A DNA stretch of 64,000 bases from Chaetoceros tenuissimus (taxonomy: Eukaryota > Bacillariophyta > Thalassiosirophyceae > Chaetocerotales > Chaetocerotaceae): contig BLLK01000032.1 in assembly GCA_021927905.1 (NCBI GenBank), positions 1 through 64,000 on the forward strand, written 5' to 3'. Below the pieces are notes generated by a model that did not search any database, had not been told where the DNA came from, and saw only the letters and a program-made list of their open reading frames with translations. Shown one piece after another: positions 1 through 64,000 of the stretch; positions within the stretch are counted from its first letter, which is position 1, and every line of letters begins with the position of its first letter. Both the position numbers and the translations under genes were made by a program.

Positions 1-59
1 TTGTTTGGTCTACATTCATTTCTACCACTTTCATCTTCTTTCAAACTCATTTTATCTGA

Positions 60-1589
60 CTAATCAAGACTAGGTTGTCTCGGAGGTAACGGAGGTGTTT
101 TTGGAGGGATTTTCTCCTGTTGCGTCTTTCGAGATGATGCAGATTTCAAGGAGCCAGGTGTGCCTGGTCGAGAAGAAGTTGACGAACTCTTTATATACAT
201 TCTCACTCTGCTTGGAGTATCTGCATATCTATTACGAGAAGGTGCGCGAGGCTTTGTACTACTTTCTGATCTTCGGTGCGATGGTGTTTGTGATCTTGTC
301 CTAACACCGGATCTCACAGAATCGCGTCCACGACTAGGGATATCTTGTGTTGGTGACTCTCCACGAATATACATCCGTACTTTACTCGGTGTATTGGCAT
401 ATCTACTCTGAGTTGGAGTTTGAGATCTTCCTGCACTTCTAGATGAAGTTCTATTGGTGGAAGTCGCTCGCCCCGAGGATGGTGTTGCATAACATGTGCG
501 ACTGGGGGTTTCTGAACGCCTTCTAGAAGGAGTTTCGGACCTTCTACTTAGGTTTGAGTCGGATCTTGAAACCCTTGCGTATCCACTGGACTGGACATCG
601 CGGAACTGATCGCGTCTATTCGGCGTCAGAGTTCTCATCTTTGGAAACTTTGATTCGCGAGGTGCATTGATGACAGCTTCAATTTTCTTTTTTGAGTTGG
701 ATTTAAACATAATTCCTCTCTGGTAAATGTTTTGCGCATCAGAAATAGAAATCTTTTTTGATGGTTTAGGAGCTGGACGATTCAATTTCTTGGCAATTTC
801 ATTCCTCAATCTTTTTCCTTCCTCCTGCTTCGTTTTTGATCTTCCATAAAGTCTAGATGAAGATTTTACGGCGTTTGTCAAAGAAGTCTTAGGAGCAGTG
901 GTCGACATATGATGCACATCCATCATCGCTTCTTCTTCAATTGCCTGCTTCTTTTTCCATGCAGCATTGTTGTATAGGCGTTCATGAGCATTATCCCCAA
1001 CGCTATACTGTAGTCTATTTCCTTTGTATGAACGTGTGGCAAGTTCTAGTTTTGGTTCCTCCACATATTCATCAGCATCTTTCTTCATCTTCGCGGCCAA
1101 GGCCCTTCTCTCTGCAAGTGCCATTCCTCTTTCGTACAAGCGATTGTGAACCTTATTTGTTTCCTTCTCGACGTAGTATTCGTTCATTACTTCTTCCAAT
1201 TCATCATAATTTTGAACAGTCAAATTTAGCTTTTGAGCTAATTGAACCAGCTCATTTTTTTCATTTTCAATATTTTCATCTTCTTCATATGAAGGCAAAT
1301 CACCCTGTTCCTCTACTGCAGCATCATAGTTTTGAACAGTCAAGTTGAGTTTTTGTGCCAACTCAATAAGCTCTCTTTCTTCGTTGTAAAGGTCTCGTTC
1401 TTCTTGATCCAATTCATATGTAGACGAATCACCACGCTGTTCTACAGAAGCATCTGTGCTTGGATGATTGGAGTACGTGCTGGAGGTAGGATCAGTTTCC
1501 GTGCTTCCATTTGCTGCCTTTTGATCGCTGACAAAGAACATTTCATCTAAATCTTCGTAGCTCCTTTCATTATCATAAACACCTGTCAT
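60..1589 (-). CDS. Unrecognised RLY-motif, Ser/Arg-rich protein (509 aa)
   Basis: I do not recognise this protein. The open frame runs further upstream, but the first ATG in it is at 1589, so I start there. Visible features: an acidic N-terminus; two near-identical copies of a block containing LAQKLNLTVQNYD about 39 residues apart; four spaced motifs of the form RLY or IY followed by a charged helix (RLYERGMALAERR, ERLYNNAAWKKKQ, SRLYGRSKTKQEE, NIYQRGIMFK), a pattern seen in protist coiled or cytoskeletal proteins; and a basic tail of SRSQTPS/RRSETPS-like repeats holding two copies of RYANTPSKVRMYI / RYADTPSRVRMYI. The tail looks disordered and phosphorylatable (many S/T-P sites). A microtubule-associated or structural role is only a guess. 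It is divergently arranged with RPC4. Confidence 0.7.
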   Translation of the reverse strand: MTGVYDNERSYEDLDEMFFVSDQKAANGSTETDPTSSTYSNHPSTDASVEQRGDSSTYELDQEERDLYNEERELIELAQKLNLTVQNYDAAVEEQGDLPSYEEDENIENEKNELVQLAQKLNLTVQNYDELEEVMNEYYVEKETNKVHNRLYERGMALAERRALAAKMKKDADEYVEEPKLELATRSYKGNRLQYSVGDNAHERLYNNAAWKKKQAIEEEAMMDVHHMSTTAPKTSLTNAVKSSSRLYGRSKTKQEEGKRLRNEIAKKLNRPAPKPSKKISISDAQNIYQRGIMFKSNSKKKIEAVINAPRESKFPKMRTLTPNRRDQFRDVQSSGYARVSRSDSNLSRRSETPSRRRSETPSRTCYATPSSGRATSTNRTSSRSAGRSQTPTQSRYANTPSKVRMYIRGESPTQDIPSRGRDSVRSGVRTRSQTPSHRRSESSTKPRAPSRNRYADTPSRVRMYIKSSSTSSRPGTPGSLKSASSRKTQQEKIPPKTPPLPPRQPSLD

Positions 1590-1931
1590 GATCACCAGTG
1601 ATTCTGAAATCCTTTGCAGTTTTAGAAAAAATAAATGAAACGCCGTTACATAAAGGTAATAATCTGATTCTAATGAACAAAAATATTTTGAGAATATGAT
1701 TATGGACACCTGCAACCTGCATTGAAATCATCGCTAAAAATTTCGGTCCCAGATGTGATTGAATCCATTGCCAATAAGCAAGATATGATTCTAGCCATTT
1801 ATGAGAGCCACTAATTTCTTCTTTTCATTCTGGCAATGGTTTTCTTGAACACTTCCTAAATCTTTGTTTCATGTAACTTATTATTAGTGTTATCTTTTTC
1901 TTTAGCTATTCAAGTCCAAGTGTGAAACATC
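1590..1931. other. Divergent intergenic region
   Basis: This 342-base spacer lies between two divergently transcribed genes and must hold both promoters. The unknown gene's frame stays open upstream to about 1715, but it lacks an ATG there. I see no RNA gene or clear motif. Confidence 0.6.
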
Positions 1932-3344
1932 ATGTCATCTGATCCAAATAAACCACCAAGCCAAGCTGGAAGATTTAAACCTCGAAAGAGGACAGTGAAA
2001 AAAGCTACAGCTATTCAAGCACCATCAGCATCGAGCAGAAGTCAAACTCCTGCTACTGGTCGAAGTGGAGGAGATGGAAGAGGTAGAGGGGGTAGAGGAC
2101 GGGGCGAAGGAAGAGGGCGTGGGAGAGGACGTGGGAGAGGACGTGGGAGAGGCAGAGTAAATGTAAGCGGGCAAGTTTTCTTTACAGGATCTGCAGCGGC
2201 GCCTGGTAAAAGTGGTTCTAGCGCTGGTAATGCAACATCTAAAATGGCTTCTGCAGAAGTAGAAGTTGTACAAGGCAAAGACGAAGTTGTAATAATGCCT
2301 GGAATGGGATCAAATTCTAGTTCAAGAAATAAAAAGGGCTCTTCTTCAGTTGGAAAGACTACTCAGGAAAGAATGGCTGCTTCAGCATTAGCTAGAGCTG
2401 GTGAAGGTGAAGAAGTTATTGTAGCAGAGATGGAAGAAGGTGCTGGAATTGGAGATGGTAAAAAGAAAACTAGTGTTTTAGATAGGGAGCCAAGAGAAAT
2501 GATGGGGCCTAGTCTATTTGATGGCGAGAATGAAGATGCAAATGTTACATTATCAGTTGGTGAATTTACATATGACTCAGACTCCAGTACTGATGGAGAT
2601 GCAAAACGTGCATCTGCAATATTTGGGAAAAAGAAAGGAAAAGATAAAAAGTTTCGAGGAGAACCGATGCAGCCATACTGCCTTCCTCTTCCACCTCCAC
2701 GTAAAATTGGAACGAATGATACAGAAATTTTATATGACTGTCAAAGAATAGAAGATGATGATGAGCAAGAAACTACTGCTGTAGAAACCATCATGTCAGA
2801 TCCCCCGTTGTCTGCTCCTTTTCTTGATTTGAACAAATCCTCTGAAGATGAAAAGAAAGAAGAACAATTATCATGGATGGTATTCAAATTCCCAACTCGT
2901 CTTCCGCGATTATCTCCAAATAGCACACTTAGTGGTAGAAGCGTAAGAAATGAATCTAGTTCAGGAATTGTCGCAGATGATGTATATTCGAGCTTTGCAT
3001 CAAATGATACACCAATGCCAGATGCTGTACAATCGTCTGCACCAATAACGGAAAGCAACACGAGTAGCCAAACAGCTTCAGGATTTGACGACACGTTGAA
3101 AGATGCCGCACCTGGAAAATATGGAAAAATAGTAATTCACAAAAGTGGAAAGGCATACTTTGTTATTGGAGGAGAAGACTCGAAAACACCACAAGTAAAA
3201 ATGCTACTCTCTGAAGGTCTACCTTGTTCTTTCCTACAACAAGCTGTTTCAATTGATCCTAATAATGCATCATATGTTCCACTAGGAGAAGTAAAGAAGA
3301 GCTTAGTGGTTACCCCTGATGTCGAAAGTGCATTCTTGAAATAA
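1932..3344 (+). CDS. POLR3D: RNA polymerase III subunit RPC4 (POLR3D/RPC53 homologue)
   Basis: RPC4 is a TFIIF-like subunit of RNA polymerase III that pairs with RPC5/Rpc37 and acts in termination and reinitiation of tRNA and 5S rRNA transcription in the nucleus. The call rests on the C-terminal domain (about residues 390-470): a GK-x-x-I-HKSGK-x-x-x-VIGG strand pattern, then GLPCSFLQQAVSID, then a strand with LGEVKKSLVVTPD close to the stop, the signature order of the Rpc4 family. The N-terminus has the basic GRFKPRKRTVKK segment typical of family members, followed by a long RG dipeptide run (about residues 48-75). The middle is acidic and low complexity, as in other RPC4 proteins. The frame is uninterrupted from an ATG, with no intron seen. 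Confidence 0.85.
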   Translation: MSSDPNKPPSQAGRFKPRKRTVKKATAIQAPSASSRSQTPATGRSGGDGRGRGGRGRGEGRGRGRGRGRGRGRGRVNVSGQVFFTGSAAAPGKSGSSAGNATSKMASAEVEVVQGKDEVVIMPGMGSNSSSRNKKGSSSVGKTTQERMAASALARAGEGEEVIVAEMEEGAGIGDGKKKTSVLDREPREMMGPSLFDGENEDANVTLSVGEFTYDSDSSTDGDAKRASAIFGKKKGKDKKFRGEPMQPYCLPLPPPRKIGTNDTEILYDCQRIEDDDEQETTAVETIMSDPPLSAPFLDLNKSSEDEKKEEQLSWMVFKFPTRLPRLSPNSTLSGRSVRNESSSGIVADDVYSSFASNDTPMPDAVQSSAPITESNTSSQTASGFDDTLKDAAPGKYGKIVIHKSGKAYFVIGGEDSKTPQVKMLLSEGLPCSFLQQAVSIDPNNASYVPLGEVKKSLVVTPDVESAFLK

Positions 3345-3971
3345 ATGGTGTTTAAAAATAAAAATCATGCATAGAAAGAGCTAGAGCATCAAACTATTTT
3401 TTTCACTCACTGTCTTTCGAGCTACGTACTACTTCACAAGTTACTTTTACTCGTATTTAGCTAAGTACCGGTACCTGCCTTCGGTTCGTGAATGATTGAA
3501 TCGAATCTTCTTTGTATTAGAGTATCCCCGCTCACAGTAATGTAAGAAATTGTGAGAACAAAAAGCCTTGCAATGTCGGAAATGACATTTACTGAAATTT
3601 TACTTATTGATAATGACGTCATAAGGCCTCTTACGATATTCCATGACGAAATTTAGCTTCACATTTTGGAGACATTCTTCTCATCCCTAGATTTTGTTAG
3701 CTACTTCTCTTGTTGAACTAAAGCAACACATCTTTGACCTCCCATAACCCAACGCGCACTGCCAAAACTAGCTACAGTAAAAAATAGATTATAGTTCTGC
3801 AGTCAGTTATAATCTTTCACTAGATCTAGCTTCTAACTACATTCATCAAATTACATCGACATATTGAGATCTGTCGTGCTTAGGGACTGCAACTAGCCTC
3901 ACATTTTCAATTCTTCGGAAGAACAGAGAAACACAAAAGTGCGGTTCGGTAAATCCGCCTAGTGCATAATC
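3345..3971. other. Intergenic region, 627 bases
   Basis: This spacer lies between two co-oriented genes. It holds the RPC4 3' end and the promoter of the tandem-module gene. I see no tRNA-like cloverleaf and no convincing ORF. The only motif that stands out is the palindrome TGACGTCA at 3614-3621. Confidence 0.5.
3614..3621. promoter_or_regulatory. CRE-like palindrome TGACGTCA
   Basis: A perfect 8-base cAMP-response-element palindrome, the classic bZIP site. It lies about 350 bases upstream of the start at 3972. TGACGT-type elements are known in diatom CO2/cAMP-responsive promoters; function here is inference. Confidence 0.3.
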
Positions 3972-6900
3972 ATGTCGCATCCATTCAACCAGAATAATGC
4001 AGGAGATAACGAAAATCTGCGAGCAGCAGTCAGCCAACTCCAGCAAGAACGTAACCGCCAGATGAACCAACGAGGAAACATGCTTTCTCCTCAACAGCAA
4101 CAGATGATGGGTCAAGGTCTCCTGAGACCCGGTGCGAATCCCAACGCAAACTTGACCAGTCAGTTGATTAATATGATTCAATCACCTGGTAGTATGGGGC
4201 CAAACTTTAATCCCTATACTAGACCTTCAGGTCCTCAACAGAATAATAGATTCCAGCAATTTCTTCCTCCTTTTGGAGGTCAGCCACATCATGCAGGTCC
4301 TTTCGCGAATCCTTATGGTCAAAATGTAGGTAGTCCTGAAGAACGTGCAGCTAGGGCACAAGCACATGCTCAGGCAGCTCAGTTTCAAAATGGGCCATAT
4401 GGATATGGTAGACAGGGGCAGTCTCAAGGTCTCCCCAATGGCTCTCCAAACTCTCAACAGTTCCCAAACTTTGAAGCCGCCGCCGCGGCTGCTAGAATCC
4501 AATCTCAGATCAATATGATGAAAAATTCTACAGGTCAAGGTGAAACAGCAGCAAGAAACGATACTGAAGGAGACAGTGGGGAGAATGCAAAGAGAGAAGG
4601 CGATAATTTGCAATGGCCACCTCCAAAAGATAATAGCGAATACAGTCTCTCAGAAATTATCAACAGCTTGGCAAATGGTAATCGCTTGTCTCCAGATGCT
4701 AGTAGCGGAAGTCCAAAAGCAGGACCAGTTTCTACAGGACCAGCGCGTGCGAGCCCTAGTCGTGGTAGAGGTAGAGGGCGCGGTAAAGGACGCGGAAAAG
4801 GGAAAACTATCATGTCTCTTACGAAAACTGGTCCAGACGGTACTATCATTCCTATTCATTCTGCTGTACTAGGTGGAGAAGGTGAAGAGAATGCCCCAGT
4901 GTGGTACTCTGGAAGTGTTCCACTAGGTCTCGAAGAAGACCAGTTTTGGCTGTCCGAGTTGCAAGTGTATCTTCGTTCTAATTTTGCTGAAGCATTTGGT
5001 GCAACGGAAGCTGATATTGCTGCCCCTATGCACGGAAGAAACAAACCTATTGCTCTAGGACAGGTTGGTATCCGCTGCATTCATTGCAAAGATCAACCAG
5101 CTGCAGATAGAGGTCAACAGGCTGTATCATATCCAAGTTTAATTTCTGGGATTTACAACTCAGTTCAGCAAATGTTCCGTCTTCATTTTGACTGCTGTAC
5201 TTGTATGCCCAAAGATGTTAAAATGAAAATTGATACACTTCGTACTTCCAGCTCTAGTCGTGGTGGACGAAAACAGTATTGGGTTGATAGTGCAAAGAGA
5301 CTAGGTTTAGTTGACACTCCACATGGGATTCATTTTGGTCGTGACCCAAGTGGTCCTTTGCCTCCGTTAGATACTAGTGCACAATCATTTGGCCCAAGTG
5401 ATGTGGATGACTCCACTACTGCTGCAGAATCGAGTGTTGCAGAATCTCCAGTGAAAGGTGGTTCTGTCAATGCAGGAAGTCTATTGTCTCAAGAGCACTC
5501 TGATGAAATGAAACGACAGAAGGAGGAGGCTTATCCATTGGTTCTGCCAGAAGACAAGAATCTTATTTCTGACTACTTGTACCTGACACTTGAACAGATG
5601 GAACCATGCAAGCTTATGGATGCAGATAGAGTTGGTTGCTACAAAGGAAGATCCATGGGATTCAGGGGACTGGCCTGTAAATGGTGTGTTGGTCAAGCAG
5701 GTTGTGGAAGATATTTTCCAGCATCAGAGGCTTCTTTGTCACAGACTACTACATCTCAAACAATTTTGAATCACGTGAGAAACTGTAGACGCTGTCCTGC
5801 AGAAATTCGAGAAAATCTTGACATTATGAAGAATTCAAAGACTGGTCCAGATGGAAAGAAGTTTGACAAACCAAAACATGGTGGAAGGAAGGTATTTTTC
5901 CATCGTCTCTGGTGCCGAATTCAGGGAGTGCCAATCAATGAGTTTGAACCTGTCGAGGCTAAGATTGGCAGACAAAAGGGGGCGAAAAATAAGAAACCTG
6001 CATTGAAAAGAGCAGGTAAAAAGAGGAAGAAGTCTGATGAGTCTAACGAATCTACTCGTGACGATGATGAAACCGAGTCAGAGGAAGAGGAAGAGAAGTC
6101 CCCAACAAAGAAGAAGAGGGGCAGACCAAAGGCTGTCACATCTGTGAATACTGCAGCTGACTATGACGAATCAGGGGACGAAGAGATGGTAGGTCCAGAA
6201 GATGACGATAACAAGTTGTACCATGCATGCCTTCCTTTGACCAGAGGAGATGATTCGCATTGGCTGTCAGAGCTTTCTTGCTTTGTACGAAAGGATATGG
6301 TCGAATTTTTCAGCGCCAAGAAAGAAGATGTGGAACTTGAAGATGAAGAAATTGTTGAAGGCCAAGTGGGAGTTAGATGTGCTTTTTGTGCAAGGGCAGA
6401 TCCAGATGACAGACCAGATGGATATTCTTATTTCCCAAAATCACTTGCTGATATCTATCAAAAAGTAAGCGATTTGCAAAGACGTCACTTTTTCAAATGT
6501 AGTGAGGTTACAGCAGATGCAAAGAAATCATTGACTTCTTTGGGAGGTTTCGCGTCAAAGGCTGAAGCTGAAACTCATCAGTTTTGGGTTGATTCCGCGA
6601 GGGAACTAGGTATTACAAACTATGACAATCGCGATGGTTTGCGTTTTTATCGAGATCCAACTAAGACCAGCTATGCAGATGACATTACCAAGGAAAGAAC
6701 TAAGGTTCGAAAGAATGCCACTGTCGACAAAAAGGATCTGGTTAGACCAACTGATGTATGTACTGATGAAATGTACCTCCTCTTGAAGCAAGTTAGACCA
6801 TGTCGTTTTAAGAACAGCGACAGAAGGGTTGGACCAGGATCCCGAGGTCGCGATAGAGCGCTTGGATTTCCGGGATTAGCATGTAAGCATTGTCCATCGA

Positions 6901-7361
6901 AAATTACTACTGGGAGATTCTTTCCTATGACATCGAAGAATCTCGACAATACAATCAACGCAATACAAGGACATGTAACTTCCTGTTCGCGTTGCCCTGA
7001 ATCTATCAAGAGTGGACTTGCATACCTTTCACATCGATCGACTCTACAAAAGGCTGATTTGGGTACTGCATGGAAAAAGACTTTCTGCAAAGACGTCTGG
7101 GACCGACTACATGTGGAAAGAGCTTGGTCATCAAATAAGGATGCTACAGCACCAATGGAAAACCAGGAACTTGTAGAACAGGAAAAGCCAAAAGTTGAAG
7201 AAAACTCTGAAGAAGTCGATGAGATGGTTAAGGCTGCAGCTCAATGGCTAACAAAGCGAGACAATCAAGCAGAAAGTGCAAATGGATCAAAACCTAGAGC
7301 ATCAAGGGGAAGGGGATTGCCAAGCAGAAAAAGAAGAGATTCAAACGATGGTGCTCCTTAA
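3972..7361 (+). CDS. Tandem Cys-module protein with AT-hook (1129 aa), diatom-type family
   Basis: No named function is known to me, but the module is one I associate with expanded diatom hypothetical-protein families. The N-terminus (1-200) is Q/N/G/P-rich and disordered, then an RG/KG-rich patch lies near residues 258-275. Two copies of a paired module follow. Part A (about 316-460 and 754-905) starts with WLSEL and holds VGIRCIHC or VGVRCAFC and a later F-W/Y-WVDSA-x-x-LG block. Part B (about 530-655 and 926-1060) holds GLACKWC or GLACKHC, GRYFP/GRFFP and a terminal H-x5-CRRCP/CSRCP. The CxxC pairs suggest zinc binding. Between the two pairs is a lysine-rich acidic linker with the AT-hook core KKKRGRPK near residue 715. 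A chromatin-associated role is inferred from the AT-hook and basic patches. Single exon, clear ATG. Confidence 0.75.
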   Translation: MSHPFNQNNAGDNENLRAAVSQLQQERNRQMNQRGNMLSPQQQQMMGQGLLRPGANPNANLTSQLINMIQSPGSMGPNFNPYTRPSGPQQNNRFQQFLPPFGGQPHHAGPFANPYGQNVGSPEERAARAQAHAQAAQFQNGPYGYGRQGQSQGLPNGSPNSQQFPNFEAAAAAARIQSQINMMKNSTGQGETAARNDTEGDSGENAKREGDNLQWPPPKDNSEYSLSEIINSLANGNRLSPDASSGSPKAGPVSTGPARASPSRGRGRGRGKGRGKGKTIMSLTKTGPDGTIIPIHSAVLGGEGEENAPVWYSGSVPLGLEEDQFWLSELQVYLRSNFAEAFGATEADIAAPMHGRNKPIALGQVGIRCIHCKDQPAADRGQQAVSYPSLISGIYNSVQQMFRLHFDCCTCMPKDVKMKIDTLRTSSSSRGGRKQYWVDSAKRLGLVDTPHGIHFGRDPSGPLPPLDTSAQSFGPSDVDDSTTAAESSVAESPVKGGSVNAGSLLSQEHSDEMKRQKEEAYPLVLPEDKNLISDYLYLTLEQMEPCKLMDADRVGCYKGRSMGFRGLACKWCVGQAGCGRYFPASEASLSQTTTSQTILNHVRNCRRCPAEIRENLDIMKNSKTGPDGKKFDKPKHGGRKVFFHRLWCRIQGVPINEFEPVEAKIGRQKGAKNKKPALKRAGKKRKKSDESNESTRDDDETESEEEEEKSPTKKKRGRPKAVTSVNTAADYDESGDEEMVGPEDDDNKLYHACLPLTRGDDSHWLSELSCFVRKDMVEFFSAKKEDVELEDEEIVEGQVGVRCAFCARADPDDRPDGYSYFPKSLADIYQKVSDLQRRHFFKCSEVTADAKKSLTSLGGFASKAEAETHQFWVDSARELGITNYDNRDGLRFYRDPTKTSYADDITKERTKVRKNATVDKKDLVRPTDVCTDEMYLLLKQVRPCRFKNSDRRVGPGSRGRDRALGFPGLACKHCPSKITTGRFFPMTSKNLDNTINAIQGHVTSCSRCPESIKSGLAYLSHRSTLQKADLGTAWKKTFCKDVWDRLHVERAWSSNKDATAPMENQELVEQEKPKVEENSEEVDEMVKAAAQWLTKRDNQAESANGSKPRASRGRGLPSRKRRDSNDGAP

Positions 7362-7469
7362 ATTAGTAATGTAAATATCGAAGTCAAAATTTTTTAATGA
7401 ATTCTTTTTCTAGCATTATTATCGGTTTATATGATAGGATGAAAGCAGCAGACGATACATGTATAGCTG

Positions 7470-8858
7470 TTACCATTTCAAATGGTTCTTCATCCAAGAT
7501 GCAAACTCTTCATCACCTCCCATCTTTAGCCAAATATCACTTGGAGTATTGTCCCCTATATCAGGTGCACCAACACAGTTACGTTGTAGCGAAGACCAGC
7601 TTTTGCTTTCTTCTGCAATCCATTGAATGAATGATTTATTAAGCTTTTGAGCAGCTTTGTGAACAGATGTATGCCCTTGCTTCTGAGCTGTCCCAAATAT
7701 TTCAAATGTACACGGTGCTATTTTCTTCACATAATCTAATATTTCTCTGATCTTCTGTGAGTCAGTTTGAATAGAAATAGCGATCCAGTGGCCTATACCA
7801 CAATTCCAGTCATTCCGTTTCATAATATCAGCCTTGTGTTCAATTAAACATTGAATTGATTCTAAATTTCCACCATATAGTGCTAAATGCAGTGGTGTGG
7901 TTCCATCTCCAGAAACAGCATCTACGTCCACCACCTGCTTCAATATCAAAAATCGAATTATTTCGGCCTGACCATTCCTACTGGCATAATGAAGAGACGT
8001 TTTTCCATCACGTCTTCTACGTGTAATCTTTTCCTTGTACCCTATTGATTCTGTTACTTTCATCAAAAAATCAAGACACTTCAAATGACCATTCCCAGAA
8101 CTCCAATGTTCTGCTGAGCTTCCATTTCTATCTTTTGTATCTAATAATGCATGGAGTGAATTTTCTTCTCTTGCTTTCTTCACCATCTGCTCTAATATAT
8201 CTAAATTACCATCCGCGGCGGCTTTAATAAAGGATGGAAGAGAATCATTGTATGTTTCGCTTTTTCTCCCATTGCGATCAAGACCTGATCTAACAAATTT
8301 CTCGGACTCTGCACTCTTATTCTGCTCGTATTCCTGTTGAAGTTCAGTGGCAATATCCAGGACTCGTTGTTTCCACTTTGAAATCTCATCCTTTGTTGGC
8401 TCATATTTACCATCACGATTCCATACATCTCCTAAATAATGTTGTTGCAATCTTTGTTGGTATCTATTACGATCTTCAGCTTCTAGTTTCATAGGAACAA
8501 CTCCAAGAATCTCGTCTTGAAAAGTTTCTAAAGCTTCATCACCTTTTTGATTTTCAATCTGTTGAAACACTTTGTAAACACATCCCTGAATTCTTCGTTT
8601 TAATCTTTGCCTTCTTGCCTTTTCAGCCTTTTTTGGATTCCATGGAGTATGTACTTCTTCTAAATGCATCGTGATTCCTCTACCCAATGCATATTTCTTT
8701 TGATTGGCATTGCATAGTGGACAACTTGTCCATCCAGCCTCAGATCCTCTGCCTTGTGTTGCAGTATCACTTATACGTGAGTAGACATCACCAGTTGCCT
8801 TTTTCTGGAGATGCTGCAGCTCATGCTTGAGCTCCGATTCTCTTTCTCTTTTAGGCAT
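7470..8858 (-). CDS. Zinc finger-ankyrin repeat protein (462 aa)
   Basis: The N-terminal third has a C2H2-like finger (CPLC, then HLEEVH, about residues 46-72) followed by a basic helix rich in KKAEKARRQRLKRR. The C-terminal half is a set of ankyrin repeats (about residues 225-400), with the canonical GKTSLHYASRNGQAEIIRFL and GTTPLHLALYGGNLESIQCL cores and more degenerate flanking repeats. Ankyrin repeats mediate protein binding; the finger may bind nucleic acid or protein. The partner and pathway cannot be read from sequence. The gene converges on the tandem-module gene (108 bases between stops) and is divergent from CDC5. The ATG at 8858 is the natural start. Confidence 0.75.
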   Translation of the reverse strand: MPKRERESELKHELQHLQKKATGDVYSRISDTATQGRGSEAGWTSCPLCNANQKKYALGRGITMHLEEVHTPWNPKKAEKARRQRLKRRIQGCVYKVFQQIENQKGDEALETFQDEILGVVPMKLEAEDRNRYQQRLQQHYLGDVWNRDGKYEPTKDEISKWKQRVLDIATELQQEYEQNKSAESEKFVRSGLDRNGRKSETYNDSLPSFIKAAADGNLDILEQMVKKAREENSLHALLDTKDRNGSSAEHWSSGNGHLKCLDFLMKVTESIGYKEKITRRRRDGKTSLHYASRNGQAEIIRFLILKQVVDVDAVSGDGTTPLHLALYGGNLESIQCLIEHKADIMKRNDWNCGIGHWIAISIQTDSQKIREILDYVKKIAPCTFEIFGTAQKQGHTSVHKAAQKLNKSFIQWIAEESKSWSSLQRNCVGAPDIGDNTPSDIWLKMGGDEEFASWMKNHLKW

Positions 8859-9211
8859 ATTATTTTATTTTTTTGAAAGAGTAGTAAATGATGCATATAA
8901 TACATGACAAGAAGAGAACAAGAGAACAAAACAGATGAAGAGAATGAGTGGCTGTGAGAATCAATGCCAGCAAATTTCCATTCTTTTTGACATTTCAAAT
9001 TCAGGCTAAATTTTTAGTGGGGTATCGGAAAATAGAGATGGATGAAATCCAGGAGATATTGAAACTTTCCCATAACCCTATTGGCCACACTGGCAATGGC
9101 AAAACGGACTGCTTCACTAATCCACTAATACATAGATAGATAACAAATAACACTTCACTAGCATCAATTAAGTAACGACGAAACTCTCTAAATTAAAAAG
9201 TACATAGCACG
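8859..9211. other. Shared divergent promoter region
   Basis: This 353-base spacer lies between the zinc finger-ankyrin gene and CDC5, so both promoters must lie here. I see no RNA gene or repeat. Confidence 0.55.
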
Positions 9212-11818
9212 ATGGTTCGTCACTTTGTAAAAGGAGGAATATGGAAAAACTCTGAGGATGAAATCCTCAAAGCAGCTGTCATGAAATATGGCAAACAACA
9301 ATGGGCACGTGTGGCATCTCTTCTCAATCGCAAGTCAGCTAAACAATGCAAAGCACGCTGGAATGAATGGCTTGATCCTTCAATTCGTAAAGTAGAATGG
9401 AGTAGGGAAGAAGATGAGAAGTTATTACATTTGGCAAAACTTATGCCTGCACAATGGAAGACTATTGGACCTCTTGTAGGCGGACGTACTTCGGTGCAGT
9501 GTCAAGAACGCTATGAACAATTATTAGATGAGGCGGCTACAGGTGGCACTGATGCAGATACCGCTGATGCTGATGGACTTGCTTCTGCTAGAAAGTTAAG
9601 GGCAGGAGATATTGATCCGCATCCGGAAACAAAACCTGCTAGACCGGATCCTATTGACATGGATGAAGATGAAATTGAAATGCTTCAAGAAGCTCGTGCA
9701 AGGTTGGCGAATACACAAGGTAAAAAGGCAAAGAGAAAAGCTAGAGAAAAGATGTTGAATGAAGCGAAAAGATTGGCAGACTTGCAAAAGAGGCGTGAAT
9801 TGAAACAAGCTGGTTTGATTAGTCAAAATGCAAGAATCAAGGCAAGATCCGGAAAAAGAGGGCGAAGAGAGATTGATTTTGGTGTTGAAATTCCTTTCCA
9901 TAAACCTGCACCAGCTGGATTTCATTCGACTGCAGATGAGGATTTAATGGCTGACGAACAGAGAAGAAAACGACAGAAGCAGATTGATTTCAAACAGATT
10001 AATGAAGCTCAATTTAGATCTAGAGATAGAGAAGAAAAAATGGCAAAGAAGAAAGAAGAAGCAAGATTGAGAAATTTAGAAAGAAGTAATATGCAATATG
10101 TGGTTGCACAGGTAGCTAAAAAGAATGACCCAATTGCAGCAAGAAAGAGAGGAGTTTTGTCGATGCCAGCCCCAACCATTTCTGATGTTGAATTGGAAAA
10201 GGTGGCAAAACTTACTAAAGAACAAAGGAATGAGAATGATGCTATGCATGCTTTGAGTGGAGAAGCAGGTGGTGCTACGGATGCTCTCCTTGGTGACTAC
10301 AGTGATAGACCATTGCCGACTCCAATGAGAACTCCAATGACTGGAGCTAAAATGCCCACCAATGAAAGCATCATGAGAGAAGCAAGCAACTTGAGGATGC
10401 TTGAACGTGGACAGACACCATTACTTGGTGAAATGAATCCTACATTAGAACTTACAAATACAAGTGAATCTAATCAAGGTCAGAGTGGTGAGTTCTTACA
10501 TCTTTTCAATTTGATTTTTTCAAGATCGCATTCAGCTAAGATAATGTTTTCAGGCGAAGACACTGCAGCCGCGAGAATGTCAGCAAGCCAAACCCCTATG
10601 AGCGTTGGAAGAAGGGATCAGCTTGGTCTGAATCGCCCAGACTCTGAACTTCGTCCAGGGACTGATATGCTTGGAGGTGATTTCGGAGATGATGTTTCGC
10701 TCTCTGCCACTTCATTTGCGACTTCTGTTGGAGGGAGATCAATGTCTATCCGAGAGCGTGCAAAAGCAGAGAGAAAGGCGATTAAACGTGCAAGAAAAGA
10801 ATTAGAATTGGCGCTTGCGAATTTACCTGCTCCACAATTTGAGTATGAGTTAGCAGTTCCAGAAACAGTGACAGATGACGATGATGAACATGATAACAAG
10901 ATGGAAGTTGAGAAGGATGCAGAAGATATTGAAGCAGAGGAAAGAGAAAGGCTAGCGAAAGAAGCAGCGAAACTATACGAAGCTCGTTCGAGTGTTGTAA
11001 AACGCGCTGAGCTCCCACGCCCAGTTGGAGCAATTGTTGAGAACATGGTCATTGGAGAAAACAATGCGATGGACGAAACAGATGCTGAGGTCACAGCACA
11101 AGCACTTGTTCGTGAGGAAATGCTTCATATTTTGCAGCATGATGCATTTAAATTTCCTATATCAGTAGAAGTTGATGTAGACAAGAAGAAGAAAAAGAGC
11201 AAAAAGAAATCAAAGGTGGATAATACTTCGGCTCCTGTGCCTCCATCAGAACCGTTAGAACTTATCAGTGAAGAGTCATTTACTGCAGCCAAACAACTAC
11301 TTGATACAGAAGTAGATGCTGTAATTCAGGAAAAGAGAAGCCTTGCCATCAAAAATTTCGGCTCTTTTACTTCGGATGACCAAGTGAAAGCTGTTTTGAA
11401 TGCAAGTACTGTGAAGAGTTGCCTGACCAGTGATTCAGTAGTAGATACAGATGAGAATTTTATGGAAAAGGAGTACAATGCCCTTCAAGATACTGTTGCT
11501 TCCTTGAGGAAACAGAATGATAAAATGGAATCTAAATTGTTGATCAAGAATGGAGGTTACATCAAACGTCACGATAATTTCAGAGAAAAGTTCCAGCAAA
11601 GTTTTGATCAAATGCAAAATTCCAAAATCGAAGAAAGTGTTTATAGGACTTTAATGAAGCATGAAGAAAAAGGCATTGAAAATAGAATTGACATGTTAAA
11701 GGATGACATTGATAAGTTGGAGAAAATTGAGGCTGCCCTTCAAAAGAAATATGGTGATTTACTTCACGAGAAGAATCGTCATAGAGCTCTACTTCGTAAG
11801 AACAATAGCAATAATTAA
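9212..11818 (+). CDS. CDC5: Pre-mRNA splicing factor CDC5/CEF1
   Basis: CDC5L/Cef1 is a core component of the Prp19 (NineTeen) complex, needed for catalytic activation of the spliceosome. Two Myb/SANT repeats open the protein (about residues 7-105) with the hallmark GGIWKNSEDEILKAAV, KQCKARWNEWLDP and a second repeat ending CQERYEQLL. They are followed by the conserved PDPIDMDEDEIEMLQEARARL and EIPFHKPAPAGF elements, basic coiled coil, TP-rich middle and a C-terminal coiled coil. The frame is open throughout, but 10488-10553 has clear intron borders and its 22 codons do not look like family sequence, so the mature protein is probably 846 residues rather than 868 (CDS then 9212-10487 joined to 10554-11818). 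Confidence 0.93.
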   Translation: MVRHFVKGGIWKNSEDEILKAAVMKYGKQQWARVASLLNRKSAKQCKARWNEWLDPSIRKVEWSREEDEKLLHLAKLMPAQWKTIGPLVGGRTSVQCQERYEQLLDEAATGGTDADTADADGLASARKLRAGDIDPHPETKPARPDPIDMDEDEIEMLQEARARLANTQGKKAKRKAREKMLNEAKRLADLQKRRELKQAGLISQNARIKARSGKRGRREIDFGVEIPFHKPAPAGFHSTADEDLMADEQRRKRQKQIDFKQINEAQFRSRDREEKMAKKKEEARLRNLERSNMQYVVAQVAKKNDPIAARKRGVLSMPAPTISDVELEKVAKLTKEQRNENDAMHALSGEAGGATDALLGDYSDRPLPTPMRTPMTGAKMPTNESIMREASNLRMLERGQTPLLGEMNPTLELTNTSESNQGQSGEFLHLFNLIFSRSHSAKIMFSGEDTAAARMSASQTPMSVGRRDQLGLNRPDSELRPGTDMLGGDFGDDVSLSATSFATSVGGRSMSIRERAKAERKAIKRARKELELALANLPAPQFEYELAVPETVTDDDDEHDNKMEVEKDAEDIEAEERERLAKEAAKLYEARSSVVKRAELPRPVGAIVENMVIGENNAMDETDAEVTAQALVREEMLHILQHDAFKFPISVEVDVDKKKKKSKKKSKVDNTSAPVPPSEPLELISEESFTAAKQLLDTEVDAVIQEKRSLAIKNFGSFTSDDQVKAVLNASTVKSCLTSDSVVDTDENFMEKEYNALQDTVASLRKQNDKMESKLLIKNGGYIKRHDNFREKFQQSFDQMQNSKIEESVYRTLMKHEEKGIENRIDMLKDDIDKLEKIEAALQKKYGDLLHEKNRHRALLRKNNSNN
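10488..10553 (+). other. Probable 66-base in-frame intron in CDC5
   Basis: The segment starts GTGAGT and ends TTTTCAG, is T-rich near its 3' end, and has a GCTAAG branch-point-like motif. Its length is a multiple of three and it has no stop, so retention would leave the frame open. Removal joins G with GC to give a Gly codon and a smooth GQSGEDTAAAR reading. Confidence 0.75.
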
Positions 11819-12255
11819 TAGTTTCTTTGCAGCAAGTTTGAACATACGAGTAAATAGAAGAATAACTAATGCGTATTTATTTGTAGAAAATGGGAAATGG
11901 ATAAGGAGAAAAAATAAAAAATGGAAAGAAAACGGGAAAAAAGATAGAAAGATAAGTTGGCGCGAACGTCTGTCTGTTTTTGTGAAGGTACGCACCTTCT
12001 CCTCCAATCAAACCTACACGTGGCTTTGGATCCAAGCCAATGAAAAAAGGGGGGTGGGAAAAGATCCAGTTTCTGTTGACACTCTACAGGTCATAAAAAA
12101 AGTGAGGGCAAATTTCAACGCCTCTTCTTGACAGGTAAATCAACCGTTAACACATGTTTGGCTGATAAAACTAGGTAATTACCTAGTTCATAGCACATGA
12201 ACTAAAAATAGAAACTAACACCACTTCTTACATTATTTCTATAGCATTTGAACCA
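11819..12255. other. Intergenic region, 437 bases
   Basis: This spacer lies between co-oriented CDC5 and the ankyrin-HDAC gene. It holds the CDC5 3' end and the HDAC promoter. A continuation of an overlapping frame (to 12131) is open but has no recognisable content, so I do not call it a gene. Confidence 0.5.
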
Positions 12256-15200
12256 ATGGAGACACCGGTGGCGAGTGATGATGAGTCTTTTGATCCATAT
12301 AGCGTAGGGCCGCGGTATCCAATCCATAATGCGGTTGAAGAACAGACGGTGGAGGTTTTGCGCGGAATGATTTGTGTACCAAGATATGGGGGAAGTGATG
12401 ATTCTTCAGATAGCAGTGATGATGATGGTGACAGTGTTGTCAGTGATAGCAGTAGTGGTACAGATGGAGAGAGAGACTCTGCATTTGCCCAAGCTGCGGC
12501 TATGGGGCACAATTTTGTTAGTACTGGAGTTTCACCTATGCCATCGGCGGCAGCGGCTCAAGATGCCAATCAAGGAGAAGCAGAGGTAAAAAATGAGGAT
12601 ACTACGAATGCTATGGAGGTTGATTTTACGACAGAAACACCATCTTCCCCTCAAAAATCTGACGAAAATATGGAAAAAATTAGTCCAGAAAAAATAGATT
12701 CAGAGGGCAACACCGACGTAGTTAGGGATCCTGCAGGCGAAGCTGTTGAACAAGAAATCAAACCACAAAGTACAGAAGATTCTGGAGTCATAGAGAATGC
12801 GGCCGTCAAGGAAGAAAAGAAAAAACACAAGAAGAAAAAGCGCAAAAAAGAGAAAGAAATTTCTTATTACTGTCCTCACGACGTTGATCTTCGTGACCCT
12901 GATGGAAACACACCGCTCCATGTAGCTATTCATTGTAGAAAATTGGAACACATGAAGTTGTTATTGGAAGCGGGAGCACAGCCGAATAGCAAATGCGATC
13001 ACTCGGCACCTATTCATACTGCAATTTCCATGGGATCGATAATAGCTCACAAAGAGTTTGCTTTTGAGGCTGTGGAATTATTGAGTAAATTTGGAGCTGA
13101 TCTTGGAGCTAGAGATGACTCTTCGCATACTCCATTGTATTTAGCAACTATGTACAATCTGCCAAGCGTAGCAGGATTTCTTCTAAACGATCCAATGGGA
13201 ATGCAAACATTGAACATGAGAAGTGATCGTACTGGGGGTAGACCGCTTCATGCTGCTGCAAAGTTTGATACGTCTAAGGGCAAAATACTATCAAAAGTTG
13301 CAGGAAATGGAAATATAAGTTCTGATGTGGGAGTTGCGAGCAAAGCAATCATGACTCAAATGCTACTGAATACCCCAGGGATTGAAGTTGATGTTACAAA
13401 TAATTATGGTCGCTCACCACTACACATTGCTGCAAGCCGCGGTAATTGGCAAGTTGTTAGCTTGTTGCTGTCAGCTGGTGCCAATCCTCAATTGAAAGAT
13501 CAAAGGGGGCTCACTGCTGGTTTACTAGCGTTGAAAAAGGGGATGGCAATCCCAAATGACCTTAATGCATCACTGGGACTTTCCACAATTCCCCCTGCTA
13601 TTGAGTCCATATCCATGCCAACAAAGAGAGATTTAATCATCGATCCGGAAAGTTCGACATTTCTCATCTGTCATGAACTGTGTAGTCAACATTTTACATG
13701 CCCTCCAATCAGTAGAGATGCTATGGAACCACCTCCAGAAAATGTTCGTCGACTTTCTGTACTCTTGGATAAAGAAACAGGAATTCTGAGAAGTGCTGAG
13801 TTTGAAGGGGCGAAGTGGGAAGGAGAAGCCAGAAGAGCGTCAATGGCTGATGTTTTGAAAGTTCATGAATACAAGTATGTTGAAAAGATTTCACAGCTAT
13901 GTGCCGAAATCCCTGATCATCCAAATGCTATTGCACACTTGGATAGCGACACTGGTCTATCTAGATGGAGTTTCGAGGCAGCAATGCGTGCAGCAGGTAG
14001 TGTATGTGAAGCTGTTGACCGTGTTTTAGCTGGCGACTTTCGTAATGCATTCTGTGCTGTTCGCCCGCCAGGTCATCATGCTGGCCCTCGCGGTATTGTT
14101 CGTTGTGAAAAGGATCCAGAAGGTTCTCATGGCTTCTGTCTGCTCAATAATGTTGCCATTGGCGCTGCGTACGCAAGAAGCATGTATCGTAATGATGGAA
14201 TCAAAAAGGTTGCCATCATTGACTTTGATGTTCATCACGGAAATGGCACTGAAGCTGTGATTCGCAACTTAGTCCCAAGTATGGACAAAGCAAAGATTCG
14301 TTTGCCTTTTGCCTGGGGAGAAATGGAGACACCCCGCTACAGACCCTGGTTAGATGAATCAGACGTCGAAAATGTGTTCTTCGCTAGTGCTCATGGATAT
14401 GGTCCACGGCAACTTGTGCACCATATGGGACCTCATCCTGGATGGTTCTATCCATCATCTGGAAAGTCATTCGTCGCTCCAAGTATTGAATCTCCAAACT
14501 CTGTTGAAATGCCTTCTACTGAAGATTTCATCATGACTCAAGCATGGACCCGAATGGGAGAGGAATCTAGAATGAATTGCTGCAAAGTCATCAATGTAGG
14601 TCTGAATCTTCCTGTACCAGGTGAAACTCCAGGAATGCAAAGAGTAGAGACCCGTGATGCTTACCGCAAGAACATTCTTCCTCACTTACTAGAATTTAAT
14701 CCTGATATCATTTTCATTAGTGCAGGATTTGATGCGCATAAGCGTGACGAAATGAACTTTGGCTATGTTGGTATGGTCGAAGAAGACTATGAATGGGTTA
14801 CAGAACAGCTTGTAAAGGTTGCTAATACTTGTTGTAACGGAAGGATTATTTCTGTCCTTGAGGGAGGGTACAGAATTCACGGGGGAATCGTGTCTCCTTT
14901 CGCTCGAAGTGTGGCAAGTCATGTTCGTGGGCTCATGGACGGAGGTAATAGTCGAGAAGTATTTGATAGAGCAGAGAGTGAATGGGAGAGTAGATTTGAA
15001 AGAGAAATGGTTGAAGAAAGGGAGCGTAAACGTCAACTACGAATGGAGAGATTGACCCGTCCGTATGGTCTCAGCAGGAGACATGAAGCAGCTGCTGCTG
15101 CAGCAGCTCCGCAAGAAACAAGTGCTGACGTAGATGCAGCAACTACAACAACAAATGACATGGATGCATTATTACAAATGCCTCTTCAAGCCACTGGTGG

Positions 15201-15327
15201 AGATGAAGAAGTAGCAGAAAGTGCTGCAACAAATAATGATGACGATGAACGACCAACAAAGAGGAAACGTAATCAAGTAGATTACAAAGAATTATTTGAA
15301 CAAATGAAGAAAGAAGGTCTAGCTTAA
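12256..15327 (+). CDS. Ankyrin repeat-class II histone deacetylase fusion (1023 aa)
   Basis: The C-terminal half (about residues 468-895) is a zinc-dependent histone deacetylase of class II type, which removes acetyl groups from lysines of histones or other proteins. Visible motifs: RPPGHHAGP (about 603, catalytic His pair), DFDVHHGNGT (about 655, zinc-ligand Asp and His), SAGFDAHKRD (about 821, zinc-ligand Asp) and LEGGY (about 867, with the catalytic Tyr rather than the class IIa His). Thus all key residues are present. The N-terminal half has an acidic start, a lysine cluster (about 190-205) that could be a nuclear signal, and ankyrin repeats (about 210-430) with DGNTPLHVAI and GRSPLHIAASRG cores. 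An Ala-rich run and a basic KRKRN tail close the protein. Single exon. The ankyrin part probably recruits partners or reads a modified tail; this is inference. Confidence 0.9.
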   Translation: METPVASDDESFDPYSVGPRYPIHNAVEEQTVEVLRGMICVPRYGGSDDSSDSSDDDGDSVVSDSSSGTDGERDSAFAQAAAMGHNFVSTGVSPMPSAAAAQDANQGEAEVKNEDTTNAMEVDFTTETPSSPQKSDENMEKISPEKIDSEGNTDVVRDPAGEAVEQEIKPQSTEDSGVIENAAVKEEKKKHKKKKRKKEKEISYYCPHDVDLRDPDGNTPLHVAIHCRKLEHMKLLLEAGAQPNSKCDHSAPIHTAISMGSIIAHKEFAFEAVELLSKFGADLGARDDSSHTPLYLATMYNLPSVAGFLLNDPMGMQTLNMRSDRTGGRPLHAAAKFDTSKGKILSKVAGNGNISSDVGVASKAIMTQMLLNTPGIEVDVTNNYGRSPLHIAASRGNWQVVSLLLSAGANPQLKDQRGLTAGLLALKKGMAIPNDLNASLGLSTIPPAIESISMPTKRDLIIDPESSTFLICHELCSQHFTCPPISRDAMEPPPENVRRLSVLLDKETGILRSAEFEGAKWEGEARRASMADVLKVHEYKYVEKISQLCAEIPDHPNAIAHLDSDTGLSRWSFEAAMRAAGSVCEAVDRVLAGDFRNAFCAVRPPGHHAGPRGIVRCEKDPEGSHGFCLLNNVAIGAAYARSMYRNDGIKKVAIIDFDVHHGNGTEAVIRNLVPSMDKAKIRLPFAWGEMETPRYRPWLDESDVENVFFASAHGYGPRQLVHHMGPHPGWFYPSSGKSFVAPSIESPNSVEMPSTEDFIMTQAWTRMGEESRMNCCKVINVGLNLPVPGETPGMQRVETRDAYRKNILPHLLEFNPDIIFISAGFDAHKRDEMNFGYVGMVEEDYEWVTEQLVKVANTCCNGRIISVLEGGYRIHGGIVSPFARSVASHVRGLMDGGNSREVFDRAESEWESRFEREMVEERERKRQLRMERLTRPYGLSRRHEAAAAAAAPQETSADVDAATTTTNDMDALLQMPLQATGGDEEVAESAATNNDDDERPTKRKRNQVDYKELFEQMKKEGLA

Positions 15328-15390
15328 TTTTAAAAGTAATTTTGTATTCCTTACTGAACTGTTATACTTATTGTCTATGCAATATTAAAG

Positions 15391-16527
15391 TTACTTATCT
15401 ATCCAAGCATAATAAGTGATCAAAGTCGCCTTGCTTGTATTCCTTCCAACACTGCGTAAACTCGTACCTCCAATAATCATCTCGTCCAATTTGTCAGCAT
15501 CCTCTTGACTCAAAAACAATTGCTTGATACGTTTACAACTTCGAAGAATTTGCAAAATAGCTCGTGCAGAACTCTCCCCACTCCGAAAGAATGAACAATT
15601 ATCTCTCATTTCTTGTTCACTCACAATTGGATGATACGTGTGACTATTTTTGGCAGGTGTCGAATGGATAGGTGTAGATTGTAAAATTGCATGATTTGAC
15701 CGTTTCGTTTGAGATGCCCAAATGGAAGAATGTTGGCGTAGATGATGATATCTACTTTCAATCACTTTTTGAATGTCAGTCAGAGCTTCGTTAAGTGCTA
15801 TAAGACCAAATCTTCCTCGGACAGTTTTGGGTATAGCTGCATATTCTATTTGATCAATTGGTCTCACTTTGATTTGTAAGAAATTTTGTGACGGTGATGA
15901 TTCAGAGGAAGAGGGATGAAGAGGTGTCTTTGCATTGAAAGTAGAGGAAGGGGTAGATGTTTGTTGAGTATACGACGGATTGACTTTACTATCATGCCCT
16001 TCCTTCTTACTACTTTGATGCCTTTCATTTCCAAATAGAGTTCCGATACTCTTTCCCATTTGTACGAGACCATTACCGGGTAGTAAATCATACAAATCTT
16101 GATCCTCGAGCTGTTGCGAAATATTCTGCAAGTATTTTTTCTGCGCCATGGCCGATGCCTTTGTACTTTCCAAAGATTGCACAGCAGCTTTTTCTTCCTG
16201 CAACACCTGCCCAATAGTTGCAACTTTGGACTCAAGCTGTGACAAAATGGCATGAATACCGTTTAGTTGCTGGACCATGCTCTGATTGATTTCATTTTGA
16301 GGAGACTTTTCCTCTTTATCTAAATTAGGATCGAAGTTTTCATCATTTACAAGAGTCTTGCTGTTGGTAGAAGAAAATGTAGATCCCATCGTGGCAATCT
16401 TGAGGGAAGATATTTGTTGCATCAGTGCTGCTTCTTTGGAGAGAGATTGAAGAGTCTGAGAAAACGTGTTGGACAATTCATGGATTGCATCCTCTGCTTC
16501 TTTCGTCACTTCCATTGTTGATGTCAT
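15391..16527 (-). CDS. SKA1: SKA1-like spindle and kinetochore-associated protein (378 aa)
   Basis: SKA1 is a microtubule-binding subunit of the SKA complex, which couples kinetochores to depolymerising microtubules in mitosis. The evidence is the C-terminal half (about residues 215-378): IPKTVRGRFGLIALNEALTD followed by IQKVIESRYHHLRQ matches the pattern of the SKA1 winged-helix microtubule-binding domain (IP-x-x-x-[KR]-[GS]-R...IN..I.EIN..I..KY..L), and a later ARAILQILRSCKRIKQL segment matches the ILRHCRRL helix. The N-terminal half is coiled coil (about 1-150), as expected for SKA1 assembly, though the linker is longer than in animals, where the protein is about 255 residues. Convergent with the HDAC gene (63 bases) and divergent from OPA3. 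Recognition is by motif, so distant homology should be confirmed by profile search. Confidence 0.72.
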   Translation of the reverse strand: MTSTMEVTKEAEDAIHELSNTFSQTLQSLSKEAALMQQISSLKIATMGSTFSSTNSKTLVNDENFDPNLDKEEKSPQNEINQSMVQQLNGIHAILSQLESKVATIGQVLQEEKAAVQSLESTKASAMAQKKYLQNISQQLEDQDLYDLLPGNGLVQMGKSIGTLFGNERHQSSKKEGHDSKVNPSYTQQTSTPSSTFNAKTPLHPSSSESSPSQNFLQIKVRPIDQIEYAAIPKTVRGRFGLIALNEALTDIQKVIESRYHHLRQHSSIWASQTKRSNHAILQSTPIHSTPAKNSHTYHPIVSEQEMRDNCSFFRSGESSARAILQILRSCKRIKQLFLSQEDADKLDEMIIGGTSLRSVGRNTSKATLITYYAWIDK

Positions 16528-16874
16528 ACTTTTGATTAGTCAAACTTTGTGTTTAGGAGTTGATGAAGACTAGACGAAATGAAATACATAGGCAACGAAG
16601 GAGAGAGGTACCAGAAAAAAATTGCATCCCAATGATGCTCCAAAAAATTCAAAATTAGTTCATTTCTACTATTTTAGCAATCTCAATCATCATCCGACTA
16701 TTTTAGTTTCACAACGGTTTTCCTCAACAAAAGAGAAAAGGTAAAAGAACAAGTTCAAGCTTTTTTCCTATTATCTTTGTTCTATGAATATCATATGTTG
16801 TACTTGCAGCCTCTTGGAATAACAAACTCAACCCCTAGCATCATCCCTAGCTCCAATCTATACAATATCTAAAA
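16528..16874. other. Divergent intergenic region
   Basis: This 347-base spacer lies between SKA1-like (-) and OPA3-like (+) genes. Both promoters must lie here. I see no other element. Confidence 0.5.
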
Positions 16875-17369
16875 ATGGTTCAGCTGCCAATCGCGAAACT
16901 TGCTTCGCTCCTAATCAAAACCTTGTCCAAACCCATGGCAAAACGAGTCAAACACAACTTTAAGAAAAAAGAACTTTCCCAAAACTTTCTTGTAAACATT
17001 GGACAATTGACTCATAACGTTACTACAAGAATGACGATATGGTCTAGTGGATATAAAGTGAGATCTATACAACCTCTTGAAAAGGAAGCAGCACTCTCTG
17101 CAGGAGCTGATTTTATTGGTGAAGCCTTTATTTTTGGGGTAGCTGGTGCTATTGTAGTCTGGGAATATGATAAAAGTAAAAAGAAGGATGCAGATAAGGA
17201 ATTGAAGAATTTGCAACGAGAGAAAAGTCAACAGAGTAGATTGTTGGATTTGGAAAAGAGAATGTCTAGGATTGAACAAAATCTTGCAGAGGTTGTAAGG
17301 ATTCATCGAGATAGATTTGAGACTATACATGAACCAGTGATTAAGAAGCGTCGAGGTTGGCTGTGGTGA
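16875..17369 (+). CDS. OPA3: OPA3-like mitochondrial membrane protein (164 aa)
   Basis: OPA3 proteins are small mitochondrial membrane proteins; the human one is mutated in optic atrophy and 3-methylglutaconic aciduria, and its biochemical role is still unclear. The match is end to end: an N-terminal PIAKLASLLIKTLSKPMAKR segment (family pattern P-x-AKL...SKP-x-A-x-R), the IQPLEKEAALSAGADFIGEA block (family: I-x-PLNE-x-AA-x-x-GA-x-x-x-GE) and the hydrophobic segment FGVAGAIVVWEY (about residues 88-99), followed by a charged coiled coil. Length is typical (human 179). Convergent with the oxidoreductase gene, 150 bases between stops. Confidence 0.88.
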   Translation: MVQLPIAKLASLLIKTLSKPMAKRVKHNFKKKELSQNFLVNIGQLTHNVTTRMTIWSSGYKVRSIQPLEKEAALSAGADFIGEAFIFGVAGAIVVWEYDKSKKKDADKELKNLQREKSQQSRLLDLEKRMSRIEQNLAEVVRIHRDRFETIHEPVIKKRRGWLW

Positions 17370-17519
17370 TTCTGAGATTATTGATTATGACTTCTTAGAG
17401 CATATAAATAGAATAGAAAATTTTGTAAATAGGAAAAATATATATTACTTGAAATTACCCCAAGACAATATGGGAAGCATCGTAGCTATGTTGATGTTTG
17501 TATCTATTTCAATTCATAA

Positions 17520-18845
17520 TTAGACTGCATCATCGGAATTGGAATCAGTTTGTACTGTAATGTCAATTCCTTCTTCTGATAGTACTTTGTAAACTGTGTC
17601 ACTATTTCCAAAAGCTCCACCTGGCACCATAACACCACCGTCATTGAATTGAATCTCATCCTTGTGGTTTTTGATCATGAGTGCCAATGCGACAATTATT
17701 TGTGGTGTTGCAACGTAGCCTGGTTCGGGACCAGAGCACACAACTTTGACTGCTTCCTTTTCATCCATTCCATAAGCTGTGCAATATGTTTTGAAAGAAC
17801 CGACAGCAATTTCTTCTTCAGTTGGTCCACCCTCTCGAAATACGTTATTTGTGAACAAAGCAGGATTACTATGGAGTATTTTACAACCCGCTTCAAACCT
17901 TGCAAGAGTGGAAAACACTGCACCATACCCAAGCACCTTGTATGCGTTTGACTTGGAATCAACTCCGAAAGAAATGCTCATATTTGGATGAGGATCAATC
18001 TCTACTGGATTTGGTAAATTTTTATTGCGGTAACGAAGATACCTATCAGTCGCAAGAACACAACTTGCATCAGAACCCATGAATTTCAAAAGATAAGTAT
18101 TGGTTTCTTTGTGATAGACTGGAGTTGTTCCAGGTTTTTCAATAATCTTTGGCCAAGACTTTGGAGGCTTGGGAGCACTTTCAATCCCCAACTCCTTCTT
18201 GACATTTTCGCGTGATTTTTTCAAATCTCCTTTGCTTGCGGAATGAAAACCATCGACAGCCGCATGATAGGTAGTTGGATTTGCACAAGAGATGTTTTGA
18301 AATGTATGTATGATTTCTAGATTTGTAACTTTGCCATATTTTTGTCTGCACTGTCTCATTGCCAATTGTGCTGATAAATCAGCTGGAACGGAATCAAATC
18401 CGCAGGCAGAAAGAATGAGGGTATTATTTGCTTGTGCTCTTTTATCATATTTTGCAAGCATATCGTCGAAAAATTGCGGTTCTCCGCAGATATCTAAATA
18501 ATGAGTTTTTGCATCCAAAGCTGCAGAAACAATAGATTCCCCAATTCTGTTAAAGGGTCCGGCACATGCAATCACAATGTCTGCTTTCGAAAGAGCTGAT
18601 TTTAGATTCTGATAGTCCGTATGATTTTCTGCAGCATAATCTGTGCTTTTTGGTGGAGTAGGTGCCACAAATGTTCCAACAGTGGATGGAAGACCGAGGG
18701 ACTGAGCCAGTGCTGACAGTTTTTCTTGGTCTCTACCAGCAAGTGCAATTTTGATGGAAGGATGTTTGTCATGAAGATATTTCACAACTTTTTTTCCAGT
18801 GAAACCTGTGCAACCATAAATGATGATGTCGAATTGTCTAGACAT
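17520..18845 (-). CDS. Saccharopine dehydrogenase-like oxidoreductase (SCCPDH family, 441 aa)
   Basis: The N-terminus is a Rossmann fold of the SCCPDH type: IIIYGCTGFTGKKVVKYL (about residues 7-24) with the GxTGFTG nucleotide-binding loop, then IALAGRDQEKL, VIACAGPFNRIGE and YLDICGEPQF, all signatures of this family of saccharopine-dehydrogenase-like proteins. The true substrate of the family is not settled; members are linked to lipid droplets and membranes and are not the lysine-catabolic enzyme itself. The C-terminal half carries the family's GYGAVFSTLARFEAG and PEPGYVATPQIIVALAL segments. Full length. The divergent partner is the DUF2306-like copy 1. Confidence 0.88.
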   Translation of the reverse strand: MSRQFDIIIYGCTGFTGKKVVKYLHDKHPSIKIALAGRDQEKLSALAQSLGLPSTVGTFVAPTPPKSTDYAAENHTDYQNLKSALSKADIVIACAGPFNRIGESIVSAALDAKTHYLDICGEPQFFDDMLAKYDKRAQANNTLILSACGFDSVPADLSAQLAMRQCRQKYGKVTNLEIIHTFQNISCANPTTYHAAVDGFHSASKGDLKKSRENVKKELGIESAPKPPKSWPKIIEKPGTTPVYHKETNTYLLKFMGSDASCVLATDRYLRYRNKNLPNPVEIDPHPNMSISFGVDSKSNAYKVLGYGAVFSTLARFEAGCKILHSNPALFTNNVFREGGPTEEEIAVGSFKTYCTAYGMDEKEAVKVVCSGPEPGYVATPQIIVALALMIKNHKDEIQFNDGGVMVPGGAFGNSDTVYKVLSEEGIDITVQTDSNSDDAV

Positions 18846-19246
18846 GGTAAGAAAATATTTGAAATGAGATGATATTCAAGAAATATGGACTATGAGTGCA
18901 AAAGAGATTTGTTTGAGATGTGCAATGTGTGCAAAAGAGAGCAACGTACCATACTTTTTTTCATCAACAATGCTTTTCGCATCACTCTATGATTTTAGTC
19001 TTTTGACGTCATTGACATTTACATACGAACGCAAAACAATGCGAACCCTTATCCATCATCACCAAACAACCAACCTGAACTCATTCCTTTTTTCTGATAT
19101 CTGATTTGATTGTGATGTGATATAATACATTGATCAAAATAGAGACATATCTACTTTGACTTTTGTATGAGGCAATCCTAATCGATAAGTCATAACAGGG
19201 CTCGTACATCCAGCTTCACTTCTGTTTACCTTGTGAGGAAGAAAGA
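18846..19246. other. Divergent intergenic region with duplication border
   Basis: This 401-base spacer lies between the oxidoreductase and DUF2306-like copy 1. From 19079 rightwards it is part of the duplicated segment. A TGACGTCA palindrome sits at 19014-19021, just outside the duplication, so copy 2 lacks it. Confidence 0.55.
19014..19021. promoter_or_regulatory. CRE-like palindrome TGACGTCA
   Basis: A perfect 8-base bZIP/CRE palindrome in the divergent promoter of the oxidoreductase and DUF2306-like copy 1. It is not carried to copy 2. Function is inference. Confidence 0.3.
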
Positions 19247-20425
19247 ATGTTTACTCCAATTCCAGATGTAGAATGCGTGGTAGGAAGCAATAATATTCTT
19301 GGTGCTGATGAGAGGCATCAATATGCAGCTAAGAAATTGCATACGACAAAAGAAGTACAAAACAAAGAGCAGGATCTTCAAGATCAGCAACAAGAGGAAG
19401 TCCAGCAAACACTACAGCAAAGGCTGATCATTGTTGTATGGACTGCATCTTTCTTATTCGCTATATCGACTCTTGTCCATTACATCTATCCAGCTCTTGT
19501 TCGAAATAAATGGGATGGTTGGGATGCAACCGACCCTGGTCTGTATCGTCGCGATTGTTCAAATATTCCCAATTATATCATGTTGCTGCACATGATTGGA
19601 GGGACTTACATGATGTTTGTAGGGCCAATTCAACTCATACCCTCTATTCGAAGAAATCATTTGGAACTTCATAAATGGATGGGGACAATGTACATCATTG
19701 GTGCATTTATGGCGTCCATCTTTGCGACAACTTTCTGTTCAGTGTATTCAAATGGTAGAAGAAATGTGCACGAAAATGTGGGAAATTGCATTTTAGGTGG
19801 TTCGACATTTGTGTGCGCTTTCCAATCATTTCGATACATCAAATTGAAAGACATTGAATCGCACAAGATATGGTCATATCGGCTGTATGCAACTGTACTA
19901 GGAGCATTGTTGTATCGATTGTATGTGACAATATACTGGGGCTTTGTGCTTTATACACCACTTCCATTCAGTCCTATGATCAACAATTTTATATTTTACA
20001 TAATGGTGATTCCAAACATACTTGTTGTGGAATTGATACGTCGCAAAAGATTTATTCCAAATCAGAACGAGTTTGTGCTCAAAGGATCCATGATATTTGT
20101 TGGCACTTCAGCTAGTCTTATTTTCCTCTTCAATTGGTTACCCGCAATGTTGGGTTTTCATTCTACGGATGAAGCTACTGTTCTTGGAGAATATCATAGT
20201 GATGCTAATGACTCATCATTATTTTGCTCTAGAGAAGCTATTGCAAAAGTAATTGGTATCTTATTTATTTTCTTTTGGTTGCTTGGTAGGATGTTGTCAT
20301 CACTATTCAAGATGCGACAGGGGCAAAGTCCAGACGCAGCCGAAGACAATATGAATGGCTCAGCCATACACGGAACGACGCCAATGTGCTATTACTCAAA
20401 ACCATACAAGGCATTCTTCAAGTAA
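19247..20425 (+). CDS. DUF2306-like multi-pass membrane protein, copy 1 (392 aa)
   Basis: A charged, Gln-rich N-terminus (1-65) is followed by about eight hydrophobic segments (near residues 68-90, 110-130, 145-165, 178-195, 213-235, 245-262, 277-300, 328-350). The third to fifth segments follow the DUF2306 pattern: HKWMGTMYIIGAF, then a loop and FQSFRYIKLKDIESHKIWSYRLYA, where the two His-containing motifs (H-K-W and S-H-K-x-W) lie near membrane edges and could bind a cofactor. The family has no firmly assigned function. The second copy (46091-47269) differs at only two residues: Phe2 to Tyr and a Ser to Leu in the third segment. It converges on the Cys-rich gene. Confidence 0.8.
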   Translation: MFTPIPDVECVVGSNNILGADERHQYAAKKLHTTKEVQNKEQDLQDQQQEEVQQTLQQRLIIVVWTASFLFAISTLVHYIYPALVRNKWDGWDATDPGLYRRDCSNIPNYIMLLHMIGGTYMMFVGPIQLIPSIRRNHLELHKWMGTMYIIGAFMASIFATTFCSVYSNGRRNVHENVGNCILGGSTFVCAFQSFRYIKLKDIESHKIWSYRLYATVLGALLYRLYVTIYWGFVLYTPLPFSPMINNFIFYIMVIPNILVVELIRRKRFIPNQNEFVLKGSMIFVGTSASLIFLFNWLPAMLGFHSTDEATVLGEYHSDANDSSLFCSREAIAKVIGILFIFFWLLGRMLSSLFKMRQGQSPDAAEDNMNGSAIHGTTPMCYYSKPYKAFFK

Positions 20426-20532
20426 TATTTATAAAGTTATGAATAGTTTTTACCTGGACTAAATTCAATTTGTACAAATTTTGAAACAACGTTTGTTTTA
20501 CCTTTACAAATGTCTTCCACAAATCATCACTC

Positions 20533-20910
20533 TCATACCTTGTTGCAGTAACAGCATACATTTCCTGAATTCTCTGAATTATGAGCAAAGCATGCAAGCG
20601 TATCATTTTCATCGTCCACCTTGACAACAACGGTATCACCTTTAATATTCACATAGTAACCTTGCTCGTTCGATCCTCTGAGAACAATGCAACATCCAAA
20701 TGGGATACTGCTACATCCAGGCCAAAGACACCAATCACAACTATTATTATAGGTACATCCAATAGGAAAGACACATGGACGCATACATTTGATCATGTAA
20801 CAGCCACTAGATGCTTCCTTGTTCTCCAGAGTCTGGGCATATGATTTTGCATCTTGTTCTGTGATGGGGTCCTGTGATCTGACCATTGCGAGAAATTTTG
20901 GAGCATTCAT
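20533..20910 (-). CDS. Small Cys-rich protein, copy 1 (125 aa)
   Basis: I do not recognise a family. The protein has 13 or so Cys residues in clusters (GCYMIKCMRPC, GCTYNNSCDWCLWPGC, FGCC, CCYCNKV). The centre shares the feel of short Cys-rich metal-binding or disulfide-bonded proteins, but no signal peptide is visible, so a cytosolic metal-binding role is a guess. The reading frame is kept intact in the duplicate (47377-47754) with two residue changes (Asn2 to Asp; Val to Ala in VVKVDDE), which supports it as a real gene despite its size. Convergent with the membrane-protein gene, 107 bases between stops. Confidence 0.65.
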   Translation of the reverse strand: MNAPKFLAMVRSQDPITEQDAKSYAQTLENKEASSGCYMIKCMRPCVFPIGCTYNNSCDWCLWPGCSSIPFGCCIVLRGSNEQGYYVNIKGDTVVVKVDDENDTLACFAHNSENSGNVCCYCNKV

Positions 20911-21472
20911 GGTAGAATGAATAAAGATGCAAAAATGCGTCTATTTGCTATAAGAAAGAGTGTAACAAAATTATGTGCGACGCACGAGCCTTTTTGTTTT
21001 TGTGGATCTTCTTTGATCCAAGAAGAAGGTGAAGATTCTTTGCATTAGAAAAGTGACATAGTGCTCCTGCTATTGTAGTATCAACCACCAGTACTAAAAG
21101 TTCGGCAGGAACGTCATATCATACAGTATGCGCATTTTAAGTATTTGCGTTAACTTGGGAGGTCGTTCATAATAAAATTTTGTACCCAGTTTTCGTTAAA
21201 TTTATCATGAGTTCTGAGTAATAGCCAGCAACGTGGCATCGCACAAAGTTTCCGTTTTTGCCATGTTTGACGCTTGTGCCCCCCAAGTTATTTCGCCCAT
21301 TATCATGATCTCCATACCATTACTTTTACTTATTATGAGAGATATCGACATGCAAATAAGAAATAGCAGACAACAACGCTAGACAAAGAGTAGGCTCTTC
21401 AAGATCATTGCATGATGCCGATTCTAAATGAACACAAAAGTTCCAACAAGTATATCACTATACTAAAACCTC
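20911..21472. other. Intergenic region, 562 bases
   Basis: This spacer lies between two minus-strand genes. Its left part belongs to the duplicated segment (to 21337) and shows several indels against copy 2, unlike the coding parts. I see no RNA gene. It should hold the Cys-rich gene promoter and the desaturase 3' end. Confidence 0.5.
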
Positions 21473-22915
21473 TCACACACTACTACTACACTTCTCAGGC
21501 ATGATTTCATGTGGATGGACCAAGTCACCAATGAAAGAACTCAACCTTCGAAAGTCAGATAAACATTCCTTCACAGCATTAAAAAATCCAGTTGTCCTAT
21601 ACTCAATCCCATGCTTCTTACATAATTTCTCCACCAATGGTTTGACCTTGATCAAATTATGCCTTGGTAATTGTGGGAATAAATGATGTTCAATCTGAAA
21701 CTGTAACCCACCATGGAACCAATCATCCCAATGGGTACTATCAATATTACGCGTCGTCTTACATTGGAATGCAAAGAATTGTTCTTTCTCATCTTCTTCA
21801 GCTGTAAAACTATTTGTGGCCAAGTGACTAATTGTCAATTGGATATGCAATATTCCAGCAACGATGTATGCTACCAATACAAATGGTAGACGTTCGGAAG
21901 TTGGTAATAAACTAACCACACCTCCAAACCATGCAAAGTACAGTGCTAGTCCGGCAACATCATAAATCTTCTTTGACTTTAACGCATATATCAAAGAAAT
22001 GACATGTAAATTAAACCTCCCAATAATCATACTAATAGGAATCATGGTATAATGTTGAAATGGAACAAGCCATTTGGCCAAAACTTGTTCCACCTTTGAC
22101 AATTCATGAAAACGATCTAATTCCTTGCTCGAAATGAGAAATATGGGTAAATATTTGAACTGTGGATCTTCATGTGGTCTCATTGTCATCGCATGATGAC
22201 CTGAATGTTCATCAACCCACATTTCAATACTAACACCGAAACAAACAACACCATGGAACCACCCTAACCAATTAATCCCTCCCCCAGCTTTGGGGGGTGT
22301 TATACCCCAATGACCAGCATCATGAGCAACAAATGCAATTTGTTGCAAAGCCAATCCTACAGCTGCACCACCTAACAAAACTCGAACTATCATAGATTCA
22401 CCTATGACCATCAGTCCAATCCCAATTGTCAAAATTGTCAATGCGAGTATATCTTTTTGTAAATAATAATTCCAGTCCGCATCAAACCACCCTTCCTTCC
22501 ATAATACATCTTTCAACTCTCTATAATCTTTAGTAATTGGTAAGATTTGTGGATGATCAACTAATACACCAATTTGATACGCAGGTAGACGTTTTTGTAC
22601 TCTTGGTAAGTGGAATGCATCGAATTCGTCAGTTGCATCACGTCCGGTGTATTGATAGATGATGGAGCCACCGGGATGGATAGATGCGAATGTTGAGATG
22701 TTGTATACTTTTCCATGGAGGGCTATCCAAAGTTCAGCGGATGGGTTGTTTTGAATGGCGTGCTGTTTGAGTTCTTTCCATGTGATTGGGCGTGATTTGG
22801 ATAGTGAAGAGAATGTGGGGAAGGAGGGAGTGGACGAAGAAGAAGACAACGAGGAGCTGGAAGTCGATGAGATTAGTTGGTTAGCTGTGCACTTTGAATT
22901 TAGAGTGTCAGTCAT
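21473..22915 (-). CDS. Cytochrome b5-fusion (front-end type) membrane desaturase (480 aa)
   Basis: An N-terminal cytochrome b5 domain (about residues 43-120) carries the heme-binding HPGG (80-83). The membrane desaturase domain has three His boxes: HDAGH (198-202), HSGHH (237-241) and QIEHH (407-411), where Gln replaces the first His, the mark of front-end desaturases. Such enzymes insert a double bond in an acyl chain or sphingoid base in the ER or plastid membrane, using electrons delivered through b5. Hydrophobic helices lie near 157-192, 217-232, 305-330 and 342-362. Diatoms have b5 desaturases with delta-4, 5, 6, 8-sphingolipid and delta-11 activity; the regiospecificity cannot be read here. 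A Ser-rich N-terminal leader precedes b5. Confidence 0.9.
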   Translation of the reverse strand: MTDTLNSKCTANQLISSTSSSSLSSSSSTPSFPTFSSLSKSRPITWKELKQHAIQNNPSAELWIALHGKVYNISTFASIHPGGSIIYQYTGRDATDEFDAFHLPRVQKRLPAYQIGVLVDHPQILPITKDYRELKDVLWKEGWFDADWNYYLQKDILALTILTIGIGLMVIGESMIVRVLLGGAAVGLALQQIAFVAHDAGHWGITPPKAGGGINWLGWFHGVVCFGVSIEMWVDEHSGHHAMTMRPHEDPQFKYLPIFLISSKELDRFHELSKVEQVLAKWLVPFQHYTMIPISMIIGRFNLHVISLIYALKSKKIYDVAGLALYFAWFGGVVSLLPTSERLPFVLVAYIVAGILHIQLTISHLATNSFTAEEDEKEQFFAFQCKTTRNIDSTHWDDWFHGGLQFQIEHHLFPQLPRHNLIKVKPLVEKLCKKHGIEYRTTGFFNAVKECLSDFRRLSSFIGDLVHPHEIMPEKCSSSV

Positions 22916-23245
22916 ATTTCATTGTGTAATATTCAAGTATTCAGTTTGTTTTTGGTAAGTTGCTGATGGATAATCAATAAAACTACGATTAATTGAAGAA
23001 GGATCAGTGGTGAATGAGTTTTAGGGTGGCAAAAATTCCATGCTTGTTGCTCGCAAGAAAAGGGAAGAGGAGAGGGAAAGAAAAAGAGAAAAAGCGTCGC
23101 AGACGAAAGAGGAAAAAGGAGAAAAGAAAGGAAAGGAAAGAATTTTCATCTGTCATTGTTCGATGAAGCTATCTCTTGGATCAATAGATGATGAATGACC
23201 AGCAAAATGAAAATAATTAAAGATACGTAAAGTAAACTTTTAACT
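22916..23245. other. Intergenic region upstream of desaturase
   Basis: This 330-base spacer has a purine-rich tract (AAAGAGAAAAAGC-like, around 23045-23140) that would be pyrimidine-rich on the desaturase strand. I see no other element. Confidence 0.45.
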
Positions 23246-23580
23246 TTATGGAGTATTTTCATTCAAGAGAGCAATACATCTCGTCCTATTATTTGCCGCT
23301 TTGCAATTAAGATCAAAACATTTCGGATTCGCACAGCTTCTGATATGAGCCGTTCTTTTCAATTTTTCAAATGTTACACCTTGTTCTTCCAATAACTTAC
23401 ACCTTTTTGAGTATTTTTTTGGACAGGAATCCCCATACTTTTCTACACATCCTGGAGTGTCGCATAATTTCTTCCGTTTCTTCCTTTGTATTTGCTGCGT
23501 AGTACCAAGTTCTGTGATATTAACAGTTGTACTGGTACGAGGAATTGGCACATCCCTTGCACTTGCAGGGTTTCTATATT
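23246..23580 (-). pseudogene. C-terminal part of an unrecognised ORF split by copia element 1
   Basis: The frame is open from the insertion point at 23580 to the stop at 23246. It ends in a Cys-rich region with paired Cys (CDTPGC, SCPKKYSKRC, SCANPKCFDLNC) and a basic KRKKL stretch. Across the copia element it reads in the same frame as 30274-30914: the two sides meet at the CATCA target duplication with no frame change. I do not recognise the protein; a zinc-binding C-terminus is plausible. It could be part of an older element rather than a host gene. Confidence 0.55.
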
Positions 23581-23585
23581 CATCA

Positions 23586-23776
23586 TAATGAGAGGGTATG
23601 GTACAATATACCAGATGGATAGATAAGGTAATTGTGTGTAATAAGGTTAGCTATGATAGATGGTGTATGTGTGATCTCATCTCTCATCGGCGAGGATGTG
23701 TCCGTTGGGGTTATGAGTCCAAACCCCTGTCCGTTATAACCGTCGGATCTCCGCTCACTATATCGGACACTCGTCA
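23586..23776 (-). repeat. 3' LTR of copia element 1
   Basis: A 191-base direct repeat, partner of 30078-30268. On the plus strand it begins TAATGAGAGGG and ends ACTCGTCA. The last three bases (TAA on plus) are included because both copies share them, and because this gives an exact target duplication and puts the primer site directly adjacent. Confidence 0.9.
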
Positions 23777-23943
23777 CTCCTCTTTGGCATCAAAACCTCA
23801 ACGCATTGGTCTATATTGAGTCTAACAGTGTCTAACCCAGATATACCAATATACGTCCAACCGAGCTCCTCTCAAGCCGAGAAAAGAAATCCCAAATACT
23901 ATTGTAATCTGAAATAATCCGCAGTAACAGTCAAATTAACTAT

Positions 23944-26900
23944 TTATAATTGACTATTCTTTGGTATGTTGTGTTCTTGACCGAATTTATTGTTCACCTT
24001 CAATGAGAAGTCATGACGCCAATAAATACTTTCAATATGCTTGTTAAATTCGGTAGTACTGATCTGCTTGGTCATAATGTCCGCGAGATTGCACTCCCCT
24101 TTCAACCAATAAGGTTCTATGATCCCTGCGGCTATAGCTTCACGTACAAAGTGGAAAGACAATGCAACGTGCTTCTTGGTAAGATCATGTTGTGGGTTAG
24201 CAGCACTTTGGATGACACTGAAGTTGTCTCCAAATACTTGAGTAGGATGACTTCCATCATTTGGAATGTGAACTCCCAAGCAACGTAAGTAATATCGAAT
24301 ATTAATAGCTTGTTCGGTAGCTTCTTTCAATGCTGCGAACTCTGAGTGGTATGTGCTAGTAGCAACTGCTCCTTGTCGTTTCGTACTCCAATAGACTGGT
24401 GTAGATCCAACGAAGATAATGATTCCGGTTAGAGATCTTCCTGTTAATCTGTCATGTGCATGATCAGCATCAACAAGGATCGTCATTTGTAATGGTGCTC
24501 CAAAGGGAGTAGGCATGTTTGGATCTACCTCCTCTCTTGCGTAAGCATAATCTTCAAGGAAGTCAGGTCGTAATTGTTCGTAATCTGGAGATTCACGAAC
24601 AAATTCGAGTGGACTTGAATCAATTTTAATCTTCTTGCCTTTAGTTTGTTTCAAGTATCCGAAACTTCTAATTGCAATCTCTAAATGTTTCTCACGAGGA
24701 CAAGTCCCAAATCTATTCAGGTTTGCCATGAGTGGTCCTAATTCCGGTCTACCAATGGTATGTAGCCATTGAAGCATTCCGAGTAGGCACTGGAACTGTC
24801 TATGTTCCTTCAGCTTCAAGAAAGGACTCTTATCCTCCTCTAGTCGAGGACATCCGACTGGAAGTGGAGTAGTAACCTTTTTCAGCTCTTTGTTAAACAT
24901 TTCCTCAACTTTGCGGATAGCCTCTTTTTCATAGGTCTCTGCAGAGAAGGTCCATGCATTAAAATCTTCATAGAACTTGTAGTCATTGCCTAAATAATAC
25001 TCAGGTGGACCTTGTTCTTTGATAAAGAAAGCAGTAGCGATTCTGTCGATGTAATCTTCAGGTCGATCTGCAATAACTTTGAAATCGTCTACGTGTGTAC
25101 AAATGTAGTCGTATCCGTTTCCGTTTGGACATGGGCACATCCATACATCACGATCATATCGTGATGGCTTGAATCCCATGCTTCTAATAAAATCAGCAAA
25201 TGCCTTTCGAAATGCAGCTGCACTTGTTGTCAAACCATATAGAGCTTTGACAATAAGTGCAATCATTCCAGAATGTTCTCCAAACTCAGGTCCAAGTTTG
25301 GTGTAAACTTTTTCCTTAGTTTTGCTTTGTACAAATGCATTCCCGATGTCTCCAGAGAGAATCCGTTTCTTCCAATGGTGTGCAATGACATCAAGTAGAC
25401 GGACTGAAATGCCTCTAACGACAGTAGCACGTGTGTTAAGACCTCTAGGATCCACACGGCTGCCATCACATACTAATCTAGCTTTCTTCCTAAGATCTAC
25501 CTTTGCGCAGTATACAAGGTGCATACAAACGTACTGATAATCTTGTGGAGGCTTGTAACCTTTGGGTTTGATGTCAAAGCAGTGAAAGTTAAGGAGTGCC
25601 CCTATCTCTTTCTCTACAGCTTCTTGCCAGTCCCTATTGTTATTCTCTGTATCAATTCGAATGACGTCTTCCCAGTTACGGGGAACTTCAATGCTATATT
25701 CAAACTTCTTGGTGCGGCGTCCTTTGATACTATCTTGGAGCCATGCCTGAGCTTCATCGGATTCTTCATCCTCGAATTTTGCGCGCATAGCCTTTCGCAA
25801 TCTTCTGGAACGAAGTTTCTTGTTTGTAGTATGATGTCGACCAGAATAAAATCTAAATACATTAGATTTGATTGAGCGTCTCCATGCTCTACACAATGCT
25901 CTGTTAAACATCCTAGACCAACGATTAATATTTTGGGCTGCTTCATCATTCCCAATATTAACGTCTTTCCTGGATAAGAATTTTGCTAGTACTGTAGGTT
26001 GATCAGATTGTACTCTCTCGAATGGGTGAATCTCGATTTCACCAGTATCGTAAGTACAATCGAATTCCAAAGTCTTGCCGTTCCATCGTGGATTATCTAT
26101 GCTGATAATCTCCTCTGTCTCTGGCATGTTTGGATCATTCGCGATATTCAGTTGTTCTGCAATGTCATCATACATCTTGTCTGACGATTCCAGTTCAATT
26201 GGATCTTCTTCTACTTCGTCCTCAGGTACATCATTCTCATCTTGAGTGATGTAGCTGGGTCCTGTTTCGTTGTTCCAATTTGTTATAGGTATAACAGTTG
26301 GTCCAGATGGTTGTGCCTCCTCTGAAGGTACAACAGGTGATGCTGGTGCAACTGCTGGTGTAACCGTAGGATTAGCATTGTTATCATTGTCATCCTCTTC
26401 ATCATCGTCATCCTCTTCATCAGAGCTATACTCAGAGTCAGATGATGCGTTCAAGACAAGTGGAGGTGTATCATCGAATGTATCTTCATCCAATTCTCCA
26501 TCATTGTCAGGATCTGCCAATGGAAGTAATGGATTCAGGTTGTCGTGTTGTAGTTGATTGAAGTCAGACTCAGGATCTTCTACTTCAATCATATCCACTT
26601 CACTTGTTGTATAAGTATTGAATAGATCCTCCTCTGAAAGACTATCATCAGGAATTTCCACTCCATTCTCATCTACAAAGGTAAAAGATCCTTCTTCTCT
26701 CCTAACAGTAGGAGCGACATTGGATTTTAAAGAACGTTTACGAACAATGTTTCTGACAATAGTTCTTACGTTTCGTTTTGGTAAGTCGTCGATAGTTTCT
26801 CCTTCCACAATGATGTAGGAAAATCCATCTCCAACGTTGGTAGCAATGCCTAGAAAGAATCCTGGCTTCATTCTATCCACTGGAAAATCTAGTGTAGGAG

Positions 26901-28253
26901 CATAGAACCATACTGGACAGAACCAAGGGAATCTAAAGATGCTAATATCTTCTGTATCTCTGAATAAAGCCTGGTGAGAAGTTTTGTTCTTCAAACCTTG
27001 CCTTGAGAGATGTGTACTAACTAGATCGAGAAATTCCAAAATTCCAAACCATAGCACCAGTACTTGTATGGAGCATGTGGTGTGTAGTGGAATAACTTCA
27101 CAAGAGCATACTTTCGTTTACCTCCAATCAGCTCTGCGAAGTTAGAGGATTGATGATAAGTGATAGTAAATCTTGTTTGAATAAGGTATGTTCGATTGAT
27201 CTCCTTCCATTGAGCGGAAGTATATACTTGAGCATTGTCACTGACTGTTGCAACTGGTGCTCCAACATTGACGATAAAGTCTCTGTATGCATCGTATACA
27301 AATCGTTCAGCTTTCATAGGGACAGATTTCGTATACATGCTTCTTTTCAATGCAAACATCTGAAAACAAGTATGTCCACGTACTGATTTTATCGTAGAGA
27401 AAAATGTATCTGTGTAAAGTACATCTTTTATACGATAAGGCTTTAAAACTGTTGTTCGACTCTGTTTATAGTCCCGCATGTATTCACGCGTTTCCATTTC
27501 CATTGTCTTGAGTAATTGCGTTGTGTTTCTAAGCGTATGCTTAGTAACCTCCACACTTGGAAATCCTAAATTGGCTCTCCATTCTTCTACCGTAGGTTCA
27601 GACACTGGTCTTCTCCTTGATGAGATTACTGGAGCTGTTTTTGCTTTATCTGAATTGTATAGACGAGACATACGTTCCACAAATTTACGTTGCTGTGGTT
27701 CGTATATCTCTTTGGAAGTCATAACGATGTGAGGAAGATACTGAAGATCCTCCTCTGTCGGTTTGACAAGTCGAAAATAAGTTTTGTATCCATCAAAGAA
27801 TAACGGAAGGGTGTGTCCCGCAACTGTTATACTTTGTGTACCTGGCTTTCCGTTGTTGCCTAGATGAATAGAAACTACATCATCGTAGATAACACCGGAA
27901 GACTGCAGTTGGTGAGGCTGAATCAAAGCTTCATTTTGATTTTCATCAAGATCAAGTAGACCTTGATGGAAAATCCCAATTACTTCTATGCCTCCATCAA
28001 ATATCATCTTTGTATAAGCGTCATTAACGACCTCTAAACAAGTATCCGATTGCATACCATTTAGAGCGCCTCCAATGTCGAAGTATCTACCAGTAAACGA
28101 AGAATTTTGTAACAAGAAAACTTTTAGATTTAGAATACACTGATCGCAACCAGAGTCGCTAACAGCTATGACTTCGTCATAAGGTATAACCAAACCCACA
28201 TCTTTCATTGAGAAATCGAGTCTTCTCTTCTTCGTAAGCCAGTAGTCATCATG
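23944..28253 (-). pseudogene. Copia element 1 pol (protease-integrase-RT-RNase H), frameshifted
   Basis: Pol follows gag in the same frame after a single UGA (28256-28254). The protease motif AVSDSGCD has the canonical Asp-Ser-Gly. The integrase core shows LYTDTFF and VSDNAQVYT, with a Glu further on in FAELIGGKRK. A tandem duplication of AATTCCAA (plus strand 27032-27047) shifts the frame by eight bases after the integrase core. The downstream frame (to the stop at 23944) holds RT with the catalytic box THVDDF, i.e. His in place of the usual Tyr/Phe before VDD, then ALYGL, and RNase H (LVDADHAHD, SEFAALKEA, DNFSV). An acidic, disordered stretch (Asp/Glu-rich) separates integrase and RT. Removing one copy of the 8-base repeat restores an open frame, so the lesion is young. 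Confidence 0.9.
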
Positions 28254-29984
28254 TCAATATTGGCGACGGTACTGTCCATCCCGATTCTGATCATAGTTTG
28301 GATAGTACCGGTTGCCCGTGTAGCCTCTGCCACGACCTCTTCCCATAGGATTGTACTGGTCATGAGTATTGCTTGTCGGTCCACGACGAGATTGAAGTAA
28401 GCCACCAGTAGGTTGCTCTCCTTCCCAACGAGGATTCTGATCCGACCCAGAGGACTTCTCCAAAGTTTCAAGACGACGGCGAGTAGTCTTAAGCTGTTCA
28501 CCTTGTTTTTGATACTTGGATTTCATATCTTTGAATTCTTTAGATTTCGAAGCATGTTTCTCCAATTCCTCTTTGATAGCCTGCATACTTTTCTTTTGTT
28601 CAGCAGTCCATTTGGTAGGATCACTGCACTTTGACATAATCTTGAACCACTGTGCAAAGCGAGAGAAGAAATGAGGTGGGATGATCTTTCCTACATCCAC
28701 AGGTAGCTTTGGCACCGGTGGTGGAGGTTGAATCTTTTGCTTCTTTGGAATACGTTGATCATCAAAGTGTACAGCACCTGGAGTTCTGCGAGCAGCAAGT
28801 TTTGTGTCAGACTGAGCGATCTCATCTGCCAATGGAGTGAAGAGATCCTTCAACTCCTCAAGCACATCAGATACGGTCTCATTTCCACTGCCCTTGCTAA
28901 CGAGCTTCCGAAGCGTGTCTGCATCCTCAACAATCTGGAGTTGGCGATAGACAAGAGAACGAAGAAAGACATCATCTGTAATAGCTGTCGACTTCTTCTC
29001 CACCAACTTATCTCTGTGTGTAAAGAAAACGTTCAAGTAATCAAGAAACTCTTCACGGTTAGTAGCGGGGTTCTGGAATAGCATGTTCCAGTCCTTCATT
29101 GTCTCCGTGTATATCGCTGACTTGTCTGTCAATGCATTCTTTACAATAGACCATACATTGCAGAAGTCCTTAACCTTTGTCTTATGTGTTTGTAAATAAG
29201 AGTACGGGCTATTTTCAAGTGCGTTCAAGAGCTTAAGTACAAGAGCATATGATAGGGTTTTATTTGTTCCTATTTTATCTTTAACATCCAAATAGTTGCT
29301 GAGACTATGCATTACCAAAGTCTCTTCAACCTTCTCCAACCATGACTTATTGTCACTTGAGTTTACCAATTTAGGAATGATAATCTCGGTGACCCTAGTC
29401 TTCTCCGCTTGCACAGACGAATACCCTCCTGTGGTCGTAACATTACACACAGGGACCTCCAAGATTGCTCTCAGAGCTACAGTATCCGTCGCAATCGTCA
29501 TGAATCGCTGGTGCTGCTGGAAGACCTTCCGAAGAAGATCTACCAACTCACCCAAAACATTGACGTTTGCTTCGTTGTTGAAGGAAAACACAGGTGTGGT
29601 GTCTTCAACTTCATCAACATGTAGAACACGCGGGTTAATGCTTCTGAAACCAGCTTCATTCCTTACACCGAAGAAATGAAGATAGTTCCCGAGCCCCCTA
29701 GTAAACTGGACTACCTCGAGGTCTTCGTGGGTCGATCCTGCAGTTAGCATACCAATGCGAAAGTAATGTTCACGGATGAACTGAATCACTGCCTCAAAGG
29801 TGTTCAAACCACTCATGTTCCCAGTCTGAAGAGTTAGTTCCTTGCCGGTCGTAGTAGACTTCAAGCGCTCAATGGACTCGGCAATGAAGCCAACCTCATC
29901 CTCGATGGTCCTCTTACTTTGAGCTCGTGGTGTCTCAGCAACAATGGATGCTGCATCGTCACCGTTATCGTTGCTTCCTCCCAT
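28254..29984 (-). CDS. Copia element 1 Gag
   Basis: A capsid-like polyprotein of about 576 residues from the first ATG at 29984 (the frame is open some 20 codons further up without an ATG). The helical central part (about residues 190-400) is typical of copia gag. There is no CCHC zinc knuckle; instead the C-terminus is RG- and Tyr-rich (MGRGRGRGYTGNRYYPNYDQ), which may replace the knuckle for RNA binding. It ends in UGA, after which the same frame continues as pol. Confidence 0.85.
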   Translation of the reverse strand: MGGSNDNGDDAASIVAETPRAQSKRTIEDEVGFIAESIERLKSTTTGKELTLQTGNMSGLNTFEAVIQFIREHYFRIGMLTAGSTHEDLEVVQFTRGLGNYLHFFGVRNEAGFRSINPRVLHVDEVEDTTPVFSFNNEANVNVLGELVDLLRKVFQQHQRFMTIATDTVALRAILEVPVCNVTTTGGYSSVQAEKTRVTEIIIPKLVNSSDNKSWLEKVEETLVMHSLSNYLDVKDKIGTNKTLSYALVLKLLNALENSPYSYLQTHKTKVKDFCNVWSIVKNALTDKSAIYTETMKDWNMLFQNPATNREEFLDYLNVFFTHRDKLVEKKSTAITDDVFLRSLVYRQLQIVEDADTLRKLVSKGSGNETVSDVLEELKDLFTPLADEIAQSDTKLAARRTPGAVHFDDQRIPKKQKIQPPPPVPKLPVDVGKIIPPHFFSRFAQWFKIMSKCSDPTKWTAEQKKSMQAIKEELEKHASKSKEFKDMKSKYQKQGEQLKTTRRRLETLEKSSGSDQNPRWEGEQPTGGLLQSRRGPTSNTHDQYNPMGRGRGRGYTGNRYYPNYDQNRDGQYRRQY

Positions 29985-30077
29985 TTCAAGTGGGAAAAGT
30001 TGCCTTCTAGTAGGTCTTTCGATGGTGGTTATTTCAGATAACAATCAAACGATCGGGTATGATCAAGACTGTTAATC

Positions 30078-30268
30078 TAATGAGAGGGTATGGTACAATA
30101 TACCAGATGGATAGATAAGGTAATTGTGTGTAATTAGGTTAGCTATGATAGATGGTGTATGTGTGATCTCATCTCTCATCGGCGAGGATGTGTCCGTTGG
30201 GGTTATGAGTCCAAACCCCTGTCCATTATAACCATCGGATCTCCGCTCACTATATCGGACACTCGTCA
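30078..30268 (-). repeat. 5' LTR of copia element 1
   Basis: A 191-base LTR, nearly identical to 23586-23776 (three visible differences). It holds the element's promoter by analogy with the family. Confidence 0.9.
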
Positions 30269-30273
30269 CATCA

Positions 30274-30914
30274 TTAATAGGTAAATTCTGCTGAATGTTG
30301 GGAACATGCTCAACAGCAGATAATAGGGCTCTAGTCTCTTCATTATTCATGGCATCTTCCTTGCTCCTGAGCTTCTTGTAGTTCTTATATTTTCGGATAA
30401 GATGCACTACCTGCTTCTTGAAAATTCCATTCTCTTTTCCACGCGCCCTTTTGTTCCATTTTCAAGCCATATGAATGAATGTTGTCATGGCTCCCAGCGA
30501 CTTGTCATTCGATACAGCTTCCATAACCAAGTCACGAAAAAGGGTATTTTCTTCTACGCCCCTTACTGGAAGATAGCCAATAGGTGATCCTTGCCTATGT
30601 GAGATGTAAGAGGTAGATGTAAAATTTGCGCATTTTATCACAGCAACATCATCTGTACCAGCATCTATTCGCACTATTCCAAAAGGTGACGTTGTACAGA
30701 TGCAGTCATTGGTCGATACCCAATTCTTATATTTTGGCTTGCCAAAACAGAATTCATACAAATCATTGACTTTATCAAAAAGAGTTCCATCATAATGATG
30801 TAGCTTAGGGAAATCTTTGTCATTTCGAATGGATGCACGCCAATTATGTTGATGACGAATGAGAGTTAGCAAGCTATCACTATACCAAGCACCGGAGTAT
30901 GTATGTCCAAACAT
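30274..30914 (-). pseudogene. N-terminal part of an unrecognised ORF, with in-frame UGA, split by copia element 1
   Basis: Read from ATG 30914, the frame encodes a globular, aromatic-rich sequence, meets a UGA at 30464-30462 directly after IHMA, and then stays open in the same frame through a basic region (RKYKNYKKLRSKED) up to the CATCA duplication. It continues in frame at 23580-23246. One nonsense change plus the copia insertion therefore explain its state. The UGA could be a former Trp codon. I recognise no domain. The gag-like ORF (30944-31726) lies immediately upstream on the same strand, so this may be the second ORF of an old element. Confidence 0.55.
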
Positions 30915-30943
30915 TGAGACAATGTCTTCCCAACTATCATCTA

Positions 30944-31726
30944 TTACTTCATCTTCTTGTTTCTTGGTCTTGTAGCTTGCAAGATTTCTTTTACTGAGTT
31001 CAGATCTTCAGCCAGTTCCAATACTGCTGCTGCTGTTTCATTGTATCCCAGCTGTGCTGCTGTATGCTTCTTGACCTTCAAGCTTTCTTTGATGAAGTAT
31101 TTTTGAAATGCTGCCCAATCATAGCTTTTCTTTTTCTCCCATTCATCACATTCTGTATTGAATAGACCTGTGTTGCAGATGATCACGATCGCTGCGCTCA
31201 CCAATTCTTGTGTGGTGATACCATGTGGTGCCAGGCTTGATGTTTTCTTTAATTCACTGAATCGACTGAACATGTTTGTGATAGGAGTCGGTGGATGCCA
31301 GGTGTACTGTAGCATTTCCTTTCTCATTTCAATAATTGCTGCATCATCAACTTTACCGTAGCAATTTGTTACGTGCTCCATAAGATCAAAGGGAGGGATT
31401 TGTTTGTACTGAGTCCTCTCGTGTTTTAGTTCACTGATGTATTCATCGTCGATGTTGTCAATGATTAAATTGCGTATCGCCTGTTCTCCTGCTTTGTACT
31501 CAGCCCATAGTTGCTTCTCTTTCTTCCATTCATCTATCTTCTGTGAATGTCTCATTACTTGTGCAGTAGTTGGTTCGGTGCCTGCTGTTACTCCACTGAG
31601 TCTTGGTTGAATGCCCGGTTGTGTTGGTGGATTAAATTTGTTTCCACTGTTGATTCCCTTGTAGACACTTTCTGTCATTACCATTCCTGCTAGGCCAAGG
31701 TCACCATCCTCAAATGGGATAGCCAT
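30944..31726 (-). CDS. Gag-like ORF (260 aa), solitary
   Basis: The sequence resembles gag proteins common in diatom and oomycete retroelements: a FDLMEHVTNCYGKVDDAAI start of the core, then YTWHPPTPITNMFSRF, a TTQELVSAAIVIICNTGLF helix and CDEWEKKKSYDWAAFQKYF, matching the usual order 'YG-x-[IV]...P-I-x-x-[LM]-F...TG-x-[FY]...EW...W-x-x-F'. No LTR or pol could be joined to it on this strand, so it looks like a remnant, although its frame is intact from ATG to stop. Coding for a domesticated gag is possible. Confidence 0.6.
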   Translation of the reverse strand: MAIPFEDGDLGLAGMVMTESVYKGINSGNKFNPPTQPGIQPRLSGVTAGTEPTTAQVMRHSQKIDEWKKEKQLWAEYKAGEQAIRNLIIDNIDDEYISELKHERTQYKQIPPFDLMEHVTNCYGKVDDAAIIEMRKEMLQYTWHPPTPITNMFSRFSELKKTSSLAPHGITTQELVSAAIVIICNTGLFNTECDEWEKKKSYDWAAFQKYFIKESLKVKKHTAAQLGYNETAAAVLELAEDLNSVKEILQATRPRNKKMK

Positions 31727-32114
31727 TGCACATTGTTCTAGATGGTCCTGGAAATTTGCAATTCTGGTTGGAGTTGGTTCTTCCCCCGGTGCATTGATTC
31801 GGATGTCGCCCTTTGGTTTCGGGAAAATGAAATAATTTTGGTGATTTTATCGTGTTCACTCATTTTTGTTGTGTTTTGCTCTGAATTCTCGGTGCGTTCC
31901 ACTGTGATAATTCTGGCTTGTAGACGTATTCGCTTGGAATTTTCTACTTCTAATCTAACAACTGCTGAATGCCAATTGTCTAGACTTGATCGATAAACTA
32001 CGTTGTTAGATTTATGAGCTATTGGATGACTGTTGGCATTGCCAAAAGTGGCCGTTGGTGTGCTTTCGTGCTGTCTGGTTTATTATCCCTGTTCTGTTGG
32101 GATTGGACTTCAGC
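31727..32114. other. Non-genic stretch, 388 bases
   Basis: This stretch lies between the gag-like ORF and the left border of duplication copy 2. I see no recognisable feature in it. Confidence 0.5.
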
Positions 32115-32160
32115 ACTCATTCCTTTTTTCTGATATCTGATTTGATTGTGATGTGATATA
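32115..32160. repeat. Segmental duplication copy 2, left fragment
   Basis: These 46 bases match 19079-19124 and end in TATA, the target duplication of copia element 2. The duplicate resumes at 45965 after the nested insertions. Confidence 0.88.
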
Positions 32161-32312
32161 TGAGAAAATCCCACTGTTAGGTTGGTAGATAATGAGAACC
32201 CGAATTCTTCACCCGAATTCTGTTGGAGAATTCTTCTATGTTTTTGGTCAGAACTTTACATATTTTATGTAACATAATTACTATTTTGATACGAAACAAC
32301 TCTATCTTTTCA
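32161..32312 (+). repeat. 5' LTR of copia element 2
   Basis: A 152-base LTR beginning TGAGAAAATC and ending CTTTTCA. It matches the two-part 3' LTR. The leader between the LTR and gag ATG (32313-32723) holds the primer site and no supported gene. Confidence 0.9.
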
Positions 32313-32723
32313 GTTTATCAATACCCAATAGCTCTAACCAAGAAAGAAATTTAAGTAAGTGAATATTTGTTTGACTAGTGACAGTTTGGTGTGATTATAC
32401 CTTGCATGCTGCTTCGGCCTCTGCAATGAAGGTGCACAAACTGATGACATATAAAACGAGGTCCGAATATGAAATGGATAATGGAAAGTACTTATGTTAT
32501 ACAACACAGTACACCTCGGCTCACGGATGGAAAGAACCTCTCTATTTAAACCTTATGTTTATAGAGAGCCCAACCAATAGCTTAGAACTCAGTCTGATCA
32601 ACTGGAGTTATGGTTGGGAGCTCAGCAGAAGCCTATGGAGCAAGTAACCGTGTGAGCATTCCTATGGAATGAAATCAAAATATTTTGCTAATAAAATTTT
32701 TCCAAATTTACCAAATAAATAGA

Positions 32724-34397
32724 ATGGACGATATTCCAACTTTCACTGCATTTGTGCAAAATGTTCTAGGCATAGCCGTTGTAAGAGCTCGCACTGAACT
32801 TGTTGCTTATATTCCAACATTTAGACGATTGATGACAATCTCAGAAGAAGACATTGATAGATTCATTTCACAAGTCCATTCTTCCAACTCTGGTCGCGCT
32901 GCTGCTCAGCGTATTGTGTATGGGCCTGCTTTGGCTGCGAATCTTAAGGCATTATCTTTCACTCTTAAAGATAGAGCAAGCTGTAATGCTCTCTATGATG
33001 CTGCAGGTCTTGCTGCCTTGGATCAAGCCCAGTTAGCTCTCATGCAGAATTATCGTGACCAAGCACTACAAGATAAAGATAATGATGATGCTGTAACTCT
33101 ACCAGATATCGATGTGCCAAAGTTTACTACAGACAATTATGATGATTTTATGGCTAAATTCCTAACTGTCGTCTCACGTACAAAAGGTGTACATGGCGTA
33201 TCTATCGATTACATTATTCGTCAAGCTGATGGAAATTTCAATGACATTCATCCAACTCGGAAGTTGAAGATGAGAGCATGTTTGGCCAGAAGAGGTCCGA
33301 AATTCCAAGAAGACTCCAAGACTCTCTTTGGCTTGTACCTCCAGTACATTGGTACAACAGGACATGGAGCAAATCTTGTTAAACAGTTTCAACCTCGTCA
33401 TCAAGGCTTTAATTTGCACTTCGCTCTTGTTAACCACTTCGCAAATGCTACACACCTCCAAAACAAAGCAGCTCAAGCTGCAACAGACTTGACTAAACTG
33501 AATTACTCTGGAGATAAGATGCGCTTCAAAATGGAAGATTATTATAATCGTATGACACAGTGTTTTAATGACTTAGCAAATGGTGGTGCCCAATATGCTT
33601 TGAATGATCACCAGAAGATCCAGGCTTTCTGTCAAGGATTAAAGAATGCCACTGCTGTTAGGTACCATGTGGATGCAAAGCAAGCATGGGATGCCATTCA
33701 AGGACCTAAAGACTTCGACACTTATTATAATTTGTTTTCGTCCAAACTGCAGCAATATCGTACTTTGATTGGAGACGGTTCCCATACCGATAATAGACGA
33801 ATCAATAATGTTGATACAGGAGGTAGAGGCAGAGGACGTGGTGGACGATTTGGAAGAGGAGGTGGTAGAGGTCGTGGCCGTGGACGTGGTAGAGGTAGAG
33901 GCTCTTACCACAATAACAATCCTTACCACAATTCTTCAGGACTTCCTAATTTTACTGCAGAGGCTAGGAACTACCCTCAAGAGATGTTTTCCAAAATGTC
34001 CAAGATGCAGAAGGCTGCCGTACAACAAGCGAAAATCGATAATGGGTGGAAAGATGGCCGTACACCACCTGATGGCTTTACTGTAAATGGTGACGGTTAT
34101 GCCATCCCTTCTCCAAGCATTGTTGCTGCGATTCAGTCTCAAATGAATATTAGACAGTTCCAGCAGGTACAGACCCCTGGTGCTGGTACACCACTTCCAC
34201 CACTTCCACCACCACCACCGCCTCCGCCAGCTGCTCCTCCTATTCCTGGAACCATCACTACCAATAATGCAGGTCAAGCCTTTGGCTCGTCTGCATCAAG
34301 GGGAGGAAATGGTGATGCTTCTAGTATTATTTCTACTGTCAATGGTCGGGCATACAATGGACATGTGTATGATGCGAACGGTAATAGAATCTCCTGA
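32724..34397 (+). CDS. Copia element 2 Gag
   Basis: About 557 residues from ATG 32724 (MDDIPTF). The core is helical and gag-like. No CCHC knuckle is present; an RG-rich block (about residues 368-396) followed by a polyproline run (about 490-506) takes its place. The frame ends in UGA at 34395-34397 and continues in the same frame as pol, as in element 1. Confidence 0.85.
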   Translation: MDDIPTFTAFVQNVLGIAVVRARTELVAYIPTFRRLMTISEEDIDRFISQVHSSNSGRAAAQRIVYGPALAANLKALSFTLKDRASCNALYDAAGLAALDQAQLALMQNYRDQALQDKDNDDAVTLPDIDVPKFTTDNYDDFMAKFLTVVSRTKGVHGVSIDYIIRQADGNFNDIHPTRKLKMRACLARRGPKFQEDSKTLFGLYLQYIGTTGHGANLVKQFQPRHQGFNLHFALVNHFANATHLQNKAAQAATDLTKLNYSGDKMRFKMEDYYNRMTQCFNDLANGGAQYALNDHQKIQAFCQGLKNATAVRYHVDAKQAWDAIQGPKDFDTYYNLFSSKLQQYRTLIGDGSHTDNRRINNVDTGGRGRGRGGRFGRGGGRGRGRGRGRGRGSYHNNNPYHNSSGLPNFTAEARNYPQEMFSKMSKMQKAAVQQAKIDNGWKDGRTPPDGFTVNGDGYAIPSPSIVAAIQSQMNIRQFQQVQTPGAGTPLPPLPPPPPPPPAAPPIPGTITTNNAGQAFGSSASRGGNGDASSIISTVNGRAYNGHVYDANGNRIS

Positions 34398-37300
34398 ATG
34401 ATATGCCAGTTGTTACTGATGACTGGCCTATTTCTCTTGTCCCGTAGACTGTTTCGGGAACTATTGCTTCGTTCCACTTGTACTCCAACTCATGCAATTA
34501 GAGCGTTCATTACAACTACCATCTCTGCAACTAGATCATCCTTTGATATTGAATCCTTTGTGCATCCTACTTTGACTGCAAATGAACATCAGCGTGGTAC
34601 GAGACTTGGTATCGACTCATGGGCAGATACAAATTGTGCTGGAAAACATGCCTTTGTCGAAGAGTTTGTTGTTGACAAGTTTGTTACTGCTGGTGGATTC
34701 AGCGCTTCACTTGGAACCATCCCAGATTTACCCATTGCAAATGTGCTCTACGCTTATGATACTGATGATAGCAAGACATACATCATCGAATGCAATAACT
34801 CAATATACCTTGGTGATAGGATGGATGACTCTTTGATGAATCCGATACAGGCGGAAGAGTCTGATGTAAGGGTTGATACGAGACCTAAGCGATATTACTC
34901 TGATCCGCATGCACAAACCATAAGTTTTCCCTGTGGTACCGTAATTCCTGTAGAATATGATGGGGCACTGCCGTTCATTCCCATTCGTCGTCCTACTGCT
35001 GATGAAATTCATATCTGTCCAAGACTTGTCATGTCAGCTAAGTTCCCTTGGGATCCTAGTATTCCTGGTGGTAACTTCTCTCAGCCAAGATCTGTATTCT
35101 CTACTTCTACAAGTATCCTTGATTCAGTGCAAGATGATCCAGTTGGATCTTCTCTCATGTCATTGCATCTGCTATCTGCTGTGCAATCAACTTCTGTACT
35201 CCATCCACATGAGGATACCTTTAAGTCATTACAAGCGATGAATTCGTATAAGAGCAAAGAAAGTATCAGTCCTGAGGAGTTGGCACGGTTGCTCAAGATC
35301 GGCTTGAAGACGGCTCAGAGAACTTTACAGGCAACCACTTCGAAATTCATTAGAACTACTGGTGCTCTCTCTCGGCGTTTCAAGACTGACAAGGCTCAGC
35401 TCCGATATAGACAATTGTCTAGAATCTTCGGCAAATTTTATTGTGACTATCTTAAGGTCAATGCTACTTCGATTCGTGGATACAAAGGAGGAGTCATCTA
35501 TACTAATGGACTTGGTTTCTATAAGTTTCTTCCATGTGAAAATGAGACCTCTGAAACTACTGGTAGGACTCTTAGGTACTTCTTGCACGTTATAGGTCTG
35601 CCGTATAGTTTGCACTCTGATAACCATGGTAACTTCAAGGATGGACTCTTCAAGAGATTGATGAGGAAATTCAGAGTTTACCAGACCTTCACTGAGCCAC
35701 ACTCGCCATGGCAGAATAGGGCTGAGCCGGCTATTGGAGAAGTCAAGAAATATGCTAGAAAGATTATGATGAGTACTGATACACCTATTCGCCTTTGGTG
35801 CTTTTGTTATGAGTATACTGCTGACCTCTTATCACTTCTGGCAACCGGACGGTTCGATCTCCAGGGGAGAACGCCGTACGAAATGATTATGCACTACACT
35901 CCGGATATCTCAGAATATGTCTCATTTGGTTGGTTTCAGTGGTGTTACTACTTTGATGAGGACTCCAAAAGCAAGAAGATCTGCCGTTGGTTGGGTCCTG
36001 CTCATGAGGTAGGACAGTCTTTCTGTCACTGGATACTTCTAAGCAACGGAAATTTTATAGCTCGATCATCTGTCATTCCTGTACCGGATCATGAGCTAGA
36101 GTCTGATGAATTAAAGCGCCGTACCAAGATCTTCATGGATTGTATACATGAGAAAATTGGAAATACAAAAGTACCAATTTACAACAATATCTATCCTCAG
36201 CGTGTTTACTATGATGCTTTTGACGACCCTGTCGAGGATGATGAGAGTCAATTACCATATGGCGAAGAACTGCATGAAGCTAAGCTTGAAGATGTCAATG
36301 ATAGATATCTCGAGGCACTTGACAATTACATTAATTCTGAGGTCATCATGCCTGACAAGGATGGTACTGCTGTACTTACCAAAGTGAAAGGTCGTAAGCG
36401 TGATGCTGCAGGTAACCCTGTAGGAGAGGCAAATGAAAATCCTATTCTTGATACCAGAGTCTATGAACTAGAATTTCCAGATGGCAGGATTGAGGAATAT
36501 GCAGTCAATATGATTGCAGAGAACCTATTTGAGCAAGCTGACGAGGACGGCTGGGACAGTGGTATCATTGAGGAATTTCTAGACATTCGCAAGGACGATT
36601 CTGTAGCTGTACCCAAAGAACAAGGCACGTACTTTAACAGTGCTGGAGTTGAGAGGAACGTTGTAACAACCAAAGGATGGGAAGTCCAAGTCAAATGGAG
36701 AGACAAGTCTACAAGCTGGATTTCACTTAAAGACGCAAAGGAAGGTGATCCACTAGGTCTAGCTGAATTAGCTGTAGCTTTGAAAGTACAAGATGAGCCT
36801 GCCTTTAAGTGGTGGACCAATCATGCCTTGAGACAACGAGCCCGACTGATCTCAAGATTGAAATCAAATGTTATTAGAAAAGGCAAGACTAAGTTTGGTA
36901 TACAGGTTCCTGGCACATGGAAGGAAGCTGTCAAGATTGATGAAGCAAATAATAATACGCTTTGGCAGGACGCCATCAATAAAGAAATGGTCAATGCTAA
37001 ATGTGCTTTCAAGTTATTGGCTCGAGGAGATAGACCACCGCCTGGGTACAATGAGATACTGTGCCATTTGGTATTCGATGTCAAACTGGATATGACTCGA
37101 AAAGCAAGATATGTTGCTGGAGGACACTTGACTAATGTTCCCGCAAATATGACCTATTCTAGTGTTGTTTCAAGAGATACAGTTCGAATCGGATTCCTTG
37201 TGGCCGCTCTTAATGATCTTGATATATTAGCTGGTGACATCCAGAATGCTTTTCTTTCTGCTCCTACCGAAGAGAAAATATTCTTCTATGCAGGAGATGA

Positions 37301-38627
37301 ATGGGGTGCTGATAAGGACCGTGTAGTCGTTGTAGTCCGTGCTCTATATGGTCTCAAATCTAGTGCTTTACAATTTCGTAATCATCTTGCTGCAACACTT
37401 GGTAACAAGCTTGGCTTCAAGTCCTGTCTCGCTGATCCTGATCTATGGTACAAAGCATGCATTGATTCCGATGGAAATGAGTATTACTCATACATTCTCG
37501 TATATGTTGATGACCTGTTGATTATTGATAAGAATCCGAAGCGATTTATGGAACAGATCCAAGGTGACTTCACTGTCAAGAAGGAGAGCATTGGTCCTCC
37601 TGACAGATACCTAGGAGCTGACATCAGAAAAGTTGAGGATGATGGTGTCAAGCCATTTTGGACTATGAGTTCTAATTCCTATCTTGATAAGGCCATTAAG
37701 AACCTTAAGGCTAAGCTCAAGGAGAGCGGTTTGGAATACAACAAGAAACTTTCTGATCCGAATTACAGTCCAAAGCAACCATTTACTACTGCATCTTATC
37801 GGCCTGAACTCGATACTTCTGAAGAATGTACTGATGCCAAGTTACTCTATTTCAGAACCTAATCGGGATATTGCGATGGGCAGTAGAACTTGGTAGGATC
37901 GATATTGGATATGAGGTATCAGTTTTGTCTAGATATTTAGTTTCACCAAGGACTGGACATCTCTTACAAGCCATTCATGTATTCAAGTTTCTTGACATTC
38001 ATAAGGACAACGAGTTAGCCTTTAGACCGAATTTACCAAATCTAAGTTTCAATTACGAGGAGATCAATGAACAGACAACGTATATGAAGAAGGCCTATCC
38101 TGACGCTGTTGAAGATTTACCTCCTAATGCACCTGTTCCAAGAGGGAAACCATTGTCCATGTATGTGTTCGTGGATAGTGATCATGCTGGTGATAAGGTA
38201 ACTAGGAGATCCCAGACTGGTATTCTATTATATCTGAATTCTGCTCCAATTATTTGGTATTCTAAGAGGCAAGCGACTGTTGAATCATCTACCTTTGGAT
38301 CCGAATTTGTCGCACTCCGAGTTGCATCTGAATTGATTATTTCTATGAGATATAAGCTTCGTATGATGGGAGTTCCAATTGAGGGTCCGACTCATGTCTT
38401 TTGTGATAATGAGGCTGTTTACAAGAATTCTTCAATTGCTCATTCAACTTTGAAGAAGAAACATAATTCTATTTGTTTTCATCGAGTACGAGAATGTGTT
38501 GCTGCTGGTATTCCAAGTTGTACACAAGGTTGACACTGCTGACAATTTATCTGACATTCTAACGAAATCATTACCTGCTCATATTAGGAAGAATCTACCA
38601 TCCTTAATCATGTATATCAGGAACTAA
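34398..38627 (+). pseudogene. Copia element 2 pol, two frameshifts
   Basis: The first frame (to 37862) holds a protease-like region around DSWADTNCAGKHA (Asp-Thr-Asn where Asp-Thr/Ser-Gly is usual), integrase (FYCDYLKVN, LHSDNHGNF, and PHSPWQNRAEPAIGE with the Glu), and RT with the canonical LVYVDDLLII box and ALYGLKSS. A one-base shift near 37850 moves the frame to 37871-38533, which carries RNase H (FVDSDHAGD, SEFVALRVA, CDNEAVY). A second one-base shift near 38517 leads to a third frame ending at 38627 with ADNLSDILTKSLP, the usual copia C-terminus. Apart from these two indels the whole polyprotein is present. Confidence 0.9.
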
Positions 38628-38675
38628 CATTGTGATGCGAATTATTGAAATTGAAATTTAAACATTCGAGGAGAG

Positions 38676-38800
38676 TGAGAAAATCCCACTGTTAGGTTGG
38701 TAGATAATGAGAACCCGAATTCTTCACCCGAATTCTGTTGGAGAATTCTTCTATGTTTTTGGTCAGAACTTTACATATTTTATGTAACATAATTACTATT
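38676..38800 (+). repeat. 3' LTR of copia element 2, first part
   Basis: The first 125 bases of the 3' LTR. The remaining 27 bases are at 45938-45964. CTATT at 38796-38800 and 45933-45937 is the duplication made by insertion of X. Confidence 0.9.
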
Positions 38801-38898
38801 AGTTAGACGTAGTCCCTATCCAATACGGATATAGTATCTGTACATATATATCATGTACTCACTAATTATTACATATCATATATACATATACTCTAGCT
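38801..38898 (+). repeat. 5' LTR of element X
   Basis: A 98-base terminal repeat beginning AGTTAGACG and ending ACTCTAGCT. Confidence 0.85.
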
Positions 38899-41800
38899 GG
38901 TTATTAAGCCCTACGCAACCTCAGCGTATAAAGGATAACATTAGAATAAATCCCCGAGCACACAGGTCCGAGAGGATCTGCGATTTAGCGTAGAGATCAG
39001 CTCTACACTAGATTTCATCCCAGCAGCCCAGCACTAGCGAACGGAAGCCAGGATGACGACGGCGATGACGTCAAAAGCAAGCTACTGACGCCTAAAAACT
39101 GAGCGCGTACAGTAGCCCTACTTCGTAGTATGTTCAAGTACAGATAGAATAGGATACGACCACTATCTTGAGAAAACATTACGATAAGAGAGCACCTGAA
39201 CCCAAGAAGAAAGGGCAGACAGGACACCACTCAACACTCCTATAGTTGAAGGACGGTGTCGGAGAGATTCAAAGAAATAGCTGTAGGATCTCACCTAAGT
39301 AATCGAAAAGGAACAGAAGTGTGTAACCTACATACAGGTAGTGTAAGTACGAAACCTACATACAGGTAGTGCGAAACACGTGTCAGAGGGACATCAAAAC
39401 CTCAACGCATGACGAACTAAACCACGTCATGAAAGCTACAAGCAAGGCTAGAATCATTAGAACATGACGCCTAGCCCACAACGGAAATACCGCCGAAGTG
39501 TACGACGTACGTAGGAAGGTGAACTACAACGTCACGGACGACTCACCCAACAGAAACTGAACGAGAAGCCAATATGAACGATGAGCCGAAAGGAACTAAA
39601 ATAGACCTAGGAAAGCCGTAGCGAAGATGTCAACTGCAGCTAGTGCCACACCTTGACACGGAAGTGAATTAGACATCAATGCAAGGCACCATCGAAAGAT
39701 AAAGGCTGAACTGATAGTAATTGAATGCCTAAGCAACTATCAGAAAAAGATAAATAGAGAGAATGCTCCAATATCGATCACGTTCAGTGAGGAAAATAGA
39801 ACTAAAAACGAACGAACGAACAAATGTCGAAAAGAATCAAAAAGGACGATAACTTCACTCAACTTTGCATACAAAATAATGAAAATATCAGAACAAGGCA
39901 ACCAAGTACAATTTGACAATGCCAAAAGGGATGAATACCTCAATAGATTTGCGAATGCGTAACTATCGAAGATATCAGAATAATGACGACAACTGTTCAA
40001 GACAGCTCAGCTGATGAAAGTTTTAATGCCAGACGTCACTTAGAAATAACTTGACAAAAATGCACTTACAACTGCTGGCTATAACAATGCCACATCAGAC
40101 TTACGTTCACAATAGTTATAAGAAGGACAGGGAAGAGTTGAATAGGTCTCCTTTATAGTTTGATAAGACCGACTCAAACTAAAAGGGAAACGACATTTAA
40201 GAAATAAGTAGAAAGAGCAGAAACAGGAATGGACCATTTGCGCGGCACAAGGATTGTAGACAATACACTGCAACTCAAATGAATCTCCCAGCGTACAATA
40301 GCACGATAGGACCAGATGGTAAAAGCCAAAAGGGACGACAAGCCCATCTACACCAACGAAATACACCCGCGAAAGTGTAGATACCGTCAGAACAAGGCTA
40401 CAGCCATCCAAACCTACGTACTCAAGTATCAGGAAACAAAAAGATATCACATGCCAAAATTGTACCGAGCGGTGGTATTTAATAGAGGAAGTAGATGTTA
40501 CAATCCCTGAATGCAAAGAGTCTCAAACTGACATCAGCCTTCTACTATAGGAAGAAAGAAGTAAAGGAAACACTCAAGGACGGATCAATACTGCAAACAA
40601 ATGCAACCTCGAGTGAAGGAAGGAAGAGATAAGAAGAATACTTACTGATCCAATGATGGGTAAACGCCGGACCAGGAATAGATCATACATCAAAAATGAA
40701 ACACCATGCCGAAGAATTCTGTAGCGAGACACTGGATGTACCCAGAGGCAATAGAGACAAAAAGCATAAACTGTAATCTTGTTTCGAATGGAACAGAAAT
40801 GAATGAATAGAACTCGACAAACCATGGACCCATCGAATAGAAACACAGAGCATCACCAAATGTACACCATAACATCGGAGACGTGACAATATGAGTGTGA
40901 AATAAAGTAGAAGAAATGGAGCCAAGCATCATGCAAAAGAGAACGATCCTCAAGCATAATCATGTAGGAAAGGAAAGATAAGCAAGTTATCAACTCACGC
41001 TATGAGACACCTCAACGGCACTGTAGAAGCAGATGAGCACCAGTAGGCTGACGAAAGACCCTCCAAGCGAAACTTGCTAATCCCACATGGCCTATACTAG
41101 GACAATACATGATGATCTAACAGTATCGCAAGAGAAAGTAAAAACAACAGAACGACGAAAGTCCGTACAACCATGAAAACTTTTCTCACTGAAGTATACT
41201 AAATTGTTCAAGCAGTATATCGATCAACAGTTACAAGACAATTATCAACAACTGTACTAGCTGAAGCACGAAGAGCAAACAAACTCTACATGAATAATAT
41301 GTCAAACAAACGAGTTAGACAACCAATCACCAAATTCAGAATAGTGTCAACTGCCATCTCACTTCAATGAATGATAGCAATCTTGCAACTACAAAGCGCT
41401 GTAATAGAGAGAGAACATTGATGTATTACAGCAATAGCATTCTAAATGACTGATAGAAGCTGAAAGCCACTAAGCAATCTAGCGACTACGAAGAGCTACA
41501 TCAAAGAATGTAATCACCGCAGGTACGACAGTGATGTCTCATGTATGGCAAACAAGACTGCCCATATGTATGCAATGAGTTATTCAAGCAATCAAGAGCA
41601 AACACGCCAATTTGAACAGTGCATACTATATAATAGGAGTAGCCGAAGAAGGTGCAAAAATAAGAAGGACGAATATGCTAATACCTTGGGAAGGATTGCA
41701 TTCGACCAGAGCAATGACATCAAAGGTGTTGGAAAAGAACAAAACCATATGCAATATGGAACCTTATCCAAGCTAGTTATAGTATCCAATAACATCTGAG

Positions 41801-42855
41801 CAGAGAGGATAACTAAATAGAAGCTTATTTGACAACTGCAGCAACGTAATCTGAGCAGCAAAGGTCAACCAAATGGAAGAATATCAGAACATTGTATGAA
41901 AGTGTAATTAGACAACTGCAGCAACGTAATCTGAGCAACAAAGGTCAACCAAATGGAAGAATATCAGATCATTGTATGAAAGTGTAATCAGACAACTGTA
42001 GCAACACCATCTGAGCAGCAGAGGACAACCAATAGGAAGCGTATCGGATTACTGTAACAACATCGAGTGTCAAATGCACAGAGGATAACCAAAAGGAAGC
42101 GTATCGGACTATTCTAAGAAAATCAAATATGTAATGCACAGAAAATACCAACAGGAAACGTATCGGACTATTAACAAGACCAAAGGTCAAGTGCACAGAG
42201 GACAACCAAAAGGAAGCGTATCGGACTATTAACAAGACCAAAGGTCAAGTGCACAGAGGATAACCAAAAGGAAGCGTATCGAGCCATAGCAACAACACCA
42301 ACCAAGGCCAAGAGCGACAAACATCACCAATAAAGACAAGTACAACGAAATAGAAGCATTTTTCGAAAATTGAAATAGCACCAATCGTAGCCAAGAGCAA
42401 AATCGAATTACCATAATCGAAAGGAAATGTTCTGATACAACCTACACTACGCATCAAAACAAATGCTATGAACGTATGAACGTACTACAAGTAATACAAA
42501 AAGACATGTCAAAGCTTTTTTTAGAGTAGGAGCGCACACACAAGGAATCACTGACATGGATATAAATCAAGACATTCGCCGAGCAACCAACATTGCAAAA
42601 TAAAAGCAAATAGTCAAATAATCATGAGCCTGACATCGACAAAAAGAATACACACCAGAGAAAAGAAAAGCGACACCGAAATAGTAAACCAGTCGAGGAG
42701 AGATATAGAAAGATAACTCCAACAACATGAGACATGATTTTAATAACAGGTACAAAAACAACAGAAAACCCCAAAAGAAATAGATATATTCCGCCAATGA
42801 CACAGCATTGAATAGTGACAAGTCTATCAGTACACACTTGGCAGTATGGGGGGGG
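38899..42855 (+). other. Interior of element X, no coding capacity seen
   Basis: An A/G-rich plus strand without recognisable protein domains. The longest open frames (about 145 codons, minus strand) have no family features and low-complexity hydrophobic translations, so I treat them as chance. A TGACGTCA palindrome is at 39066-39073, and a 19-base match to copia element 1 lies near 39389. Confidence 0.7.
41866..42295 (+). repeat. Tandem repeats in element X
   Basis: Two families lie back to back: an about 80-base unit (CAACCAAATGGAAGAATATC...AGACAACTGCAGCAACG) in two to three copies to about 42000, then an about 58-base unit with the core AACCAAAAGGAAGCGTATCG in about five diverging copies. 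Confidence 0.75.
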
Positions 42856-42927
42856 AGTTAGACGTAGTCCCTATCCAATACGGATATAGTATCTGTACAT
42901 ATATATCATGTACTCACTAATTATTAC
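42856..42927 (+). repeat. 3' LTR of element X, first part
   Basis: The first 72 bases of the 3' LTR; the remaining 24 bases are at 45909-45932. Element Y interrupts it after TAC. Confidence 0.85.
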
Positions 42928-42934
42928 TTAGTTA

Positions 42935-43073
42935 GAAAATACAGGCAAAAAGGCCTCTTTCCACAGGCACTTTTCGCCTGTATTTTCGAAATATTAAAAC
43001 ATTACCCCCACCACTTTATTATGGAGGGGGTATGACAAAAAATAATATGCGATAATCCATCGAAAATACAGGC
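42935..43073. repeat. Subterminal palindromic repeats of element Y
   Basis: GAAAATACAGGC occurs at 42935-42946 and 43062-43073, with its reverse complement at 42976-42987, so the left end can form a long hairpin. A related inverted pair (CACAGGC ... GCCTGTG) lies at 45858-45889 near the right end. These are candidate recombinase-binding sites. Confidence 0.6.
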
Positions 43074-43173
43074 AAAAAGTGCCTGTGCCATACAATTGTA
43101 CGTAGGAGTGCATAAGTAGATACTGCTGATTGATTTCATCAATATATTACCTTTCATAATATTATTAATAAGC

Positions 43174-45651
43174 ATGCGGACTCAAGTACATCCTGATGTT
43201 CTAAACCTAGTTGCCAACAGCAGTGTTGTGGAACAAAACGTGGTTACTGAGAGTACACGAGAACATTATACAAGAAGATTAGTAGAACTGGTAAAATGGC
43301 TGTACAAGGAGAAGCAAGAAGTGCTGTCACAAGAAACTATTACTACTATGGCAGCAAAAATGCAAGAAGATCGACAGAATAGATCAAAGTCGCTAACAAA
43401 GACAACTCAATATTTGAAAAAAAGAATTGATAAATTACGCCGTCATGATCCTTCATCAAGTCCAATTCTTATAGATCGATTCACATATGATATTGTTTCT
43501 GAGTTTTTTGTGACAAAGTCAAATATTGAAACTGTGGATGTTTCCCTTGCTTTAAAATTTTATCGAAAATTGCAAAGTTATGATAGAGACGAGGATGATG
43601 ATGGACATGATACAGAAGACGAAATTCGTATAGAGCCAGATGAAAATGGACAGGTCAAAATTGCCGTAAGGCAAGAACCATCAACATACGAAGGATTCAG
43701 ATCTGCCATTGCACATCTGTACCGAGAAATAGATGTACCTATGCCAGTAGAAATGGCCCTTAATTTAAAGAGATACATTGCTGGTTCCCAGAGAATAAAT
43801 GATGCTGCAAAACAGTGCTTGGGATTAAAAGTGAAGTCAGGGAAGGATCATATGACAATTGAGGTGTACGAGAAAATTGCAAAACTTTTTTTTTATTCCG
43901 GGAAAACAGAGCACGTTTTTGCACATGCCTTCCATGTGCTGGATTGGAATCTTATGAAGCGTGCAGAGAATGTTGCACATTGTAAAATTGCGCATATTTT
44001 TTTCTGCAACGACTCCCTTGTTTTTATTTTTGCAAAAAGCAAGAGTACGAAAAAAGAGGAAAAGTTTCTAGGCCCATGGCACGTCTATGCAAACCCTCAC
44101 AAGCCGTGGTTATGTCCTGTTCTAGCACTAGCTAGATATTTACTCACCTACCCAGAAGCATTTGCAGGTAGCCGCCCTCTCTTCGAAGGGAACAACTCTT
44201 ATAGCAGATACGATAAAGAATTCAACACCCTTCTTAAAAAGAACAAAGAAGAGATTGAATCTCTTGGCATTAAAATCAAGGATCTTGGTACCCATTCAGC
44301 AAGAAAAGGTGTTGGTACATGCCTTGCCTCTGGATGTACAGTTTCGCCTCCAATCGTTTCAATTTGCCTACGCATGGGATGGGCGTTAGGTGGTGTCTTA
44401 GGACGCTACTTCAAGCATGCAGATGCAGGCGATGAATTCTGCGGCAGAATGGCATCTTTGGTAGAGAAAGCACTTGAGAAAGAATTTGCAGTTAGCTGTC
44501 CTTACTTTGATTTTACTGAATTAGAAAATGAAGATGAAAAGGAAAAAATGAAAAAAGAACTTCAAGATTTCATTGACGCACGTCTACCTACAAACACGTC
44601 TCCAGCTGCACGCCGTGTGGCAAGATGCTTGTTCGCATCTGTGTGTTACCACCACAACACATTGAAAGATACTCTACATGAGAGCTGTCCGTTTCGTCAA
44701 TCAAGGTTCTTCATAGATATGCCTCCAAAAATACAAGAGCTCAGTAGAGTTGCCTATCCATGGAACTCTACTGCTGATACTCCCAAGCTCACTGGCATCC
44801 CCCCTTACATAGTTCAACTCGCTGAATTTGCACAAGTGAGGAACGAACTAGTTGCGCTTAGAGAATCTCTACAACCTATTGTTGCTGGTGAACTTGACGA
44901 GCGAGGTGTTGGATGCACTGAATTTTACACAAAAAGGATGCATGAACGACTTGATGTGCTAGAGGATAGGCTGATTGAAAATAATAGAGAGATGGTACAA
45001 GAGATAAAAGGAACGGTTGAGGATAGACTTGAGGAGATTGAAAATACCGAGAATTTTGATATTTTTGAAGAAAACAAAGATTCAACCACGGAAAATGCAC
45101 AAGTTTCACAGCGAAAACGAAGGAAGATCACAGCAGGAATGGTGAATGGTGTGGTGACAGTGTTGCCAAGTGATTTTGAGTTTCCAAAAGGAATTACAGC
45201 TACTCATTTGATTCAGAACTGGTTCCTTGGAAACCGGATGGAAGGTATTGTGCCGTATAGGAGGCTATCTGCAAAGATTCTCATTAATGAAGCGCAAAAG
45301 AAATTGTTTAGAAGGATGAAACAATTCATGAATTGTATCAAGTTTTATGCAGAAGCCGAAAAATGTTGGATTGAAGGAAACAATATATCTGTCGCTGCTG
45401 TTGTCAAAATTTGGCAAAGAGTTGGTTGGAAATGGATTTACCAAAAATACGCTGAGAAGAGTGATAAAAAGTTTTCAAGGTTTGAAACTCTGTCATGGCA
45501 AACGATTGTTGACAAGATGAATAGAAGAGGTGCCTTTCGACAGAAACAAAATGATTGCAAAAACGATGGGGAGTGGTTGCGTTCCATATATAGTGGTTTG
45601 GCATTGAATGCTATTGGAGAAGGAGAAGAAAATAACACAGAAAATGTCTAA
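43174..45651 (+). CDS. Crypton-like tyrosine recombinase with GCR1_C-like tail (825 aa)
   Basis: The catalytic domain (about residues 215-425) shows the tyrosine-recombinase set: Arg263 in MKRAENVAH, the His374-x-x-Arg377 pair in GTHSARKGVG, and the nucleophile candidate Tyr412 in LGRYFKHADAG. The N-terminal part (about 25-210) is helical with a core-binding-like layout and an acidic insert (EDDDGHDTEDE). After a coiled coil (about 570-640) and a basic QRKRRK patch comes a C-terminal domain (about 663-800) starting VLPSDFEFPKGI and containing NWFLGNRMEGIVPYRRL, which resembles the GCR1_C DNA-binding domain found in Cryptons. The ORF is intact, so the element may be active. The protein would cut and rejoin DNA in the nucleus to move Y. 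Confidence 0.85.
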   Translation: MRTQVHPDVLNLVANSSVVEQNVVTESTREHYTRRLVELVKWLYKEKQEVLSQETITTMAAKMQEDRQNRSKSLTKTTQYLKKRIDKLRRHDPSSSPILIDRFTYDIVSEFFVTKSNIETVDVSLALKFYRKLQSYDRDEDDDGHDTEDEIRIEPDENGQVKIAVRQEPSTYEGFRSAIAHLYREIDVPMPVEMALNLKRYIAGSQRINDAAKQCLGLKVKSGKDHMTIEVYEKIAKLFFYSGKTEHVFAHAFHVLDWNLMKRAENVAHCKIAHIFFCNDSLVFIFAKSKSTKKEEKFLGPWHVYANPHKPWLCPVLALARYLLTYPEAFAGSRPLFEGNNSYSRYDKEFNTLLKKNKEEIESLGIKIKDLGTHSARKGVGTCLASGCTVSPPIVSICLRMGWALGGVLGRYFKHADAGDEFCGRMASLVEKALEKEFAVSCPYFDFTELENEDEKEKMKKELQDFIDARLPTNTSPAARRVARCLFASVCYHHNTLKDTLHESCPFRQSRFFIDMPPKIQELSRVAYPWNSTADTPKLTGIPPYIVQLAEFAQVRNELVALRESLQPIVAGELDERGVGCTEFYTKRMHERLDVLEDRLIENNREMVQEIKGTVEDRLEEIENTENFDIFEENKDSTTENAQVSQRKRRKITAGMVNGVVTVLPSDFEFPKGITATHLIQNWFLGNRMEGIVPYRRLSAKILINEAQKKLFRRMKQFMNCIKFYAEAEKCWIEGNNISVAAVVKIWQRVGWKWIYQKYAEKSDKKFSRFETLSWQTIVDKMNRRGAFRQKQNDCKNDGEWLRSIYSGLALNAIGEGEENNTENV

Positions 45652-46090
45652 AAATTTCATAATAAATATTGCAATTTTTTTTTTGGTTTGAATTGTGTTT
45701 CATTGGATCGATGTTTGAATGTAATTGAAAAGAAAAGGTTGACGAAAAGAAAGTTTTGTGTCAGAAGGAGAAGATCGACGAGACAAGCGACGAGCGACGA
45801 GGGAAGGTGAGGAAAGAGGCTAGCTACTGTACACTGCCTGTTGACATACTGGCTAGTCACAGGCGAAATACTGGTCAAAAAGTGCCTGTGTTTTCGCTCC
45901 ATGACTACATATCATATATATATACTCTAGCTCTATTTTGATACGAAACAACTCTATCTTTTCATATAAAACGTTAATCAAAATAGAGACATATCTACTT
46001 TGACTTTTGTATGAGGCAATCCTAATCGATAAGTCATAACAGGGCTCGTACATCCAGCTTCACTTCTGTTTACCTTGTGAGGAAGAAAGA

Positions 46091-47269
46091 ATGTATACTC
46101 CAATTCCAGATGTAGAATGCGTGGTAGGAAGCAATAATATTCTTGGTGCTGATGAGAGGCATCAATATGCAGCTAAGAAATTGCATACGACAAAAGAAGT
46201 ACAAAACAAAGAGCAGGATCTTCAAGATCAGCAACAAGAGGAAGTCCAGCAAACACTACAGCAAAGGCTGATCATTGTTGTATGGACTGCATCTTTCTTA
46301 TTCGCTATATCGACTCTTGTCCATTACATCTATCCAGCTCTTGTTCGAAATAAATGGGATGGTTGGGATGCAACCGACCCTGGTCTGTATCGTCGCGATT
46401 GTTCAAATATTCCCAATTATATCATGTTGCTGCACATGATTGGAGGGACTTACATGATGTTTGTAGGGCCAATTCAACTCATACCCTCTATTCGAAGAAA
46501 TCATTTGGAACTTCATAAATGGATGGGGACAATGTACATCATTGGTGCATTTATGGCGTCCATCTTTGCGACAACTTTCTGTTTAGTGTATTCAAATGGT
46601 AGAAGAAATGTGCACGAAAATGTGGGAAATTGCATTTTAGGTGGTTCGACATTTGTGTGCGCTTTCCAATCATTTCGATACATCAAATTGAAAGACATTG
46701 AATCGCACAAGATATGGTCATATCGGCTGTATGCAACTGTACTAGGAGCATTGTTGTATCGATTGTATGTGACAATATACTGGGGCTTTGTGCTTTATAC
46801 ACCACTTCCATTCAGTCCTATGATCAACAATTTTATATTTTACATAATGGTGATTCCAAACATACTTGTTGTGGAATTGATACGTCGCAAAAGATTTATT
46901 CCAAATCAGAACGAGTTTGTGCTCAAAGGATCCATGATATTTGTTGGCACTTCAGCTAGTCTTATTTTCCTCTTCAATTGGTTACCCGCAATGTTGGGTT
47001 TTCATTCTACGGATGAAGCTACTGTTCTTGGAGAATATCATAGTGATGCTAATGACTCATCATTATTTTGCTCTAGAGAAGCTATTGCAAAAGTAATTGG
47101 TATCTTATTTATTTTCTTTTGGTTGCTTGGTAGGATGTTGTCATCACTATTCAAGATGCGACAGGGGCAAAGTCCAGACGCAGCCGAAGACAATATGAAT
47201 GGCTCAGCCATACACGGAACGACGCCAATGTGCTATTACTCAAAACCATACAAGGCATTCTTCAAGTAA
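46091..47269 (+). CDS. DUF2306-like multi-pass membrane protein, copy 2 (392 aa)
   Basis: This is the duplicate of 19247-20425 with the same eight-helix layout and the same HKWMG and SHKIWSYR motifs. It differs at residue 2 (Tyr for Phe) and at one residue in the third helix (FCLVYS for FCSVYS). Only 122 bases of original upstream sequence remain between the ATG and the LTR end of copia element 2; the promoter is therefore partly replaced by retroelement sequence, and expression may differ from copy 1. Confidence 0.8.
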   Translation: MYTPIPDVECVVGSNNILGADERHQYAAKKLHTTKEVQNKEQDLQDQQQEEVQQTLQQRLIIVVWTASFLFAISTLVHYIYPALVRNKWDGWDATDPGLYRRDCSNIPNYIMLLHMIGGTYMMFVGPIQLIPSIRRNHLELHKWMGTMYIIGAFMASIFATTFCLVYSNGRRNVHENVGNCILGGSTFVCAFQSFRYIKLKDIESHKIWSYRLYATVLGALLYRLYVTIYWGFVLYTPLPFSPMINNFIFYIMVIPNILVVELIRRKRFIPNQNEFVLKGSMIFVGTSASLIFLFNWLPAMLGFHSTDEATVLGEYHSDANDSSLFCSREAIAKVIGILFIFFWLLGRMLSSLFKMRQGQSPDAAEDNMNGSAIHGTTPMCYYSKPYKAFFK

Positions 47270-47376
47270 TATTTATAAAGTTATGAATAGTTTTTACCTG
47301 GACTAAATTCAATTTGTACAAATTTTGAAACAACGTTTGTTTTACCTTTACAAATGTCTTCCACAAATCATCACTC

Positions 47377-47754
47377 TCATACCTTGTTGCAGTAACAGCA
47401 TACATTTCCTGAATTCTCTGAATTATGAGCAAAGCATGCAAGCGTATCATTTTCATCGTCCGCCTTGACAACAACGGTATCACCTTTAATATTCACATAG
47501 TAACCTTGCTCGTTCGATCCTCTGAGAACAATGCAACATCCAAATGGGATACTGCTACATCCAGGCCAAAGACACCAATCACAACTATTATTATAGGTAC
47601 ATCCAATAGGAAAGACACATGGACGCATACATTTGATCATGTAACAGCCACTAGATGCTTCCTTGTTCTCCAGAGTCTGGGCATATGATTTTGCATCTTG
47701 TTCTGTGATGGGGTCCTGTGATCTGACCATTGCGAGAAATTTTGGAGCATCCAT
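47377..47754 (-). CDS. Small Cys-rich protein, copy 2 (125 aa)
   Basis: This is the duplicate of 20533-20910 with every Cys kept. Two changes are visible: Asp for Asn at residue 2 and Ala for Val in VVKADDE. The function is unknown, as for copy 1. Confidence 0.65.
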   Translation of the reverse strand: MDAPKFLAMVRSQDPITEQDAKSYAQTLENKEASSGCYMIKCMRPCVFPIGCTYNNSCDWCLWPGCSSIPFGCCIVLRGSNEQGYYVNIKGDTVVVKADDENDTLACFAHNSENSGNVCCYCNKV

Positions 47755-48157
47755 GGTAGAATGAATAAAGATGCAAAAATGCGTCTATTTGCTATAAGAA
47801 AGAGTGTAACAAAATTATGTGCGACGCACGAGCCTTTTTGTTTTTGTGGATCTTCTTTGATCCAAGAAGAAGGTGAAGATTCGATTCTTTGCATTAGAAA
47901 AGTGAAATAGTGATCCTGCTATTTTAGTATCAACCACCAGTACTAAAAGTTCGGCAGGAACGTCTTGTCATATCATACAGTCAGTATACGCATTTTAAGT
48001 ATTTGCGTTAACTTGGGAGGTCGTTCATAATAAAATTTTGTACCCAATTTTCGTTAAATTTATCATGAGTTCTGAGTAATAGCCGCACAAAGTTTCCGTG
48101 TTTGCCATGTTTGACGCTTGTGCCCCCCAAGTTATTTCGTCCATATCATGATCTCCA
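47755..48157. other. Intergenic remainder of duplication copy 2
   Basis: These 403 bases upstream of the Cys-rich copy 2 correspond to 20911-21323. They are more diverged than the coding parts. I see no gene. Confidence 0.5.
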
Positions 48158-48317
48158 TGTAACACTCATTTACTAATATAGCTCCACGATTGATGTCTAT
48201 TGGTGATGCGTCTCATTATTCTCAAGATTCCGAAGAACATATCCAACAACATATCCAAACAACGAACAAATAGCTTTTAATTATAAGATACTATCATCCC
48301 TCTTTTTGTGTGTTACA
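48158..48317 (+). repeat. 5' LTR of L1
   Basis: A 160-base repeat, identical to 53454-53613. It carries GATACTATC near its end, where both LTRs of L2 have GATAGTATC. Confidence 0.9.
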
Positions 48318-48642
48318 TGGCACCGAATCTTAAGAGGAAATACCCACCCACCGATAACCATTACATGAGTCGCAAGATATACGTGCTCCGAGCTGGCAGT
48401 CTGACTTGGTTTATTTTCCTTTGCAGATCAGCAATTGTTGCATTCACTAGTTTTACTCAATTTTATGTTGATTCATGCTCATCATCAATTCATTTCCTTC
48501 CCATAGGTCTATTATTTTTATAATATTCTACTCACACTTTTCCTTTCAAATTCCAGGAATATCTATTTTTGTTTCTTTCATTCCAGTTTCGCCAATAGGT
48601 CTACTTTGAGGCATTGCTGTAGTCTTCTTTCAGTTTCGCCAG

Positions 48643-48985
48643 TGATGAGTTTTCTTAGCTTGCTAAATACGTATGCTAGGTCTACTTTGAGGCAAAACTA
48701 CAACTCTACAGCTCTACTCGCTGATGATGAGTTTTCTTTAGCTTTAAGTCGTCGTGAACGATTTGCTAAGTCTACTTTGAGGCAAAACTACAACTTTACA
48801 CTTTACCCGCTGATGATGAGTTTTCTTTAGCTTTTAGTCGTTGTGAACGCTTGCTAGGTCTACTTTGAAGCAAAGTCCAAACTCCAAACTCCAAACTCCA
48901 AACCCCAAACTCCAAACTTTTACTGCTGATGATGAGTTCCCTTTAGATATGTTCGTTACTGAACGATAGCTAGGGTTGCTTCGAA
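48643..48985 (+). repeat. Hairpin modules of L1, first group
   Basis: At least four copies of a module reading GATGAGTTTTCTTTAGC, hairpin, GCTAGGTCTACTTTGAGGC. Hairpins: 48839-48849 CGTT-GTG-AACG; 48953-48966 TCGTT-ACTG-AACGA. An outer TAGC/GCTA pair brackets most copies. Between copies lie short arrays (ACTCCAA-type near 48880-48920). Confidence 0.75.
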
Positions 48986-50021
48986 GCATTTTTTTTTATT
49001 TAACTAACATTTTTCATTAGCTTTGTTACTCCCCTCTCCCGCTCAAATAGATACAAGGGTTCACTCCCGGGATGCACTTCTTGTCTCTACCTTTGCCTTC
49101 ATTTCGACGGCCTTTCAATACCTACAATTCTCTTTTCAGAAGATTACAAATTTCGACTACGCATTCAAGTCTCCGCCTTCGTGTCTTTTGAAACTATCTG
49201 CTTTACAATAGCTTTCAATACACTCAACCGTAATTTCTACATTTGCATCTTTTCCACGACTAAGTTTTTCGTGATGGCTATTTGGTACAGTATTGCAATT
49301 TTATTCAATTTCCAATTTATTTTGCTCAGGATCATTTTGTTGAAACAGATTTTGCTACAGTCGCCTAATACAAGTCTCTACATTCATAGTTTGCATCAAA
49401 GTCAGGCTATATTTCGATACACACTTGCCTCAAACCTCGGTGAATACTATTGCGACCAGCTCATTTTACGTTTGGAACAATTGCTACGGTCTACAGTTCA
49501 CGAGTATGTCTACCCTCACAAGCCCACTCTACCTTCGGAACGCTCTACTTCTACTTCATTCATCTCCCTCTCCATCTCGACACTTCATTCACCGCTATTT
49601 CTCATTCTGGAACAATCTCTATAGTCTCTATCCCCAAGTTTCTTCTTTTTACACTTTGCTTCATAGTCTGGGTCTTGTTTGGACCACACTTGCTTCTCCT
49701 TCATTTTATTCATCTGGACAGCAGGTCTACAAGGTATAGTATTGCATCTATTTTTACGACTCACATCTTATTTTATCTTGTTACTCCCTTCTTTTTCAGG
49801 AATCTTAGACAGACGTATAGACAAGTTCGTATCAGCCCATGCAATCGACAGTACCTAGTATTGACTTTCGTATTATGCATGAATCAAGATCTTTCTTCGG
49901 ACCTCCGAGTTACTTCTAGAGCTCTTTTGCCGTATTTAATTGCTACACTATCAAGACATACGCTACTAGACATCACCCATCTACTCCTTCTATTTGAGGC
50001 AACTTTTATCTCCAAAAGCAA

Positions 50022-50515
50022 ACTGCTGAGGACAAGTTTTCTTTAGCTTATCGTATTTTACGTTCGCTAGGATTACTTCGAGGCAACAACTTTTATCTCC
50101 AAATCTCCAATCGCCAACTGCTGAGGACGAGTTTCTTTAGCTTATCGTATTTTACGTTTGCTAGGATTACTTCGAGGCAACAACTTTTATCTCCAAATCT
50201 CCAAATCTCCAACTGCTGAGGACGAGTTTCTTTAGCTTATCGTATTTTACGTTTGCTAGGATTACTTCGAGGCAACAACTTTTATCTCCAAATCTCCAAA
50301 TCTCCAAATCTCCAAATCTCCAAATCTCCAAATCTCCAAATCTCCAACTGCTGAGGACGAGTTTCTTTAGCTTATCGTATTTTACGTTTGCTAGGATTAC
50401 TTCGAGGCAACAACTTTTATCTCCAAATCTCCAAATCTCCAACTGCTGAGGATGAGTTTTCTTTAGCTTGTCGTTGTGAACGCTTGCTAGGTTTACTTTG
50501 AAGCAAAGTTTATTT
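50022..50515 (+). repeat. Hairpin modules of L1, second group, with CTCCAAAT array
   Basis: Five closely similar modules start CTGCTGAGGA-CGAG (or ATGAG) and carry the variant hairpin CGTA-TTT-TACG (e.g. 50052-50062), except the last, which has CGTT-GTG-AACG. They are separated by arrays of the 8-mer CTCCAAAT of varying length, longest at 50285-50346. Confidence 0.8.
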
Positions 50516-53453
50516 TACTAACACTACCTTTTCTTTGTTACTCTTTTGTTTTGGTAGCTCAAACAGGCTTCTTTACTTTGGAGCATCTACTTTTGTCTAC
50601 AGGCACCGACTTTTCACTTTCCATCATTCAAGATTCACTTCTAGAATGCACTTTTTGTCTCTACCTTTGCATTAATCTCGACAACCAGTCAATAGCTACA
50701 ATCTTCTTTTCGGAGGATCACAAATTTCGAAAACGACACAATCAGAACAAGAGCTGGCATTCCTATTCTTCCTTGCTGCTGCAAATACTCCGTTTTTCGC
50801 CTCTTATCTCCTTACATGCTTTACATTTGGAACGCACTAGCTTCACCTTCATCGTCTCCACCACAGGCTAAGAGCTACCTCTCACTTCGGAACAGTCACT
50901 ACGGTCTTCATTCCCAAGTCTCCTCTTTTACACCTTTCGTCATGGTTTGGGTCTCGTTTGGACTGCCCTTGCTTCCCTTCCATATCACTCATCTTCGAAA
51001 CAGGCCTAAAGGATACAGTCTGTAGATTCAAATCTCAATCTTCATATCCCACATCATACGTCACGCTTAATACGCAAGATTCTCTTCGCAGCTACTTGGT
51101 ATAGTAGTGCAATTATTATTCAACTTACAATTTACTTTGCTATAACCCTCTTTTCCAATAGATGAAACAAGTCTGTATTACTTTTGAGTTTATCCTTGGA
51201 TACCAACAAGTATATGCATCTACTTTCTTTATCCTTGCCTCCATCTTCGCAACATTTATGCTTTACAAATAGGAACTAGCAGTCTTGAGCAATCGACAGA
51301 GTTCAGGTGTGCCATTCGTACTATGCATCATTCATGATATCTCTTTTGATACAATCCATAGTTTCAAATCTCTGCCTTCATATCTCGCGTCATATGGCAC
51401 GCTTCAAACGCAATTTTTTTTCCGTAGTTACTTGGTATAGTATTTCGATTATATTCAACTTACAATTCACTTTGCTATATAACCCTCTTCTCCAATAGAT
51501 GAAACGAGTCTGTACTACTTCTGAGCTTGTCCTTGGATACCAATTTCCATACTTTGCGTCATGCATGGTTCTCACCTACAACGCATCTGCTGTCTTTATC
51601 CTTGCCTTCATCTTCGCGACGTTTCTACCTCCTCTTTTGCATCCTTCGTTATAGTCGAGCAACTGCTACTGTCCTCTATTGGTATTACTACTCTACTCGC
51701 TGCAAGGACTTCGCTACACCCTTCCAGTTCCGCATATCCCATCATACATGCTTTGCAAATTGGAACGCATTCGTTTTCTTCTTCATCGTCTCTACCTCGG
51801 CAATATACTCTCTTTCACGAAGACTACAAACTTCAACTAGGCAGAGACTTGAATGCCTTCATATCCTTCGTCACTAGCTGATTACATTTTCTCTATTATT
51901 GCTTTCAATCCATCACAGTGTACCGAGGTTCCTACCTTTGCACTTGAGTCATGATTAGATTTGCTTCACTTGCATCTCTTCCTCGCAACCACACGAAACA
52001 TATTCAAGCATCTGTCTCCATAGCTTCCTTGATGTCACGTTTAAAACGTATTCTGATTCGCAATCATTTTTGGCTATTTGATGACACACATTTGTACTAC
52101 CTTCGAGCAACTATTATTGTCCGTGGACTTTTTTTTACTTTGTGCCAGGCATGGTTTACGCCTCGAACGTAATTCCTGTCTCTATCTTCGCCTCAACCTT
52201 TATTTCGTTGTTTGCGCGAAAGTACCAAATTTAGCATCACTCATACTCTCCATACAGGATGTATTTGTTCTACTCGTCATTATTTCTGCAAAAGGTTCAC
52301 GGGTACAGTATTACAGCTTCATTCATGCATCTCACATTCTTTTCTATGCATCCTCTTTTTCAGACAGATCTTCAGCATTTATTCGAGCAACTGTTCTTAT
52401 GAATGAGATTCCTTCGCATCGAGGGCAGCCTTATCCTTCCCTCAGTGTAACCGTACTTCGCTCTGGTTACGTATCTCATCATCATCCGCCAGTCGCCATG
52501 AGTCGGGCCAACCATTCTCCACTTGTAGCAATACCATTGCCTACTAGTACTGTCATGTTGCAACCCACTCACCTTCCTTACATGCATCCTTGCTACATTT
52601 TAACAAACAAGTTTACATCCTCTCGGACCACATGCTATTGTTTCCATCAAGTATTTTCTCTCCTTCTTTGCTCGTATTTTACATTCGCTAGGATTACTTT
52701 GAGGCAACAACTTTGATCTCCAATCTCCAATCTCCAATCACCAACTGCTGAGGACGAGTCTTCTTTAGCTTATCGTATTTTACATTCGCTAGGATTACTT
52801 CGAAGCAACAACTTTGATCTCCAATCTCCAATCTCCAAATCTCCAATCACCAACTGCTGAGGACGAGTCTTTTTTAGCTTATCGTATTTTACGTCGGCTA
52901 GAATTACTTCGAGGCAAAGTATTGCATTTAGTTTTAAAACTCACATCTTATTTCCTTTGTTACCCTCTTCTTCGTCAGGAAGCTTGGACCAAGTTTGGAC
53001 CAGACATGGTATCTCTTCGGAACGCTCAGTTTCTTCGATCTTGAACTCCATCTTGTTCCTTCATCGACGAAAATTTCGACCTCAAATACAACCCACTCTT
53101 ATTTATATTGGCATTGTTTAGCTACCTTCTGAGAACGACCGTAGTTTCTTCTTACTCTATGGACATATTCCCAGACTTTTAAGTTGACAGAAACACGCCC
53201 TATTTAGGCCATTCGACATCTCAAGCACATTGGTACAGTACCTCAATTGACATTTCTATTTTTCCCGATCATATTCTACCTTTTCATCGCACAACCACCA
53301 TCTCTTTTCTCTCCCTCTCTATAGGCTACCGGAAATCTTCTCATATTTTTTTCTCAAATTGGAATAAAACATGAACCCATCTCTGAATGAATTTCCCATA
53401 ACAAATTTCGAAAGTTTTCCAATGAGTTTTTTATACATGAGAAGAAGAACCGA

Positions 53454-53613
53454 TGTAACACTCATTTACTAATATAGCTCCACGATTGATGTCTATTGGT
53501 GATGCGTCTCATTATTCTCAAGATTCCGAAGAACATATCCAACAACATATCCAAACAACGAACAAATAGCTTTTAATTATAAGATACTATCATCCCTCTT
53601 TTTGTGTGTTACA
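53454..53613 (+). repeat. 3' LTR of L1
   Basis: A 160-base repeat identical to the 5' LTR. The 540 bases before it are nearly the same in L2 (57252-57787). Confidence 0.9.
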
Positions 53614-53640
53614 TCCATACCATTACTTTTACTTATTATG
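53614..53640. repeat. Segmental duplication copy 2, right fragment
   Basis: These 27 bases match 21311-21337 of copy 1. They include the stop codon (53629-53631) and last three codons of the Myb-RING gene, so the duplication border cuts inside that gene. Confidence 0.85.
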
Positions 53641-54668
53641 TAACATTCGGAGTATTTCGGCAAATGCTTCATCTCTTCTATACGAACGATGTGATGTAAC
53701 TCGACTCTTGCATACCATGCACTCTTTCTTGCGCCCCACTTCTTCCTCAATGCAAGTACCACAGTATCTATGACAGCAATCTTGAACAATGAAAGGGTCA
53801 TCAAGATAATTCAAACATTTCAGACAACAAGTTGCATCTGTAACATCATGAATTCTCCGCGGCAAGATCTTGATGGATTCAAGCGGTTTCATGCCTTCAG
53901 CATTATTCGAAATTCTTTCGTTTTGAAGCTCTGTGTTCCCTTGATTCAAAGTACAGTCTTTCATCAAAAGTAACAAGTCTCGAAAAGGTTCATCCTTCCG
54001 CAGAGATCGACGTGATCTTACTACACCCCTGCATAAAGGGCACTCTTTTCTATGTCCCAAGGATTCCTCAATACGAAATTTGCAGAACCTATGACAGCAC
54101 TCTGGAATGATGTGTGGGTCATCAAATATTTCAAAGCAGATGGGGCAATGAGTTTCATCAATGTCATCAGGAGCAGAACGTTTCTTGTCGTTGATGACCT
54201 CTTCCTTCTCTGTGATTTCATTAACTTCTTCACTTTGTAATAATTTTGCCTCATTAACCCTCTTTCCATGATTACCTGATGCTCTTTTTGCAAAATACTT
54301 AGACGCATGATTATTAACTTGAATGCGCGTTCTAGTCCGGACATGTGAGGAAATCTTCTTCCATGCTCCTTTACCATATTTCTCCAAGCCTTCTTCGAAA
54401 AGACGATGCTCCTCATCTGTCCACTTCCCCGTGTTCGTGTTTTCTGCTTGTGCGAAATATTTCTCAGCATGATATCTGACTTGTTTATTTGTTCTTGAAT
54501 GTACATGTGAAGCAATTTTCTTCCATTCTCCTTTACCATATTTCTCCAAGCCTTCTTCGAAAAGACGATGCTCTTCATCTGTCCACTTCCCCGTGTTCGT
54601 GTTTTCTATTTGTGCGAAATATTTCTCAGCATGAGTTAAAACTTGAATGCGTGTTCTAGTTCGAACAT
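53629..54668 (-). pseudogene. SHAQKYF-Myb / double RING gene, C-terminal part (after L2)
   Basis: From the ACAT target duplication the frame encodes the end of one SHAQKYF-type Myb repeat, then two full repeats (GKWTDEEHRLFEEGLEKYG ... NHASKYF and similar), a linker and two RING-type zinc fingers. RING 1 (CPICFEIFDDP ... ECPLC) has Arg where one zinc-ligand Cys is expected (CCHRFCKFR), while RING 2 (CCLKCLNYLDDP ... CCHRYCGTC ... CMVC) is complete. SHAQKYF Myb repeats bind DNA; RING fingers usually recruit E2 enzymes for ubiquitylation. The part continues in frame from 57948-58603 if L2 is ignored. Standing alone it has no proper start. Confidence 0.85.
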
Positions 54669-54828
54669 TGTAACACTCATTTACTAATATAGCTCCACGA
54701 TTGATGTCTATTGGTGATGCGTCTCATTATTCTCAAGATTCCGAAGAACATATCCAACAACATATCCAAACAACGAACAAATAGCTTTTAATTATAAGAT
54801 AGTATCATCCCTCTTTTTGTGTGTTACA
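54669..54828 (+). repeat. 5' LTR of L2
   Basis: A 160-base repeat identical to 57788-57947. Confidence 0.9.
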
Positions 54829-55103
54829 TGGCACCAAATGTTCATCAAACCCAACCACCGATATGTTATATGAGTCGCGAGATATATGTGCTCCGAGCTA
54901 ACAGTCTGAATGATGGTTTTATTTTACTTTGCAGAACAGCGATTGATGTACTCACTAGTTTTACTCAATTTTGTGTTGAGGAGTGTCAAGATTCATGCTC
55001 ATAATCGCGTCTTCATCTCCCTCTGATAGTTTTTATTATTTTATAGTATTACACTCACTCCTTTCCTTTATAATTACAGGAATGTTTTTCTTTCTTTCCA
55101 GTT

Positions 55104-55632
55104 TCGTCAATGATGAGTTTTCCTTCGTTCGTTATGAACACTTGCTAGGTCTACTTTGAGTCATTGCTGTAATCTTCTTTCACTCTCGTCCATGATGAGT
55201 TTTCCTTCGCTTCTTATATGAACATGCTAGGTCTACTTTGAGGCAAAACTACAACTCTACAACTCTACTTGCTGATGATGAGTTTTCTTTAGCTTTAAGT
55301 CGTTGTGAACGCTTGCTAGGTTTACTTTGAGGCAAACTTTTGTTTACACTCTAACCCGCTGAGGATGAGTTTTCTTAGTTTGTCGTTGTGAACGTTTGCT
55401 AGGTCTACTTGGAGGCAAAACTTTTATCTACAATCTACAATCTACAATCTACAATCTACAACCTACAATCTACAATCTACAATCTACTAGCTAATGATGA
55501 GTCTTCTTAGCTTGCTATAAATGCTCGCTAGGACTACTTTGAGGCATCTACAATCTACAATCGCTGATGATGAGTTTTCTTTAGCTATATTCGTTACTTA
55601 ACGTTGGCTAGGATTACTTTGAAGCAACTCTT
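55104..55632 (+). repeat. Hairpin modules of L2, first group
   Basis: Six modules. Hairpins include CGTT-GTG-AACG at 55301-55311 and CGTT-ACTT-AACG at 55592-55603. A run of the 7-mer CTACAAT fills about 55428-55487. Confidence 0.75.
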
Positions 55633-56765
55633 TTATTTTACTAACATTTTGATTTTCTATGTGGGGTCTGACACTTCACAGTAATGGACACAGTTTCGTA
55701 CTTTGCGCCATTCAAGATTCAGTCCTAGGATGCAATTCTTGTGTCTACCTTTGCCTTCACTTCTGCGATATCTCAATAGCTACAGTCTTTTGGAAGAATA
55801 AAGATCTCGCCTACGCATTCAAGTCATTGCCTTCATATCTCGCGTCATACGTCACGCTTCACACGCATGATTTTCTTCGCTGTTACTCGGTATAGTATTT
55901 CAATTATATTCAACTTACAATTTACTTTGCTCTATAACCCTCTTTTCCAATAGATGACAACAAGTTTGTATTACTTCTGAGCTTGTCCATGTTTATCAGC
56001 TTCTATATATCGCAAGGATTAGATCATTGTCGAGCAGCTGCTACTGTCCCCTATTGGCACTACTACTCTACTCGCTGCAAATACTTTGCTACACCCTTCC
56101 AGTTCCGCATAATCGGAACGCATCCGCTTTCTTCTTCCTTGTCTCTACCTCGGCAATATACTTTCATTCACGAGAACTACAAATTTCAACTACGAATTCA
56201 AGTCTCCCCATTCATATCCTTCGTCACTAGCTGTTTACATTTGCTTTACAATTACTTTCAATCCATCACAGGGTACTGAGGACCCTACCTTTGCAGTTTT
56301 GGCCATGATCAGGTTTTGCTTCACCTACATTCTTTCTCGCAATCATTCGAAATATATTCGAGTTTCTGTCGCCATATATTTCATTGACGTCACGTTTAAA
56401 ACGCATTTTCATTCGCAATCATTTTTGGCTATTCAGTATAGTTTACAATTGCTTTTGACTCACAATCTAATCGCTCTCTAAAACTCTCTTCTGATAGATG
56501 ACACACATTTGTACCTGCCTTGGAGCAACTATTATTGTCTTTGGATAAGTCTCTACCTTCATAGTTTGCATCAAAGTCAGTCTACATCTCGATACGCATT
56601 TGCTTCAGACCTCAGTAAATAATATTGCGACCAGCTCATTTTACGTTTGGAACAATTGCTACGGTCTACAGTTCACGATCACAGCTATTCTCTCATTTTG
56701 GACACGCTACTGGACATCACCAATCTACTCCTTCTAGTTGAGGCTACTTTTCTCTCCATCGCCAA

Positions 56766-57252
56766 CTGCTGAGGACGAGTTTCTTTAGCTTATCGTATTT
56801 TACGTTTGCTAGGATTACTTCGAGGCAACAACTTTTATCTCCAAATCTCCAAATCTCCAAATCTCCAACTGCTGAGGACGAGTTTCTTTAGCTTATCGTA
56901 TTTTACGTTTGCTAGGATTACTTCGAGGCAACAACTTTTATCTCCAAATCTCCAAATCTCCAAATCTCCAAATCTCCAAATCTCCAAATCTCCAACTGCT
57001 GAGGACGAGTTTCTTTAGCTTATCGTATTTTACGTTTGCTAGGATTACTTCGAGGCAACAACTTTTATCTCCAAATCTCCAACTGCTGAGGACGAGTTTC
57101 TTTAGCTTATCGTATTTTACGTTTGCTAGGATTACTTCGAGGCAACAACTTTGATCTCCAATCTCCAATCTCCAAATCTCCAATCACCAACTGCTGAGGA
57201 CGAGTCTTTTTTAGCTTATTGTATTTTACGTTGGCTAGAATTACTTCGAGGC
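56766..57252 (+). repeat. Hairpin modules of L2, second group, with CTCCAAAT arrays
   Basis: Five modules carry the CGTA-TTT-TACG hairpin; the last (57220-57230) reads TGTA-TTT-TACG, turning one C-G pair into a T-G wobble. CTCCAAAT arrays separate them, longest near 56941-56995. Confidence 0.78.
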
Positions 57253-57787
57253 AAAGTATTGCATTTAGTTTTAAAACTCACATCTTATTTCCTTTGTTAC
57301 CCTCTTCTTCGTCAGGAAGCTTGGACCAAGTTTGGACCAGACATGGTATCTCTTCGGAACGCTCAGTTTCTTCGATCTTGAACTCCATCTTGTTCCTTCA
57401 TCAACGAAAATTTCGACCTCAAATAAAATCCACTCTTATTTATATTGGCATTGTTTAGCTACCTTCTGAGAACGACCGTGGTTTCTTCTTACTCTATGGA
57501 CATATTCCCAGACTTTTAAGTTGACAGAAACACGCCCTATTTAGGCCATTCGACATCTCAAGCACATTGGTACAGTACCTCAATTGACATTTCTATTTTT
57601 CCCGATCATATTCTACCTTTTCATCGCACAACCACCATCTCCTTTCTCTCCCTCTATAGGCTACCGGAAATCTTCTCATATTTTTTCTCAAATTGGAATA
57701 AAACATGAACCCATCTCTGAATGAATTTCCCATAACAAATTTCGAAAGTTTTCCAATGAGTTTTTTATACATGAGAAGAAGAACCGA

Positions 57788-57947
57788 TGTAACACTCATT
57801 TACTAATATAGCTCCACGATTGATGTCTATTGGTGATGCGTCTCATTATTCTCAAGATTCCGAAGAACATATCCAACAACATATCCAAACAACGAACAAA
57901 TAGCTTTTAATTATAAGATAGTATCATCCCTCTTTTTGTGTGTTACA
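57788..57947 (+). repeat. 3' LTR of L2
   Basis: A 160-base repeat, identical to the 5' LTR of L2. Confidence 0.9.
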
Positions 57948-58603
57948 ACATGTGAAGCAATCTTCTTCCAATTTTTATCATATATTTGCAAACCTTCTAC
58001 GAAAAGACGATGCTCTTCATCTGTCCACTTCCCTTTGTTCGTGTTTTCTGCTTGTGCGATATATTTCTCAGCATGATTATTAACTTGAATGCGCGTTCTA
58101 GTTCGAACATGTGAAGCAATCTTCTTCCATTCTCCTTTACCATATTTCTCCAAGCCTTCTTCGAAAAGACGATGCTCCTCATCTGTCCACTTCCCTTTGT
58201 TCAGCATGTCAGAATCTATATTGGATGGTGTAAGCAACTTAGACTCATAGTTCTCCAGTTCAGTTCCAGTTTTTCCAACATCTTCTTTATTTGTTTCTTT
58301 ACTTTGACTTGCCTCTTCCGTGTTTCCGTTGTTCTCTTTAAAATTGTTACTTAACTTTTTATCACACACACACATATGATAATACCAGTCATTTTTTTGG
58401 CAATCTGTGCTACAATACCATGCATTGTAACAACCAGAGCAATGCCATAGTTTGCCAGTCGTATCAGTTTTGTTGCAAAATTTATTATTACAGCACTTGT
58501 CATCTGATTTCGTAGTGAGCATCATTTTTTCCGGTGAAAAATCCTTCCAAAATTGTGGGTGAAACCAAACACTACCGTTTATATCGTGACAGAATCCATA
58601 CAT
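57948..58603 (-). pseudogene. HSF C-half / MYND / SHAQKYF-Myb part of the broken gene
   Basis: The frame opens with MYGFCHDINGSVWFHPQFW, the second half of an HSF-type DNA-binding domain (family: LN-x-YGF ... YYHE-x-F), then a MYND zinc finger (CCNNKFC ... CSGCYNAWYCSTDCQ ... H-x-C) and one full SHAQKYF Myb repeat, and is cut inside the next repeat (after IASHV) by L2. It then reads into the LTR and stops at 57911. MYND fingers bind proline-rich partners. It is in the same frame as both neighbouring parts. An ATG follows the upstream stop at once, so re-initiation is possible but would give half an HSF domain. Confidence 0.85.
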
Positions 58604-59095
58604 TTACAGCTCCCGTCGAAAACGATCAAAGTCACAAAAGAAACCCCTGAAGTAAAGAAGTAACGCAATTCTGGTACACTCCAAATAATTGTAAATGTGA
58701 AATGTTCGACCACCAGGCAGCCATGCTATGATATGGTCTAGAGACTTGTCTTCAAGCATCCTCCTTAGAGTAAACAGAAACGGTTCTTGTATGTGAAATG
58801 AATCAAAATGACGCCAAACTTCTTTAGCATTTCGCGACTTGACAAGAGCAGCTATTTGTTCCCAATCTTTTCCATATGTATAAAGACCATCTAGAAATCT
58901 ACAGTGCTCTTTGTCGGTCCATAGTCCTTCACTTTCGATTATAGCAGCTGTAGCTGATGCTCTCCTGATATTATTAGCAAAGTTTCCTATGCTTAGTTTC
59001 TTCTCTGTCGACGAAGAAGATTCTTTGTCCACAGAAGCTGCACATCCACTCTCAGACGTGCACGTCTCAATCTTCTGATCCCGACGAGCGTTCAT
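58604..59095 (-). pseudogene. SANT / HSF N-half part of the broken gene, ends at in-frame TAA
   Basis: From ATG 59095 the frame encodes a Ser-rich N-terminus, a SANT/Myb repeat (LWTDKEHCRFLDGLYTYG ... RNAKEVWRHF) and the first half of an HSF DNA-binding domain (FLFTLRRMLEDKSLDHIIAW, LPGGRTFHIYN, YFRGFF ... FRREL). The TAA at 58606-58604 falls where HSFs have the Asn of the QLN-x-YGF motif, and the rest of the HSF domain follows without a gap in the same frame. This is therefore best read as a nonsense mutation in one gene, not two genes. Other HSF residues are also drifting (PGG for PHG). Confidence 0.8.
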
Positions 59096-59555
59096 TTTCT
59101 TGATGACTGATTCTTCTTGATTCTGATCAATACTCTCCTTTACAAAGAAGCTCAATGTATATATGCAAGTCTATTTATAGATGAAGTAGTGCTAGCTGGC
59201 CATGTGTTGTGCACAAACATATATTCTATATTCTCTATCGAGATTGAGAAGAATGAGAGAAAGATATGAAAATTCGGAGTTGGAGTTGTTGCTATCAAAA
59301 TAGCTGAAATAGGCCAATGTCACCTTCGGTCAGGTACGTACGTGTTTTCTTTTGTCTTCCCCTTTTGGATTTAAAGGGGCATTTATAATTCCTCAAGATA
59401 GGTTCGTAACACAACTCATTTTTTCATGCATGCATGTTTTTGTTTTTTGTGTGTGGTTTGTTTGTAGGTGCTTCATATCTAACGTAGTATCTTCCTACCT
59501 AATCCATTCCTCTTGTATTAATCCTACTCCAAACTTCACGTAACTAATTGTCATT
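59096..59555. other. Divergent intergenic region
   Basis: This 460-base spacer lies between the broken HSF-Myb gene (-) and RFC1 (+). I see no RNA gene or repeat. Confidence 0.5.
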
Positions 59556-62500
59556 ATGGACATAAGGAATTTCTTTGGAGGCGGAGGAGGCAGTGCCAAG
59601 AAAGCCCCTTCTTCTGGCAAAAAGAGTGAAAAGCCAAAGCCGAAACCTGCAGCCAAGAAGAAACAAGAAAAGAGTGCTGAAAAGGTGACAAAACCCAAGA
59701 CTGAAGAGAAAGAAGTTGCAAAGAAACCAATCAAGAAGAAAGTGATTGATTTGTCTGATTCAGAAGATGACGTTGACATGATTGAAACAAGTACTACCAG
59801 TACAAAGCAAAAGGATCCACCAAGAGCACCGACACCAAGTAAAGATACCAAAGCTGCAAAGAGAAAAGAACCTGAAGCAACCGTGAAAAAGGCAGCAACG
59901 CCAAAGAAGAAAGAAGAAAAACCTGAATCTGAAAAGGAAGAAGAGAAGCCATCACCGGCAAAGAAGCGTCGTACTACAACCACTACGCCGAAAAAGAAAA
60001 AGGAACCTGCACCTGTACCTCCGAAACCTACTGAAGCCATTGAATCTTATCCAGATCCATCATCTGGCATCTTTGATGGATACACATTTGTATTCACTGG
60101 TGTTTTGTCAAATTTGACTCGTGACGATGCTATTGATTATGTCAAGTCTTATGGGGGAAGAGTCACAACTGCTGTCAGTGGTAAAACTTCATATCTTGTC
60201 ATTGGTGATGAATTGGAAGATGGTAGACCGGTAGAAGAAGGTTCCAAGTTCAAAAAGGCTACTGAATTGGGCAAAGTTGTCATTTTAAAGAATGAAGGGG
60301 ACTTGTATGGACTCGCGAAACTTTTGGATGAGAAGAAGAAAGCTTTGAATCCAAAGGTTGAATCTTCGAGTGAACAACAAAATGGTAATGTTGCCGCAGC
60401 ACCAGCTGTTGCGAATCCATATGCAAAAAAGACTGCTGTTGCAAACCCATATGCAAAGCCATCGGGACAAGTTTCTAATCCATATGCCAAATCGGGGGCT
60501 GTTTCGAACCCATACGCAAAATCGGGTGGTGGTGTTTCCAACCCTTATGCCAAGTCTGCAGCGCCTTCGAATCCATATGCATCCAAATCATCAACAGCAA
60601 ATCCATATGCAGCAAAGGCACAAAGTAGCCAGAATTCATGTCAAGGAGGGGGTAGAGCGGACATGAATGATTCAAGCGCTTTGTGGGCAGATAAATATGC
60701 GCCTAGTAATACCAATATGATTCTTGGGAATAAAGAGGCCGTTTCGAAATTGAGAAGATGGCTTGATACATGGGAGTCGACTTTCAATAAACCATCAACT
60801 GGGAAAAAGAAAAAGACGTCTTTTAATTCCAAGAATGGTCCGTTTAAGGCAGCATTGCTGTCTGGTCCACCTGGTATGTACTATCATATGTATAGCTCCA
60901 TTGCTTTCTTTCACTAAATGTTGTCTCATCATGTACAAACCTTTTCACCCTGATTAGGAATCGGTAAAACCACCACTGCCCAACTAGTCATTGAAGAAGC
61001 TGGACGTCAAGTGTTTGAATTAAATGCTTCTGATGCGAGATCAAAGAAAATGTTGGAGAATTCCCTTGGTGACATCACAGGCTCTCAGGTTTTGTCGTTT
61101 CAGACGAAAGGGAAGAAAAATGGATCAAAATCTCAGGTCACAAAGAGATGCATCATTATGGATGAAGTGGATGGAATGTCTAGTGGAGATCGAGGGTAAG
61201 AAAAACTCAGTTGATTATTTTTAAACACTTTTCCATCTAGTCCAATACTAACGATTTTTTTCAAGTGGTATGGCGGAAGTCATCAAGATGATCAAGAACT
61301 CCATGGTACCAATTATTTGTATTTGTAACGATCGTCAGAGTCAGAAAATCAAGAGTCTAGTTCCTTATTGTCTTGACTTGAAATATCGTCGGCCAGTCAA
61401 GTCCATGATTGCAAGAAGAGCTATAGAAGTAGGAAAAGCGGAGGGCATGGAAATTGAGTACAATGCTGCAGAGGCTGTTTCTGAATCTTGTGGAAATGAT
61501 ATTCGCCAAGTTCTTAACTGTTTGCAAATGTGGGGCAATAAGAGGCATAGTTCTACCAATAAACGGGCAGATATGACATACAAGGATTTCAAGAATCGAG
61601 ACAATTTGATCAACAAAGATGAAATGTTGCGCGTTACCTTGTTCGATGCTGCTAAAATGATTTGCGAAGGTCGTCGCGGTCTGAGTGAAGCAGATGAGAA
61701 AGCACAAAGGGATAGCTTATTCAAGAGAACTGACGCATTTTTCAATGATTATGCATTGATGGGTCTTCTAGTTCATCAAAACTATTTGAAAGTTGCTGTG
61801 AAACCATACATGACAGCAAAAGCTTCTGGTGATCCTCAGACGCAATATGAATCTTTAGTCTCAATGTGTGAAGGTACGGAAGCAATGTCTGATTTTGCCG
61901 TTGCTGAGCATGGAGTCAGAAGTGGAGATCAAAATTGGGGGCTGCTACCGCTTTGTTCTGTGCTGACAGTAAAGGGTGGTTTTCATGTTGGTGGTGAGAA
62001 TGGTGGCTTCTTACCAGGATACCCTGAGTTCTCTGCATGGTTGGGTAAAAATTCTTCCCGAGGCAAGCATGACCGATTGCTTCAAGAATTAGGACATCAT
62101 ATGAATTACAAAATCAGTGCAGACAAGACAGAGTTACGTTTAGGATACCTTCCTATGATTCGTCAAAGACTTGTTGACTTGATGATGCCTAGTGATGGCA
62201 GTGAACCCAATGTTGAAGAAGCTATAGCGTTCATGGATGAATATGGTCTTGATCGGGATGATTTATTTGAAAATATTGATGAGTTTGTGATGGATGATGC
62301 CAAGAAATTTGCAGATATTGATAGTAAATCAAAGTCAGCATTCACCAGAGAGTACAATAAAAGTGTACACAAAAGTCAGGCGTTGATAGAAGAACAAGGA
62401 GTTGCAACGAGAAAGAGAAAGAAAGCCAATGATGATGATGAAGAGGGGGATAACGACGCAGACAGTGACGAAGAATTGTCACCTGAAGAGATTGCAAAAA

Positions 62501-62562
62501 TGTTTGGAAGTAAAAAGAAAGGAAAGAAGGCTTCAGCTTCCAAAAAGGGGAAAAAGAGCTAG
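59556..62562 (+). CDS. RFC1: Replication factor C large subunit RFC1, three exons (950 aa)
   Basis: RFC1 is the large subunit of the clamp loader that opens PCNA rings and places them on primer-template DNA. Exons: 59556-60873, 60958-61195 and 61266-62562. The N-terminus MDIRNFFGG is the PIP-box-like start of RFC1, followed by a Lys-rich tail, a BRCT domain (about residues 170-255; FDGYTFVFTGVL ... GRVTTAVSGKTSYLVIGD), a run of NPYAK repeats (about 286-355), the AAA+ domain with Walker A GPPGIGKTT (spanning the first splice) and Walker B CIIMDEVDG, and the RFC1 C-terminal domain. It ends in a basic tail. Total length is typical of the family. Confidence 0.95.
60874..60957 (+). other. RFC1 intron 1 (84 bases)
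   Basis: GTATGT...GATTAG. It holds a stop in frame. Splicing rebuilds the Walker A motif exactly. Confidence 0.92.
61196..61265 (+). other. RFC1 intron 2 (70 bases)
   Basis: GTAAGA...TTTTTTTCAAG, with a CTAAC-like branch site (TACTAACG). Splicing joins DRG with GMAEVI after Walker B. Confidence 0.92.
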
Positions 62563-62576
62563 TAATTTTCTAATAT

Positions 62577-63266
62577 TTAATTTTGATCTTCATTTTCAAA
62601 AGTAGCTACCATATCTGATATTGTCCCTAATGCTTTCTCATCTAGTTTTGTATCTTTGCTCGCCAAATGCTTCTTGAATAAAGAAAGCAAATTAGTGGCC
62701 CAAAGGTTCGGATTATTCTCCACTGGATGTGTATCTCCTTGCAAAAAATCATCTACAGAACTTTTTGTTGCCTTGAGAGCATAATACACAACAGTCATAT
62801 TTTCATCTGTCTTTGAAGTATCATCCCCCGCTTCAGAGACGAAACCAATTGCCTTGCCACCATTGGCGCAGCAAAAACTTCCACTTCCTTCTTTCCAGTC
62901 CACTTTCAATCTAGAATCAGTCTCGCTTTTACTTCCAACAACACCTTGTCCAATAGACTTTACACAAACACTTTGGGGTACAGTTTTATAGTACAAAAAC
63001 CTATGGCTATTGCCGAACTCGGTCAATGGTTGTGAATTGAGAGGCATGGCTATTTTCCATATAGAAACTCCGCCATATCTCTTAATGAGAGTTCTTTCTT
63101 GGGTTGGAGATGGTTTCATTTTCTTATAGTTCATGATAGCAGCTTGGATGGAAGGAGGGGGTAAAGCACATGAAAGGCCACACTCATCACAGTCGCATTT
63201 ATCCATCTGAGCAAAGGTCATTTCTCCTAGAAATGCATCTCCTTCTTTCCTCTTTGAAGAGTCCAT
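62577..63266 (-). CDS. Unrecognised protein (229 aa)
   Basis: I recognise no family. The N-terminus has a Cys cluster (MDKCDCDECGLSC) that could bind zinc, then a Pro-rich turn and a mixed alpha/beta sequence with a Gly-rich segment (WKEGSGSFCCANGGKAIGF). Intact from ATG to stop, convergent with RFC1 with only 14 bases between stops. No signal peptide or membrane helix. Confidence 0.65.
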   Translation of the reverse strand: MDSSKRKEGDAFLGEMTFAQMDKCDCDECGLSCALPPPSIQAAIMNYKKMKPSPTQERTLIKRYGGVSIWKIAMPLNSQPLTEFGNSHRFLYYKTVPQSVCVKSIGQGVVGSKSETDSRLKVDWKEGSGSFCCANGGKAIGFVSEAGDDTSKTDENMTVVYYALKATKSSVDDFLQGDTHPVENNPNLWATNLLSLFKKHLASKDTKLDEKALGTISDMVATFENEDQN

Positions 63267-63653
63267 ATTGACGATAAGATAATAACAGAATGGGGGCTGT
63301 AATTACTCTTTTATGAGAAAACTATGAAATGAATCCTCTTGAAGAATTAATAAGTAGAGAATCAGAAGAATCCAATCAAATCTCTCAACTAGGAAGAACT
63401 ATGACGCACATACGTACAGACCGCAGCACCTCATCGTGTTGAAGTTCTTTTGTATTCTTTTGGATTCTAAATAGATACATACTAGAATAAATACTTTTAG
63501 GTTTTGAGCAGTCCTACTTCGAGAAGAAAACTGTAGAAACTAAAAAAAGATCGATACGAGCTTATACATCAACTTTTTGTACTTTCAACTTGTTGGTAGA
63601 CGTTTAATAAATCATTTTATTATAGTTATATAAATAAATATGATTATTGATAT
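63267..63653. other. Intergenic region, 387 bases
   Basis: This spacer lies between two minus-strand genes: the promoter side of the 229-residue gene and the 3' end of the next. I see nothing distinctive. Confidence 0.45.
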
Positions 63654-64000
63654 TCAAAAGGACTTTCTAGAAAATTCCCCTTCGGACAAAGAAGAATCTG
63701 ATGACGACGACGATGATGATGATGATGACGAGGAGGAAGAAGAGGAACAGTCGTCATCCATTGGTGGAGGTGGTGACTTTGCTGGACCTTCAATTTGTTC
63801 TTTTCTATGCACATTTGCTAGACCTAAGAACATTTTAGCACTTTCATTTTGGTTCATGGAAATGAAAAGTTTTGCCATTTTGGTAGCTGCACTAATCATA
63901 GTGTTGTGGTATGTATCTGAGTCTTTGAACTCATTTACTTTCATTCTCAAAGTATCACGATAAATTCTTACAGATTGTTCAAACGATTTTCCTCTAACAG
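63654..64000 (-). CDS. Partial gene running off the right edge (C-terminal part)
   Basis: The frame is open from the window edge to the stop at 63654. It encodes a helical stretch (KMAKLFISMNQNESAKMFLGL) and ends in a polyserine-acidic tail after PPPPMDDD. The plus-strand frame over the same place is an Asp/Glu-rich mirror of the serine run and is probably a shadow. Function unknown. Confidence 0.55.
   Translation of the reverse strand, partial: VRGKSFEQSVRIYRDTLRMKVNEFKDSDTYHNTMISAATKMAKLFISMNQNESAKMFLGLANVHRKEQIEGPAKSPPPPMDDDCSSSSSSSSSSSSSSSSDSSLSEGEFSRKSF

Follow-up and report, generated by a model that had tools for sequence, protein, structure and literature searches.

The original LARDs of cereals have LTRs of several kilobases, and retrozymes have Ty3/Gypsy helpers. 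Non-coding LTR elements are divided by size, with LARDs above and TRIMs under 4 kb (PMC5963040, PMC9033089). The Dasheng/RIRE2 system of rice pairs a non-autonomous element with a Ty3/Gypsy partner through LTR similarity (PMC9033089), and the autonomous and non-autonomous Gypsy partners RLG_Wilma, Sabrina and WHAM of wheat have only a few essential motifs in common (PMC9744471). Retrozymes, too, are non-autonomous, non-coding LTR elements (PMC4918200).

Here we describe L1 and L2, which are young copies of one new family of non-autonomous, non-coding LTR retrotransposons. They lie in a window (the whole stretch of DNA analysed, 64,000 nucleotides with 40% G+C) from the diatom Chaetoceros tenuissimus. 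As in LARDs, an LTR pair with intact ends and a target duplication accompanies a primer binding site and a polypurine tract, gag and pol are absent, and the machinery would be that of a related autonomous element. By size, L1 (5456 bp) is a LARD, as are six other copies above 4 kb, and L2 (3279 bp) is a TRIM, with L012 and L013 also under the limit, although all belong to one family. The preliminary description of this locus had called both elements LARDs, a label that fits L1 but not L2, which at 3.3 kb falls short of 4 kb. Unlike the cereal LARDs, the family has very short LTRs (160 bp), includes copies of 3.3-3.7 kb, and has mosaic interiors full of a repeat of about 60 nt. Short LTRs and the lack of coding capacity recall TRIMs, but lengths of 3-8 kb are far above what is typical of that class. 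The pairing with a Ty3/Gypsy partner through LTR similarity resembles Dasheng/RIRE2, although the host group is different and a captured gag-region fragment here ties in the partner as well. As among the wheat elements, few essential motifs are common to the autonomous and non-autonomous Gypsy partners, but the LTRs still have 84-85% identity and traces of recombination with the partner can be seen. Retrozymes are similar in being non-autonomous and non-coding, whereas L1 and L2 carry no hammerhead or other Rfam ribozyme; a search of positions 48100-58000 at E <= 5 found no ribozyme or other known RNA.

Structure and insertion sites of L1 and L2

L1 and L2 are complete LTR elements with exact target duplications and neither gag nor pol (Table 1). 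The preliminary description had reported perfect 160-base TG...CA LTR pairs, exact TCCA and ACAT duplications and a TGGCACC primer site, and all of these were borne out, with TGGCACC directly 3' of each 5' LTR. The one base by which the two elements had been said to differ, each pair having its own version, is LTR position 134, where L1 has C and L2 has G. The reported AGAAGAAGAA purine tract is also present, but it is set off from the 3' LTR by CCGA. This spacer (53450-53453 and 57784-57787) occurs in all non-autonomous copies and in two coding relatives, L017 and L018, and hence the end of the plus-strand primer may not coincide with the LTR edge.

Table 1. Positions of features of L1, L2 and the interrupted host gene in the window.
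Feature	Position	Strand	Remarks
L1 whole element	48158-53613	+	5456 bp, interior 5136 bp
L1 left target-site duplication	48154..48157	.	TCCA
L1 5' LTR	48158..48317	+	160 bp, TG...CA, inverted ends TGTAACAC/GTGTTACA
L1 primer binding site	48318..48328	+	TGGCACCGAAT; 11-nt complementarity to tRNA-Lys(CUU) 3' end including CCA
L1 5' array, ~60-nt repeat unit	48643..48988	+	
L1 middle array, ~60-nt repeat unit	50025..50506	+	with ATCTCCAA spacers
L1 3' array, ~60-nt repeat unit	52665..52917	+	
L1 purine tract	53440..53449	+	AGAAGAAGAA, then conserved CCGA
L1 3' LTR	53454..53613	+	same sequence as L1 5' LTR
L1 right target-site duplication	53614..53617	.	TCCA
Host Myb/RING gene, 3' part	53629..54668	-	split by L2
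L2 whole element	54669-57947	+	3279 bp, interior 2959 bp
L2 left target-site duplication	54665..54668	.	ACAT
L2 5' LTR	54669..54828	+	160 bp
L2 primer binding site	54829..54841	+	TGGCACCAAATGT; 12/13 nt complementary to tRNA-Lys(CUU)
L2 5' array, ~60-nt repeat unit	55110..55627	+	
L2 3' array, ~60-nt repeat unit	56768..57254	+	
L2 purine tract	57774..57783	+	AGAAGAAGAA, then CCGA
L2 3' LTR	57788..57947	+	same sequence as L2 5' LTR
L2 right target-site duplication	57948..57951	.	ACAT
Host gene, 5' part	57952..58603	-	MYND finger + Myb repeats

The L1 primer site TGGCACCGAAT is complementary to the 3' end of tRNA-Lys(CUU), CCA included. A pattern search of the genome found six genes for this tRNA, which were confirmed by ARAGORN. 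Complementarity extends over 13 nt in most non-autonomous copies and 11 nt in L1, L010 and the autonomous partner; the site in L2 has one mismatch.

When L2 and one ACAT are cut out in silico, the resulting empty site contains an uninterrupted 563-aa frame that starts with Met and encodes a MYND finger, Myb repeats and RING fingers. L2 is thus a precise, recent insertion within a coding exon of a host Myb/MYND/RING gene. L1 adjoins the same gene just beyond its 3' end. In strain NIES-3715 of this species, MYND and RING genes are abundant, and Gypsy/DIRS is put at 1.1% (PMC8613185).

A family of non-coding elements

We searched 41,027,912 bases in 68 contigs; the NIES-3715 genome is described as 41.0 Mb with 38.9% G+C in 85 scaffolds (PMC8613185). 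Each LTR search scored the best 40 candidate places, so that all genome counts are lower bounds. The search for the 160-base LTR that the preliminary description had suggested found at least ten two-LTR non-autonomous copies (L1, L2 and L009-L016) of 3.3-8.1 kb, with non-coding, modular interiors common to the family. Exact 4-bp duplications flank eight of the ten, and L014 matches at three of four bases. The tenth copy, L012, belongs to a palindromic insertion, of which it is one arm and which is flanked as a whole by CAAG. A genome-wide check of whether the direct repeats belong to a tandem array showed that they do not, as LTR pairs occur elsewhere, most with an exact 4-bp duplication of their own.

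The palindrome (L034/L012, contig C39:168050-174974) consists of two head-to-head copies. Its arms match at 99.7% identity along 3.2 kb, and both outer edges carry a U5 end. It looks like an integrated inverted-dimer cDNA, and the presence of CAAG on both flanks argues against an assembly fold-back artefact. On contig C62:311-8834, L015 is inserted into another copy of the same family, as judged from the ~60-nt units and interior blocks that run on both sides. L014, the largest non-autonomous copy, has a 1.2-kb segment (element positions 6594-7829) that is absent from every other copy read. A more diverged relative on contig C32 is seen as a 3' LTR alone.

The LTR pairs of the non-autonomous copies have 0-2 differences per copy. 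Summed over nine copies, leaving out the palindromic one, the pairs differ at 4 positions (0.28%). If another diatom's rate of 4.77e-10 mutations per site per generation (PMC6604790) is applied, this corresponds to a mean age of about 3 million generations. Taken singly, L1 or L2 (0 differences in 160 positions) can only be said to be no older than about 20 million generations.

A likely Ty3/Gypsy partner

In a genome search for reverse transcriptase domains, RVT_1 matches were found flanked by LTRs with 84-85% identity to the L1 LTRs. The preliminary description had proposed to look for an autonomous element that has the ends and primer site of L1 and L2, and this search found a likely one. 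Its copies L017 and L018 are about 9.2 kb each and have 172-bp LTRs with 0 differences, and all three partner-type copies checked have exact 4-bp duplications. The third, L019, is an ordinary internal-deletion derivative. The pol ORF runs without stops for 1893 aa and 1891 aa in L017 and L018, with domains RVT_1, RT_RNaseH_2 and Integrase_H2C2. By eye, we also recognised a protease DTG, the reverse transcriptase IIDD, and the integrase HHCC and D,D,E motifs. The order protease-reverse transcriptase-RNase H-integrase, in one frame between LTRs, is that of Ty3/Gypsy elements. An ORF in the gag position (695 aa in L017) had no Pfam match. This element is likely the autonomous partner of L1 and L2.

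The partner and L1/L2 have no more in common than three parts: the LTR, the primer site together with about 40 nt of leader, and the 3' tract. The LTR is almost invariant over its first ~40 and last ~45 nt, and GAACCGA precedes the 3' LTR in both. Our best estimate is that these three parts would be what the machinery recognises. The preliminary description had instead pointed to the 3' 540 bases, said to be nearly constant. That holds only between L1 and L2 (98% identity); other copies are 84-90% identical to them, L014 and L015 lack part of the block, and the partner lacks it altogether. It has no special degree of conservation across the family.

A Copia helper was considered and rejected, as RVT_2 matches in the genome sit in other elements and none lies between the LTRs of the copies read. 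One such match is in the flank part of L020, outside any non-autonomous copy. The window itself contains two Copia-type RVT_2 reverse transcriptases, at 24904-25548 (-) in an open frame of 1057 aa and at 37071-37703 (+) in one of 1154 aa.

Mosaic interiors and capture of a gag region

The closest relative of each element changes along its length. For L1 the nearest copy is L010 across most of the first 1.8 kb and L2 across the last 0.85 kb; for L2 it is L013 across most of the first 2 kb and L1 across the last 1.1 kb. The constancy of the 3' end between L1 and L2 is therefore explained by a recombinant 3' half that both carry.

Exchange has also involved the partner. L015 carries 536 bp of the partner gag ORF, 94% identical to L017, which lies 1629 bases from the 5' end in L015 versus 1636 in L017. 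Non-autonomous sequence resumes in L015 at a CTACAACT repeat found in both elements, which duplicates about 0.7 kb. Template switching between co-packaged RNAs would leave such a trace, and among the sequence comparisons this capture argues most strongly that both RNAs meet in one particle. DNA-level recombination or gene conversion could in principle produce both the capture and the mosaics instead.

It is also conceivable, though improbable, that a different helper with the same 160-bp LTR, either unassembled or recently lost, mobilises or mobilised L1 and L2. The LTR of the 9.2-kb element differs from theirs by 15-16% and is 12 bp longer, our genome searches for reverse transcriptases and LTRs found no RT-encoding element with the 160-bp LTR, and the assembly is in 68 contigs, with several copies on short ones. 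Against such a helper, two copies of the named partner retain intact pol frames and LTRs without differences, the primer site, LTR ends and duplication length are the same, and L015 contains the gag fragment at 94% identity.

Coding capacity of the interiors

The interiors of 2.96 and 5.1 kb had been described as free of gag and pol, and each search agrees. No Pfam domain stands alone in those interior ORFs that were checked, domain searches found no reverse transcriptase or integrase family match inside these interiors, and tblastn with the partner pol detected no trace of it in L1, L2 or any of the ten two-LTR copies. Low Pfam E-values obtained for some interior ORFs were rejected as sums of weak tandem-repeat scores, as no stretch passes alone in the members that were examined singly. 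A host origin of the interior was likewise rejected, as a 2-kb piece of L1 matches only family copies or relics in the assembly. The sense strand of both interiors (48318-53453 and 54829-57787) is pyrimidine-rich, with about 60% C+T.

This skew is the same as that of the coding partner, as might be expected if L1 and L2 were dead coding elements whose gag-pol has eroded past recognition. However, such decay is very unlikely given LTR pairs with few or no differences, the lack of a pol trace in ten two-LTR copies, and non-coding blocks common to copies at up to 98-100% identity; the LTR identity and these blocks indicate that the copies multiplied as non-coding elements. That the interior encodes a hidden protein, spliced or novel, making the element really coding, is hardly credible: plus-strand ORFs of 80-220 aa are numerous, but pyrimidine richness makes stop codons scarcer in each of the three plus frames and so mimics coding ORFs with the one-strand excess seen, and the domain scores have the explanation given above.

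A sense-oriented repeat of about 60 nt

Each non-autonomous copy contains 11-29 units of the ~60-nt repeat in two or more arrays, always in sense orientation. The ten copies and short flanks hold 143 sense-strand units, versus none in L017-L019. An exact core pattern of the unit has 126 matches in the genome versus 0 for the reversed pattern, and the 100 places listed among these 126 are all in loci of this family.

For the unit, RNAalifold proposes a K-turn-like fold with four helices. In a tree-based covariation test of the unit, no pair reached significance, and E was far above 1 for the pairs that make up the fold; the folding energy beats that of shuffled sequences only slightly (mean z -0.74 sense, -0.11 antisense). 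With no support from covariation and the gain in stability weak, we do not claim a structured RNA. It is a tentative and rather unlikely idea that the unit is a functional RNA motif, such as a packaging or dimerisation signal present in multiple copies, or a template-switching platform; if so, it would let a gene-less element compete for the particles of its helper.

Discussion

The preliminary description took L1 and L2 for recently mobile LTR elements that lack coding capacity, and our findings support this, with movement in trans the most likely route. Very probably, they belong to a non-autonomous family that is moved in trans by the ~9.2-kb Ty3/Gypsy relative represented by L017 and L018. 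Under this model, the transcribed L1/L2 RNA would carry only cis-signals, namely the LTR ends, the tRNA-Lys(CUU) primer site with its short leader, and the plus-strand primer tract. Proteins of the Ty3/Gypsy element would package, reverse-transcribe and integrate this RNA in trans. Within the particles, reverse transcriptase may switch between co-packaged RNAs and thereby generate mosaic interiors, and one such switch may have carried the piece of the partner gag region into L015.

The family is new but the kind of element is already known, and the general picture of LARD and TRIM elements is unchanged. For the host, the recent insertion of L2 disrupts a putative regulatory gene. In this small algal genome, a gene-less element and its likely helper form what appears to be a young pair, with a direct trace of recombination between them. 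The signals common to the pair come down to the LTR, a leader of about 40 nt and the 3' tract, and hence the minimal cis-requirements for parasitising a Ty3/Gypsy element become testable.
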